Source: Lineus longissimus (lineage: Eukaryota; Nemertea; Pilidiophora; Heteronemertea; Lineidae). Taken from it: a DNA stretch of 64,000 bases. Below the pieces are notes generated by a model. It ran no database searches. It was not told the DNA's origin and was given only the letters and a program-made list of their open reading frames with translations. The stretch covers positions 14,818,001-14,882,000 of the forward strand of contig NC_088314.1 of the NCBI RefSeq assembly GCF_910592395.1. Direction: 5' to 3'. Shown piece after piece: positions 1-64,000 of this stretch; the first letter of the stretch is position 1; every line of letters begins with the position of its first letter. The position numbers and the translations under genes were made by a program.

Positions 1-10
1 AGGGGAAATA

Positions 11-871
11 TGTCGTCGCACAACACCACACAGACGTCATGACGTATAGGACAATCAAACGGAAGACTCGCAAGTTTGACAGATCGTCATTCACAACGGT
101 ATTATCATCGGACCCAAGCAGTCACATCACGTCTTGACTAAATGTTTCTATCGTCATGACGACATCATTGCCTTATTTGGAAGCCGTTCTTCCGGGAGAT
201 AATTTATGTGAGTCATCCGTGCAAACGCACTTCGATTTATTGCTTTTATTATCATTTGGCTAAGTATAGCAGGGTGATACTCTTGGGAGGCATGTACTAG
301 TACTCTCAGATTAGTTATATATAGGTTTTATCAGTATAATCATCGTTGTGTTTGTGATTCAGAACTTTCTTTGAGCGCGGTTTCTGCGCGTATATTTCAC
401 TGTGTATTCTCGCTAAAACTCGGCATTTTGCCCCGTCTCCCATCAATGATTACGACTCTGTCCCTTTGGGTATCTCTAAACTAGATACCAGGTTTGATTC
501 GTCTGCCAATGTAGAATCAAACCTGTGTGTTCATTTCATTATATTTCCCCGTTTTATCAGCGATGTTCTGAACCACATTTGCGGCCATTCTCCGTCGTGT
601 GTGTTTGTTCACATTTGAGAGCTTGACGTCACAACATCTGTTGCAGTCGCGTCGTGATTGGATGACCCAGTTTACATTGTTGCCACGTGCGTGCCGTGTC
701 TCGGGGCAGTTCAGAGTTGGATGCAGCATCGCATCGCATCAGCATCAGAGTAGAGCTATAGTGTATGTAATTATAATTAACGTTGAACAAAGTGCTTTTT
801 AGAATATTCGTCTTTCTGTTGGATTCTTTTAGAGAGTCGCCCATGAGTTGAAGAACTGTCTGGATATGACA
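11..871 (+). mobile_element. 5' LTR of Ty3/gypsy element 1
   Basis: The segment begins TGTCG and ends ATGACA, so it has the TG...CA ends and the TGTC/GACA inverted termini expected of an LTR. It is followed after two bases by a primer-binding-site-like TGG motif and then by gag. A TATATATAGG motif near 315 could be the promoter TATA box. The matching 3' LTR is not in the window, so the left boundary rests on terminal bases alone. The purine-rich bases 1-10 just before it look like a polypurine tract, which could mean a tandem or recombined LTR, but this cannot be tested here. Confidence 0.55.
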
Positions 872-873
872 AT

Positions 874-891
874 TGGCACCTGAACGTGGGG
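874..891 (+). other. Primer binding site of gypsy element 1
   Basis: A TGGCACCTGAACGTGGGG motif lies two bases after the proposed LTR end. It begins with TGG, complementary to the CCA end of a tRNA, as in Ty3/gypsy elements. The tRNA species was not assigned. Confidence 0.5.
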
Positions 892-925
892 CAAATCGCA
901 GAATAGACCGAATATTGAAATTGAA

Positions 926-1275
926 TACACCGACCCTGCACCCTGCACCCTGCACCGTGCACCGGCAAAGAATTTTTAAAGATTGACATAGAATAACAAT
1001 TTTACAAGTTTGCACCGCACCCAAGATAGTTGCACTTTGCACCTTGCACCTGACACCAAGACACTTAGCTTGCACTGCACCCAAGTCAGTTGCACTTTGC
1101 ACCTTGCACCTTGCACCTTAGCACTTTTGCACCTGCACCCAAGTAACAAGAGATTCTTGCACCTCATTCAAGTGTGCACCACTGCACCCAGTGAAATTGA
1201 CTGTTGCACCCTTTGCACCCGTGCACCCACACTTTTCACCCGTGCACTCACACTTGCACCCGTGCACCAAAAGTA
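926..1275 (+). repeat. TGCACC-rich simple tandem repeat in the gypsy leader
   Basis: About 350 bases are dominated by irregular direct copies of TTGCACC, TGCACCC and CCGTGCACC between the primer binding site and the gag start. The ORFs crossing it are low-complexity artefacts. It is a minisatellite-like expansion in the 5' untranslated leader of the element. Confidence 0.8.
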
Positions 1276-1307
1276 TATTGCACTCATTGAAAATATAATA
1301 AAGTAAG

Positions 1308-2413
1308 ATGAATGGACAAGTTCCAGAGATGCCCAATAATATGGGAGGGGATGATGGTGCGAGATTTCTACCTCAGCAACCTCAAGTTGTGCTGGTGAGC
1401 CAAAATATGGTGTTACCAGAAAAGTATGATGACAAGGGGAATTGGAAAGATTTCTTTGCGCATTTTGAAAATATTGCTAACCTAAATGGTTGGAATGATA
1501 ACATGAGGGCGAGTTTTTAGCTGCCTCTCTACAGGGCCCGGCCCAGAAAATTTATACGAATCTAGCGCCTGCAGCCCGTCGCGACTATGGGACGCTAACA
1601 GACAGTATTGCTGGTCGTTTTGGAGGTAATCATAGGACAGAGCTCCATCTGCCTGAATTGAGAGCACAGGCAAGGCGGCCCAATGAGAGTCTGAAGGACA
1701 TGGCACAAGCCATTTTCAGGCTAGACTGTCAAGCCTATCCTGAGCTGAACACAGCGGGGAAAGAGCGTATGGCTAAGATTCATTTTTGTGACACGCTTGA
1801 TAATAGCGAGATCGAGGATACGTCTATTTCAAGCTAGGCCAGAGACGCTGAATGACACGGTAGCGGTGGCGCTAGAAGTCGAAGCTTTTAGGAAGGTAGA
1901 AGCACAAAGGGGTAATACAGGCTTGGGCAAAAAATGGTGCGCCAAGTTTAGAAGAATACTTCCAGTGACGCTAAGTTGAATGAGCAAATTGATCAGCTGA
2001 CCGACAACTTCGCTAAGTTACAGGAGCTGGTAATAACCGGCATTCATCAAAATAACAACCGACTGCAAGCAAGCAATGGAAGCCAAAGTCAAGGTGACAG
2101 GCCTAGTAAACAGAACATTAAATGTTGGAATTGTGGCGACTACGGTCACTATTCGACAAGATGCGAACAACCCAGGCGCAACCAACCGTCAAGAAATCGG
2201 GACAACAGGGGCAATCCCCGGGACAACCGTCCTCTGCGACATTACACTGATCAGCAATATGACAGATACAGCGGAGAGCGCTACCATGACCAATACAACG
2301 ATCGCTATAATGACCAGTGCTTTAGAAGTTACAACGCCAAAGACAACCAGTTTTATGGGAATTATTACCCTGTTAGACGGGACAGTCAGCCCAGGCATTT
2401 CGAAAATGAATGA
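1308..2413 (+). pseudogene. gag: gag of Ty3/gypsy element 1, frameshifted
   Basis: This is the structural polyprotein of the first Ty3/gypsy element. The ATG at 1308 follows the repeat-rich leader. The capsid-like part runs through 1308-1830 and a CCHC zinc knuckle lies near 2125-2170 (CWNCGDYGHYSTRC). A region rich in R, N, D and Y follows, probably the nucleocapsid tail. The frame is broken at a T run near 1515 and again near 1830 and 1975, so no full-length product can be made. A roughly 30-base direct repeat encoding a SQPRHF/SQPRHF-like stretch lies near 2380-2450. The reading direction and the protease that follows support the assignment. Confidence 0.8.
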
Positions 2414-2598
2414 AAGGAGAGTCAGCCCAGGCATTTCAAAAATGAATCAAGGGACAGTCAAACCATGGGACGCCACAATGCCGAGACTACAGTAAGCCAG
2501 TCGGGAAACGAGTACAGGTCGGAGGTGAAGGGTGTCCCCCGATCATAAGCAAGATAGATGACCCCAACATTACTAACAAGACGAACAACAAGACTCCT

Positions 2599-2956
2599 AT
2601 GTGTTATAAACTTAGTGATGAAGGGAACGCGCTTTATGTGACAGGACGTTTAAGGAATTTAACCATTGATTGTCTCCTTGACAGCGGAGCGTCCATCACG
2701 GTACTCTCGGCAGATACATACTACAGGTTGGCGAATAATTTAAAGCCGGAATTGAGAAACTGCAGCACAGTTCTTACAGCAGCTGGCGGAAGAAAGATTG
2801 ATATTGTTGGTGAATGCACAATAGAGCTAGGAATATTTAACAAACCGACAATAATGGATGTTATTGTGGCGCACGTCAGTGTACCGGCAATTCTCGGGAT
2901 GGATTTTCTCAGAGCTACAGAATGCATATTAAACATGAGAAAGAACAGTTTATTAA
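2599..2956 (+). pseudogene. pol: Aspartic protease of gypsy element 1, interrupted
   Basis: This is the retropepsin-like protease at the start of pol. The catalytic motif is DSGA (in LLDSGASITVLS near 2670). A second conserved motif, ILGMDFL, lies near 2890. The ORF is interrupted exactly at a TTAA (2953-2956) by the 2.2-kb element at 2957-5132. It resumes in the same codon phase after the second TTAA copy (5133-5136), so the insertion did not delete or shift pol. The three bases after 2956 belong to the inserted element, and the apparent C-terminus there is an artefact. Confidence 0.85.
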
Positions 2957-3190
2957 AGGCCATATATCTAGGTTTGAAACATGCTTGATACTCATGAAAT
3001 ATGTTGAGGGTTAAAAAAACAAGATCCCAGACATTAAAAAAATTCTAATAATAAAGTCATTATTTAGTTATTTCAATTTTCAATTTTAAACTATTTGAAT
3101 TTCCCACCACACACAACTTTAGATTAGTTCCACATGTGGCCGCTAGGGATTTGTTGATATCATAGATCAGGCTATTCAGAACAAAGCAAG

Positions 3191-4281
3191 ATGGCTTCCG
3201 CATACAGTTCAGAGTGAGAGCAGTGAATTTGAGGATGTTTTGGTCGATACAGAAGGATATTTAAACGTTGAGGTATACACGTTCGAGCCATTAATATCAC
3301 TAGATCATAATGAGAGTGATCATTCGGACGAAAGTGATGAGGAAGTGGAGGATGAACGCCCTGAACGTGCAGGCAACAGAAAATGACAAGTTTTGTTTAC
3401 ATTCTCTATGCACACAGCACTACATGCATCCACTACTACTATACACAATTGGACTTTATCTGATGCTCTGGCACTTCTTGGATGGCTTTGTATTGGTTCA
3501 ATGGTTGTATGTATTTGAACAGTCTCTGAAGGACATTTGCCATCTGCCATGTCATGGACTCGGCCTCATCATCACTGAGACTGAGGGAAGCGAAGGAGGG
3601 CAACTGGCAACTGGTCTAGTGTTAATCATCATTTTTTGTAAATATGTAAACGTTTATCACTTCAGGTGTGACTGTGGAAACTGCACAGCTCAAATCACTG
3701 CCCTGGAACAGAGTCGACGTGCTGCAGTGACTATTCCCCAGTTCTGGCCAAGAAGGAAAGTTATGAGCCAGATGGAGTTGCCTGCATAACTCTGCATCCC
3801 GGATTCGCAAGCAACTGCCTTGACCGATATGTCCTGGAAAGTGCCATGTATGAATTTATCCAAGATCAAGGGCCAATAGGAAATGATCAGCCAATGCACA
3901 AGTAAGTTGAAATAAGTTCAAAGCACTTCTGCTTGCTGACTATTTATCTACACTTATATTTTACAGTATGAACTATATTTACAATATTATGTACATGTAC
4001 ACTTTCTATTTATTTACAAAACAGAAACAACTGCCTTCAGCACAAAGGATTCATGACCATACTACATTGTATGCATTATGTTTCATCTGAACTCAAATTT
4101 TCTCTCAAACTGTCTTTTCAGGTTATGGAGATACCTTGCATACCGCAGATTTGTGCGCTGGTGCTGGCAACGTTTGGGCAAAAAGCAAAGACTTCCTCTT
4201 CCAGTCTGTGCTCGTGACAAGATTCACATACATCGTTGGGGAAAACGTCCTGTACAAAAAGTCTGGCATGCGCCAGACTAA
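3191..4281 (+). pseudogene. P2X7-ballast-like zinc-binding domain gene, copy 1 (decayed, three exons)
   Basis: This encodes a domain like the cytoplasmic cysteine-rich 'ballast' of vertebrate P2X7 receptors, found alone in many invertebrate proteins; its molecular role is unknown. Exon 1 (about 3191-3385) is acidic, with a YTFEP motif. Exon 2 (3666-3901) follows a CAG acceptor and encodes CDCGNC, TCC and an ITLHPGF..NCL segment, ending at a GTAAGT donor. Exon 3 (4122-4281) follows TTTTCAG and encodes RYLAYRRFVRWCW and RLPLPVC. The exon junctions join in phase. One single-base shift near 3708 and another near 3215 break the frame, and the exon 1 donor looks degraded. There is no transmembrane channel region. 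It lies wholly inside the TTAA-flanked element, so it is transposon cargo here. Confidence 0.7.
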
Positions 4282-4289
4282 TAAGTAAA

Positions 4290-5132
4290 GAACTTCTGGC
4301 TGCGCGAGACTACTGTGATAAAAATGAGCATTGCAGAGACTCTGTGTGTACGGAGGCATATATTTTTTACAATTAAAAATGCTCTCAAAAGACTACATGG
4401 AATGATTATTTATTAACATTTCCTGAACTATAAATAATATAAATAGTATAAATTTGTCTGTATTACAAGGTATATCGAAGCTTTGAATTAGAAATACATT
4501 ACGATAGTTTGAGTATTGTATAAATTGATGTATTTGATGCAATTTTCTGTAAAAAGAATCGAATTTGAAAAATTAATTAAGTTCTATAAATTTGCCTAAA
4601 TTGTCTAGAAAACCTAATTTGACCATATTTGTGGGGTCTATGTTTTTTTTGGCATTGATTTGGTTTCCCCACTTCGCGAATTAGCTCAAAAAACACTTTC
4701 TAGATGTGAGATTTGACTTCTAAAATAAATATCACCGGTTTTCCCAAAAAATTAAAATATTTAATTAAAATATTTTTTGGAATACAATAAACTGATTTAT
4801 CATGGGCAAAATTATGCTTTCATACTTGAACATTGAAAATGTCAATGAAAAACAGACTTCATATATCAATTATAAGAGCATTAATTTATACGTGTCCTCC
4901 CAAGTAGGGCAATAGCCTGATCTACATCACAACTTTGGTGAACCCGCCGCCTGGCTCTAACAAGCCAGTTGCTAGCCTGATTAGGTGATCTAGTTGTCAA
5001 ACACCTGAAAGGCTATATCTTCAAAATGGATGGAGCAAATTGCATGGGGTTTTCTGTATTATATAAATTGTTAGGTGCACTTTTGAAATCGTCTTACAGC
5101 AGGAAATGGCAAAATACCTGGAGTTATGGCCT
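4290..5132. other. AT-rich 3' part of the P2X7-like element, no gene seen
   Basis: About 840 bases between the cargo gene and the right terminal inverted repeat are AT-rich with no convincing ORF. The last bases happen to be open in the frame of the downstream gypsy pol, which makes that ORF look as if it starts at 5106. The true gypsy sequence begins at 5137. Confidence 0.7.
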
Positions 5133-5136
5133 TTAA

Positions 5137-5717
5137 GCAATGGCCACGAAGTTCTGTATTACACCAGAGAGGAAAAACACTTCTGTCGTCGCATCCTGGT
5201 AGAGAAGACAGTAGCTTTTCTGTCCGGACAAGAAATGATTGTACCAGGGAGACCAGTATACAAGCACAATGCAGCTAGATGGAGTATGGTTGAACCCAGC
5301 AAGGTTTCACTGGCGAAGCGAGGTTTGGTAATGGGTCGCACCTTCATGGATACAGATAGTAAAGCGTGTCCACTCAGAATAATGAACGTTACCGATGACA
5401 CAGTGACACTTAACAAGGGAACAACCGCTGGTATCCTACATCCAGTGGAGCAGAGCATAGAAATTGGTCAAGAAAATCATGTTGCGGATGATAAAGATCA
5501 TACTGAAGAGAAACCGGTTGAGCCGACGGACCTACCGGAAAATTTACAAGATTTGTACAAAAGGAGTACAGAAGACTTGGAAGAAAATGAAATGCACAAA
5601 GTAAAGGATTTGCTACTGAAGTACCAGAGTGTTTTTGCTAAATCAAATGCTGACTTAGGGAGGACAGGGCTGATCAAGCATGAAATAGATACAGGTGACG
5701 CGAAGCCCGTTCGTCAG
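5137..5717 (+). pseudogene. pol: gypsy element 1 pol, protease-RT linker
   Basis: This continues pol from 2956 after the inserted element. It includes the linker typical of Ty3/gypsy (acidic, then VKDLLLKYQSVFAKS and a KHEIDTGDAKPVRQ stretch), which precedes the RT fingers. The frame is open to 5717, where a solo LTR interrupts it. Upstream bases 5106-5136 should not be counted, because they belong to the TTAA element. Confidence 0.85.
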
Positions 5718-5721
5718 TTAC

Positions 5722-6092
5722 TGTTGTAGAGCCCAGCTCTGATAAGAAGTGATCATAGGCCTTAATCATTATATCGCCAAGACCTGCATTTTGACTTGTG
5801 TAAGGTTTGATAATGTAGACTTTGAATATCGAATGATATTGTTTATCAGGTTGGCCTAGGCGATTTGCAATATTGCCATGTAAGTTAAAAGGGAGTATGG
5901 AGAGCGATAGCTAGGCGAACGGATCGGAATCCCGTCTTTGAGGCCTAGTGTACCGACTCAATTCCCGATTCGTCTATTAAAGTGACCTTGATATTGGAAG
6001 ATTGACGTCAAGAGTATATATTACTACTGATGTTCACCTCGGATCTTCTATCGTTCCGAGGGAGAACAAGGACCCGTTAGCGAACTATGACA
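5722..6092 (+). mobile_element. Solo LTR inserted in gypsy element 1
   Basis: The 371-bp segment begins TGTTG and ends TGACA and is flanked by direct TTAC copies at 5718-5721 and 6093-6096. Removing it plus one TTAC joins the two pol pieces in phase, giving the conserved Gln-Leu-Pro-Arg-Arg step before RT. No internal retroelement genes remain, so it is best read as a solo LTR left by LTR-LTR recombination. It shows no obvious similarity to either of the other LTRs in the window. Confidence 0.75.
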
Positions 6093-6289
6093 TTACCACG
6101 ACGGTTCCCTCCACCCAAGCAAGATGAGATCACCAAATCAAAGACATGTTGAAGCGAGATATTGTTGAACCGGCAACAAGTCCATGGGCTTCTCCCATCA
6201 CTCTAGTAACCAAGAAAGATGGAACAACCAGATTCTGTCTGGATTACAGATGCGTTAACGAAGTCACAATCAAGGATTCGTATCCTTAA
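6093..6289 (+). pseudogene. pol: gypsy element 1 reverse transcriptase, N-terminal part
   Basis: These are the RT finger motifs of a Ty3/gypsy polymerase: [34 protein letters not shown] and the start of the KDSYPL block. One small indel lies near 6135. The coding stops abruptly at TTAA (6286-6289), where the Kolobok-like transposon starts. The YxDD palm and the rest of RT are not found downstream in the window. A gypsy RNase H fragment at 36929 could be a distant remnant of the same element. Confidence 0.8.
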
Positions 6290-6700
6290 AGAGATACCAC
6301 TACGCTTAAAATATACATGTTTAATCTTATCAATGTGTTTATAGTACTTCTCTAATAAAGTTAATGTGAAAATAATGTTATCCAGGTTCACCACAATTAA
6401 ATAATGGCCATTTATAATCACTGATATTCCTCTCAAAACATTGTCTGCTAAATGCAAATCCTAAAATAAACACTGCGCGCCACCACCGGTGGTGACGTAA
6501 AAGGATGTGCCAGTGTTGTTTTGATAGCTAGTCCATGCGTGTTTTGACAGCTGCAATAAGCCTGCTGTAATTGCAGGAAACTAGAACAATGGTATCCTGG
6601 GCCAATATACATAAATAACCTAAGCATGGTTAGCCTCAGACGAGTTCAAGATTGGATACAGCTATCATCAGCAGTAGATTACACATATTTTGAAAGATGG

Positions 6701-6705
6701 AAAAT
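6701..6705. repeat. Target-site duplication, left (Gmr1)
   Basis: AAAAT immediately before the 5' LTR matches AAAAT at 13567-13571 after the 3' LTR. The duplication includes transposase codon 3. Confidence 0.95.
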
Positions 6706-7582
6706 TGTGATGAATGGCATCACAGGCCTTTGTGTTAGGCCTGAGTTGTTGGCCTTATTAGTTTTATTTATTCATAATTTGTCTGGTTAGGCTGAATGTG
6801 TAACTGGTATTTCAGTCATATTATTACATGTTAATTTAGACCTTTGGCTTGAGTGTGTTGAATAGGACTTTGGTAACTTCAGGACGTTGTGTGATTACTC
6901 ATGGACATAGACTTATATAACTCTTGGGTTCATTAGTTGGAGCTGGACTGGGTGTGGGCAGTTCCTGGCTGGCCTCTGTAAGGAGAAGTTGTACATCGTA
7001 CGTGCCGAACTCAATTCCGTTTGACCAACGTGGTCGTCATTCCTGGTGGAATGTGAACCGGCTGTGTGTCGGAGAGTCGTGGTGTTCTCACCTGTTATTT
7101 GCGTCCAGCCGCGGGTTGGAGCGCCTTGGCATTGCTGCCATCGTGTCGGCGAACCGTGAGTTGGCTTTGCGGCCAAGGTGTCGCCAGACCGTTAATTTGT
7201 AAACCAACTACGTGCTTGGTGGCTACTGGAGTAGCCTTGGACCGACTGCGTGTCGGGACGGACACTTTTGTGTCGTGTGGTAACGGATGAGGAGTTCGGA
7301 GAGACGTGTGTTACGTGTTGGGAGGCCGGTGGTAGGTGAAGGAGCCGTTGTTGGGAATTGACCGCGCCCAGGGAGTGGAGCCGGAGTGGAGGGAGCTTTG
7401 GACTTTGGTAATGTGTAAACAGACTTTTAATTGTTGGATTTGAGCGGTGAAATGTTAATTTTATAAATATATTTTTCTTGTTCTGGTTAATTTTTAATAC
7501 ATGTAAATAATTATACATTCAGCCGTCTTTTTCTAATTTGTGACAAGGCCCGTGCAATAGCCTAAATCCCCGCTCCGTCACA
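6706..7582 (+). repeat. 5' LTR of Gmr1-like element
   Basis: It starts TGTGATGAATGG and ends CGTCACA, giving TGTGA/TCACA inverted termini. It is nearly identical to 12680-13566. A TTATATAACTC motif near 6912 is a possible TATA element. ORFs in this region are non-coding. Confidence 0.95.
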
Positions 7583-7583
7583 T

Positions 7584-7601
7584 TGGTACCAGAAGTGGGG
7601 T
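7584..7601 (+). other. Primer binding site of Gmr1-like element
   Basis: TGGTACCAGAAGTGGGG starts one base after the 5' LTR. The first TGG fits a tRNA CCA end. The tRNA was not assigned. Confidence 0.7.
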
Positions 7602-7750
7602 CTGGTCACATATATGTAGCAAATTTGCTAAATTGTAGTTTTTTAATTGTATTTTGGTAGTAAGCAAACTTGAGACGAATTTGGTCACAATATGTGTAAC
7701 CTGTTGAATTACTGTATATGTTGAGTGTGAATCTTACAGCTGCATGAAAG

Positions 7751-9036
7751 ATGTTGCCTGAAAACTTAACCAAGCTGACGGTTGCTGAGTTGCGGGTGCT
7801 GTGTGACGAACGAGGATTAATTTATTCTGGGTTGATTAAGTCACAGGTTATAGACATGCTGAAAGAGCATGAAGAACAAGAAGAGACTCGGGTAAAGGCA
7901 TTTATACAGAGTTTTCATGAGGCCAAGGTAATGGCCAGTCCTCAAGCCAAGTCCACGCCTACAAAGGGTGGCGGTGTCGCTTTATCTCCTGTAAAAGAGA
8001 ACAAGGTAAATGGTAGTATGGATGTAAGGCTGTATGAATTGGACCAGAGAAAATGGCTCATGCCATTCGCATGGCACAAATTGAGCGGGAAAAAGCAGAG
8101 CGCGACGCCGTGATTGAGCGTGAGAGACGAGAGCGTGACGTGGAGATTGAGCGTGAGAGACAGAGATTTGAACGCGAGCAGCAGGAGGCTGCCAGGGCGC
8201 TAGACAGGGAAAGGTTGGAATTAGAAAAAGAAAGGTTAAAAATGGAACTTGAAATCTCCAGAATGCGCGAGCAAGAAATAACACAGAGAGCGGCTAATCA
8301 TTCCCGGTCGGACATGGCTGGGAGGTATGGCAAGTATGGGCCAAAGATCCCAAAGCTGGCAGCTGGGGAGGACATCGAGGCCTACTTAGGTACGTTCGAA
8401 CGCCTCGCTACAGCAAATGAGTGGGACCGAGACTCATGGGCACCTAGGTTGGCGGCTGTAGTCACCGGTAAAGCCAGGGAAGCTTATGCGCTCATGCCAA
8501 CTGAGGACATCGGTGATTTTGATAAGGTGAAGCTCGCCATTCTAAAAAAGTACCAGCTTGGGTCTGAAGCGTACCGTGAAAACTTCAGAACCTCAAACAA
8601 GGAAGCCAAAGAGAGGTTTCAGGAATGGGGAACTAGAGTGTCCCGCTATTTTGATAGATGGTTAGAAATAAACGAAGTTAAAACCTTCGAAAAACTTAGA
8701 GAACATATGATCATGGAACAAATAACTAACATGTTGTCTCCAGATTTGCAGGTTTGGATGAAAGACAGAAAGCCTGAGACTGTAGAGAGGCTCACAGAGT
8801 GGGCAGAGTTGTATGTCAATTCAAGAAAGAAATCTCACATCGCTAAGTTCGCTGAGCCAGCCAAGGGGTCGGGTGGTAAGTCTTTCAAGAAAGTTAGAAA
8901 CGGCAATGCAGGTAAGCCCTCCAAAGACAATGTTACCTGTTTTTCTTGCAATCTAAAGGGGCACTATGCCGCAGAGTGTCCAGGCAGTGCGGGTAAGCCC
9001 TCCAAAGATAATGTTACCTGTTTTTTTGCAACTTAA
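7751..9036 (+). pseudogene. gag: Gmr1 gag with SAP, coiled-coil, SCAN-like capsid and zinc knuckles
   Basis: The polyprotein starts at ATG 7751. Residues about 5-40 look like a SAP motif (LTVAELRVLCDERGL..G..KSQVIDML). A long charged coiled coil rich in E and R follows (8053-8290). A capsid region with GEDIEAYLGTFERLA and a segment resembling the SCAN domain (MIMEQITNMLSPDLQVWM, about 8706-8765) comes next. Two tandemly duplicated CCHC knuckle units lie at about 8905-9060. The first is intact (CFSCNLKGHYAAEC); the second loses frame at a run of seven T. A one-base shift at an A run near 8050 separates the SAP part from the coiled coil. Derivation of the SCAN domain from Gmr1-like gag is established knowledge; the match here is by eye. 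Confidence 0.85.
9021..9027 (+). promoter_or_regulatory. Possible -1 ribosomal frameshift site (T TTT TTT)
   Basis: Seven consecutive T lie in the phase NNX XXY YYZ (codons TGT TTT TTT) of gag, with a stop codon nine bases later (9034-9036). A -1 slip here enters the frame that encodes the rest of the second knuckle and the protease. The alternative is a one-base deletion, since the paralogous first knuckle has a C in this position. Confidence 0.4.
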
Positions 9037-12000
9037 AGGGGCACTATGCTTCGGACTGCCCTGATAAGAAGGAGAATGCCAGCGGTAGTGGCGCTGGTGC
9101 TAACATGCAAGGAAGGAAACCTAAGAAAGGGTATCTTTGCCTGAGTCCATCAAGACCGGGGTTTGTCAATCACAAGCAGTTTGAACTTCGAGGGTATGTT
9201 GGTGAGATCCCTGTCTTGATGTTGCTGGATACAGGTTGCTCTAATACTCTAGTTAAATCCTGTTTGGTTTCAGACGACTTATATGATGGGAATAGCTTCG
9301 AAGTTCTGTCGGCCAATGGTACGACGGAAAAGGTCCTCACAGCCAAGGTGGTACTGTCTGGTACGCGGGGCAAGAAGGAGTGCATCGTAGGAGTGCTTGA
9401 GCGGTTACCTGTGGATGTCTTGTTGTCTCAGCAGGATTTCGTTGTCATTGGTAATTTAAATGAAGAACCGTTCTCACCTATGTCTCTAGTTTCAGATGCT
9501 CGCGACTTGGATGGTGTTCCAGCTTTTGCCGTGACCACCAGGGCCAGACAGAAAGAACAGGAAGCAGTAGCAGAATGGGAGAGTAGACAGCCACAAGCGA
9601 AGCCAAAGGCTGTTGGAGACTTGGTTCAGGGTAATGTAAAATCAGAGTCACTAGACTCAACTCCCGTTGCAGATTCGGCAGGAGATGTTGAAAGTCCTGA
9701 TGATATTTTGAGCGCCGAGTTCTTGAGTGATGTACAGATAGCGGAGGGGGAGAGTAATGTCCCTGTAGACTTGCCTCATTTAGATATGTGGAGATTGGGC
9801 CCCACAGAGTTAGCCAAGCGGCAAAAAGCTGACGTAAAACTTCAGAAAGTTTTGCAAAAATGTGAGAGGTCGTTGCCGAAGGACTCCATTGGATACTACT
9901 GGAGGGATGGTTTGGCATATCGACGCTCTTTTATGGAAGGCCGCCAACAATACTTTGACCAGTTGTTAGTTCCTCAGGAGTATCGGTTAGATTTGTTAGA
10001 CTTGGCTCATAGTATTCCATTGGCAGGTCATTTAGGTGTAACTAAAACCAAAGGTCGACTGGTTGAGCATTATTTCTGGCCTGGTCTACACAAGGACGTT
10101 GAGAAGTACTGCAGCACTTGTCCCAATTGCCAGAAATGTTCAAGAAAACTGGCCTCTGAAACGGCTCCCTTGGTAAGTGTTCCAGTTGTCGGGCGACCTT
10201 TTTACAAGGTAGCTATCGACATAGTTGGCCCGGTGGAACGCAGCTCAAAAGGCAACAAATACTTGTTGACTCTGGTGGATTATGGCACTAGATTTCCTGA
10301 TGCCATCCCTCTTAAGGACACGACGGCCGCTTGGTAGCGGATGGGTTAATAGAAATGTTTTCCAGATATGGCATACCCGACGAGTTACTCAGCGACCAGG
10401 GTTCCAACTTTGTGAGTGAACTGATGACTCAATTGCTTCCACGGCTTGGGATTAAGAAGATGAAGACCTCGTGTTACCATCCAATGGCAAATGGTTTGGT
10501 GGAACGTTTTCACTCCACTCTAAAAGGTATGTTACGGAAATTTGTTTCTGAAGAACCGAAAGAATGGGACAAGGTTCTTCCGTATCTCATGTTCGCATAC
10601 AGGGAGGTGCCGGAAGAGAGTACCGGGTTCAGTCCTTTCGAGTTGCTGTATGGTCGCGCAGTACGGGGGCCATTAGCGGTTCTAAAGGAAAGCTGGACTG
10701 AGGAGACCCCGCAAGATGAGAACATTGTAGAATATGTTCTGTCTGCGAGGAATCGCCTCGCGGCTATGACAGATTTGGTACATGAAAACGTGACAAAGAG
10801 TCAGAAAAAACAGAAGACCTACTATGATCGTAATGCACGGAAAAAAACTTATGAAGTTGGAGAAGAGGTGCTGGTCATGCTCCCTTCAGCTGCAAGTAAA
10901 TTGAAGTCAACATGGCAGGGACCCTATCCCATTGTGCGAAAGGTTTCTCCTGTTGATTTTGAGGTCGACACTGGGAAACGCAGGAAGAAATTTCGTATAT
11001 TCCATGTGAACCTGCTCAGGAAGTGGAAGGATAGAGACAAGGTTGCATTTTATGCACAGGCGTATATCTTTGGGGAGAGTGAAATTGACGTTGATAATTA
11101 TCTTCCAAAGCAAACGCCCACTCAGACTTGGAAAGACGTCCATATATCTGAAGGCTTGTCTGCTACAGAGAACAAGCAAATTAAGCAACTTGTGATTAAA
11201 TACTCTGCTATTTTTTCAGATGTCCCTTCGGCCACTAATGCCGCAGTCCATGATGTGAAGTTAGTGGAAGGTGCAAGGCCTGTGAGAACCGTTGTCCTGA
11301 ATCTCAGAAGGCTGGTCTGTGGCAACACATCAAAGAGTTGGCGCATGCCCAGATACTGGAGCAAGCAAAGCCTGGCCCTTGGGGTTCTGGTTTGGTGATA
11401 GTTCCCAAAAAGGATGGTAGCATCCGAATGTGTGTTGATTTTAGAGCCTTGAACCGGGTAACTGAGACCGATAGCGGCGGGAACTTACCCCGTATTGAAG
11501 AGTTGATTGAGAAGGTCAGTAGGGCAAAATTCGTTTCAGTAATCGATGTTTGCAAGGGCTATTATGCTATACCCTTGACGGATGCAGCAAAATTGGCTTC
11601 AACTTTTGTGAGTCCGTTTGGTTCATGGTCCTTTAGAGTAATGCCTTTCGCTATGAAAAATGCTCCCATGACCTTCACGAGAATGATGAATGAAGTCTTA
11701 GATGGTACTGAAGACTATGTTGTCGTGTACATTGATGATGTGGCAATATTTTCTGACTCGTTCCCGGATCACTTGAAACATCTTGAGGAGGTTTTCAAGC
11801 GCCTCAAAAAGGCGAATTTGAAAGCAAAGCCTAGCAAGGTGTTCCTTGGGCATGCTTCACAAGATTATTTAGGACATGTTGTTGGTTCAGGGAAGATTGA
11901 ACCGATAAAAGCCAAAGTTGAAGCAATTGCCCTGTTCAAGATCCCAGAGACCAAGAAGGAGATGAGACGATTTTTGGGCATGGCAGGGTACTACCGTAGA

Positions 12001-12531
12001 TTCATCCCTTGTTTTTCAGAGTTAGCAGCCCCCCTGACTGACCTGACAAAGAAAGAGAGGTCCAATAAGGTCCGGTGGTCAGAGGAGTGTGAAACTTCAT
12101 TTCAGAATCTAAAACAAGCTCTGCAGATGCACCCGGTGTTATCACCCCCAAACTACTCTAAACCATTTCTATTGCAGGTTGATGCAAGCGAGCGAGGGTT
12201 GGGCGCGGTGTTGGCACAAGTCGGAGACGATCAGTTGGAACATCCCATCGCCTACTTGAGCAGGAAGCTTCTGGACCGTGAGGCGCATCTTGCGACAATC
12301 GAGAAGGAATGCTTAGGAATAGTGTGGGCTGTAAGGTTGCTACGACCTTACTTACTCGGACATGAGACAATTCTGGAAACGGATCATAACCCCTTAGTTT
12401 GGTTAGACCGGGTCAAGGATTCGAACCAGAAGCTCCTTAGGTGGAGTTTAGCCCTACAAGAGTATGATTTGACCATAGTTCACAAGAAAGGTAAAGATAA
12501 TGTTGCACCGGATTGTTTATCTCGTGTGTGA
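9037..12531 (+). pseudogene. pol: Gmr1 pol: protease, integrase, reverse transcriptase, RNase H (frameshifted)
   Basis: The domains in order are: protease with LLDTGCSNTLV (about 9223); an integrase H2C2 zinc finger (H...H...CSTCPNCQKC, about 10010-10140); the integrase core with D in VAIDIVGPV (about 10213), D in LSDQGSNF (about 10393) and E in LVERFHSTL (about 10503); a GPY/F-like module (WQGPYPIVRKV, about 10915); RT with FVSVIDVCKGYY, and YIDD at about 11728; and RNase H with QVDASERGLGAVLAQ (about 12175) and the TDHNPLVWL block. Single-base shifts occur near 10330 and near 11305, both in the -1 sense. The catalytic residues are all present, so the source copy was active recently. No envelope ORF follows. 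Confidence 0.92.
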
Positions 12532-12665
12532 GTGGATATTTTTCGTGTGGAAGTTGTAGTTTGTCTGTGTTTGAATGTGTGGGTTACGTCATGTTGTGAT
12601 TGATGGACATTTTATTGTTTGCTTTTGGTTAGAAAAACTGTATTTTCATTACAGGTTTTTCTTTT

Positions 12666-12679
12666 AAAGGGGGAAGGAA
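12666..12679 (+). other. Polypurine tract of Gmr1-like element
   Basis: A run of 14 purines (AAAGGGGGAAGGAA) directly abuts the 3' LTR start, the expected place for plus-strand priming. Confidence 0.9.
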
Positions 12680-13566
12680 TGTGATGAATGGCATCACAGG
12701 CCTTTGTGTTAGGCCTGAGTTGTTGGCCTTATTAGTTTTATTTATTCATAATTTGTCTGGTTAGGCTGAATGTGTAACTGGTATTTCAGTCATATTATTA
12801 CATGTTAATTTAGACCTTTGGCTTGAGTGTGTTGAATAGGACTTTGGTAACTTCAGGACGTTGTGTGATTACTCATGGACATAGACTTATATAACTCTTG
12901 GGTTCATTAGTTGGAGCTGGACTGGGTGTGGGCAGTTCCTGGCTGGCCTCTGTAAGGAGAAGTTGTACATCGTACGTGCCGAACTCAATTCCGTTTGACC
13001 AACGTGGTCGTCATTCCTGGTGGAATGTGAACCGGCTGTGTGTCGGAGAGTCGTGGTGTTCTCATCTGTTATTTGCGTCCAGCCGCGGGTTGGAGCGCCT
13101 TGGCATTGCTGCCATCATGTCGGCGAACCGTGAGTTGGCTCTGCGGCCAAGGTGTCGCCAGACCGTTAATTTGTAAACCAGCTACGTGCTTGGTGGCTAC
13201 TGGAGTAGCCTTGGACCGACTGCGTGTCGGGACGGACACTTTTGTGTCGTGTGTTGTCGTGTGGTAACGGGAGAGGAGTTCGGAGAGACGTGTGTTACGT
13301 GTTGGGAGGCCGGTGGTAGGTGAAGGAGCCGTTGTTGGGAATTGACCGCGCCCAGGGAGTGGAGCCGGAGTGGAGGGAGCTTTGGACTTTGGTAATGTGT
13401 AAACAGACTTTTAGTTGTTGGAATTGAGCGGTGAAATGCTAATTTTATAAATATATTTTTCTTGTTCTGGTTAATTTTTAATACATGTAAATAATTATAC
13501 ATTCAGCCGTCTTTTTCTAATTTGTGACCAGGCCCGTGCAATAGCCTAAATCCCCGCTCCGTCACA
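12680..13566 (+). repeat. 3' LTR of Gmr1-like element
   Basis: It has the same TGTGA...TCACA ends as 6706-7582, with about ten substitutions and one 10-bp tandem duplication near 13250. It is followed by the AAAAT duplication and then directly by transposase codon 4. Confidence 0.95.
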
Positions 13567-13571
13567 AAAAT
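13567..13571. repeat. Target-site duplication, right (Gmr1)
   Basis: AAAAT matches 6701-6705. Confidence 0.95.
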
Positions 13572-16500
13572 ATTTTTAGCGATTCCGACGAAACAGATCA
13601 GCCACCTCGGCGTAAGAAGCAAGCCGGGAAACGTATAAGAAAACGCAAAAATCAAGGAAAACGATGTGCTGTGTATGGATGCGGAAATACAAATGAAAAA
13701 AGCACTGACGTTGGTATTCTAACTCCAAGAGTTGGGGTCTTCTCATTTCCAAATCCAACTAAAAACCCGGAGCTCAATGCGGCATGGGCCCGAGTTGTGA
13801 ACTCCACAAGAGCCGACTTCATGTACGGCGAAAACTCTTCGTTCGTGTGTTCCGATCATTTCGAAGACAACGTGACAAACCGCTTCAAAATAAACATGAT
13901 GAGAAAGATGCGACCGGAAAAGAAATTCAATTGGTCACGTACAGACGATGCGATCCCATCTATGTCCAGACTGCCAGCCCGACCAACTCATGGAACGCCT
14001 GCGACTTCCACGTTTTCTCTCCAGTCTCCTGCCGGCGCCACTCCTTCTCCCGGTACAAGTACAGCTACCCAGCATGATTTTACTACGCCGAAACCTGAGC
14101 GAAGCCTCATAGTAAAGAAACGAAGGCAAACAGTAATTTTCTTCCTTTTTTTTGCCGATGTCACCACGTCCATTCAACACCACGCACATCTCCCGTTGCC
14201 ATGGTAATACATGTTATGTCGAGTGAATGTACGCTGTAGGCCTATAGCTGCAGCTCGGACCAGTGTGAGCTGAGCGACTGAAACCAGTTGGGTGTCTATC
14301 ACTTACTGACTTGGAGCCCCACTTCGAATGGTGCATCAGAATTCATGGTCCTCAGCATTTTACACTTGAAGAGAACCCTTTCTATTATGATGTGATGAAT
14401 TACTCTGATGATGCAGTGTCTGGTCATTACTTATGTAATATGCAAGGTACATAGAAGCCCCATCTATTCCATGGTCTAGCTTGATCTCCAGTGATTCAGT
14501 GTCATCTTCACCAACTGTATTGCGGCCAGAGGTATCTTTAAGTATGTTATTGTGTTGCAATATAACACTACCACCATTTTATTTGGTTTTCCAGTTACTA
14601 AAAGAAGCTTCAGAAGAATTTGCTGCCATGGCAGACCCTGAACCTGAGCCTGAGCCTGACATGCCAATGAGCGACTGCACTGATCAGGAGATCATTGAGG
14701 TGAGGTACCAGACCTAACAGACCCCATGCCTATGGGCCTGTCTATGCAACAGTTCTAAATGTACAGGGGAAACATTATTTCGTTGTTCATATTGCTTGTA
14801 TATAATTTGCTATAGGGCCTACTTGAGATGCTTCACACAGGTCGTTAGAGAAGCCAAATCTGTCACAGGTCCTTGTTGGGGGGGGGGGGGGGGGGTCTGT
14901 GAGATGACTCAATTCTGATAATTGTTATCTTTTTGCAGCTTTGTAACAGCATTGATCAGTACTGCCAAGTACGCCTTCGCCCTAACCACCGTTTACGTGC
15001 TGTTCAAGTTACACAGGCGAAAGTAAAAAAAGTATCAAAAAGTAAGTGCATTTTTTTGGTTAAAATTAGATGTACTGGTGTACAATTCAGTAAGGCAAGT
15101 GGGCCTGCTTTTTGCTGGTGGCGCCCTTTGATATTACATTTTCCAAAAAGCATGTATAAGTTCACACCCCAAGGTCATTGTTTAAAACTTTGTACTTGTA
15201 CCACACACACGCATTACTTCTATTCATACAATCATGTACATGTATTTTCAGAGGTGCAAACAGATCAACATCTCAACGATGAAGCTTGAGAAGGTTGCTG
15301 GCTTTGTTTCATCTGTTCGAAACCGATTGCTGTCATCCATTGGTAAGTTGTACAATTAGTCGGGTTAGCAGAATTATAAGGAGTGTTTACTTAAAATTGT
15401 AATTCAGTATAATTACATTGACAAATCCAATGCAATGCAGCATCGGTACACTATAACACTATAACATTTGTAGACATATACATGTATTTGAGTAAATATT
15501 TATATCACAACATACATCTACATACAGACATCTCACTCCCTTTCAAGGAACTCAAACAGATGTGGGAATTGGCCAGCGGTCATCTTGCATCTGCAAGTGC
15601 AATTGCTCTTCTGATCAGCCTGTTGATCTCATCCCAGATGCATCAGATGAGGAAATGTCAGAATCTGATGCATCCCTTGATTATGAGGAAGATCTGCTGG
15701 ATAGAAGCTGGGTGCCAGATATTGATGTCAGCTGCAGCAGTGATGAAGAAAGTGATGAAGAGGACTGGAAACTTGATGATGATCAGAATGAATAAGTTTT
15801 TTACTACTGAGATAACAATGTCCATGAGATGAACACCAGTGAACATGAATTCCGAGTATTAAAGTTAATCTACAAGTTACAATGCATTGGTTACAATGAT
15901 GAACATGTACAAAAAAAAAGTAAGATTTTTTTCATTTTTGGCTAAAAAGTATTCCATATCTATTTACAGAGATGACCCTTCCAAGGCAAAGAAATACCTG
16001 GTGTTTCATTCGAACTTGATGGACCTCTTCAAAATTTGCCCACTTCGTTCCTCGCCAGCTGAGAGACAGCTAAGGAGGATTGGGACATATCTGTCCATTA
16101 AACAAAGGTGTTCCAACAAGGAGTGTACATTTGAAAGGTAAAATATCCATGAAAAGCTACAGACCGTCAATCTGCAAGGGTTATTACATGGCATATTCCA
16201 AGCGTTGAGGACATGACAACTTATTGCGAACACCGCAAGTGCAATCAGCGAAAGGCAGCGTGATTTTTAATTTTATAATTTCTAATTGTAGCCTACATGT
16301 ATCTGCAGCTATAAAATGCATGATTGACAAGTACATGTCACAATTTGTATTCATGTTGAGATTGCTGCACCTTTTTCATTGGGTAACATGTACATTTAAC
16401 AACAAAAATGTTTCCAAAGTTTTTAAAAACAATTATATACTTAGTAGTAAACGTATTTTTTTCAGATTTTGGGAGAGTCAGCCATTCTTGAAGAATGTGC

Positions 16501-18906
16501 CTGCTGGCAACATTCTCCTTTCAAGTGCAATCCTTTTTGCGGGATCAACTGCCGCCAAAATCCTGAAGGTCTTCAGATTTCTTGGCTGTCAAGCGTTTCA
16601 TGCGAACACATTCTATCCGCACCAGAGGCGTTACTAATGGCCAGCTGTAGAGTCTGCATGGAGGGAGAACCAGCAAGAAGTCATAGAACATGTGAAAACA
16701 ACTGGACAGCCTGTAGTTGTTGGAGGAGATGGCAGGTCAGACAGCCCAGGGCACTGTGCCAAGTTTGGGTCCTACTCCCTTTTGGAACTGAACGTCAACA
16801 AGATCCTAGACGTACAGCTAGTTCAGGTTTGTCTAATATATCACACAGTTTATATTTTTGAACCAGTACAAAATGGAGAAGCTTGTAAAATATTGTCTGC
16901 TGCATGTTCAACCAAAATGTACACTATGGGTTCTGATCTTTTCATTTTTTCGCTGCGAATGAATATTTCATGGTATCTACAATTATACATGTATGTATAC
17001 TAGTATCATGGTAATATTGTAGTTGTAATTCTCGATTTTTCAGTCTAATGAGGAAAACGTCAATAACAGTGTAAACTGCGAAAAAGAGGGACTAATTCGG
17101 TGCGTGGCCTTTTTGCAATCAATCGATGTGACCATTGCAAAGATAGTGACAGACCGCCACGTCCAGATAAACAAATGGCTAAGGGAGAATCTGCCGGAAG
17201 CAGATCATTGCTTTGATGTCTGGCATCTCGCTAAGGGTAAGTGTTTCTTCTACATGTGCGTAACATTGTAAAAATGCACCATTTGTGTCGTCAAGGAGTA
17301 TAATTTACACAACAGGCATTGAATGAATTTAAAACCAATAGTAATAAACTTGTCTCTTCAAAAGGGAGGAAACGAAGAATACAGATATATTTTACATTAC
17401 ATAATGTAAATGTGACATTCATTCAGTTTTCCTGTCAGCCAAATTTTTGCAACAATTTTTATGATACATTATTTTATCAAGGTCTCAAGAAAAAGATCCT
17501 CAAGGCGGCCAAGGAAAAGGATTGTGAAGTTCTTGCCCTCTGGTGCAAGTAGATAGTGCATCATCTGTACTACTGTGCAGCATCAACCCCGGATGGAGAC
17601 AAGGATGTCATTCTTGTAAAATGGTTGTCTCTTGAGAACCACCTCCACAAAAAGCACAGAGGACATAGCAAGTTATATCTAAAGTGTGGGCATGGCAGGT
17701 TGAAGAAGAGAGACAAGAAAAAGAAATGGCCTGTACCAGGTAGGGCATGTATCCAATTATTTTCAAATACAGCAAAATAAATTACACATAAAACCCAATA
17801 TGCATACATGTACTCGTGACAAATTACTTTGTTGGGTCATCTTATGAGCTAAATGTACATGTATGTATTTCACACACTTGAATGTAATCACACTAAAGTA
17901 AAACATGGTACATACATTGTACATTATTGTAGTACTAATAACATGAAAAATGTTATATTGTTTCAGGATCAAAGGCATCAGTGAAGGTCTCCAACCTGAT
18001 TGACAATCAGTACTTCAAGCCAGCTGTGAAAAAGATGTCAACTGGAGAGCAAACATCAAGCTTGGAAGCTTATCATAGCCTCCTCCTACATTTCGCTCCG
18101 AAAATGATCGCGTTCAGCTACAAGGCAATGCGTGCCAGGTAGTAATTTTATAATGAATAATATTTCAGAGTTCAACATGGATGTATTCCTAGATTATCAT
18201 TGCTGGTAGTGTAATCACAGAAAGTACATATTTTTGACACATTAATGTATTACATGCACATTACATGCAGATGACAGTTACCATGGAGATGTGTGACAAA
18301 TCCAGTATGTCGATGTTCATTTTTCAGACTCCTCCTGGCAGCTCTCCACTACAATGAAAATGGTGACAAGGAACAGGCAAAAACAGAGGATGGTCAGCTG
18401 AGATGGTCCATTCCATTCATAAAGTCAAAAAAGGGGATATTCAATCCGTCCAATCAAGACTGACACTACATATGGTAGGAATTGAAACAATACATGAACT
18501 TAAAATATAGCTGGTGCATTGTAAGTCTGAATTATGGTTTCCCTGTCTATACGAAAGAAGAATAGATACAGTTACCTTCTAAATACATTTATTATTTCAA
18601 TCCCTTTCCATTGTGATGTAGCAAACATGTATTACAATCAAACTGAAATTCCATTTTCAGTTTATGCAGCCTCGTTGATGACGGAAGTCTGCCGAAGGTG
18701 CACTGAGAATATCCTACCAGAAGAAGAAGAGATGAGCCTTCCTATGCCACTGGCCAGTGCATATGAGCACCCTGATGAGGCTGCAGCTGTTAAAAGCTAC
18801 AACGAACAGCACAAGCGCTACGCAACTGTAACTGCAACACAGTTCAAGAAAGCAGCTAAGCCAAAATCCACAAGGAAGAAATAAGATTGCACTGTAAATC
18901 AATTGT

Positions 18907-20496
18907 CTATTCTCCAATCGCAGGATATTTAAAACTGACATTGTCACCAACGGCCCAAAATTTCAAACGAATCTTTTCAAGCACACATGCGGGCAAAGGC
19001 ACACGATTCTTCTTTCCAAGGATGCCCCAACACCATCTCACGAATTGTCGATATGCGATGTAACGATATTTCCTGGAAATAGGAATTGTATTGTTCATGT
19101 AATACAATGACATCAGTGAAAAACCTATTAAATCGTATCTGATGAACCATAGTTTTCAAGCAACACAGGGTTCTTAATGTTGAAATGAATCTGAATCTGA
19201 AAGTTTTTAAGAATAAACCCCATTGCATAATAACAATGACAATGTACATGCACCAGGTAGTGTTTAGTTTTTAACACATCAATATTCAAAATGCTTTTTG
19301 ACAGTAACATACAAGCTGTGGTTGATATTCATACACTGCATTGTTATTTACCTGGGCTTTTGGCATTTCTGTTAGGATAAAATGGTTGTACATGTAAATA
19401 AAAATGACAGATATAAAGTACTACATTCTCATTTGTTTCGCCTTCTACTCTGGTCCGATACTGCTGCCTATAGTGAGAGTAGGCAGTTCGCAAAACCCAG
19501 ACATCCAAGCAATTCGACTGGAATCCAGGATGTTTCGGTGATGCAGGTTATGTTTCCAACATGGTCCCTGTTAAACTCCTCGATAGTGTCTTGCACTGGA
19601 CCCTTTTCTGTGCAGCAAGCATTTTCCTCGGGTGTGTCCTGCACCTCGCACCTGCCTCCACATTTACACCTGGAAGAGAAACAGGCAATTTATAACACTA
19701 ACAGACCTGTTTTTGTGCGACACGATATCCATACATGTAGGGTTGTACTGGGAGGCCTACACTAGCTGCCGATCAACTAAGTTTGGGAAAATATTCATAC
19801 AACAATGTTCCATGAGCATGCATGGTCCACATGGTCCAGTCCAGGGCCTGGAGTGACCGACTGAAACAACCAGTGCAGAATGATTGACTCATAATTGAGT
19901 ACAACGAAAAAACCGATTCATCCATAATTATCCATTAAAAAAAGACGGGAAATCAATCATGTTTGCGTCCCAACCGACATTTAGGACCCATTTTTACAAA
20001 GGCCCTAGATTAGTTCTTAGAAAGAAAAACATAGATCGTCAATCTACGTCCGGAAAACGATTTTCGGACAAAAAAGTAAACAACCAACTGGTAAACTTCG
20101 AAAATCTACTTCAAGTAGTCAAGAATACCAACTGAAAACTAGGCAGACACCGAAAGACGTTTGAATTGTCAACGGCAGCAATCACTGGGCACTTTTAAAG
20201 ACCAGAGATAGTCAGAAAATTCAGCAAATCTCCAACATAGCTTACCACTTGTCCGAATCCTCCATTCGCAAACGCCAAAATTCTTCCTGATCATAATCGG
20301 AGACCTCCCCATCATCACTCCCGGATTCCTCGCCTGAATCTTCTTCGACCGGCTCAAATTGATATCCAAGGATGACCCCATGAATTCCTGCACCTTCCTC
20401 ATTATCAGATGAAGCAAATGACGAAGCATCCGAACTATAATTGCTAATTGAATCTACGATGTCGCTGGAAGATTCGCTTGGAAATAACTTGCTCAC
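18907..20496 (-). pseudogene. P2X7-ballast-like zinc-binding domain gene, copy 2 (three exons)
   Basis: Exon 1 (20496-20246) starts MSKLFPSESS and is acidic and serine-rich with a GYQFEP motif; it ends at GTAAGC. Exon 2 (19669 to about 19414) begins after CAG with CKCGGRC, has ACC, then CIT, and after a one-base shift near 19535 NCLDVWVLRTAYSHYRQQY. Exon 3 (19072-18907) encodes KYRYIAYRQFVRWCWG, VPLPACVLEKIR and stops at 18907. The CxCGxxC...CC...HPGF...C...AYRQF...LPxC order is that of the P2X7 ballast domain; no channel segments are present. It converges on the Kolobok-like transposase with 22 bp between stop codons. The first ten codons lie inside a block shared with the second U2 unit. 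Either it is element cargo, like copy 1, or a neighbouring host gene. Confidence 0.72.
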
Positions 20497-20856
20497 CGCC
20501 TCGATTGGCTTGTGTCGTTCCGCGCCGTGTTTGCGACCTACATTCAGACGCCCTAATCGGACGGACTCACCTCGAACTCACAGGGCCCGCGAAGCCAGTC
20601 ACATGCCCAGAACAGCTTGGCCACCGCGGGACGAGGCGCGTCCTTCGACTTTCTAAGGAACTACTGTACTGGGGGGGGACACTCCTCGCTCCACGGACAA
20701 TTTGCCTTGTCGATTCCCGAGGACACTGGCACCTGCAACGTCGTCTGCTGCCATCTGGCGTTGACCAAATCAACTACGTCACACGCAGCCGAAACGTCAC
20801 GGCTTGGACAATTCACGCCGTTTGCAACATGTAGAATTTTCGAAGCCGACGCCGGC
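20466..20856 (+). promoter_or_regulatory. U2 snRNA upstream (promoter) block, unit A
   Basis: About 390 bp immediately before the U2 start are nearly identical to 30673-31062 (about five substitutions and one G-run length difference by eye). Similarity stops abruptly on the left. Proximal and distal sequence elements of snRNA promoters are expected here, but I could not pin them down from one sequence. The opposite strand contains the first codons of the P2X7-like gene, so the block may be a divergent promoter. Confidence 0.7.
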
Positions 20857-20879
20857 ATCGCTTCTCGGCCTATTGGCTA
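20857..20879 (+). ncRNA. RNU2: U2 snRNA gene A, 5' fragment
   Basis: ATCGCTTCTCGGCC starts the 5' end of U2, and the fragment follows U2 to about nucleotide 23 (one T-to-A change). The gene is then broken by the Tx1-clade LINE. It continues at 29984, about 9.1 kb away. Confidence 0.85.
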
Positions 20880-20936
20880 CGTATCAATAGTGTCGGTTGC
20901 TGCGAGAAAGTATCAGTTACCCAGAGAAGATTCAAG

Positions 20937-21828
20937 ATGACGGAGGCTTTCGGGCCTATCGATGATAAATACGTTTTATCAGACGTGGTGAGACGGTCGG
21001 TTCGTGTAGAATGCCATTTCTTCGCATATAGGAATGACATTATAAACATCCTAAAAGAATTCGGATTAAAGAAAGATCACGGAATTCAGAGCATTTACCA
21101 AAGGGAATCATCCAAGGATTATTACGTTGTTTTCGATACGAAACAGGTTGCTGACTACTTCGCCGGGTTAGGACAGGTTGTGCCGGAATGTTGTAGAAAG
21201 AAAGTGGTGATATTCTCCTCGGTGAGTGAGGAGCTGATTAAACTCATATTTCAAACAAGTTTTTGGCAAGGGTATTTGGGGTTCTAGGGGAAGTGCAAAA
21301 TATTCAAAACGAGAAAGTTCATGTACAGGACTATACTGTAGAAACAGGAGTAAGAAGCCTTTACATAAAAATCGATGAACGACATAAGTCCGAAATTCCG
21401 CATAGGATACGTACTGCAGATGGCTACTCTATGCTAATTACCTGTAGGGGCCGATTGCCGTTGTGTCTAAAGTGTGATAAAATAGGCCATGTTCGCGCGG
21501 ACTGCCCCCAAACAAAAGCTCCTCCGTCATCGTACGCTGGAGCTGCGGCCAGAGGCCGTGAGAATTCGAAATATGAAAGAGGTTGGAAGTGCCCCTCATC
21601 CCAAGTGAGGAAATAATCGATGATAGTGAAAGCGAGGGGGACGAGGAAGAAGTGGAGGAGAGCGAGCCTGCCACTAAACCAGAAGAAGAGAGCCAGATTG
21701 TGGAGGAGACGTCGCCGTTTCCAGAGGAGACTTCCCAGAGCCAAGAACTACAAGCCCCCATGGGCCCTCCGTCTCAATTAGATGCACTAGAAATAGTCAA
21801 GGAGTTGTTTTCAATTTCACCAAAGTGA
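20937..21828 (+). pseudogene. Tx1 LINE ORF1, copy A
   Basis: This is the RNA-binding ORF1 protein. It starts at ATG 20937. The first 100 residues look like an RRM-type fold (VRVECHFFAYRNDIINILKE, YYVVFDTKQVADYF). A CCHC knuckle follows at about 21465 (CLKCDKIGHVRADC), then an acidic tail. The frame shifts near 21270 and near 21590. It is homologous to 31131-32147 in copy B throughout. Confidence 0.8.
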
Positions 21829-22167
21829 AGTCATCCCGCCAGGGCAAAATCCTCCTTCTCATAAGAAACAGAAAATAGAGTTAGAAAGTGTAATAATGGA
21901 CACTGAGGAAGGGTGAGATTAGATTATATATACAGTGACAACCGACATTCTTAATGGACTATGGCTATGAATTCTGGACTTGTAGTGTACGCAATGTGTT
22001 AATTGGAATACCGACCACCTCGACCCGCCCATGGACTATGATTCTATTTTCCTCCTTTCGGAGTTATTTGTCATTGTATTATGTAAGTATTGTAAGTATT
22101 GTTGTTTTAGTATACCATATCTGTACATTTTTTCAGCCATTGTCGAATTTCCAATTTTCGATTTATA

Positions 22168-22458
22168 ATGTCTCGTATTTCATTTTCTAGCCTAAACTGT
22201 AGGGGTCTTTCAAGTATTTCAAAACAGCGTCTAATTTCTAATTTTCTTTTACATTATGATCTCGATTTTGTATTTTTACAAGAAACAAATGTTTCTTCTC
22301 TTTCCTCGGCCAAGAGGATTGAGTCTTATTTTTGTACCAAAGCCTTTTGGTCCTTTTCTTCTCAGAAGAGTACTGGCTCTGCCATTTTAATATTTTCTTC
22401 AGATGTTGTTACTGGGAACTTTTCTTATGACCTAGACGGCCGTCTTATTTTTCTTGAC
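22168..22458 (+). pseudogene. Tx1 LINE ORF2 endonuclease start, copy A
   Basis: It begins with ISFSSLNCRGLSS and contains LDFVFLQETNVSS, the asparagine and glutamate motifs of an APE-type endonuclease. It is cut after a LeuAsp codon pair by the L2/CR1-like LINE and resumes at 23944. Confidence 0.85.
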
Positions 22459-23940
22459 TCACAATCGAAACCGAACTTAGATCCCGAAACCCTGAAGAAC
22501 TACCGACCAGTATCCAACTTGCCTTTCATTTCGAAATTGTTGGAAAAAGTTGTAGACAAGCGACTTGCTGAACACCTGCAATCAAATGATTTGTACGAGG
22601 ATTTTCAGTCCGCCTACAGGAAACATCATTCAACAGAAACAGCCCTGTTGAAGGTACAGAGTGATGTACTGAAGGCCCTGGACAAAGGTCAAGTGGTGAT
22701 CCTTGTTATGATCGATTTGTCGGCAGCATTCGATACGCTTGACCACCAGACATTGCTGACGCGATTCAAGGACGTGTACGGGATAACCGGTCGGGCACTT
22801 GATTGATGGCGTCATACCTTGGAAATCGGTACCAGACTGTAGTTATTGACGGCAAACAGTCAGAGCCTGTGTTACTTAAATACGGTGTACCTCAGGGATC
22901 AGTACTAGGTCCTAAAATGTATACTATGTACACAAAGCCCCTGGGAAGTGTCGTGAGAAATTTCGGTCAGGATTACCATTTCTACGCTGACGACGCACAG
23001 CTATATGCCGCTTTCACATTGAAGGAGCCTTCAAACCAACTGGCAACCATTTCTACAGTTGAACGATTTCTGTCAGGAACAGGGACCTGGTTTGATGTAA
23101 ATATGCTGAGTAAAAACGATGAAAAGACCGAATTGATGCTCTTTGCATCAACACATTCACTCAAGAAAATTGACCATGTGGTTCTTAAAGTTGGTGACAC
23201 CCAAATTACATCTTCGAGTAGTGTGCGCAACCTCGGTGTCATATTTGACACTAGCTTAACCTTGGAGCAGCAGGTAAACAGTGTTTGCAGGTCAGCTTAC
23301 AATCAGCTAAGACTCATTGGTCAAACCAGGGATGCTACCAAGTCACTGGTTCATGGGCTAGTTATGTCACGCCTTGACTATTGTAACTCGTTGCTCTATG
23401 GTGTCACCAAGGCTTTGTCTGACAAGGTGCAACGTGCCCAAAATACCGCCGCGAGGATAATCACGCGTACTGCGAAATTCGCCCACATATCGCCAGTCTT
23501 ACGTGAACTGCATTGGCTGCCCATTGTCAGTCGGGTAAATTTTAAGATACTTCTGCTAGCTTTCAAAGCCATGCGAGGACAGGCCCCCAAGTACCTGTCT
23601 GACTTTTTAGAGATCCGTCAGTCACGGCGAGTACTTCGATCAGCAGATACCATCTCGCTAGTGCTCCCGCGCACAAAGACTAGATTTGGCGAGCGTACAT
23701 TCCAGTGTGCCGCAGCAGCACTCTGGAATGACCTCCCTAGTAATATTCGAAATGCGGACTCCATCACAACTTTTAAGACACTCCTGAAGACCCACCTTTT
23801 TCAACAACATTAGAATTGTTTATTGTTGTCAAAGACTATATACTTCTTATAGAGACTCTGTTTTTGTTAAGCGCCTTTGAACGGCCCAATATAGGACTGA
23901 TAAGGGCGCTATATAAATGTGATACACAGATAGATAGATA
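22459..23940 (+). mobile_element. 5'-truncated L2/CR1-like LINE with (GATA) tail, nested in Tx1 copy A
   Basis: It encodes RT from the NYRPVSNLPFISKLLEK block through FDTLDHQTLL, YGVPQGSVLGP and YADDAQLY, and the C-terminal HWLPI block to 23813. One shift lies near 22805. The 3' end carries a short CGCTATATAAATG stretch and GATA repeats. A 3-bp GAC repeat (22456-22458 and 23941-23943) may be the target duplication. Removing the insertion restores the Tx1 ORF2 frame. Confidence 0.85.
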
Positions 23941-23943
23941 GAC

Positions 23944-26900
23944 ATAGATGTCAGAGGGTTAAAACTCCGATTGGTAAATATTTATGCTCCCACAAATGAG
24001 GCCGAACGTAGGACCTTTTTAACCACACTTTATACTTATTTCAATACAAGTCGCAAGATTATTTTGGGTGGTGATTTTAATTGTGTTATGTCCACCAAAT
24101 TAGACAAGGTTGGGGGGAACCCCGCCCGAGGCTTAGTTGGTTCGGACGAATTATTTTCTTTGTGTCGGGATTTTTCTTTGTCAGATGTTTTTAGATCACT
24201 TTATCCAAAATCAGTGACAACAAACTGGCATTCAAACGCCGTACACTGCAGGTTGGATCGTTTTTATATTTCTAAGGAATTAATGAGTAACGTCTCAGAA
24301 TTCCTGGTATGCCCGACGCCATCAAGTATTTCTGATCACGACCTTATTATTATGCGAATTGTACGAGTAATACTATTCACCTCGGGCGAAGTTATTGGAA
24401 GTGCAATAACTCTATTATTTCTGATCGTGCTTTTATCGAAAGTTTTTATGAATTTTGGTCGCAGAAATGACCGGGTTTACTTTGTCTTTAGATAGCTGGG
24501 ATGTTTTAAAGTCGGATATAAAGGATTTTATTATTGCTTTTTCTCGGCGTAAAGCCAATGTTTCTAAATCCGTTATTAATTCTCTTAGGAGGCAGTATTC
24601 TATGTTACAAAAATCTTCATTATCTTCTTCTAGTCCGCAAGACTATAGTGATCAAATCAATGTTGTTAGGGAACAACTTTCTTCTTTACATAACAAAGAG
24701 GTATTTGGTGTTTTTATTCGCTCTAAATGCGATTTTTTAAAAGATTCGGAGAAGCCCTCCAAGTATCATTTTATTAAGGAAAGGAAACGTAGTGAAAAGA
24801 AAGTTATTAATAAGTAAGTAGTCGATGGTCAAGTTTTTTCAGACACGGAGTCTATTTCTAATGCTTTTCGGACCTTTTATTCTCAATTATTTTCTGATGA
24901 GGGTATTGACGCTGACCTCATGAATGATTTTCTTTCTGACCTTCCTCAGCTCTCGTCTTCTGACGCAGAGCTGTGTGACGGACCTATTCTTTTAGAGGAA
25001 ATTTTGTCTGCACTGAAGGGCATGCAGAATAATAAATCGCCCGGTTCGGATGGTTTGGGTAAGGAGTTTTATCTCGGTTTCTTTGATTTGGTAGGCCCAT
25101 TACTAGTTTCACTTTATAGTCTTATTTTTGATGAGGGCCTTTTGTCAGAGTCCCAGCGGCTCTCTTTTATTTCTTTATTGTGTAAAGATCCCAACAATTC
25201 TGAGGACATGAAGAATTGGAGGCCTATTTCTCTTTTAAATATTGATTATAAGATTTTGTCCAAAATTTTAACTACTCGTTTAGGCAATGTCATGCCATCT
25301 ATTGTTCATATTGATCAGACGTCCGGGATCAAAGGGCGATCTATCACAGATAATTTACATTTATTACGTAATATTTTTGATTTTGTTAGTCAGAAGGATA
25401 TTCCCTGTGCCTGGATTAACCTGGATATTTTAAAGGCTTTTGATAGATGTTCCCACCATTTTCTTTTTGAGGCAATCACCCGTTATGGTTTTAATGATTC
25501 TTTTCAGAAATGGATTCGTATCCTCTATAATAATGTTTCTTCCTCTGTTATTGTAAATAATTACGTTTCTAAACCTTTTTCATATTCTCGTGGTGTACGG
25601 TAAGGCTGTAGTATTTCTCCTTTATTATTTATCTTGTGTCTTGAGCCTGTGGCTATTAAAATACGTAAGGAAGAGGCCATTAAAGGATTATTTCTTCCCG
25701 GCCGGCCGGGGTCTGTCAAAAATATAATGTTCGCCGATGACGTCACTGGTGTGGTTACCAGTGACCGAGGCATGGCCTCTTTCATGAATATTGTCAAACT
25801 TTTTTGTCTCGCTTCTGGCTTTTCTCTCAACCTTATTAAGTCCAAAGGGTTTTTTCTTGGGAAGTGGAAGTCACGGAGTGACCACCCCTTTGGCATTTCT
25901 TGGCCGGACAGGGTTAAATTACTGGGTTGTCTTTTTGGGTATACGGTTTCTTTTGATGATGTTTGGGGTCCGATTTTGAATAAATTTATCAAAGTTCTTA
26001 ATTTTTCAAAGTTATCTGGTCTTACTTTAAAACAGAAGTCTATTATTATTAGTACGTTTGCGAGTTCTAAGATATGGTATACTGGTAGTGTGTATTTTAT
26101 GCCTAAATGTTATGTAAATAAATTTCAATTGGTTATTTTTAAATTTCTATGGCCTCGTGCCCATTTTGAGCCTGTAGCTCGTGCTACTGTTTTTCTTCCC
26201 TTTCTATCAGGCGGTCTCGCCATTGTTAATATCAGTAAAAAGTTAGCCGCTCTGGCAATTAAACATATATCTACCTATATTATTAATCATGGTGCCTCTT
26301 GGCACCCTTTCACCAATTACTGGTGCGCTTTGCACTTTCAGAAATTCTTGTCCTCATGGTAACCAAATGCCTTTGTATTATCAATATGTTGTTAAATGTT
26401 TTCAATTTTTTAAGTCCACCTTTCCTAATGTTGATCCATGTAAAACTTCTGTTAAAATGATTACTTCTCTTCTCACTAGTTGTATAACAAAACCTCCCAG
26501 GTGTATTGCATTGTTTCCCTCTGTTAATTTTAAACATGTCTTTGTAAACCTGCATGATCTGTTTATTGACCCCGCTTCGCGGGACGTTTCTTATAGGCTG
26601 ATCATGCAGGTACTACCTGTAAATCACCAAATATTTCAATGGTCTCGTGGCCGTTCAAGGCCTCTGCCTTGTTCTTTTGATTGTGGTTTTGGTCACGAGA
26701 CGTTCCAACATTTATTTTATTATTGTCCCATTGTTAAACCTTTGAAAACTCTTTTAAGTACTTTATTTACTCTTTTCGACCTGGAGTTGACGTTTGAATC
26801 TATTTATCTCTTAAATATCCATATAAAAGATACATTTGTAAAATCATTAATATTATACCTCTCGTGTGAATATGTTCGTTCAATTTGGATACAACGTAGT

Positions 26901-27089
26901 TTTAAAAAATTTGAGAAAAAAGTCATCACTTCAGATTCTGTCATGTTATATTTCATTTCCCGTATAAACACTCGTATCCGGTGTGATTTTCATAGGTTTC
27001 CTCTGTTTCTATTTAAAAAATATTGGTGCCAGTACCCCGTTTTCTGCTCTGTAGAAGACGGGGTGCTGGAGCTTAAATGGTCTATGTAA
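23944..27089 (+). pseudogene. Tx1 LINE ORF2 remainder, copy A (endonuclease end, RT, C-terminus)
   Basis: This continues the endonuclease with DVRGLK, GGDFNCVMSTK and SDHDLI, then RT (NNKSPGSDGLGKEF near 25030, INLDILKAFDR near 25420, FADDV near 25735) and a C-terminal cysteine-histidine segment near 26700 (CSFDCGFGHETFQHLFYYC). In-frame stops occur at about 24815 and 25601, and shifts near 24480 and 26340. It is more decayed than copy B. Confidence 0.85.
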
Positions 27090-27873
27090 TTATGTTAACC
27101 CCATTGTTTTCTGTTGGTCAACCGTAATATAAACTCATTTACACTTTTCTTAGTCTGACTCGTAATTCAACAAAAATTTTAAACAGTCGTCAATCCTAAA
27201 TACTATCATTATTATTTGACGTGATCGGCTTTGTCCACCGATCACGCCACGTGACTCCTTTGAATCAGTTTTTCATATTTAGTTTAATCAATACTATTGT
27301 AAAATTCAAGAAGGCTTTATCTTGCCTATTTTTAAATTATATAAACATTGACGGCTTTAGTCCTCTTTCCTTCGGTTGATCTAGATAAACAATTGTGTAT
27401 TATTATTATTTCGTATGTTCAATTTATGTTGCTATAATCTTTCAAGTATTGTCAACTCTTTCTATAGGCGCGCGTGCGGGCCGGTCATCAACCGTGTCGG
27501 CACGCGTGCCTCGTTGTTCCATTTATACAACATTAAAACATTTTCAATTCTCTTTGTCAGAGGCGTGCGTCTGCGGTCTATTACCGTGCAGGCTCACGCC
27601 AAGTAGTATTTCATTTTTACTACAATTTTCAATTATCCGTGTTTGTGGCAACATCTCGTTATTAAATATAATTTTAACCCGTTCTCTTACAGTTGTTTCC
27701 ATTTTTAACAGGAAAGTCAAACTAACACTTTCCTTATAAACACAGTGTCGTCATTAATACACTGTATAAATTAATGCCCCTTTAAAAAATCCTAATTGTA
27801 AACTATTTCTATCTATGTAATCCCCGTTAAAAATTCAGCCTTCAGTCACTAGTATCTCTGTATGTAATATATA
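27090..27873 (+). other. Tx1 LINE copy A 3' UTR with hairpin series
   Basis: This is non-coding and matches 35895-36690 of copy B. Stem-loops can be drawn at 27220-27246, 27467-27510, 27562-27600, 27711-27733 and 27742-27765, each with a counterpart in copy B. Confidence 0.75.
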
Positions 27874-29927
27874 CAAGCCTATAGGCGAATATGGGTCGTC
27901 GCGTTGATGCCAGAACGTCCCCAAAGTTTGGAAATGTTGTTCTTAATTCCTCCGGGTTGGGGTACCTATGGCTTGATCAAATGAATATTAATGTGGATAA
28001 CTGGAAAATATTATACTCTAATGCCCAGTAAACGATTAGAGATATTTGTAAACATGAAATTTTTGGTGAAATCGCAACAAATAAAAAACTCGATGTATAG
28101 TAATCTTATGTTTTCATTTGAACTTCAAACATATTTAAATGATATTAAATCAGTGAAACACAGGGCTTGTATCACAAAATTAATGCTGGAAGCCCATTGT
28201 CTAAGAATCAAAACTGGGAGACACTGTAGTCTAAGAAAGTGTGAGGTTTGCAAGTCAGGGGAGGTTGAGGATGATTTTCACTTCCTTGCGGTGTGCCCTA
28301 AATATGCGTCAAAACAGCAAAACTCATTGCAGTTGTAATAGAAGTGATCTCCATTTTCTGTCTCTGTCGGATCTGACTACAATTTTTCTGAAAAATCCTT
28401 CACCTCCCTCTGCTGCGATTATCAACGAGTTCTTTAAACTGCGTAACTCTATATTGTCCTGATTTCCATTATTATGTTTTTGTCTTTAAATATTTGTGAT
28501 CTTATTTTGTATACCCTGTAACTTTATATTGTATATTTTGTAATTATTTTATGTAACCGTTGGCCCCTAGTGGGCGTTTTATAGTCTGGGCTCCTGACCT
28601 CACTCTCGCTGTCGTAGGTCAGGCAATAACAAAAATCTATAAATAGAACAATAGCTTAAACCACCATTTCCACAAAAATTCTCATGCCTAATTTTTTTTA
28701 ATATTATAAACAACCTATCCTGCAAAAACCAACGCAATCGGTCAAGGTTTAGCGTCCCAAATCGTACTTTTGCGAAAATGACAATATCGCTAAAAGCGAC
28801 ATCATTATATGGGGAAACCCCTTTGTCTGAAACATAAAATAACCGTAATCGCGCATTTTAAGAGTAATTCCGGTATTTCTACAGTGTAGAATGATGTGTT
28901 CAATAATAGTGCATAATCCTAGGACAGATACAGCGCTCAATTCGACCGTAAAACGATAATTGGCTCGGGAAATTACAACAATGGCTGAATCTAAAAATAA
29001 CACTCCTCTTTTCTGCCGTGTTATTTGTGGACGGTTGTTGTTACCTGACCCGTTCCTAAACCCTACCAAAAGCCCGGAGATCGAGGTCAGAGAACCAGAC
29101 TATTTAGCGTTTTAGAGTAATAAAGAATTTGAATTTGAATTTGAATTTTTCAACCGCTGTACCTTATTATCATAATTATGCCCACGTGATTAGCTGCTCG
29201 GTATTGACGAGCAAGTGACAGTCCTCATTTACATGTACATTAATGTCATTATTATGGCTGACGCGATCCTGTAAAGTTGTGTGTAATTTCTAATTTCTCG
29301 GCAAATACTTGATTGATTTCGTTGAAATTTGAGAGTATTACAGATTAGATTACTGCTTACATTGGGTCTTCGTAGTTTCTTCATACATCATCGATAAAGA
29401 CACGTAGCTTTGTGAAGAAACTCACCATACTGCTCGCTGGCCAGCACAACATTCCTGCATGCTACGTATACACGCTCATCAATTTTGAGCTCCCAATTAA
29501 TAATTTTATTCATTTCGCATTTTACATGAGACGAAGGACTTAATGAACAAGATAACGAACTTTAATGAAAACTTAAGTTTTATTACAATAGGACAAATAC
29601 TGGCAACGCAATTTGCATTTCAATTCAACAACTGCCGAGCATCCTAGGGCTAAAACTATCTTCATTCATAGTCAATCTCGCCATTTAGCTAAACGGACCT
29701 GAAACAAGTCGATTCAGCATCTACACTTTTACTCCGATTTGTCTCAAAATTGGTGACAAAGAGGCTGAATGTACTGCAAACAATTCCTCGGAACCAAATT
29801 TTTAAAAAAATGATTTTAAAGATATTTTTTAGTGTAAAATGCCCGTTGCTAGGCATGGTTGCTAGGCACATGCTGCCACAAACATAATGACAGAACCTGA
29901 CAATAAGGGTCTGCTCTCGCGACGACC
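27874..29927. mobile_element. Insertion in Tx1 copy A 3' end, partly LINE-derived
   Basis: Copy B lacks this 2-kb stretch. It is flanked by AATATATA at 27866-27873 and 29928-29935, or alternatively by AATAT with an inverted GGTCGTCGCG/CGCGACGACC pair (27894-27903 and 29918-29927). Inside, 27991-28340 encodes a LINE-like C-terminal segment (KTGRHCSLRKCEVCKSGEVEDDFHF). A TTTGAA-repeat tail lies at about 29126-29148. From 29150 to 29927 I see no gene. It may be composite. Confidence 0.5.
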
Positions 29928-29983
29928 AATATATAATCAATATGTGCAATAAATTTTACTTACTAAAAAAAAAAAAAAAAAAA

Positions 29984-30133
29984 GTATCTGTTCTTATCAG
30001 CTTAATATCTGATACGCACCTCATTGAGGTGCTTCGATATTAAACTGATTTTTGGACCTCGGCGAGATGTCAGGGGCTTGCTCCGCTCTCGCCACGGGTT
30101 GGCCTGGTATTGCAGTACCTCCAGGATCGGCCC
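29984..30133 (+). ncRNA. RNU2: U2 snRNA gene A, 3' fragment
   Basis: It starts GTATCTGTTCTTATCAG (about U2 nucleotide 36) and continues through stem-loop II, the Sm-site-like GATTTTTGG near 30046, and the GGTATTGCAGTACCTCC stem near 30105-30125. A U2 3'-box-like AAACAAACCAACAATAGA follows at about 30138-30155. The branch-site recognition region is split by the LINE, so the gene cannot make U2. Confidence 0.88.
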
Positions 30134-30672
30134 ATAATAAACAAACCAACAATAGACCTTTCCCCAAATGCTCTTCCCCATTGTTAACTTCCCTTTCCCA
30201 TGCCTTACCGAGCTTGGGAGGGGGAGGGAGGGGGAGGGAGGGGGGTCCTGGGGCCAGGTGATTCAAATTAAACTAAATATGTATCAGAAGCTAAGCAGAT
30301 CAAGAACAGATACCGGTACAGTTGTGTGTGGGCATTAAATCAAGGCAAGAGTCTGGTCGAATAACCTCGCGTCCGAGCTCTGTCTGGCGCCTAAATGGCT
30401 TCCTGGCCGCAGACGACCTCCCTGGTGACGGGAAGCCCCTGTGACGATATCGATGACGTCACCGCAGCCAGGCAGCCACGTGTCCCTGGCGACAGTGGCG
30501 ACAGTGACGTCAGTGAGGGCTCAAACTGGCCGTGCTCGACGTTCAGGGCCGAATTTGGCACTCGAACGGGGGGAGGGGGGGGCACCCGCCAGTCGAAAGA
30601 GCAGCGCCAGGCCTACATGAAACGCGTGTGAAAAGGTGGGCATGCTTGGAATAGTTCTCCGTCGGTTGCCGT
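30134..30672. other. U2 spacer, G-rich
   Basis: After the 3' box there are GGGAGGG-type runs at 30218-30245, able to form G-quadruplexes. Matching sequence follows gene B until 36929. From about 30255 to 30672 I see no gene; ORFs here are GC-rich chance frames. Confidence 0.6.
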
Positions 30673-31062
30673 TGGAAGATTCGCTTGGAAATAACTTGCT
30701 CACCGCCTCGATTGGCTTGTGTCGTTCCGCGCCGTGTTTGCGACCTACATTCAGACGCCCTAATCGGACGGACTCACCTCGAACTCCCAGGGCCCGCGAA
30801 GCCAGTCACACGCCCAGAACAGCTTGGCCACCGCGGGACGAGGCGCGTCCTTCGACTTTCTAAGGAACTACTGTGCTGGGGGGGACACTCCTCGCTCCAC
30901 GGACAATTTGCCTTGTTGATTCCCGAGGACACTGGCACCTGCAACGTCGTCTGCTGCCATCTGGCGTTGACCAAATCAACTACATCACACGCAGCCGAAA
31001 CGTCACGGCTTGGACAATTCACGCCGTTTGCAACATGTAGAATTTTCGAAGCCGACGCCGGC
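30673..31062 (+). promoter_or_regulatory. U2 snRNA upstream (promoter) block, unit B
   Basis: Near-identical copy of 20466-20856. It contains the same start codon region of the P2X7-like gene on the minus strand (MSKLFPSESS), but that reading frame then enters unrelated sequence at about 30672. Confidence 0.7.
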
Positions 31063-31090
31063 ATCGCTTCTCGGCCTATTGGCTAAGATC
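31063..31090 (+). ncRNA. RNU2: U2 snRNA gene B, 5' fragment
   Basis: The first 28 nucleotides of U2, ending GGCTAAGATC, are then interrupted by Tx1 LINE copy B. Confidence 0.88.
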
Positions 31091-31130
31091 CAATAGTGTC
31101 GGTTGCCACGCCTAAGTTGCTTCGCCTAAG

Positions 31131-32147
31131 ATGGAAGACGTAGGACCAATCGAAGATGTATTTATTAGCAAGTCTATTGCAGATCGCACAGTAAGGATAC
31201 AATGTCACTTTACGGCATACAGAAACGACATTTTGAACATTTTAAAAGAAAATGGACTAGAAAAAATTCATGGAATAAAATCGATATATCAAAGGGATGC
31301 CAATAGAGACTATTACGTTGTTTTTGACCAGCAAACTGTGGCAGATCATTTTGCTTGCTTGGGACAAATCGTGTCCAAATGTTCGGCGAAAAAAGTGGTA
31401 GTGTTTTCTTCAGTTGGACAAGAATTGATGAAACTTAGGGTACATTGGTTACCAACATACATATCTCATAATTATGTAGCAAAAGTCTTCAACAGAATAG
31501 GAAAAGTGATAGAAATAAATTCGAAGTGGTGCAGGTTCAGAATTACACAGTAGAAACAGGAATACGATGTGTATCTATAAGAATTCACGAACGTAATACT
31601 GTCGATACCGCATAGGATTAGAACATCAGACGGCTATTCAATGCTAATAACATGCAGAGGACGCATGCCCTTGTGTTTAAAGTGTGACAGACTAGGACAC
31701 AAAAGGCAAGATTGCCCTGAAAACGGTAAACCTAAATCCTATGCAAACGCGGCCAAAACAAGAACAACGCACGAGATGAGAATGAAAGAACCATTGATAC
31801 CCACAAAGAGAGTAGCAGAGAGTATACACGAAAATCCAATTTACGAAGAAAACATTACACAGGAAAACGATAATGAATACGAAGATTCATTAATATCCGC
31901 AGATGAAGACGACGAGATGGTATCCATAACAGAAGAAGAAGAAGAAGAGAAGACAGAGAAGTCAAAGAAACAACAGCTAGACCATGTAAAAACAACCATC
32001 ACGCAAACAGAGAACGAAGAAAATATTACGTTAATGGAGACACCTTACGAACAACAAATACCACCCGGTCAAAAGTCCCCAACACACAAAAAAGCAAAAC
32101 TGGAAGAAGGAAGTATTTTTGATACGGACGAGGAAAATGGAACGTAG
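31131..32147 (+). pseudogene. Tx1 LINE ORF1, copy B
   Basis: ATG 31131 begins the RRM-like region (VRIQCHFTAYRNDILNILKE). A shift lies near 31550. The CCHC knuckle CLKCDRLGHKRQDC is at about 31677, followed by a long acidic, lysine-containing tail to 32147. Its probable role is to coat LINE RNA. Confidence 0.82.
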
Positions 32148-32431
32148 AACAAGATAATGTAACTCGATATTCGATATACGACCCGGACATTCAAATGGAT
32201 TACTCTAATGAACACTGGACTGTCGAACTGTCTCATATGGATTACCAACCATCACGACCCGCCCACGGACTTACCCACTATTTCTCCTTAGGGAGTCGCC
32301 TTCAATTAAGAAATATGTATATTATTTGAATCATTTCCATCATATATGTGTTCAGACCAGTATACCATAATAACCTTATTCTCGTATTTATCCTCAATCT
32401 ATATTTTGTTTTACCACATATTTGAATCATA

Positions 32432-35400
32432 ATGCCAGATATTTCTTTTGCCAGCCTAAATTGTCGTGGTCTTTCAAGTTTTTCCAAACAGCGTTTGATT
32501 TCTAATTTTCTACTTCAATATGATCTTGATTTTATATTTTTACAGGAAACTAATGTAGGTTCCCTTTCAGTAGCAAAAAAATATCGAAGAGTATTTTTGT
32601 GCGAAAGCATTTTGGTCTTTTTCTTCCCACAAAAGCACAGGTTCCGCTATTTTTATATTTTCTTCTGACATTACCACTAGGAATTTTCATTATGATTTAG
32701 ACGGTTGTATTATTTTTGTTGATGTAGACGTCAGAGGGTTAAAGCTCCGTCTTGTAAATTTGTATGCTCCTTCAAATGAGGCCGAACGTAGGACATTTTT
32801 CACTTCACTATATACTTGTTTCAATACAAGCCGTAAGCTCATTTTTGGCGGCGACTTTAATTGTGTTATGTCCACCAAATTGGATAAGGTAGGGACGAAC
32901 CCCGCCCGAAGCTTAGTTGGTTCGGACGAATTATTTTCTTTGTGTCGGGATTTTTCTGTGTTAGACGTATTTAGAACTCTTTATCCAAACTCAGTGTCCA
33001 CAACGTGGCATTCAAAAGCCGTACACTGTAGGTTGGATCGTTTTTATATTACTAAGGAATTAATGAGCAGCGTCTCAAAATTCCTGGTATGCCCGACGCC
33101 ATCAAGTATTTCTGATCACGACCTTATTATTATGAAAATCGTTCCGAGTAATACTATTCACCTCGGGCGAAGTTATTGGAAGTGCAATAACTCTATTATT
33201 TTTGACCACAATTTTGTTAAAAGTTTTTACAATTTTTGGTCAAGGAAAATGACCGGGTTTATTTTGACATTAAATAGCTGGGATATTTTAAAGACAGATA
33301 TTAAACATTTTATCATACAATTTTCAAGGCGTAAAGCTAATATTTCCAAAACCGTTATTAATTCTTTAAGGAGGCAGTACTCTTTGTTACAAAAAACCTC
33401 GTTATCTTCTTCTAGTCCTCAAGACTATAGTGATCAAATAAATGTTATTAGGGAACAGATCTCTGTTTTAAATAATAAGGAGCTTTTTGGTGTTTTTATT
33501 CATTCCAAATGTGATTTTTTAAAAGATTCGGAGAAACCCTCCAAATATCATTTTATCAAAGAAAAAAGGCGTAGTGAAAAAAAGGTCATTGACAAACTGG
33601 TTGTTGAAGGTGAAGTTTTTACGGACACAGAGTCCATTTCTAATGCTTTTAGGTCTTTTTATTCTAAATTATTTTTTGATGAGGGTATTGACGCTGACCT
33701 CATGAATGATTTTCTTTCTAACCTTCCTCAGCTCTCGTCTTCTGACGCGGAGCTGTGTGATGGACCTATTCTTTTAGAGGAAATTTTATCTGCACTGAAG
33801 GGCATGCAGAATAATAAATCGCCCGGTTCTGATGGTTTAGGTAAGGAGTTTTATTTAAGGTTCTTTGACCTAGTAGGTCCATTGTTAGTTTCACTTTATC
33901 GTCTTATTTTTGATGAGGGCGTGTTGTCTGAGTCCCAGCGGCTCTCTTATATATCTTTGTTGTGTAAGGATCCTAACAATTCAGAGGATATCAAAAATTG
34001 GAGGCCTATATCTCTTTTGAATATTGATTACAAAATTTTGTCCAAGGTTTTAACTACTCGTTTAGGCAATGTTATGCCATCTATTGTTCATATTGGTCAG
34101 ACGTCCGGGATCAAAGGACGATCTATCACAGATAATTTACATTTACTACGTAACATTTTTGATTTTGTCAGCCAAAAAGATATTCCCTGTGCTTGGATTA
34201 ATTTGGATTTTTTAAAGGCATTCGATAGGTGTTCACATCAATTTCTTTTTGAAGCAATCACCCGTTATGGTTTTAATGATTCTTTTACGAAATGGATTTG
34301 TATTCTTTATAATAATGTTTGTTCTTCTGTTATCGTTAACAATCATATTTCTAAATCTTTTCCATATTCACGAGGGGTACGACAAGGCTGTAGTATTTCT
34401 CCTTTATTATTTGTTTTGTGTTTAGAGCCGATGGCTATTAAAATACGTAAGGAAGAGGCCATTAAAGGATTGTCCCTCCCAGGCCGGCCAGGAGCAGTAA
34501 AAAATATTATGTTTGCCGATGACGTCACTGGTGTTGTTACCAGTGACCGAGGCATGGCCTCTTTCATGAATATTGTTAAACTTTTTTGCTTTGCTACTGG
34601 GTTTTCTCTCAATCTTATTAAGTCCAAAGGGTTTTATCTTGGGAAGTGGAAGTGGCGGAGCGACCACCCCTTTGGCATTTCTTGGCCGGACAGAGTAAAA
34701 TTGTTGGGTTGTCTTTTTGGGTATACAGTTTCACACGATGATATTTGGGGTCCCATTTTTAATAAGTTCGTCAAGGTTCTTAATTTTTCTAAATTGTCGA
34801 GTATTACTTTAAAACAAAAATCTATGATTATTAATACGTTTGCTTGTTCGAAAATATGGTATACTGGTAGTGTGTATTTCATGCCTAAATATTATATTGA
34901 TAAATTCCAAAGTGCCATTTTTAAGTTTCTCTGGCCTCGTGGCCATTTTGAGCCTTTGGCTCGGTCCACTCAATTCCTTCCCTTTTTATCCGGCGGTCTC
35001 GCCATTGTAAACATAGCATTAAAATGATCTGCCTTATCAATAAACCACATGTGTACTTATATTGTTAATTTTGATGCCGCTTGGCACCCTTTCACCAATT
35101 ACTGGTGCGCTTTGCACTTTCAGAAATATAATAAGAATTTATGGTCAAACTCTTCTCCTCATAATTCCCTTTAATCACCTTTTTATCAAAAAGCCATTAA
35201 AAACTTTGTTCACTTAAAATCTACTTTTCCAAAATTTGATCACACTAAAGCCTCTGTTAAAACTATATATTCCTTGCTACTCGGCACAATTACAAAGCCC
35301 CCACGATGTATTACTTTGTTTCCAACTATTAATTTTAAAAATGTATTTGTAAACCTGCACGATCAGTTTATTGACCCCGCTTCACGGGACGTTTCGTACA

Positions 35401-35894
35401 GACTGATCGTGCAGGTATTGCCCGTTAATAATCAAATATTTCAATGGTCTCGTGGCCAATATGGGCTTAGGCCTTGCTCTTTTCATTGTGGTTTCGGTCA
35501 CGAGACATACCAACATTTATTTTATTATTGTACTCTTGTCAAACCATTAAAGTCTTTGCTAAGTGATTTTTTCTCTCTTTTTGATCTGAAATTAAAATTT
35601 GAACACATATACCTATTAAATATCTATGTTAAAGATCCTTTCGTAAAATCTCTTTTATTATATCTATGTACAGAGTACACGCGTACCATCTGGATACAGC
35701 GTAATTTAAAAAAGTTTGAGAAGAAGACCATCTCTTCCAACTCTCTCATTTTATATTTTGTATCTCGTATAAATAACCGTATTCGTTGTGATTATCACAG
35801 ATTTAATATTTCTAAGTTTAAAAAGTATTGGTGTCAGTATCCCGTCTTCTGCTCTGTAGAAGAAGGGGTACTGGAGCTTAAATTGTCTATATAA
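32432..35894 (+). pseudogene. Tx1 LINE ORF2, copy B (endonuclease-RT)
   Basis: ATG 32432 starts the APE endonuclease (ISFASLNCRGLSSF, LQETN). A shift in a run of seven A near 32580 breaks the frame. From about 32700 the frame is open to 35027. It includes GGDFNCV, SDHDLI, the RT blocks NNKSPGSDGLGKEF, NWRPISLLNIDYKI, GVRQGCSISPLLF and FADDV (about 34513). A stop at 35025 and shifts separate the C-terminal part, with its CSFHCGFGHETYQHLFYYC cysteine-histidine segment, which ends at 35894. It is better preserved than copy A. Confidence 0.88.
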
Positions 35895-36720
35895 TCATGT
35901 AAACGATTGTTTTCTGTTGATCAACCGTCATATAAACTCATTTGCCTTTTCTTATTCTGACTCGTCAAATCATTTAACAAAATTTTAAACAGCCGTCAAT
36001 CCTAAGTACTATCATTCTTATTAAATTTCATTGGCAGTGACGTGATCGGCTTTGTCCACCGATCACGTCACGTGACTCCTTTGAATCAGTTCTTCATCTT
36101 TAAATTAATCAATGCTATTGTAAAATTCAAGAAGGCTTTTATCATGCCTATTTTTAAATTGTATAAACATTGACAGCTTTAGTCTTCTTTCCTTCGGTTG
36201 ATCTAGATAAACAATTGTATATTATTATTTCGTATGTTCAATTTATGATGCTGTAATCTTTCAAGTTATTGTCAACCCTTTTCTATAGGCGCGCGTGCGG
36301 GCCGGTCATCGACCGTGTCGGCACGCGTGCCTCGTTGTTCCATTTTACAACATTAATAAATTTCCAATTCTCGTTGTAAAAGGCGTGAGTCTGCGGTCTA
36401 TTACCGTGCAGGCTCACGCCAAGTAGTATTTCATTTTACTACACTTTTCAATTAACCATGTTTGCAGCAACATCTCATCATGTAAATATAATTTTAACCC
36501 GTTCTATTCCAGTCGTTTCCCTTTTTACAGGAAAGTCTAACTAACACTTTCCTTTTTGAACACAGTGTCGCTACTAATACACTGTTTTAAATCATCACCC
36601 CCTTTAAATCCTAGTTGTAAATTAAATCTATCTATGTAATCCCCGTTAAAAAATTCAGCCTTCAGTCACTAGTATCTCTGTATGTAATATATATATATAA
36701 TCAATATGTGCAATAAATTT
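35895..36720 (+). other. Tx1 LINE copy B 3' UTR with hairpin series
   Basis: Stem-loops at 36040-36068, 36288-36331, 36382-36420, 36530-36552 and 36562-36585 correspond one to one with those in copy A. The third has the best stem (GGCGTGAG with CTCACGCC, then CTGC with GCAG, then GGT with ACC). Confidence 0.75.
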
Positions 36721-36738
36721 TACTTATCAAAAAAAAAA

Positions 36739-36837
36739 CTGATTTTGGACCTCGGCGAGATGTCAGGGGCTTGCTCCGCTCTCGCCACGGGTTGGCCTGG
36801 TATTGCAGTACCTCCAGGATCGGCCCATAATAAACAA
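36739..36837 (+). ncRNA. RNU2: U2 snRNA gene B, 3' fragment (shortened)
   Basis: It resumes at about U2 nucleotide 95 (CTGATTTTGGACC), missing the roughly 60 nucleotides present in gene A. The downstream stems, the 3' box and the G-rich spacer up to about 36929 match gene A. Confidence 0.85.
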
Positions 36838-36928
36838 ACCAACAATAGACCTTTCCCCAAATGCCCTTCCCCATTGTTAACTTCCCTTTCCCATGCCTTA
36901 CCGAGCTTGGGAGGGGGAGGGAGGGGGA

Positions 36929-37490
36929 GTACAAGTACAAGATGGACATGAAAGAGTCATTGCATATGGGTCGAGGTCACTCTCCAAAACTGAACAGAAT
37001 TATTGCACAACCCGGAGGGAGTTGTTAGCGCTGGTAACCTACGTCAAACACTGATGCCACCATCATGCACCTTTGAAGTGGATCATGAAGTTTAAGGAAC
37101 CTGAGGGACAGTTGGCCAGATGGTTAAACGTTTTAGGGACATACACATTTGAGATAGTATATCGCGCAGGGAAGGCACACTCTAATGCAGACGCATTATC
37201 CAGAGTTCCATGTAATCAATCCGACAAGCTAGGATATCCCAAACAGGACCCAAGTTTGGAGAGTGAGACTGCAGAACTGAACATAAATGTGATCAGAGTA
37301 GATGACAAAAAGAAAACAAATAAATTAATCAAGACAAAACCTACTTGTGCAATCACTAGGCAGTCTGACAGTCAGAACAAGACAGAACCAAAGGCTAGAG
37401 AAAGCAAGCCTACTATGAGTTCAGCCGAAAATGATGAGGACACAAACTGCAATTAGGTCCCAATAAACTTAGCGGCCGCACAAAGAGATG
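36929..37490 (+). pseudogene. pol: Ty3/gypsy RNase H C-terminal fragment
   Basis: The reading includes VIAYGSRSLSKTEQNYCTT, LLALVTYVKH, then APLKWIMKF and YRAGKAHSNADALSRVP, all late RNase H motifs of Ty3/gypsy pol, followed by a linker. A stop and a small deletion lie at about 37051. It abuts the U2 G-rich spacer without a target duplication. It lies on the same strand as gypsy element 1 and could be its 3' part, but that is not provable here. Confidence 0.75.
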
Positions 37491-37504
37491 ACGAGCAAGC
37501 TGTA

Positions 37505-39765
37505 CGATGACAACTTAGTCTACAGTGCAAACCCGGGTCTACCCACGCGCTTCTCTCAAAATACTGTCAATCCGGACCCCCCCCATTTGTCATCGACTTC
37601 GTCATCGGCACCCACCACACCTTCCTGAGGATTTCAGACTTTAAAGTCCTTGATCCTATTACCAGTGATCACTGCCCAATTCTTGCAACTATCGCCACCA
37701 CGGACTTTATTCCAATCCCAGACTATAAACCTAAACCTTGTTTCGCCGATGCCAACTGGTCGGAATATCGTAATAAAATCGATCAAAAGATCCAAGAGCT
37801 CCCAGTCGTAAATAAGGATCGTACTTCCATTGACCGAGCTATCGCCACACTAACAGATATTATACAAGCCGTGGATATACGCCATGTTCCCCGTACAACA
37901 CACAGGGAAAATCCTCCGTTTCCGCCATGCATCGTCAACCTGATTAAGGAAAAATGCCGTATCACCAGATCATTCTACAACAAACCAACTCCGATTAAAA
38001 AATCACGAATTGAACCGACAAATCAAGAAAGACATTGCCACTTACCGTGAGGACACACTCACAAACAAATGGAATAACATCTCGCCCAAAACCCCGGAAA
38101 CATTCTGGCCCTCGGTTCGAAAAATAATGAAATCAGGACAATCACACGCCGCCCAGCCTCTATCTTACAACAACAAGGTGTACAAAACCCCGGACAAACA
38201 GACGTCATGTTTCTTTGAACTATATAAAGAAATTCACAGTGTTCCCGTGGTAAGGCCTGGTTCGGATACCATTTATCACGCAGTAGATGATTTCACTAAC
38301 ACTCTTAATACGCGTATCCATACGACAATTACGGAATTCAGCACCAATGTTACGCCTGAGGATATCAAGACCAGTATCAAACATACACGCAACACAGCCC
38401 CCGGTGCTGACGATCTGTACTACTCGCATATAAAGAATCTGCCGATAAACGCATTACGATATCTATCGAACATTTATGAAACCTGTCTGGACATTCAATA
38501 CTTTCTCAACCCCTGGAAAAAGGGAACCACGATCCTTCTCCCGAAACCGAACAAAGACCACTCGAGCCTAAAAAATTACCGACCAATAACATTGTTACCG
38601 GCCCTTGGGAAAACCTTCGAACGGATTATCAACACCCGCCTACGCAACTACCTAGAAGAGTCCAACAAACTCAACGAACACCAGTCTGGCTACCGCAAAG
38701 GCCGCAGTACAGCCGATGCAATCATCCGACTCATGCAGCAAACCTCTCGCCACGTCAACCAGAACAACGTAGTCCTCGCGGCTTTCCATGATGTTGAAAA
38801 AGCATTTGATAAAGTATGGCATGACGGCCTGCTCTACAAACTTCGGACTCACACGAAACTATCCCTCGGGACCATACGCCTAATCAAAAGCTTTCTCACA
38901 ACCCGCTCCACTCAATACAAAGTTGGCCAATCGAAAAGTGATCCGCTAGTGCTCCTTGCAGGTACGCCACAGGGCAGCGTCCTATCACCAACACTCTTTC
39001 TACTATGGGTGAACGACCTCCCCTCCCCTCCGGGCCCTGCTCATCAGAACGGTCAAGAACAGAACGCTGACAATCTGTCTGCCTGGTCCGCTCATCGCCA
39101 GCACTACATAGCGCAAGAGAAACTACAACTGCAGAATGACGAAATCGCCGACTGGAGCAACGTCTGGCGCACGACCTACAACGCAGAAAAGACCCAATTC
39201 ATCACCTTCTCTAAGAAAAAACTTTTCCACTCAGTGCATGTTACCGTCCAAAACCAACGCATAAATCCAGCGAAGACTGTCAAAAACCTTGGTGTTACGA
39301 TGGACAGCAAACTCAGTATGTCAGCTCATTTCAAACAAATATACGACAGAGTACGTAAACGCGTGTGCCTACTTATAGCAATTGCGGGCAACTACGACCA
39401 CCCCCGAGCTCCCCAGTGTCACGATTGGAATATACAATTCTCTGATACGTCCAATTATGGAATACGCACCTACCGCTATGATCGTGATGAGTAACCATCA
39501 CTTCGACCGCCTTGAATCCTTACATATGAAGGCATACAAAATCGCCTATGGCATCCCACTCACAATGAACTGCTCATTTATCAAGGATAAACTTTCAATA
39601 GAAACTCTGAAGTACCGCATACACAAACTCGGAATGAACTATATGTCAAGTGATAAACGCGCCACAGACATTAAGACAATGGCAAACGCGGTTCAGACTA
39701 AGATGCCGCTACATCGCAACAACCCGCTGCACAACACACCAATTGGCAGACTTTTTAGACTATAA
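37505..39765 (+). pseudogene. Jockey-like LINE, 5' truncated (endonuclease end and RT)
   Basis: It starts inside the endonuclease (VIDFVIGT, SDHCPIL near 37670) and runs into RT: NYRPITLLPALGKTFERI near 38575, HQSGYRKGRSTADAI, KAFDKVWHDGLLYKL and GTPQGSVLSPTLF near 38970. The catalytic YxDD region is replaced by a frame-preserving variant around NADNLSAW (39070), suggesting damage. Shifts near 39400 precede the C-terminal part (39382-39765). It appears to have landed in the gypsy fragment just upstream. Confidence 0.8.
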
Positions 39766-40617
39766 ACACTATGGACTAATTACCGGTATATGAGGCTAAC
39801 TTAGTCTCAGGTGGCAAACTATAGTTACAGGACCTGGACCCAAACCGGATCCTGCAAGCATACTACATTGCATTAACATGCCATGAATATATCTACCATC
39901 CTACTTCATATCGTGTAATCTAATCGCATACAACTCAATTGTAAATTGTTTCTGGCTACTCAACGCAACTAATTACAATTGTCCACCATCAGTAATACAC
40001 TGCTCTCAGCGGTCAATACTTGGGTAGTTCCCCCAAGAAAACATTATCCTTTGTTACCGGCCTGTATATTTATTACTTTAACATCAGTCTTGGTCAGGTG
40101 GTATTAACGTTGGCTTTTTCTAAGGCTCTATTATGCGCCAGCTGTATGGTGGGGGCCACATTAACCCTTTTAACATAAAGTGTAGGTATGTGACAATCCT
40201 CGCATTCACCGGCGGCCATTTTCTCTGATCACTGCTGCTGGCTATTTTTAGACGATGCACAGAGGGCTCCCTCAAAAAGCCTGGCTGTGATTGGTTCGCT
40301 TGGGGTATGTCCCTGGGAAATACCCCATTTCGAATTTTTCGCATTCGTCAACTTTTTCACGAAGATCCAAGACGGTGAAAAATTTTGTCAACTTTGAACC
40401 GATAGTACTCACTTATATGATAAATGACACATATATAAGGTAAGTGGCGACGTAAAACTATATTTTAACTAATAACTGATGAGGCTTCAGAGGAATGTGA
40501 TGATCAAGAATGACTTAATTCGCTCCGGCGTAACCCATGGTCGGCACGGTCGAGGCCTGATACAGTAATGGCGGACGTAAAATCAATGAAAATAGGCTAC
40601 AAATTTTTGCCGATTAG
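39766..40617. other. No gene seen
   Basis: This is probably the LINE 3' region and then unique sequence. No ORF, RNA gene or repeat could be supported. Confidence 0.5.
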
Positions 40618-42113
40618 CCCTATAACACCTGGAGGCGCCCTATGCCGCCCGCCCCTAGAGGCGCCCTATGACGCCCTGAAATGCCACATTCAAATTTCGC
40701 TCGCTGTAAACTTTAGGCTGACGAAACTTCGTCAATGCGCCGCCTAGCAATGATCTATGATACTAATGCTTGAAAATACCCGGATGTGTCAAGGTAGTTG
40801 CTGTGGAAGTTTTAGGAGAAATTAGCGATTAATTTTTTTTGTTTACAAAGTGAAATTTAAAGACCCGGAAATGATCGTTAGACATATGAATCGATCGAAT
40901 GGCTGCCTTATTTGATTCTGATTCGGACTCTGGCTCAGACTTTGGTGGACTTGATCATTTTGACGTGATCCAAGCGGGCAGAGGTGTGCAAAATTTTCAG
41001 GCTTGGCAGAACATTGACGATAGTGATATTGACTTCAGTAGTGGTAGTGATGACGACTTCGGTACTTCTGATTCGGATTCCGATGGTGACAACAGGCAAA
41101 AGACCAGGCCCAGACCACAGCCTGTTGCAGCAGCAGCTGCACCAAACATTCAATGGCAAGAAAATACGAGATTTGAACCAAATAAAAATTAATTTAGTGG
41201 TCCCCAGCCTGGCCCAACTAACGTTCTACCTGATGATGCCCAACCATTAGATTTTTTCTACCAGTTGATGCCGCATGAGTTTTTTGTTTATTTGGCAGAG
41301 CAAACTAATTTGTATGCCAGACAGATGCAACAAGAGGCTGGGCCAGATAAATACTTGACTCTAACTTCACCTGAGGAGCTCAAAGCTTTCTTGGGGGTAC
41401 ATGTGATAATGGCGATAGACAGTAAACCTGAAATTGGTTGCTACTGGTCCGAGAACAAATTCATTGGAAATCAAGGCATAAAGGAAACCATGACTAAGAA
41501 TCGGTTTGAGAAACTCCTACAGTACATGCATATTTCAGACAATACAAAGCAACCAGCCCGTGGCACCCCTGACTATGATCCCTTATACAAAGTGCGCCCT
41601 ATTATTGAGCAAGTCAAGCTGAGTTCACGGGAGAATTTCAATCCCTTCTGTGAACTCAGCATCGACGAGATGATGATTAGTTTCAAAGGCTGTGTATTCT
41701 TCCGCCAATACATGCCAGCGAAGCCAACCAAATGGGGGGTCAAAGTCTGGGCTATCGCAGACCCAATAACAGGATATACATTTGATTTCAATGTATACAC
41801 AGGGAAGGGCCAAACTGGGTAAGACAAAGCCCACGGTTTGGGTTACAACGTTATCATGGATCTTTCCCGCCCTTATCTAAAGAGAAATCATGAACTCTTC
41901 TTCGACAACTTCTTCTCTTCTTCGGACCTTATGGTAGATCTCGTCCAAAAGGACACATATTCAACAGCAACTACGCGGCCAAATCGGAAACAGTTTCCAG
42001 AACAGCTGAAAATGCCTAAGGGGAAAAAAAAGCGGGCAGCGGGAGAGAAGAAATGTGTACAGGTTCTAGGTGAATAAGCATGGCTGGCTGGAATGGCCCT
42101 AGGTGTTATAGGG
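40618..42113 (+). mobile_element. piggyBac transposon, internally deleted
   Basis: The left end CCCTATAACACCTGG and the right end CTAGGTGTTATAGGG are near-perfect inverted repeats with the CCC...GGG termini of piggyBac. They are flanked by TTAG (40614-40617) and TTAA (42114-42117), that is, a TTAA duplication with one change. The element is 1,496 bp, shorter than typical autonomous piggyBacs (over 2 kb), because the transposase lacks its C-terminus. Confidence 0.88.
40899..42077 (+). pseudogene. piggyBac transposase, C-terminally truncated
   Basis: ATG 40899 opens an acidic, aspartate-serine-rich N-terminus. The frame is constant, with two nonsense codons (41190 and 41820). The DDE_Tnp_1_7 core shows LSIDEMMISFKG (first catalytic D, about 41659) and FFDNFFSS (second D, about 41905). 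The third catalytic D and the C-terminal cysteine finger are missing; the ORF ends 36 bp before the terminal repeat after a basic KGKKKRAAGEKK stretch. It cannot be active, but the ends could be mobilised in trans. Confidence 0.88.
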
Positions 42114-42117
42114 TTAA

Positions 42118-43771
42118 AGTGTTCCATTTGCTTTCTAAAGTAATAATAGCACCTCAGATATGTTTTTTGATATCCTAATATTCTATAAATGTGTTTCACT
42201 TGGATGATTTTGTGATCATTTGGCAGATGTTAGCGGATTTATGAACAACATTTTTGTCCATGTCTTGCATTTCTAATGAGTGTCTGATCACATGACCCGA
42301 ATGCTAGCGTGTGATTGACTGATGATGGTTGTTTTGTAAACAAATGCCATGTGCTTTTTGCATGTGGGTCCAACTCACCTACTTTCCTAGCATTATTTGA
42401 CAGTTTTCTGACAATAGATTTATAGATTTCACTATTTATATATTTTCCACAGCTGTTTTAGCTAAGCCTAAACATGACATCGAAATAAACCATTCTGCCT
42501 ACTAGCCTGCTGCCCAACGATTGGTCCATGCGAAAAGCCTGTTAACCGCTATGTAAACATTGTCGCCAATACACATCTCACACATTATCGCAATACCCAT
42601 TCAGCCAAAGGGTTAATGCATTGGCATCGTTCAAACATCAGCGCGCTTCTGTACACGTGCTCGAATTAGATACGACGGTTTTCATTGGCTTATAAGTTGT
42701 GTCACCTGACCATTCACCCGGCTTGAAAATTTCATGAAATTTGGACCAAAATTAACGAAACAGTGGCGATTTCCATGCTTTTTATCGATTTTTCGACAAG
42801 TTACAGATTTCGGAATTCTTCAAGACTAGATAGCCAGGTAGGCATAATATCATATATCATAAATACCCCGGCTGTTTTGCATAACTCATTTCAGTTTCGT
42901 ACAGAATCGTGCGTTTATTCTGAAATTTCTCAAACTTTGATCTGCTCAAATTCAAAATGGCCGACTTGCAGACGGAGATTGAGATGGGGTGCCAAGTTCA
43001 TCGTACAACATCGAATTCCCTTGATCGTTATTTAGCAAAACGAGTTACTTCCAGTATTCATTTAAATCTTTACTTTTAAAATATATATCTATTTTATGTT
43101 AGTTTGCTGTATATTCATGCAGAAAATGCATTTGAAAAACAAATGTCTAAAAATAGTTGAGTTTTGAAGTTCGATGGTCGGGTCTATTTTGGTGAAAGGG
43201 GTACAGCATGGGTAATAGTACAATAATAAGTCATGATCGTGCTTATGAACAAGCCATGAGTTAGCATATACCATAGTTTATGTTGAAAATATCTTTACAG
43301 ATGTAATTGATATATATAGCCTTAAGAATTCGCCAAATATAGAAAAGTTCTTGGTATATTATCCACCTGTTAGCAAAATGAACTCGCCCATTGACCCACA
43401 TTCCAGTTTGTTGTGGTATTTTTGTACAGGGTGATGCCAAAACAGTGCCTTTTGTTGACTGGTAAACATTCCTTTAGTTACTAAAATGCCTTTTTCTTTA
43501 ATTTCAGCTGGTTGCATGGTGTGTACTGCAGATAACTTCTCGACTTAATCGGGCTAATGTGATGCTTTAGTTGATTCGAGAGGCTACATGTATATAGGCC
43601 CAGTACGTCGACATCATTGATCCGGCGGTGAACAAGATAAGACAAGAGGTAAGTTAAGCGATGTTTCCCTTCATCTATGTATTCACAAACAGATGATTGA
43701 AATCATTATACTGTATTCCCGTAGGCTTTGTATGCATGTATTCTATTCTAATAAATTACTCTTTATTTCAG
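42118..43771. other. No supported gene; possible first exon at 42957
   Basis: This is mostly AT-rich non-coding sequence. An ATG at 42957 in good context opens MADLQTEIEMG and could be a short first exon, and a CAG acceptor lies at about 43507. No coding homology was recognised. Confidence 0.35.
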
Positions 43772-44035
43772 GTTCAGCCTCCAAGATGTGTCACCAGAAA
43801 TGCATACAAGAGGACATATGCCTGTGTCAGGGATTCTGAACTTCAGATAAAGTTGTTGTATTCCAATCATGCCCTTCGCACTACTGCGAATCTAGGCAAT
43901 TTTAAGAAGAGCGAGAGAACTTGCAAGAAAGTCTTGGAAACTGGCAAGGAATGTCCTGGTCGTCTAAAAAAGTGTCCTGCTGACAACAATGAAAGGATGT
44001 GTCAGAGCTGCTTCAAGCATTTGTTCACCAAGTAA
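43772..44035 (+). CDS. Unassigned terminal exon, cysteine-rich
   Basis: After a TTTATTTCAG acceptor the frame encodes 87 residues ending at a stop at 44033-44035. It is basic with spaced cysteines, including CKKVLETGKECPGRLKKC and CQSCF at the C-terminus. This could be a small zinc-binding module. It is not the missing piggyBac C-terminus, since it lies 1.6 kb beyond the transposon end. I do not recognise the family. Upstream exons may lie in 42.9-43.6 kb. Confidence 0.4.
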   Translation, partial: VQPPRCVTRNAYKRTYACVRDSELQIKLLYSNHALRTTANLGNFKKSERTCKKVLETGKECPGRLKKCPADNNERMCQSCFKHLFTK

Positions 44036-44335
44036 ACTCCCCTTGCTTTAATTAGGAGTACTGCGCATGATTTTCGACTCTGATTGACTCTGGCTGGCAC
44101 ATACATACTTTGTGTATTGTTCATTACCCTTTTGTTTGATTATTTACTGTAGATTTAGTTTCGAGTCTAATCTTGAACTGTGATTTTAATAAATTGAGCT
44201 TACAGTTCCACAATTTGACAACAATATTCGTGTATACTTTTAGTAAGAAGAATTGTTCATTTGTCTGTTGAAACTTCTATAGCAAGGAATATGAAGATGT
44301 GAACTTTGTATTATTATTTTTTGAATGTATGAGAA

Positions 44336-45686
44336 AGGATTGTTGCGTCACGGCTAAATGAACACATGTCACGCTATGATATGCTCGATGTGAACCAGTC
44401 AGCATATCGAAAAGGACATAGCACTGAGACTGTACTTTTGAAGGTGTGCAATGATATCCTCAAGGCCATGGATGTAGGGAATGTGGGTGTTCTTGTTCTG
44501 CTCGACTTGTCATCCGCCTTTGATACTGTCGACCACCACATCCTCATCAGTAGACTGTCGAGCCGCATTGGCCTTTCCGGAAAAGCTTTGGAGTGGTTCT
44601 CCTCCTACCTCACTGGACGGGAACAGTGTGTGGTGGTCGATGGGTCAAAGTCGGCTTGGTCCCCTCTTTCCTATGGTGTGCCTCAAGGATCTGTGTTAGG
44701 GCCTTTACTTTTCACTGTGTATACTCTACCCCTTGGGGATATCATGCGGTCGTGGGAAGTGCCTTTTCAACTTTATGCTGACGATAACCAGCTCATGAAC
44801 TTTTTTCCTTGTGGCTCAGGAGATGAGAGAGATATTGCGATCTCGAATACAGAGCAGTGCATTGCCAGCATAGAGAAGTGGCTGGTTGTGAACAAACTTT
44901 CCTTGAATGCCCCAAAGACAGACATGCTGAACTTTGTTTCGTCACGCAGGACTGGTTCTGTGGAAGGTATCAATGTGGGACAGCAATGGGTTGCAAAGTC
45001 AAACAGTGTTCGGGATCTCGGGGTGTGGCTGGATGAGGGCATGACAATGCAGGAGCAAATTAAGGCGATTTGCAAGAATGTAAATGCTGCCTTGTATAAG
45101 ATAAGCCGAATTAAAAAATTTCTCGACACAAGTAGCATCGAGAGGCTCATCCATGCCTTTGTCATGTCACGCCTTGACTCCAATAATGGGATTCTCTACG
45201 GTCTCCCTGACAAGGCGCTGGCTCCCCTCCAGAGACTCCAGAACCGGGCAGCCAGGATCTTGACCGGGACGAAAAAGTATGTCCACATCTCACCGGTTCT
45301 TAGGTCTCTTCACTGGCTCCCGGTGAAGCAGCGTGTCATTTTCAAGGTCCTCCTGATGTGTTTCAAGGTGGTCCGGGGTTATGCACCTGCATACCTGAGC
45401 CTCAAACATGTTGAGAGGCAGCGTGTCACCAGGTCATCTAATGACACGTCATTGGCGTGTATGCGGATAAAGACAAGATTCGGTGACCGCTGCTTCTCAT
45501 CATGTGGTCCCCGGTTGTGGAATGCCCTACCGGAGCACATCAGGTGGGCGGACGCGCTGCTTGCTTTTAAACGACTCCTAAAATCCTGGCTGTTCGAGGA
45601 AGCATTTCTTGGTGGGGAGGTAGCGCCTTGAGCAGGTTTACCTGGAGTTTGGCGCTCTATAAGACATTGTTGATTGATTGATTGAT
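44336..45686 (+). mobile_element. 5'-truncated L2/CR1-like LINE with (TTGA) tail
   Basis: It begins within RT (VASRLNEH, then QSAYRKGHSTETVLLK) and has one open frame to 45631. It contains LDLSSAFDTVDHHIL, YGVPQGSVLGPLLF near 44673, YADDNQL near 44775 and the C-terminal HWLPVKQRVIFKVLL block. The 3' end is a TTGA microsatellite (45669-45686). The 5' truncation is typical of LINE insertion. The open frame suggests a fairly young copy. It is related to, but distinct from, the LINE at 22459-23940. Confidence 0.88.
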
Positions 45687-45799
45687 GAGTCTATTGAATG
45701 TAAATTAAATGTATATTGTGAATAACTAATAATAATAATAATGTGTACATTGAAATCATGACTTTTTCATTTTTGTGTACTGGTACTACCTTGATATGT

Positions 45800-46790
45800 T
45801 GTCCTCTGTGACTGTTGTCTCATCTCTCGGAATAACAAGACCCCAAGCTGGATGAGACACCTACATCCCCTGCATATAAAAGATAGGTTGTGACATAATG
45901 TCCTCTGTGACTGTTGTCTCATCTCTCTTAATAACAAGGCCTCAAGCGGGATGAGACAACTACATCCCTTGCCTATGATAATAAAGGTTGTAACATATAC
46001 CGTATTTTCCGGCGTATGACCCGCGGCTTTTTGCCCTCAAACAGGCCCAAAAAGTGGGGGTGCGGGTAATACAAAGGTGCGGGTCTTGCGTGGATTCTGA
46101 GAGGGAAAAGCCCCAACCCCAAAGAAAAAAAAGGGGACCAAACTGGTTACTTGATAAGGATTTATGTCCATCGTTTTCGCATTGTTTTCAACCAATATTT
46201 CCGCCATGATCGCATAGTTTGTGATGTCTCCGCTAGGGAAAATAGTTACGGCCATGCTGGAATTGATCCACTTTGGTTAACAATTAAAAAAACATGGCGG
46301 TTCTAGGATGTCAACATCAATGAATGGCTTACTATTTTTGGAGAATGCGGGTCTTGGAGCAGTGCGGGTCATAATCAGGTGCGGGTCTTGCGTGGCTTTA
46401 GGTAATGGTCAAAGGGGGTGCGGGTCATAGGGCAGTGCGGGGGATAATCCGGAAAATACGGTAATGTCCTCTGTGACTGTTGTCTCATCTCTCGGAATAA
46501 CAAGGCCTCAAGCTGGATGAGACAACTACATCCCTTGCCTATGATCATAAAGGTTGTGACATGTCCTTGGTGACGGTTGTCTCAACTTCACTCCCGGAAT
46601 TACAAGACCCCAAGCTGGATGAGACACCCGTTGTCCTGCCTATGATATCATAGGTTGTGACCTGTCGATTTTTGCAACTAACTGTCTCATCTTGGTAGGC
46701 CTACAATAGGACACATTTGTCCTGCCTATATTTACCATAGGTTAAGACCTGTTCTTTGCAACTATTTGTCTCATTTGTGTACAACAGGGC
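45800..46790. repeat. About 100-bp tandem repeat array, each unit with an inverted repeat
   Basis: Units start near 45800, 45899, 46465 and 46562, with degenerate ones near 46664 and 46748. Each contains TGTCTCATC ... GATGAGACA, so each could form a hairpin. The array is interrupted by the MITE at 45998-46463. Confidence 0.8.
45998..46463. mobile_element. MITE with TACCGTATTTTCCGG inverted repeats
   Basis: The ends TACCGTATTTTCCGG and CCGGAAAATACGGTA are perfect inverted complements. The insertion lies inside a tandem repeat whose neighbouring units show the uninterrupted sequence ACATAATGTCC, consistent with insertion at TA. Internal sequence repeats GTGCGGGTC-type motifs. There is no coding capacity. 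The TA target suggests a Tc1/mariner-like source. Confidence 0.8.
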
Positions 46791-47376
46791 ACCAATCTTT
46801 CATACCACAACATAAGTAATGGGCATGGCATTTTCAAATGACGACCATTCTTCACAACGAATAACGAAGTAGGCCCTTTTAAAATGCCTTTTATTTGTCT
46901 TTGCCTGAGTGTAAACCTAATCTAATCACAGCCATACAAAGCTATGTTATATGCAGAATATTAAAATGCTTTTTACAGAAGAGTTGGTATCTGGGCTGAA
47001 ACATAATAGAGGTGCAAACAATCATTAATATTTTTACAGAAAAACTCCATCAAAGTCATCTTTTATACACTACACAGTGCAGGCCCAAGCCTATCCAAGA
47101 TGGCAGCCGGAATATAATACACAAAGCTTGGTTCAGGTCAAGTTGGTTCTAATAAACGCATGCAATCTTTATTACTACTAACACAATTAAGGGGCATACA
47201 TGGGTGGATGCAGGCCTTTTATGTAATCCTTAAGTGGTTGGGGTGAGGAACTGGGTTGTTTATTGGGGTAGCAATTAACACCTTCATGCCAGCACCTCCC
47301 TAAAAAGCGGCGTCTGGTGCCGTCTGATTAAACTTGCATTTCTATTCTAGCTGAAACAGCTGTGTTTCAGGTAATA
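46791..47376. other. No gene seen
   Basis: AT-rich sequence; an acceptor-like TTTCAG just before 47371 may belong to the following gene. Confidence 0.4.
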
Positions 47377-49873
47377 ATGCCTTCAAAGAAGCGAAAGTCT
47401 AGATCGTTTAACGTAGAGACTGGGGTGGGCAGAAAACATCTGCTTGAAAATTACAGCAGCCTACCTGATGCTTCAATTGAATTGAAGTGTGGTCATGTGC
47501 TCCACATCTTCTTGACTCTCTGCAAGCAGTCCCGAGCTGATACTGAACGCCATTTGAGGGGACACTTTTCTTCCGAAATGCTGTTACCATCGCTCGTTAC
47601 GGACATTAACAATGTAGTCTACCATTATCGCAAATTCAAAATATTGACTGACTCTACTGAGTTTGAAAAGTATGTTCAAATGTATGAGGAGCCATTCATT
47701 GTGAAAGCAGATGAACCTTGCAGCCCTACCTCGCCTAGTATTTAATCAGTCTTGACTCAGACTGCATCAGCTTTTTCGTCTCCTACCATGACATCACCAG
47801 AAGATGAACCTGTGCCATCAACCAGTGCCGAGTGCTTGCCTCAACTCAAGCCACTCCAAGTGTCAACACCACCACCGAATGAACCGCGTTCAGTAACTCC
47901 ATCCTGTGCTGATCATGTGACGCCTAGCCCTACTGCTCCCCCAGGTCCTCCATCTGCGACTCCAAATTCTGCCACTAGATACTGCGTGAAACTCAACGAG
48001 CAAGAGTTAAAACTCCAGCAACGTTTGGACTTTGTGACTGCCTCTAAATCAGACATGAGAGAAGAAGTGAAATCTTTGAAGAGACAGTTAAAAATGCCAA
48101 AACGAGTTGTTAACCAAGCAGCAAAATGCAATATAGAATTAATCAAAAATAAGGACTAAGAAATGTCGATGCTGAAGAGAAAATTGGAGGGCAGGCCTCT
48201 TGCAATAGAACTGAAAGAGACTAAGAAAGAACTCACTAATCTCAAGGATGCTCACAGCAAACTAAAGAACTATAAAGCTAATAGAAAAACTGTAGCAGCC
48301 TCTCTACATAGACAATTCCAACATAAATTGACAGAAAAGAATCAAAGCATAAAGACATTAGAGAATGATAACATGATTCTGAAGGAACAAGTTGAAGAGC
48401 TGCAATTCAAGGACAACACTGTAAAAATGAAGTCCGACGAAAAGTCATATTCAACCATGACGAGAATGATGGTGTTTGACCACATTGTAAACCAAGTACT
48501 GACAGCAAACATTCCTAATTTGATTAGCCAGAGCCAGACCAGAGCTGGATTGAAGCCAGATGCCATACCACAAAGGAGCACCGTGGAGTTTATGGCACAC
48601 AAGTTAGGTCCCATATCTGAATTGCAAACAGCTGAAGCAATTTTAAAAACAGAAAATGCAACAGTGGGTTTTGACGCCACAACGCAAGAGGGTGTGCACA
48701 TTAATTCTGTACACTTTACAACTGAAGAAGCTTGCTGTGCGGGTGTTGTCGATGAACTGCCGGGGGGCACCGCCCAAGACTACGCCGAGTCATATTTGTG
48801 ATAATGTGGACAGTCTTAGTGAAACTTATTGTCACTTTACGGAGAGCGACTTTCAGGAGACAAAGAAGCAGATGATCAGAAACATTAAAAATTCTATGAG
48901 TGATCGTTGTGCTGCAAACCATGCAGCCTTGCAAATTGTAAGTTCTAATTGGAAAAAAACATTTAACGACCTAAACTGCCACCTTCACCCCCTTGATAGC
49001 TTTGCTTCTGCTACTCGAGCAGCCTTGAAAAAGATAGAGATGACCAAGGGCAAGGTTTTTGGATATGACTGCATTGCCGCAAATCTGATTGTCCAGATTA
49101 ATAAAATACGTTACAAAGATGGCAAAGGTGACCCCCGCGGGTTCATCTCATTCTTGGACAAACATGGTCTTCCTCGGTGTATTTTGCCACGTTACCGCGG
49201 AAACAGACTTCATATCCTCTACTACATCAGCGCTATTCTACTTGAGAAGCATGATTTATTTCTGGAATTTTTCAGTTCTGGAACATCTCTTGGCAACCTA
49301 CGTGGTGCTGTTCTGCATGATTTCTCCTCTGATACTGCTAAGATGGAATTGAATGTTCTTGGGCTCATTGGAAAATTGCTAACTGCCCGCTGGATGAAGA
49401 CGTTCTACACGTCCGTCTCCACTGAGATAAACCATGCTGAAGGGATCAATGTTGTGCGTCAGGTCCTTGAGAAGTTGAAAGTCTTTGCTGAATCTCCAGA
49501 AGACCTTCTCACTACTGATGTTGACTTATTTGGAGAGCCTCTTGTTGTCAATCCCATTCTTTCTGCCTTGCGCCAAGGTCCTTTGAACGATCTTTTAAGT
49601 TACGCTACCATGATGAAGTCCTGTCTGGAGGCTTTTATTGCAGTTATTGAACGCCAGTACAGCAAATATTTTAGTTGGGACATTGATGAAAAGTTGAGAG
49701 AAGAAACAAAATCTGCACGCTCGCACAATATTGATGCGGAGGAGATCATGGGGATGTTCTCTGCATGTCAAAAACCGTCTCCCAATGCAACTCTGTGCTA
49801 CTTATCTTGCCAAATGCGAGCCAAGAAGAACAAAACGGTTCAATACCTCGATAGCCTTGATGTTGACATCTAA
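47377..49873 (+). pseudogene. Unrecognised long ORF, possible RNase H-fold transposase
   Basis: ATG 47377 begins a basic MPSKKRKSRS N-terminus. Two in-frame stops (47743 and 48157) and one shift (about 48785) interrupt an otherwise continuous protein of about 830 residues. The order is: a basic start; a proline/serine/threonine-rich linker (47750-47960); a coiled coil (48000-48420); then a folded region with VGFDATTQEGVH (about 48667), DELPGGTAQDYAE (about 48752), MSDRCAANHAA (about 48897) and EINHAEGIN (about 49435). The spacing of conserved-looking acidic residues suggests a DDE/D-type nuclease, but the assignment to a superfamily is not certain. No terminal repeats were found. Confidence 0.5.
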
Positions 49874-50678
49874 ATCTCCATGTACATTTACACTAGGCCT
49901 TCCTGTACAAAACCGGAGTAAAAGCATTTGCTAGTCTTTATTCATCACCCATTGTCTGTAAACCAATAACAGAGTGCAATTGGATTACAAAGCTAAATAA
50001 TTAGAAATAAGATTTGAAATAAAAGTATAAGTTCATCTATAAAGGTTCTAAGTCTTACAGACCAGATACATGTACATTAAAACAATTTGTAAGAGACATG
50101 TCATTTTACCTTTGATTGTTACATGACTGCCTTAATGCAGCATAAATTAACTCTTGAGTTAAATCGCACTCAATAACAATAGGCTTCAGCAGCATGAATT
50201 AGCCGAGGTACATTTAGATGCACTCTGAAACGTCTAGTTATACTGTACATTTATGTGCATAAACCTTAAAGTTATACAGTCAGCATTTAGCAATATCTAG
50301 CATCTTGACTTTCAAGAAACAACTCTTAAAATCCTTGAGGCATCCTAACCAAGTAGAAAGCGGTTAATCGTCAATGCTCCACTAACATTCTCGTCTTCCA
50401 TAAATCTTAAAACATCCATGGCTATCCCTGTCATGTAAATAAACATGTTGAATAGAAAATGGTTCAAATTGACAACGCCCCACTGTGCCCTGTCTTTCTT
50501 AAACAAAAACAATAGTTGCGCTCTTAAAATCCTAAGCTACTGCAGTCAAACAGAAGTGAGTAATCCTCAAGACTCCACTGAAACACTAGTTGCGGCGCTC
50601 TTAAAATCCTTAAAGCTACTGCAGTCAAACAGAAGTGCGTAATCCTCATGGTTTCAATAGGAACGTTCACATGATCAG
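49874..50678. other. No gene; duplicated 75-bp unit
   Basis: CTACTGCAGTCAAACAGAAG and its surroundings occur twice (about 50514-50575 and 50590-50650), a short direct tandem duplication. Otherwise nothing was supported. Confidence 0.5.
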
Positions 50679-52071
50679 TTACTCATCGTTACCATTCTCA
50701 TCACTGTCACTGTGGGCTGGCATGTCCACAAACAACACTGCATCACCATCATTGTTATTCTCATCAGCGTCGTGGTGATCAGCGTCCACTGGCTCTGCTT
50801 CCTCTGCTGCCCCGTCGCGATCCAACAGGACCTCAAATCCACGGCGTGGTCGATCCGGTGAAACATCAGTCCAAGCGTTGCTGATGATCGCTACTACATC
50901 TCGTAGTCTGATAGGATCGCATTGGCCATCCATGCCCGTCCTCTCCTTTTTCCACCTTTTCCAATGCCTTCTAATCTTTGACTTGAAGGAGTACATGACG
51001 GCGATATCCAAAGGCTGAGCCAGTGACGTGCAGCCTGCAGGGACGAATTGCAGGATACCCCCAAGGTTTGTTACTGCCATACCAAAGTCCTCTGACCGAT
51101 GCACCCGGTATCTGTCGACAAGAAGTACAAAGTTCTCATTCTGTCTATTCTCTTCAACGTGTGGTTCAAAGATTTCTGTCATCCAGTGCAGAGCAGTTTC
51201 AAGGTGCATCCATCCAGTTTGAGATGAGGTAACAACAACATTATCTGGAAGGTCCATTACTTCTAGCTCTGCCAGCTGTCCCGACAAACCCTCTGCGAGG
51301 AAATGTTATGTGGGCCTTGAGCTTGTCTCCCGCTCTCGAGATGCATAACAAGACTGTACATCCTAATTTGACGTTTGTTCTGGAAGTACGTACATCAATG
51401 TTCATTTCACCACGCGTGCTACAGGTGTAGAGGCAAGGAAAATCAAACAATACAAAAGTCTGGTCCATATTGAATAGCTCCTCTGGCCTTAGGTGATATA
51501 CAACAACAAGAGCGTTTAATTCATCTCGTAGAACGGAGATGCGAGCTTGAGCATCGGCTGGGATAAGCGTGCTGTTTTTATTCTTCTTACGAAAGGAAAT
51601 CCTTTTCCTCTCCTTGAAGCGATCACACCATCCCACCGACGCTTGAAAGCGCACGTGTTCTGGTCTTGTCTGAATGAGACGGTCCCTTTCTTCCTGTGGC
51701 AGATCATCCCACCATTCGTTAAAGAGATGGGTGGCTTTCTCCTGTATCTCTAAACATGAAACTGTTATTCCTTTGGCCCTTTCGACAAGAAACCACCCGT
51801 GTAGCATGTGTTCAATTTCGGGCCAGTAACCATCATGATCATAATGTAGTCTGCGGCGAGCTTTCTTGTGGTCCGTTGCAGCTTCTTCAAACTTTGCTCA
51901 TTGCGGTTCCCACTTTCGGAATGTATCAAATGGTATCCGGTAGTGTTCGGCATATTCACGAGCAGTCTGTACCGTTCCAGCAGCCAGGACATTTTCGAAG
52001 TCAGTTAGATGTTGACGTTTTTCTTTAACTGTAGAGCTTCGGCGGCGGGCAGGTAACCCACCTTCCGCCAT
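50679..52071 (-). pseudogene. pogo/CENP-B-like (Tc1/mariner) transposase
   Basis: On the minus strand ATG 52071 begins MAEGGLPARRRSS, followed by a first helix-turn-helix (LTDFENVLAAGTVQTAREYAE). A CENP-B-type DNA-binding region follows (51807-51600). The DDE_1 core has LFNMDQTFVLF (first D), LLVDRYRVH (second D) and SLAQPLDIAVMYSFK (third D). An acidic C-terminus ends at 50679. Damage consists of one in-frame TGA (about 51898) and one single-base shift (about 51285). All three catalytic aspartates remain. TA duplications and terminal repeats were not located. Confidence 0.85.
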
Positions 52072-52895
52072 CATTGAGTCTTCGATTTGTACTGATCTGT
52101 ACGTCTCCTTCCATTTAGATGTTGTTTTAAGCCCTTCCTAACTAAACGTTTTTTACCAATGAAATGGAAGCATTAATTTTACCAAAGCATGTTGCTTTAA
52201 AGTCAACGCAAAGCAATAAATCAAAGAATGAGGAATCAAACTCCTAACAATGAGGCAGCTTTCTTGGTTCAAGAAAGATGAGTAGCTATTGATCAAGCAT
52301 TGTATAGTGATCACCACCTATTGCCTAATCAATAGGATACTGTAGCCTGAAGAGCGTGTCAATCATTCATGACATTTCCAAATTTTGACAAGGCATTCAA
52401 CTTGGCTACCCATGGTGAATTAGTGTAGTATTATCATTTGAATGACATTTCTGGGAGGAGCTATGACTTAGGCCAGGCCATGCCTACCAGACCTTATATC
52501 TGGGATTCTAGTGTATATATATCACAACCATGAAAAGATTCTGTTCTGTTTGCAATTTTGAATAATAAAATATCTTTCTTTTATGACATTATAAAACTTA
52601 CTCATTTGCCATCATATCATTTTATGACCGTGTATAAGTTACTTTGAATATTTTTCATAAAAAATGTGGGAATGACCCAATAAGCCAGGAATTATTGTCC
52701 CCATACTCTCTAACAGAGAGATGTCCAATAACATTTCATAGCCCATTCATGGCAAATGCACGCACCTATCCATAACTAATCAGTAAAATACAAAAGCATT
52801 AAGCAAAGTTACATGCACCAACCAACAGTCCCACATCTGCACTCTGAAATTGTACCTTTTCTAACAAAATATCTCTCCTTCACGCCACAGCAATA
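52072..52895. other. No gene seen
   Basis: AT-rich sequence between the pogo start and the possible Helitron leader. The Helitron 5' TC terminus may lie here but cannot be fixed. Confidence 0.4.
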
Positions 52896-53003
52896 ATGGT
52901 CAAACGCAAGTCATCGATTGGGGCACAAACCCGCCGAACACAACAGGCTCGAAAGAGACGGCAGCTACTGCCAACCGAACAACAACTTCAGCAACCACTA
53001 CAA
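52896..53003 (+). CDS. Possible Helitron N-terminal exon
   Basis: ATG 52896 opens 36 codons, basic and glutamine-rich (MVKRKSSIGAQTRRTQQARK), ending at a GTAAGC donor. Such basic N-termini are usual for Helitron proteins. The link to the downstream Rep-helicase is inferred. Confidence 0.4.
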
Positions 53004-53532
53004 GTAAGCAACCATCCCAAAGCCTATGGACATGCATCCTGAGCTTCAGGTTTTTGATACTCCTACGTCCCATACAAAACCCTGAGAAAATCCATTAGAA
53101 TCGACAGCGAAGGGTGGCTGTTCTGATAACCTGATACACTGTGCGTAATGTATGTATATATAGTGTTTTATATGACAATAAAATGTATATGAATAAAGTT
53201 TAAGATAATCCTATCGTTAAATTGTTTTATACTTCATCGATTCTATGCTGTTAAACATTGTGTAGACGTGTAATTGTGTTTTAATTAAGTAATGAAATAA
53301 ATTTGCAGCGGGGTGCGCGCAATACGAAGGAACAGCACTGAAAAATTCAGAATTTTCATAAATACCCGGATGTTCTAAAAATAGCAGCTAATGAAAATAC
53401 GCGTTTCATGGCGCTGATTGACCTTTGACCCTCGCAAACATGTGGTTTTATCTGTCATCATGGCGTAGTAGTGTTTACATTTTTTCGAGGACTCTTTTTG
53501 ATCAAAATACATCGATATGTGCTATTTATTAC

Positions 53533-54116
53533 AATGTCTGTGGAGTGTTCCAGACGGTGCAGGTTATGTGGGCAAGAGGTGCCGAACCCTAAGAGTAGGA
53601 AAGTGATTTTTAACCCAAAATTGAAGTCAATCCTCCCTGTAATTGCTCGTATTGAAGCTGGCCTATCACCATCATTTACTGCATCTGCATCTTTTACACC
53701 GGTACCAGGTCATGGCATTCGTTCGGTAAAGTTTAGGGAACCTTACAAAGGTGATGGTAAGAGTGACATTGTCTGCATATTTTCTCCTCTATCCGATCAA
53801 ATTCTACAAGCGACTCCATCTTTGAAATTTAACTAACCTACCTCGGACCCGAGCCCTATGGCGCAAAAGACTATACAATTGATAGTGCATCTGAGAGCAT
53901 TAATTCCTGGGTCCGTGGTTTACGAATTTCCGAGACTCAAATACAACCGACGCTCTGATTGGGCGCTTTTTTTTCTACCGCTACAATCCGTCTGAAGGGC
54001 ATGGATTTCCCCAGGGGTTTGTAATAGCGAGAGCTGGAGCATATGGAAAACCACTGGGTGCCGAGGATGATGGACATGCAGAGGACAATGTTATCATTCA
54101 AACGAACATTGGCGGA
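53533..54116 (+). pseudogene. Unrecognised region in phase with the Helitron Rep-helicase
   Basis: ATG 53533 starts MSVECSRRCRLCGQEVP, a CxxC-containing segment. It continues through two single-base shifts (about 53835 and 53960, each in the -1 sense) into RYNPSEGHGFPQGFVIARAGAYG, which is in frame with the Helitron N-terminal domain at 54117. It may be an N-terminal extension of the Helitron protein or a fused unrelated module. I do not recognise the fold. Confidence 0.45.
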
Positions 54117-57100
54117 ATGACGAGATTCTGCCCAGAGTGTCAAGCTTCAAACTTCACTGACGAACCACCAGGAATATGCTATTGCAGTGGAAAAGTTGAC
54201 CTGCCACTTTATCCGCGGCCACCGGAATATTTGATGTCATTGTTGCAAAACAATATTCACTTCCTAACGAACATAAGAAAGTATAACTCAGCCTTTCAAA
54301 TGACAAGCTTCGCTTGCAAGACCAGGGATATTCAAGGTTGGGACCCCACTTTCACAGTTCAAGGCCAAGTCTTCCACAATGTTGGTGCCCTCCACCCACA
54401 GCCAAATGAAACACCGAAATTTCTTCAAATATACTTCATTGACAATCAGGCAGAACAACTTCAAACGCGACTCTCCGTCACTAATGACCTACAACCACGA
54501 ATAGTGCAATCTTTATCGACCATGCTCCACGAAACCAACCAGTATGTGAACGCTTTCAAAACAGTCGCTGACATCCTACGTACACGCGATGTTCCTGATT
54601 TAGCCGTTGTGATTCATGAAGACAAAAGGCCAGTCAATGAACATGCCCGCCGATTCAATGCCCCAACTGGCAGTGAAGTTGCAATTCTCATGCCAAATGA
54701 ACCAACTGCCAATCGCGACATCGTTATACACCAGAGAGATGGTCCACTCAAACACATCAGCGAACTCCATCCCGCATACGACACTTTGCAATACCCGCTT
54801 CTTTTCCCCTTTGGCACAGATTGATACAATATATATATAACTTGCGGAGAACGACAAAAGAAAGTCACCCAAATGCAGTACTATTCATACCACATCATGT
54901 GCAGGGAAACCAATCATCTGCTTCTATGCAGACGATTATTCCAACAGTTCCTCGTGGATGTTTACTGTAAGATTGAAACTGAACGTCTCCAGTTCCTCCG
55001 CAGAGAACAAAAGACACTCAGGGCTGATAACTATCAGCATCTTAGAGATAGTCTTTCGACAGCAGACTCGGATCCACACAATGTCGGTCAAAAAGTCATA
55101 CTTCCGGCTACCTTTACTGGTGGCCCACGATACATGCACCAAAGACAGCAAGACGCCATCACCTACGTTCGTGCCTATGGTCGACCTGACCTCTTCATCA
55201 CAACCACAACAAACCCCAAATGGCCTGAAATCATCGCAAATCTTCTGCCAGGGCAAACGGCCCCTGACCGTCCTGACATAGTTACACAAGTGTTCAATCT
55301 GAAACACAAGAAACTTATGAAACTACTGAAAAATGGTTCATTTGGAGAAACACAGGCCTGGCTTTATTCAGTCGGGTTCCAGAAGAGGGGGCTGCCACAC
55401 GCCCACATACTCCTATGGTTGAAACCACACGCAAAGATCAAGCCAGAACACATCGACCTACTCATATCTGCAGAAATCCCATCGCCTGCTACTGCACCTC
55501 TTCTCCATGATTTAGTCACAACACACATGATCCACGGACCATGTGGTCCCTTCAACAGGAACGGACCATGCATGAAGGACGGCAATTGCACCAAATTATT
55601 CCCGAAGGCTTATGTTGACAACACACAGGTCGGACACGATGGTTATCCTCAATACCGAAGACGTACACCTGAAGACGGCGGCTTCACCTTCACGAGAACT
55701 AAGGAACACAACGGCAACACCTATGAAACGGTTATTGGAAACCAATGGGTTGTTCCCTACAACCACTTTCTGCTCCGACAAATGAGCTCGCACACTAACG
55801 TTGAACTGTGTATGTCGGTCAAAAGCATCAAATATGTCTTGAAGTACGTCAATAAAGGAAGCGACCAAGCCATCTACAGCCTCCAAGAACGAAGCCAAAC
55901 AGATGAGATACACCAGTACCAACATGCTCGATATGTAGGGAGCACAGAGGCAGCCTATAGGATTCTGGGTTTCCCAATGCATGAGCACTACCCACCAGTT
56001 CTCCAATTGGCAGTGCACTTAGAAAACGGTCAAAGAGTGTATTTCACTGAATCAACAGCGCAAGAACAAGCCAAAAAAGAACCACCACAAACCACCCTGA
56101 CACAATTCTTCACCCTGTGCTAAAGAGATGCCTTCGCTAAGGCACTCACATACCCGGATGTACCACAGTACTACACTTGGAACAACAAGACATGGCAACG
56201 CCGCAAAAAAGGCCTCCCACTACCGACTCATCCAGGCATTTTCAAAGCACAATGCCTTGGCCGCATCTACACTATCTCTCCTAATCAAGGAGAGTGCTAC
56301 TTCCTCCGCATCCTCCTTCATGATGTTCCTGGCCCTTGCAGTTTCCAAGATCTGAAGAAAGTCGACAACACCAATTGTGCTACATTCCGTGAAGCCTGCC
56401 TTCGACGTGGCCTCATAGCTGATGACAACCATCTACACAGAGCAATGTCTGAGGCAAATGAATCCAACAGCCCCGCCCTACTCAGAAAACTCTTCGCTGT
56501 CATACTAACTTCCTGCGAACCAGCAGACCCCTCCTCGCTTTGGGAACAATATCGTAGCAACCTAGCCGGAGACCTCTTCTGTCCACATAACGTTGAACTC
56601 CTCCATGAAAACCAGTGCGAAGAAATCTACAACTCCTGCCTGATATTAATAGAACACCAAGTTCAACAGATGAGGGGACAGCACCTTGCCAGCTACGGAT
56701 TACCAATCAAGCGTCACAATTCAGACCACAACATGATCGAATATAATCGCTACACACAGTACTCTATTCCACAGCAGGAATCCTTCATTGAAGAAAACCA
56801 GCACAAGCTAACAACAGAACAAAGACAAATATACAACCTCTTCTGTTCTCAAGTCCACTCTTCTCAGCCAGGTATCACCTTCCTTGATGCACCAGGTGGC
56901 ACTGGTAAAACGTTCCTGCTCAACCTCATCCTAGCGACGATACGTTCCAAACAAGCCATTGCTCTTGCTACGGCCTCAAGTGGAATTGCAGCCACACTTC
57001 TAACAGGCGGACGAACGTTGCATGCCACTTTCAAGATACCCCTGGATGTGCACATGAAAGACATGCCGACATGTGCAATAAAGAAGAACACTACCCTAGC

Positions 57101-58175
57101 TAAGGTCATCATTGATTGTAGCGCTATTGTCGTTGATGAAGCCCCAATGACCCACAAGGCAGCATACGAGGCCATAGACCGGACCCTGCAAGACATCAGA
57201 GGCAATTCATCTCCCTTTGCTGGAATTCCAACATTGCTGTGCGGTGACTTCCGCCAGATATTGCCAGTTATCAAAAACGGTACACAGGCAAACATCATCG
57301 ATGCATCCCTAAAGAAATCCTACCTCTGGAAAGACGTCCAAGTCGTACACCTACAAACAAACCTACGTGCTCACCTCACTGGAAATGCTCATGCTGGAAG
57401 TTATTCACAGCTCCTCATGTCGATTGGCAATGGAACATATCCCTTGCTTGAACCACCAACCACCATTACCGTTCCTCCCAGTCTACCGAAAGCAGACACA
57501 ACAGAACAATTGATTCATGCTATCTTTGCCGATTTACCGGAACAAGGACAGAATGATCAATGGATACTCGAACGTGCCATTCTTGCTCCTCTAAATGAAA
57601 CTGTCGACAACCTCAACCACACCATTCTTGCAACTTTGGACCGTCCAGAAATTACCTACAGGTCATTCGACACAACATTGACAACAGAAGAAGCTACTCA
57701 TTTCCCTGTTGAGTTCTTGAACTCTCTCAACATTGCTGGCCTGCCACCCCACAAACTGGCGCTTAAGATTGGCTGCCCCATCATTGTACTTCGATCCTTG
57801 GACCCACCAAGTATCACAAATGGAACTCGATGTCGCGTTGTAGCTTGCCACACCAATGTCATCGAGGTCCTCATCTTACATGGCCCTGCTGCTGGCAACC
57901 ATGCCTTCATTCCACGCATTCCATTGGTACCATCGACATCTGACATGCCATTCCTCTTCCGCAGATTGCAATTCCCGATACGCCTTTGTTATGCAATGAC
58001 TATAAACAAAGCCCAAGGCCAGACATTTCAGACCATAGGTCTCGACCTCACCACGCCGGTCTTCTCGCACGGCATGTTCTATGTCGCCCTGTCCCGCGTT
58101 GGAACCGCACAACGGATGCATATCTATGCACCAGAACATAAAACCAAAAATGTGGTGTACCAAGAAGTACTCTAA
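54117..58175 (+). pseudogene. Helitron Rep-helicase, two nonsense codons
   Basis: This is the rolling-circle transposase of a Helitron. One frame runs 54117-58175, broken only by TGA at 54822 and TAA at 56121. The N-terminal Helitron-like domain shows FCPECQAS and GKVDLPLYPRPP. The Rep domain has the HUH-type motif GLPHAHILLWL (about 55390) and the two-tyrosine motif SIKYVLKYVNKGSD (about 55827). A Pif1-family helicase follows, with Walker A DAPGGTGKT (about 56886), Walker B VVDEAPM (about 57133), CGDFRQILPV (about 57240) and INKAQGQTFQTIGLD near 58000. It lacks the endonuclease of Helentrons. It is only two point changes from open, so it is recent. Terminal TC and CTRR signals were not located with confidence. 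Confidence 0.92.
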
Positions 58176-58703
58176 ACTCACACCACATGAAGTTTTTGTG
58201 TGGGTTGCAGCACGTGTAGAGGTTCCATCATATTACTTTCACTGACTGTTCACTCATGTTACACTGCTCGATAATGAAGCACCCTTATCCAAGGTGACAA
58301 TACATAATAATGATTGCTGTTGTTTCGACACTTCTGAATCACTACTCAAAGTTGAGTAATGTAACAATAATGATATTTCCATGAGTGAATGATTAATATA
58401 TGACCTTTGTCCAAAAGGCTATTAAACATTGCATACACATTTTATATCTGACTTCTCTTATTCTTTCCTTTGGGCGGTTGCAGCACGTGTAGAGGTTCGA
58501 TCATAGCATAGACAAGAAAGATGTGACTTGGTTGTTGACTAACTGCTATCTCACTTCTATTTATTGGTCAAGAAACATCAGTCATTTCCCCCGCATTGCC
58601 TTCACTCAATTCGCCTGACAATTCACAGAACCCCTGGCATGTCCACATCATCCGTCCGCAGGACGGGTACCTTTCTAGTTCATGATAAAACTCCTTCTTT
58701 CAG
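58176..58703. other. Helitron 3' flank, with a repeated 20-mer
   Basis: GGTTGCAGCACGTGTAGAGG occurs at about 58203 and 58485 (direct repeat). No ORF is supported. Confidence 0.5.
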
Positions 58704-59172
58704 TCGCATCACAAAGGCTGTACACCAGCAGGAAACGTGCACTGAAGGATGGAGAAATGGATGCAGAAAGCACTGCAAAGAACAAGAAATCGAAAAAACA
58801 GCGTTCTAGGAAACAAAGGGTAAGATGAATTTTAATATTTAATATGTTCTATACTATACATCAGCTTGAGAAATCACCAGCAATTCAGGTGGAAAGGAAA
58901 AAACAAGAAATGTAAGTCATATTTGTTTGTCATTTCAGCTCTTTGATACAAGACAAAAGAGGCTTAAAACCACTAAAGAGAAGGCGACGTGGAAGGGGGT
59001 AAAGGAAGTCGACATGTCGGAGGAGGAGGACGCCGTCGAGGGCGGAGAAAAAGTTCTCCGCCGAATAACCAACCAAAGAAAGCGGTCCAGAGACATAAAC
59101 GACCTAATCGCCGAACTTGATAAGAGGGTGGAGGATGCGGCGCAGGGCCCCAAATTAAGGCGTATCATGTAG
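58704..59172 (+). CDS. Two exon-like segments, lysine/arginine-rich, unassigned
   Basis: Exon 58704-58819 (after TTTCAG, before GTAAG) and exon 58939-59172 (after TTTCAG, to a stop) join in phase 0. They encode a basic stretch (KNKKSKKQRSRKQR) and a C-terminus with VDMSEEEDAVEGG and KRSRDINDLIAELDKRVEDAAQGP. No family was recognised. They could be gene fragments carried by the Helitron, the tail of a host gene, or an accessory Helitron gene. Confidence 0.4.
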
Positions 59173-59914
59173 CTGTATACTTACTAGAATAGATAATGAA
59201 TCAAATAAGATCAAGAGTTTGTTATTCTATCTGCATGCGCATGCTAGTAGGAGATGGCATGAATATCAACTATGAGAGCACAAAGCGGTTGTCAATAGCA
59301 TATGAAGACTTCAAATACTGACATATTATTCCGGCTAAAATGGAATATAATGGGATGTCACAACTGACCCATTCAATATGCTGAATTATACCAGAATAAT
59401 TAGCATTATATCAAAGGACACGGACATAAATCCAATCATACTAAAGGATATCACATCAATATTTCTCAGAAATCGTGAATATATCACATATAATTTAATT
59501 GCATTACTGATATATCCTGACAATATAATGACATGGACTGACGTTATTTTGAGATATCCCGACATATAATGTGATTTCCCAAAGAATCACTGGAATATCC
59601 TGACATATACTAGAGTATACTGAAAATATACTTGAAAATATTGGTTCAGTGTCCCTATGTTCCGGTTATTCAGTTATACAAACAGGCGCTGAGTCAGGAT
59701 ACCTGCAATATACCAAAAATATATGCCATTTTATCAAGTAACATGCGATATATATTTTGTTATTAAGTCAGGATTTCAACCCATTTCGTGCAGTGTTGTT
59801 TACTCCATTCTTTATAAGATAAGTACAAGCAAATGTGATGATTACGATTGAATGAATTGTTGACTTGAATTTTCTGAGAGTCTTTATTTCTAATGACCTT
59901 TTGCTATATTTCAG
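59173..59914. other. No gene seen
   Basis: AT-rich sequence. A GCATGCGCATGC palindrome followed by TAG lies at about 59231-59244; it resembles a Helitron 3' hairpin plus CTAG, but the usual 10-base spacing is absent. Confidence 0.3.
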
Positions 59915-60458
59915 AGACAGCTGATGAAACATCTGTGCCAGACAGAAGCAAGCAAAAGGAACATCCTCAAGCAGAACCACAGGAACTTCCAGGTAAGGTT
60001 TGCATTTTTGTAGCACAAGTTGGCCGACATCTGTCACCAGCCACCATGGCACATTACGTATGCTCGCTGGCTCTGACAATAACTCCGTAACATATAGACT
60101 ATTTCACCCCATGTTATCATCAGTTCAGCCACCTGGGAGCACTTAATCAAAATGACAAAATTTGCCGTATCGATATGAAATGTTTGATGCTATGGACATC
60201 TCAGAAGCATACACAAGATGTTAAACAGGATTCTCAGTTCATCTGCTCTTCAAATATTCTTATGTCATTCCAGATGCTAATGAAATAGTTGCCCCATATG
60301 AAACTGAATTGCTACCTCAAGAAGGCATACCACACGATGATGGTGGAGAGCTACATCAGCAAGCTGTTCCAATGAGACTTCCTGGAACCAAGCGGAGTAG
60401 ATGTCCTGAACAAGAGGCCCAAGGGCCTGGCGCTCAGCTGGATGACCTAATAACATAG
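59915..60458 (+). CDS. Two exon-like segments, unassigned
   Basis: Exon 59915-59992 (after TTTCAG, before GTAAGG) and exon 60274-60458 (after CCAG, to TAG) join in phase. They encode an acidic, proline-rich piece ending KRSRCPEQEAQGPGAQLDDLIT. The C-terminus resembles, in outline (KRSR ... AQGP), the end of the preceding two-exon segment, suggesting two diverged copies of one terminal exon. Confidence 0.35.
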
Positions 60459-62480
60459 GACTGAGGGTATACTATAAAGTAGTAAATATCGGCTTTGTAC
60501 TACTGTTTGAAGGTCAAGAGAACACGTTATACCACTAAAATTTCCAATGCAGAGCTGCCAGCTGGATGAAATATGATTGAACTAATCAGCCATGGTATGT
60601 AAATATTACAGGAGGCAACGGAAGATATCCCTAGTTCAGTATGTTGTATCAGTAGCTTTACAGAAAAAAAGTGTCAGAGAGGATGAGACTTCTCCATGGA
60701 CAACTGTGGTATGTCCAGGCTGGGTTGTACAGCACAAGGATACAAAATGCTGTCTGTAATTGAGAGGTATCCTGATTTAACAGAGGTCAAAATAAATAGA
60801 AATTACCAGTTTGGGACTAGCACCACTTTCTTTTTTTTTTAATAAGGTAGAGATTACAGGAGTCAACAAAATTAATTTTATTGAGAGAAATTGACCTGTC
60901 CTGCAGGTGATTGGAATTTACAATACAAAGGGTCGTTTTTCATGACATTGTGCTCTACTGCGTATTCCTAGTCATAGTGAGTCGATCTGGAACCAATCTA
61001 TCCTTGGCGCAGACAGGTTCAAATTGGCTATATCTTGAATAGATCGAATTGCGATGAAAATCTAATGCAATAAAGGAGCAATATCGAAGAGACAAATTAA
61101 TCAAACCAATTGTCCACAGACTCGGACCCTGAAATGGCACGATGTATACGTGCATATAAAAGTATATCAATTGGTCCCATAGAGATGATGAGGCAATGTC
61201 AATATGCCTTGTTCCTTAGTCAGCAATATGCCCCTTTTTATACGGAGAAGAAGGAGAACCCAGAAAGGCCTTCACATGTCGGCTTCCAAATGGCTCGAAC
61301 CAACTGTACTATCACTACTATAACTTTAAAATGCGTGCTCCTCCTAGTCCTACATGTAGCAAGGTCTCAGCCAAAAAGGCAAAGTGAGCAGCTCCTTGGT
61401 AAGGCCATGTCAGGTTCCGCGCGCCTCTTCAGATACATCAAGTATTGAAAGCTGTGGTGAGCTGAGCACATAAAAGACCATGGTCACCTTAATTTGAAAA
61501 TCCCTTCATAATCAAGTGCTACCTCTGACTAAAACAGCACAATAGACCACCAATTTGATCCAGCTCCTAACTGCGGGAAAACCCAAGTCCAGCAACCAAA
61601 AGTACCAAAAATACATTTTTGTTTACATTTGAACTGCACACATGCGTTTGTTTACAATTTCATTTCCCGCGAAATCTCGAAAATCAGGTGACCTGCAATC
61701 GTGGATTGAAAATAACATTAACCTCGGTTCAGCAGGTCAGCAGGTACACCGGGTGTTCCAATCATCCCCCTACAGCCAGCCGTTCAAAAGGTAATGTTAT
61801 TCACCCCACAGGGAGTGCAAGTAATTGATTAAGCCCCTGCATAACTTAACAGCAATGGCTTGGCTTCTGTGAGTGGTAAGGAGAATTGACAGTTTTTTTA
61901 TGGGAGTAACATTATTGTGTTGCTTATTAAACGTCTACTTTTTACTCATGTAAGAATCGTAGTACTAATAATAACTTCAGCTTATTTTCCAGTTATGATA
62001 ACACATTCTAAAAGGCCTTAGTCACAGTATATCATTGTTTCTAATACAAAATACATTACGCCTCGTTTTGATCGGAGCGGTCTTGGTATCGTAACCAATG
62101 ACCGCCTGGGTAGGTATAAAATTCTGAATTTTAGCAGACGAATTATTTTCACCAAGAAGCAACGACTCAGCCCCACAAGACAATGTCAAGAACACGAGAT
62201 TTTGAAGTATTCCCCGATATATTGGGATTTGTGAAGTAGGGAGGATACCCGAGGACTCTTTCGAGGTCGTCAGTCAGGATTCAGAAGAGGTCACAGACGA
62301 GGAAATGGTAGAAATCGAGCTAGCAGACTGGGAATTCCCTTGCTGCGTGACGTCATCTTCACAAGCAACAATATGGCGGAGTTCCGGACACCAGGCTGGA
62401 TCATTCTTTGACGAAAACGGAACATATATACCTTTCAAATCGTATTTAATTTGTTTAATTTTGAAACCTTTTAGAATAGA
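60459..62480. other. No supported gene
   Basis: Short chance ORFs only. A GAGCGGTCTTGGTATCGTAACCAATGACCGCC-like stretch near 62076 is a diverged relative of the palindrome arm at 62481-62719. A possible short exon (VSQDSEEVTDEEMVEIELADW, about 62260-62330) could not be placed in a family. Confidence 0.4.
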
Positions 62481-62719
62481 AATTAATACCGAGCTGGCGG
62501 TCATTGGTTGTATAATCAAGACCGCTCGGGTAGACCGAAAATGCAGTCCAAAACCCGAGGCGCTTGCCTCGGGTTTTGGACTGCATTTTCGGTCTACCCG
62601 AGCGGTCTTGATTATACAACCAATGACCCGAGGCGCTTGCCTCGGGTTTTGGACTGCATTTTCGGTCTACCCGAGCGGTCTTGATTATACAACCAATGAC
62701 CGCCAGCTCGGTATTAATT
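62481..62719. repeat. Perfect 80-bp inverted repeat with a duplicated arm (foldback element)
   Basis: Bases 62481-62560 are the exact reverse complement of 62640-62719. Between them lies a 73-bp direct duplication of the second arm (62555-62627 repeated). The ends read AATTAATACC and GGTATTAATT. It is non-coding. Confidence 0.9.
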
Positions 62720-64000
62720 CCTTAAACACGCATCTTCATGATCATGATCTTTCTCAAACTAACTGAATGACCTAATCGCCTTGGACGCACAACCTAACCA
62801 CATATCAATCCGCCCCGACGATCGACACATCCATTCGATTCGATAACCCTCGATAAAGTTTGATAAATAAACTAGAACTGAGATTTCACAGGAGCACCTG
62901 TGAATTCATGACTCCAGGGTTGTTTTGAGGGCGATATTGTAAGAGTTGGTCTTGAGTATGGGGACGTGAAGGTCCGTGAGGCACCTGGGGAGAGAAGACT
63001 AGTTGAACGATGGGATCATGGAGGTATAAATAATTATTTATACCTCCATGATGGGATCTGACACGGACACTACTATTGATCTCATTATATGAATACCATT
63101 TAATTACAAAAAAGTGAAAACAGATCATATCATATTCCTTGGCATAAATTAAAATAGGAGTACGGGAACAAGGTTTTTTAGCAGGAGGAAAGCGAGAACA
63201 TTTTGCGCCGTCGTATTCCGATTTGGCTGGTTAGTGGTGAAATCTGCTTTTAATTTTGCAAATTAACATTTCTAACGTTGTCTGAATTAAAGATGCTTTC
63301 CCAATGCTTGACTGGTCTGGCAAGAGACATTGCCAGGAAAACGTGACGTCATTTTGGCCATTCTTCTTACCGCACGCCCTCTCTCTCCGTAAAAGTTCCT
63401 GACATGGTGTGAAGTGGGAGGGCGCACAATGGGAACCACACTGCCGCGATGTTAATAGTTTCTATTTATAGAATTCAGCGGCAGAGATTTTAGGCACGGA
63501 AAAAGTGGATTAACTCGGCTAATCTCAATGGATTTTACCCAGGAATGTTTTCAAGGCGAGAGAAACATCTGATTTAAGTACTGCGCTTATTAGATTTCAT
63601 GTTCAGGCCGAAGATTGGCCTAAAACGTGGACGAAAAGAGTGCATTATCGAGTGTTGGAGAGGTCACGTGATTGGACGAGAAACCTGAACAAAGTTTTCG
63701 TGCTTTTAGCTGTCAACATCAATGGCTATAATATACTCCTGCAGAATAGTAGAACTAATAGAACTAATTTCCGAAGTTTCCAATAGTTTGAACACAAATC
63801 AGAACATCACCCATCAGCTGGACTCAGATCTGCATAAATTACGATAAATAATGAGGTCGTCGCTTCAATTTCGCAAAGAAAGTTGACTCCATTCGAAGGT
63901 TGTTTTGACCAAATTCTGTTGAACTCATCGTTATGAGGCATTTGAACACATTCTCGTTGATCTTTTCTATAAACGTGTGAAGTTTCGTACCAAAATACGT
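62720..64000. other. No gene seen
   Basis: Apart from the palindrome at 63015-63052, nothing coding or structured was supported. Confidence 0.5.
63015..63052. repeat. Perfect 38-bp palindrome
   Basis: The 19-base half (ATCATGGAGGTATAAATAA) is followed at once by its exact reverse complement, with no loop. It includes TATAAATA. Confidence 0.9.

Follow-up and report, generated by a model that had tools for sequence, protein, structure and literature searches.

The window analyzed here, a stretch of 64,000 nucleotides from contig NC_088314.1 of the nemertean Lineus longissimus, raises the question of what kind of element occupies its positions 2957-5132. This segment lies inside a retroelement, is flanked by TTAA and contains a gene related to the C-terminal ballast domain of the P2X7 receptor. 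It is very probably a non-autonomous, decayed member of the Kol0-type Kolobok DNA transposons of this species.

In Kol0 Koloboks the transposase is encoded together with a second protein, KolX (Kojima & Bao, Mob DNA 2022, PMC9587614). KolX was reported to have the ballast fold and to match residues 476-595 of human P2X7; by that paper's own account, the link between ballast proteins and Kolobok had previously gone unremarked. It was also argued there that P2X7 originated when a P2X4-like gene was fused with the KolX gene of a Kolobok. Before that, the capture of the ballast domain by P2X7 had been proposed without transposons (Rump et al. 2020, PMC7016195), and the strings 'transpos' and 'mobile' are absent from the main text of that article. 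The initial annotation of the locus knew of no earlier report. Both the KolX-ballast link and the P2X7 fusion had in fact been published (PMC9587614), and its central inference was thus already in print, since it is stated in that paper. Its view that the domain moved as transposon cargo holds in so far as a TTAA transposon carries it, but the element is best regarded as derived from a two-gene Kol0 Kolobok by loss of the transposase, with KolX as a standard component rather than cargo. The expansions of stand-alone ballast proteins do fit mobile elements, as had been suggested.

Table 1. Positions, in window coordinates, of the element at 2957-5132 and its insertion site and of a second Kolobok
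Feature	Position	Strand	Basis or remark
Host LTR-retroelement ORF (gag-type aspartyl protease)	2446..2956, resumes 5137-5729	+	Pfam PF13975, E 2.1e-7; related uninterrupted copies
Left TTAA target-site copy	2953..2956	.	Sequence
Left terminal inverted repeat, AGGCCATATATCTAGGT	2957..2973	+	Starts with 5'-AG, fits Kolobok (5'-RR)
KolX exon 1 (acidic N-terminus)	3191..3385	+	2-bp deletion after ~3210 relative to L003; donor behind the exon AC, not GC
KolX exon 2 (zinc-cysteine part)	3666..3901	+	5-bp insertion at ~3698-3702 breaks the frame
KolX exon 3, first 104 nt	4122..4225	+	Identical to L003; remainder of exon 3 replaced past 4225
Segment shared with L015 (93%), L026 and L035 (~150 bp, 84-85%)	4226..4432	.	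Genome matches
Right-terminal ~700 bp	4435..5132	.	Whole or most of it matched by 27 of the 48 matches listed, at 92-98%
Right terminal inverted repeat	5116..5132	-	Repeat comparison of the ends
Right TTAA target-site copy	5133..5136	.	Sequence
Second Kolobok, THAP-domain ORF, putative transposase N-terminus	13545..14204	+	Pfam THAP 9.3e-12
Second Kolobok, transposase pieces and C-terminal ORF	15977..18884	+	tblastn; Pfam MULE 1.5e-4, below the cut-off
Second Kolobok, KolX, three exons (ends approximate), tail-to-tail with the transposase	18907..20480	-	tblastn; P2RX7_C 2e-10 (read-through with X)

The gene inside the segment belongs to the ballast family. A read-through of the window copy, in which X stands for the splice-junction codon and for the frame break, scores 25.7 bits against the Pfam profile P2RX7_C (cut-off 23.5 bits) and the KolX of an intact relative scores 50.0 bits, but the exons of the window copy fall below the cut-off when searched separately. 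The match to the P2X7 C-terminal family foreseen in the initial annotation is therefore obtained with the joined gene and not with its single exons. No PDB sequence match was found for the read-through at 0.001. The first structure model, built from three sequences, was poor (pLDDT 50.8) and its top seven fold matches were all P2X7, every one of them above E 0.001; the fold search with the predicted KolX fold returns P2X7 (PDB 6u9v, 8tr5, 9e3m). Among 41 homologues several cysteines are nearly invariant. KolX resembles the P2X7 C-terminal ballast (PF20478) in sequence profile and predicted fold. It differs from it in lacking the channel part, being a stand-alone protein of 194 residues with an acidic N-terminus. 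The L. longissimus entry LOC135499789 at NCBI corresponds to the spliced gene of copy L005, with 194 of 194 residues identical.

KolX is most likely a zinc-folded accessory protein of Kolobok transposition that resembles the P2X7 ballast; both the zinc binding and the part in transposition are putative. A nucleotide-related role is uncertain because, among the guanine-nucleotide residues of rat P2X7, it is mainly R546 that is kept in stand-alone domains (PMC7016195). The nanor and other stand-alone ballast proteins (PMC7016195) share the stand-alone domain with KolX, and a nanor-named protein (P0037) is found among the homologues. Names of the kind 'P2X purinoceptor 7-like' are carried by 29 of 76 homologues from a protein search limited to similar length, a limit because of which true P2X7 receptors could not appear among the 76. 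For the ballast domain in viral contigs, three pattern matches were obtained, none of which was confirmed.

Compared with the intact copy L003, the window copy of KolX is broken at four places: in exon 1, at the intron-1 donor, in exon 2 and in exon 3. By tblastn no transposase piece was detected anywhere in 2957-5132, including the right-terminal 4435-5132. The claim that the sole gene of the element encodes the ballast domain is correct as to the family but not confirmed for this frame-broken copy, and 'sole gene' is true only because the window copy shows no transposase piece. The AG/GT borders assumed for all introns do not apply to intron 1, which is GC-AG and not GT-AG in all 16 related KolX copies examined.

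The element is one of many. The genome in which the window lies, 391 Mb in 30 contigs, was searched. The search with 2957-5132 scored 40 of 1743 candidate places and listed 48 matches, among which the full span 1-2176 is covered only by the window copy itself; 12 others span query positions 1-1269 or 5-1269 at 90-92% identity, and 27 hit the right-terminal part at 92-98%. The left-end pattern, two letters of which are ambiguous, has 321 occurrences genome-wide, and the reversed control has 0. The proposed search of the element against its own genome thus yielded many dispersed copies, but no second full-length match among those listed. From contigs C1 and C2, 20 left ends were picked for a closer look: 15 have a right end of the strict pattern 1355-1403 bp away, and in 19, pieces of both KolX exon 1 and THAP are retained. 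These copies are short derivatives with an internal deletion. Another family member, L023 (G000:C1:12337500-12345500), contains an internal direct-repeat array in steps of ~300 bp; neither KolX nor transposase pieces turned up in it. Directly to the left of the Kolobok copy at L013 lies an ORF (L013:2-1087) that we take to resemble a Pif1/Helitron-type helicase.

The composition of the complete element can be read from the relatives. In L039 and L040 a transposase gene is located on the opposite strand and runs toward KolX. The D2 piece of the L040 transposase gave 98 matches genome-wide and is present within 5 kb of 14 of the 40 KolX exon-2 places listed (150 of 636 candidates scored), with the convergent, tail-to-tail arrangement in all 14. 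The pairing varies with the type of KolX: it was seen at 11/19 places of the 61-64% type, at 3/5 others (which include the window copy, itself without a D2 piece) and at 0/16 of the 97-99% type. The Kolobok superfamily is characterized by a DDD/E transposase with a C/DxxH motif, to which the L040 core, with D-C-W-H after the second D, may correspond; KolX-linked relatives give weak MULE matches. KolX beside a transposase, as in Kol0, is accordingly found in the relatives and in a second element of the window, whereas the window copy has KolX only. Other Koloboks also have THAP. The likeness to Kol0 (Kolobok-1_XT type; PMC9587614) lies in the TTAA and the RR/YY ends and, for the relatives and the second window element, in a DDE-type transposase plus a ballast-domain KolX; the window copy differs by its missing transposase and broken KolX. 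THAP, the convergent gene order and the GC-AG intron 1 were observed here, and 'THAP' is absent from the main text of PMC9587614. KolobokP, of the same superfamily, has been reported from hosts that include L. longissimus (PMC9587614). It is distinguished by long terminal direct repeats and a His-Me nuclease, and KolX is given in that paper for the Kolobok0 lineage.

The second Kolobok, which the initial annotation did not mention, is a decayed two-gene element at 13545-20480, 8-15 kb from the first. Its transposase pieces start at 15977 (pre-core), 16725 (D1), 17080 (D2), 17966 (E) and 18317 (E2). The transposase is interrupted by stops, for instance between the ORFs 16209-16637 and 16638-17003, and the KolX frame is broken in exon 2. 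A search for its terminal repeats gave none that were convincing. The window also contains another LTR retroelement, at 7748-12531, whose gag-like ORF has a SCAN-like domain (PF02023, 2.5e-13); the ORF preceding that one has a weak SAP match below the cut-off.

The 97-99% type raises the possibility of a transposon family with a single gene, the ballast gene having been acquired independently as cargo that is under selection. Its 16 copies retain KolX without a detected transposase core: in all 16 the four splice-site dinucleotides (GC-AG and GT-AG) are present and the exons are free of gaps. In 13 the frame also has no stop, while L004, L008 and L053 have one stop each. No D1 or D2 pieces were found in the fetched sequence of this type, but the fetched copies keep the C-terminus of the transposase, and some also have the E region and the THAP domain (Pfam 3.6e-13 in L041). 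The exon changes likewise speak against selected cargo. Of the 29 distinct changes, 8 are silent and 21 are not, 3 of the latter being stops; without selection, 77-80% would be expected to be non-silent (p=0.39). Per base, exons (29/585) and introns (23/462) have changed to the same extent. These figures do not support selection on KolX in this transposase-less type; the KolX changes look neutral, and KolX is therefore probably a passenger here, although 29 changes are a small sample that is also compatible with weak selection. Between families, L003 and L039 give a dN/dS of 0.09 with dS saturated at 1.75, and neither of the two pairs with L040 yielded a dS estimate, so that constraint at this level is only suggestive. 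Selected cargo is on balance quite improbable, and the decayed Kol0-type Kolobok is preferred.

A slightly smaller chance still can be given to a piggyBac-type transposon that took up the ballast gene as cargo. Such transposons also target TTAA, a KolX-like protein has been noted in a few piggyBac families (Kojima & Bao, PMC9587614), and in L040 KolX adjoins a piggyBac transposase (ORFs L040:3-1142, directly upstream). The ends of the window element point the other way. They read AGGCCATA/TATGGCCT, or AGGYCATATATC in combined form, and lie within a 17-nt imperfect terminal inverted repeat with 14/17 positions matching (21 nt at 86% when the TTAA is included). The termini are AG...CT and agree with the 5'-RR...YY-3' rule by which PMC9587614 separates Kolobok from piggyBac. 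The DDE-type core found with the L040 D2 query, convergent with KolX at 14 of the 40 listed places, also argues against piggyBac. The piggyBac transposase of L040 is a one-off: it has 128 matches, and apart from the place of the query itself none of them falls within 5 kb of any of the 40 listed KolX places; two further pairs fall within 10 kb. A chimera of piggyBac and KolX was rejected, as a piggyBac transposase (Pfam DDE_Tnp_1_7) is near 1/40 listed KolX places only.

The Kol0-type Kolobok reading is completed by the insertion site. The segment has a 4-bp TTAA target-site duplication, as is the rule for Kolobok, and the reading frame of the host retroelement stays open once 2957-5132 plus one TTAA is removed. 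The right flank has three related genomic copies at 77-78% identity. In two of these, the retroelement copies L043 and L044 (~80% identity), the left flank joins the right flank with nothing inserted; the flank alignments are 9 bp apart, which corresponds exactly to the unaligned ends of both queries. The insertion is real because these two copies show the uninterrupted site, and the inverted ends, flanking TTAA and restored host frame of the initial annotation are all borne out. A host ballast gene flanked by TTAA by chance is next to impossible: many animals do have annotated stand-alone ballast genes, but the exact left ends and the many dispersed copies speak against chance and the uninterrupted target site refutes it.

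The complete form of the family, as seen in its relatives, consists of a convergent KolX and DDE-type transposase, with THAP where the transposase N-terminus is seen. An internal deletion or a recombination event presumably removed the transposase part from the window copy together with the 3' end of KolX. This copy most likely owes its move to the Kolobok transposase of another copy, acting in trans, and would have entered the LTR retroelement by cut-and-paste at TTAA. In such transposase-less derivatives KolX would be a decaying passenger.

As far as literature searches show, three things are new here: the nemertean KolX family, the arrangement of convergent genes with a GC-AG intron, and the drift of KolX, apparently neutral, in copies that lack a transposase core. 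It is a speculative and rather unlikely idea that transposase-less derivatives with a whole KolX are a half-way stage, and that such copies, rather than complete Koloboks, gave rise to the stand-alone 'P2X7-like' and nanor genes and to the P2X7 exon. If so, KolX would be amplified by such derivatives as a single mobile gene. The transposase-less type offers an example of KolX seeming to drift neutrally once it has parted from the transposase. In a nemertean, the family supports what has been published on the P2X7 ballast domain, namely that it is a transposon protein; it also suggests why annotations hold many short, channel-less 'P2X purinoceptor 7-like' genes.
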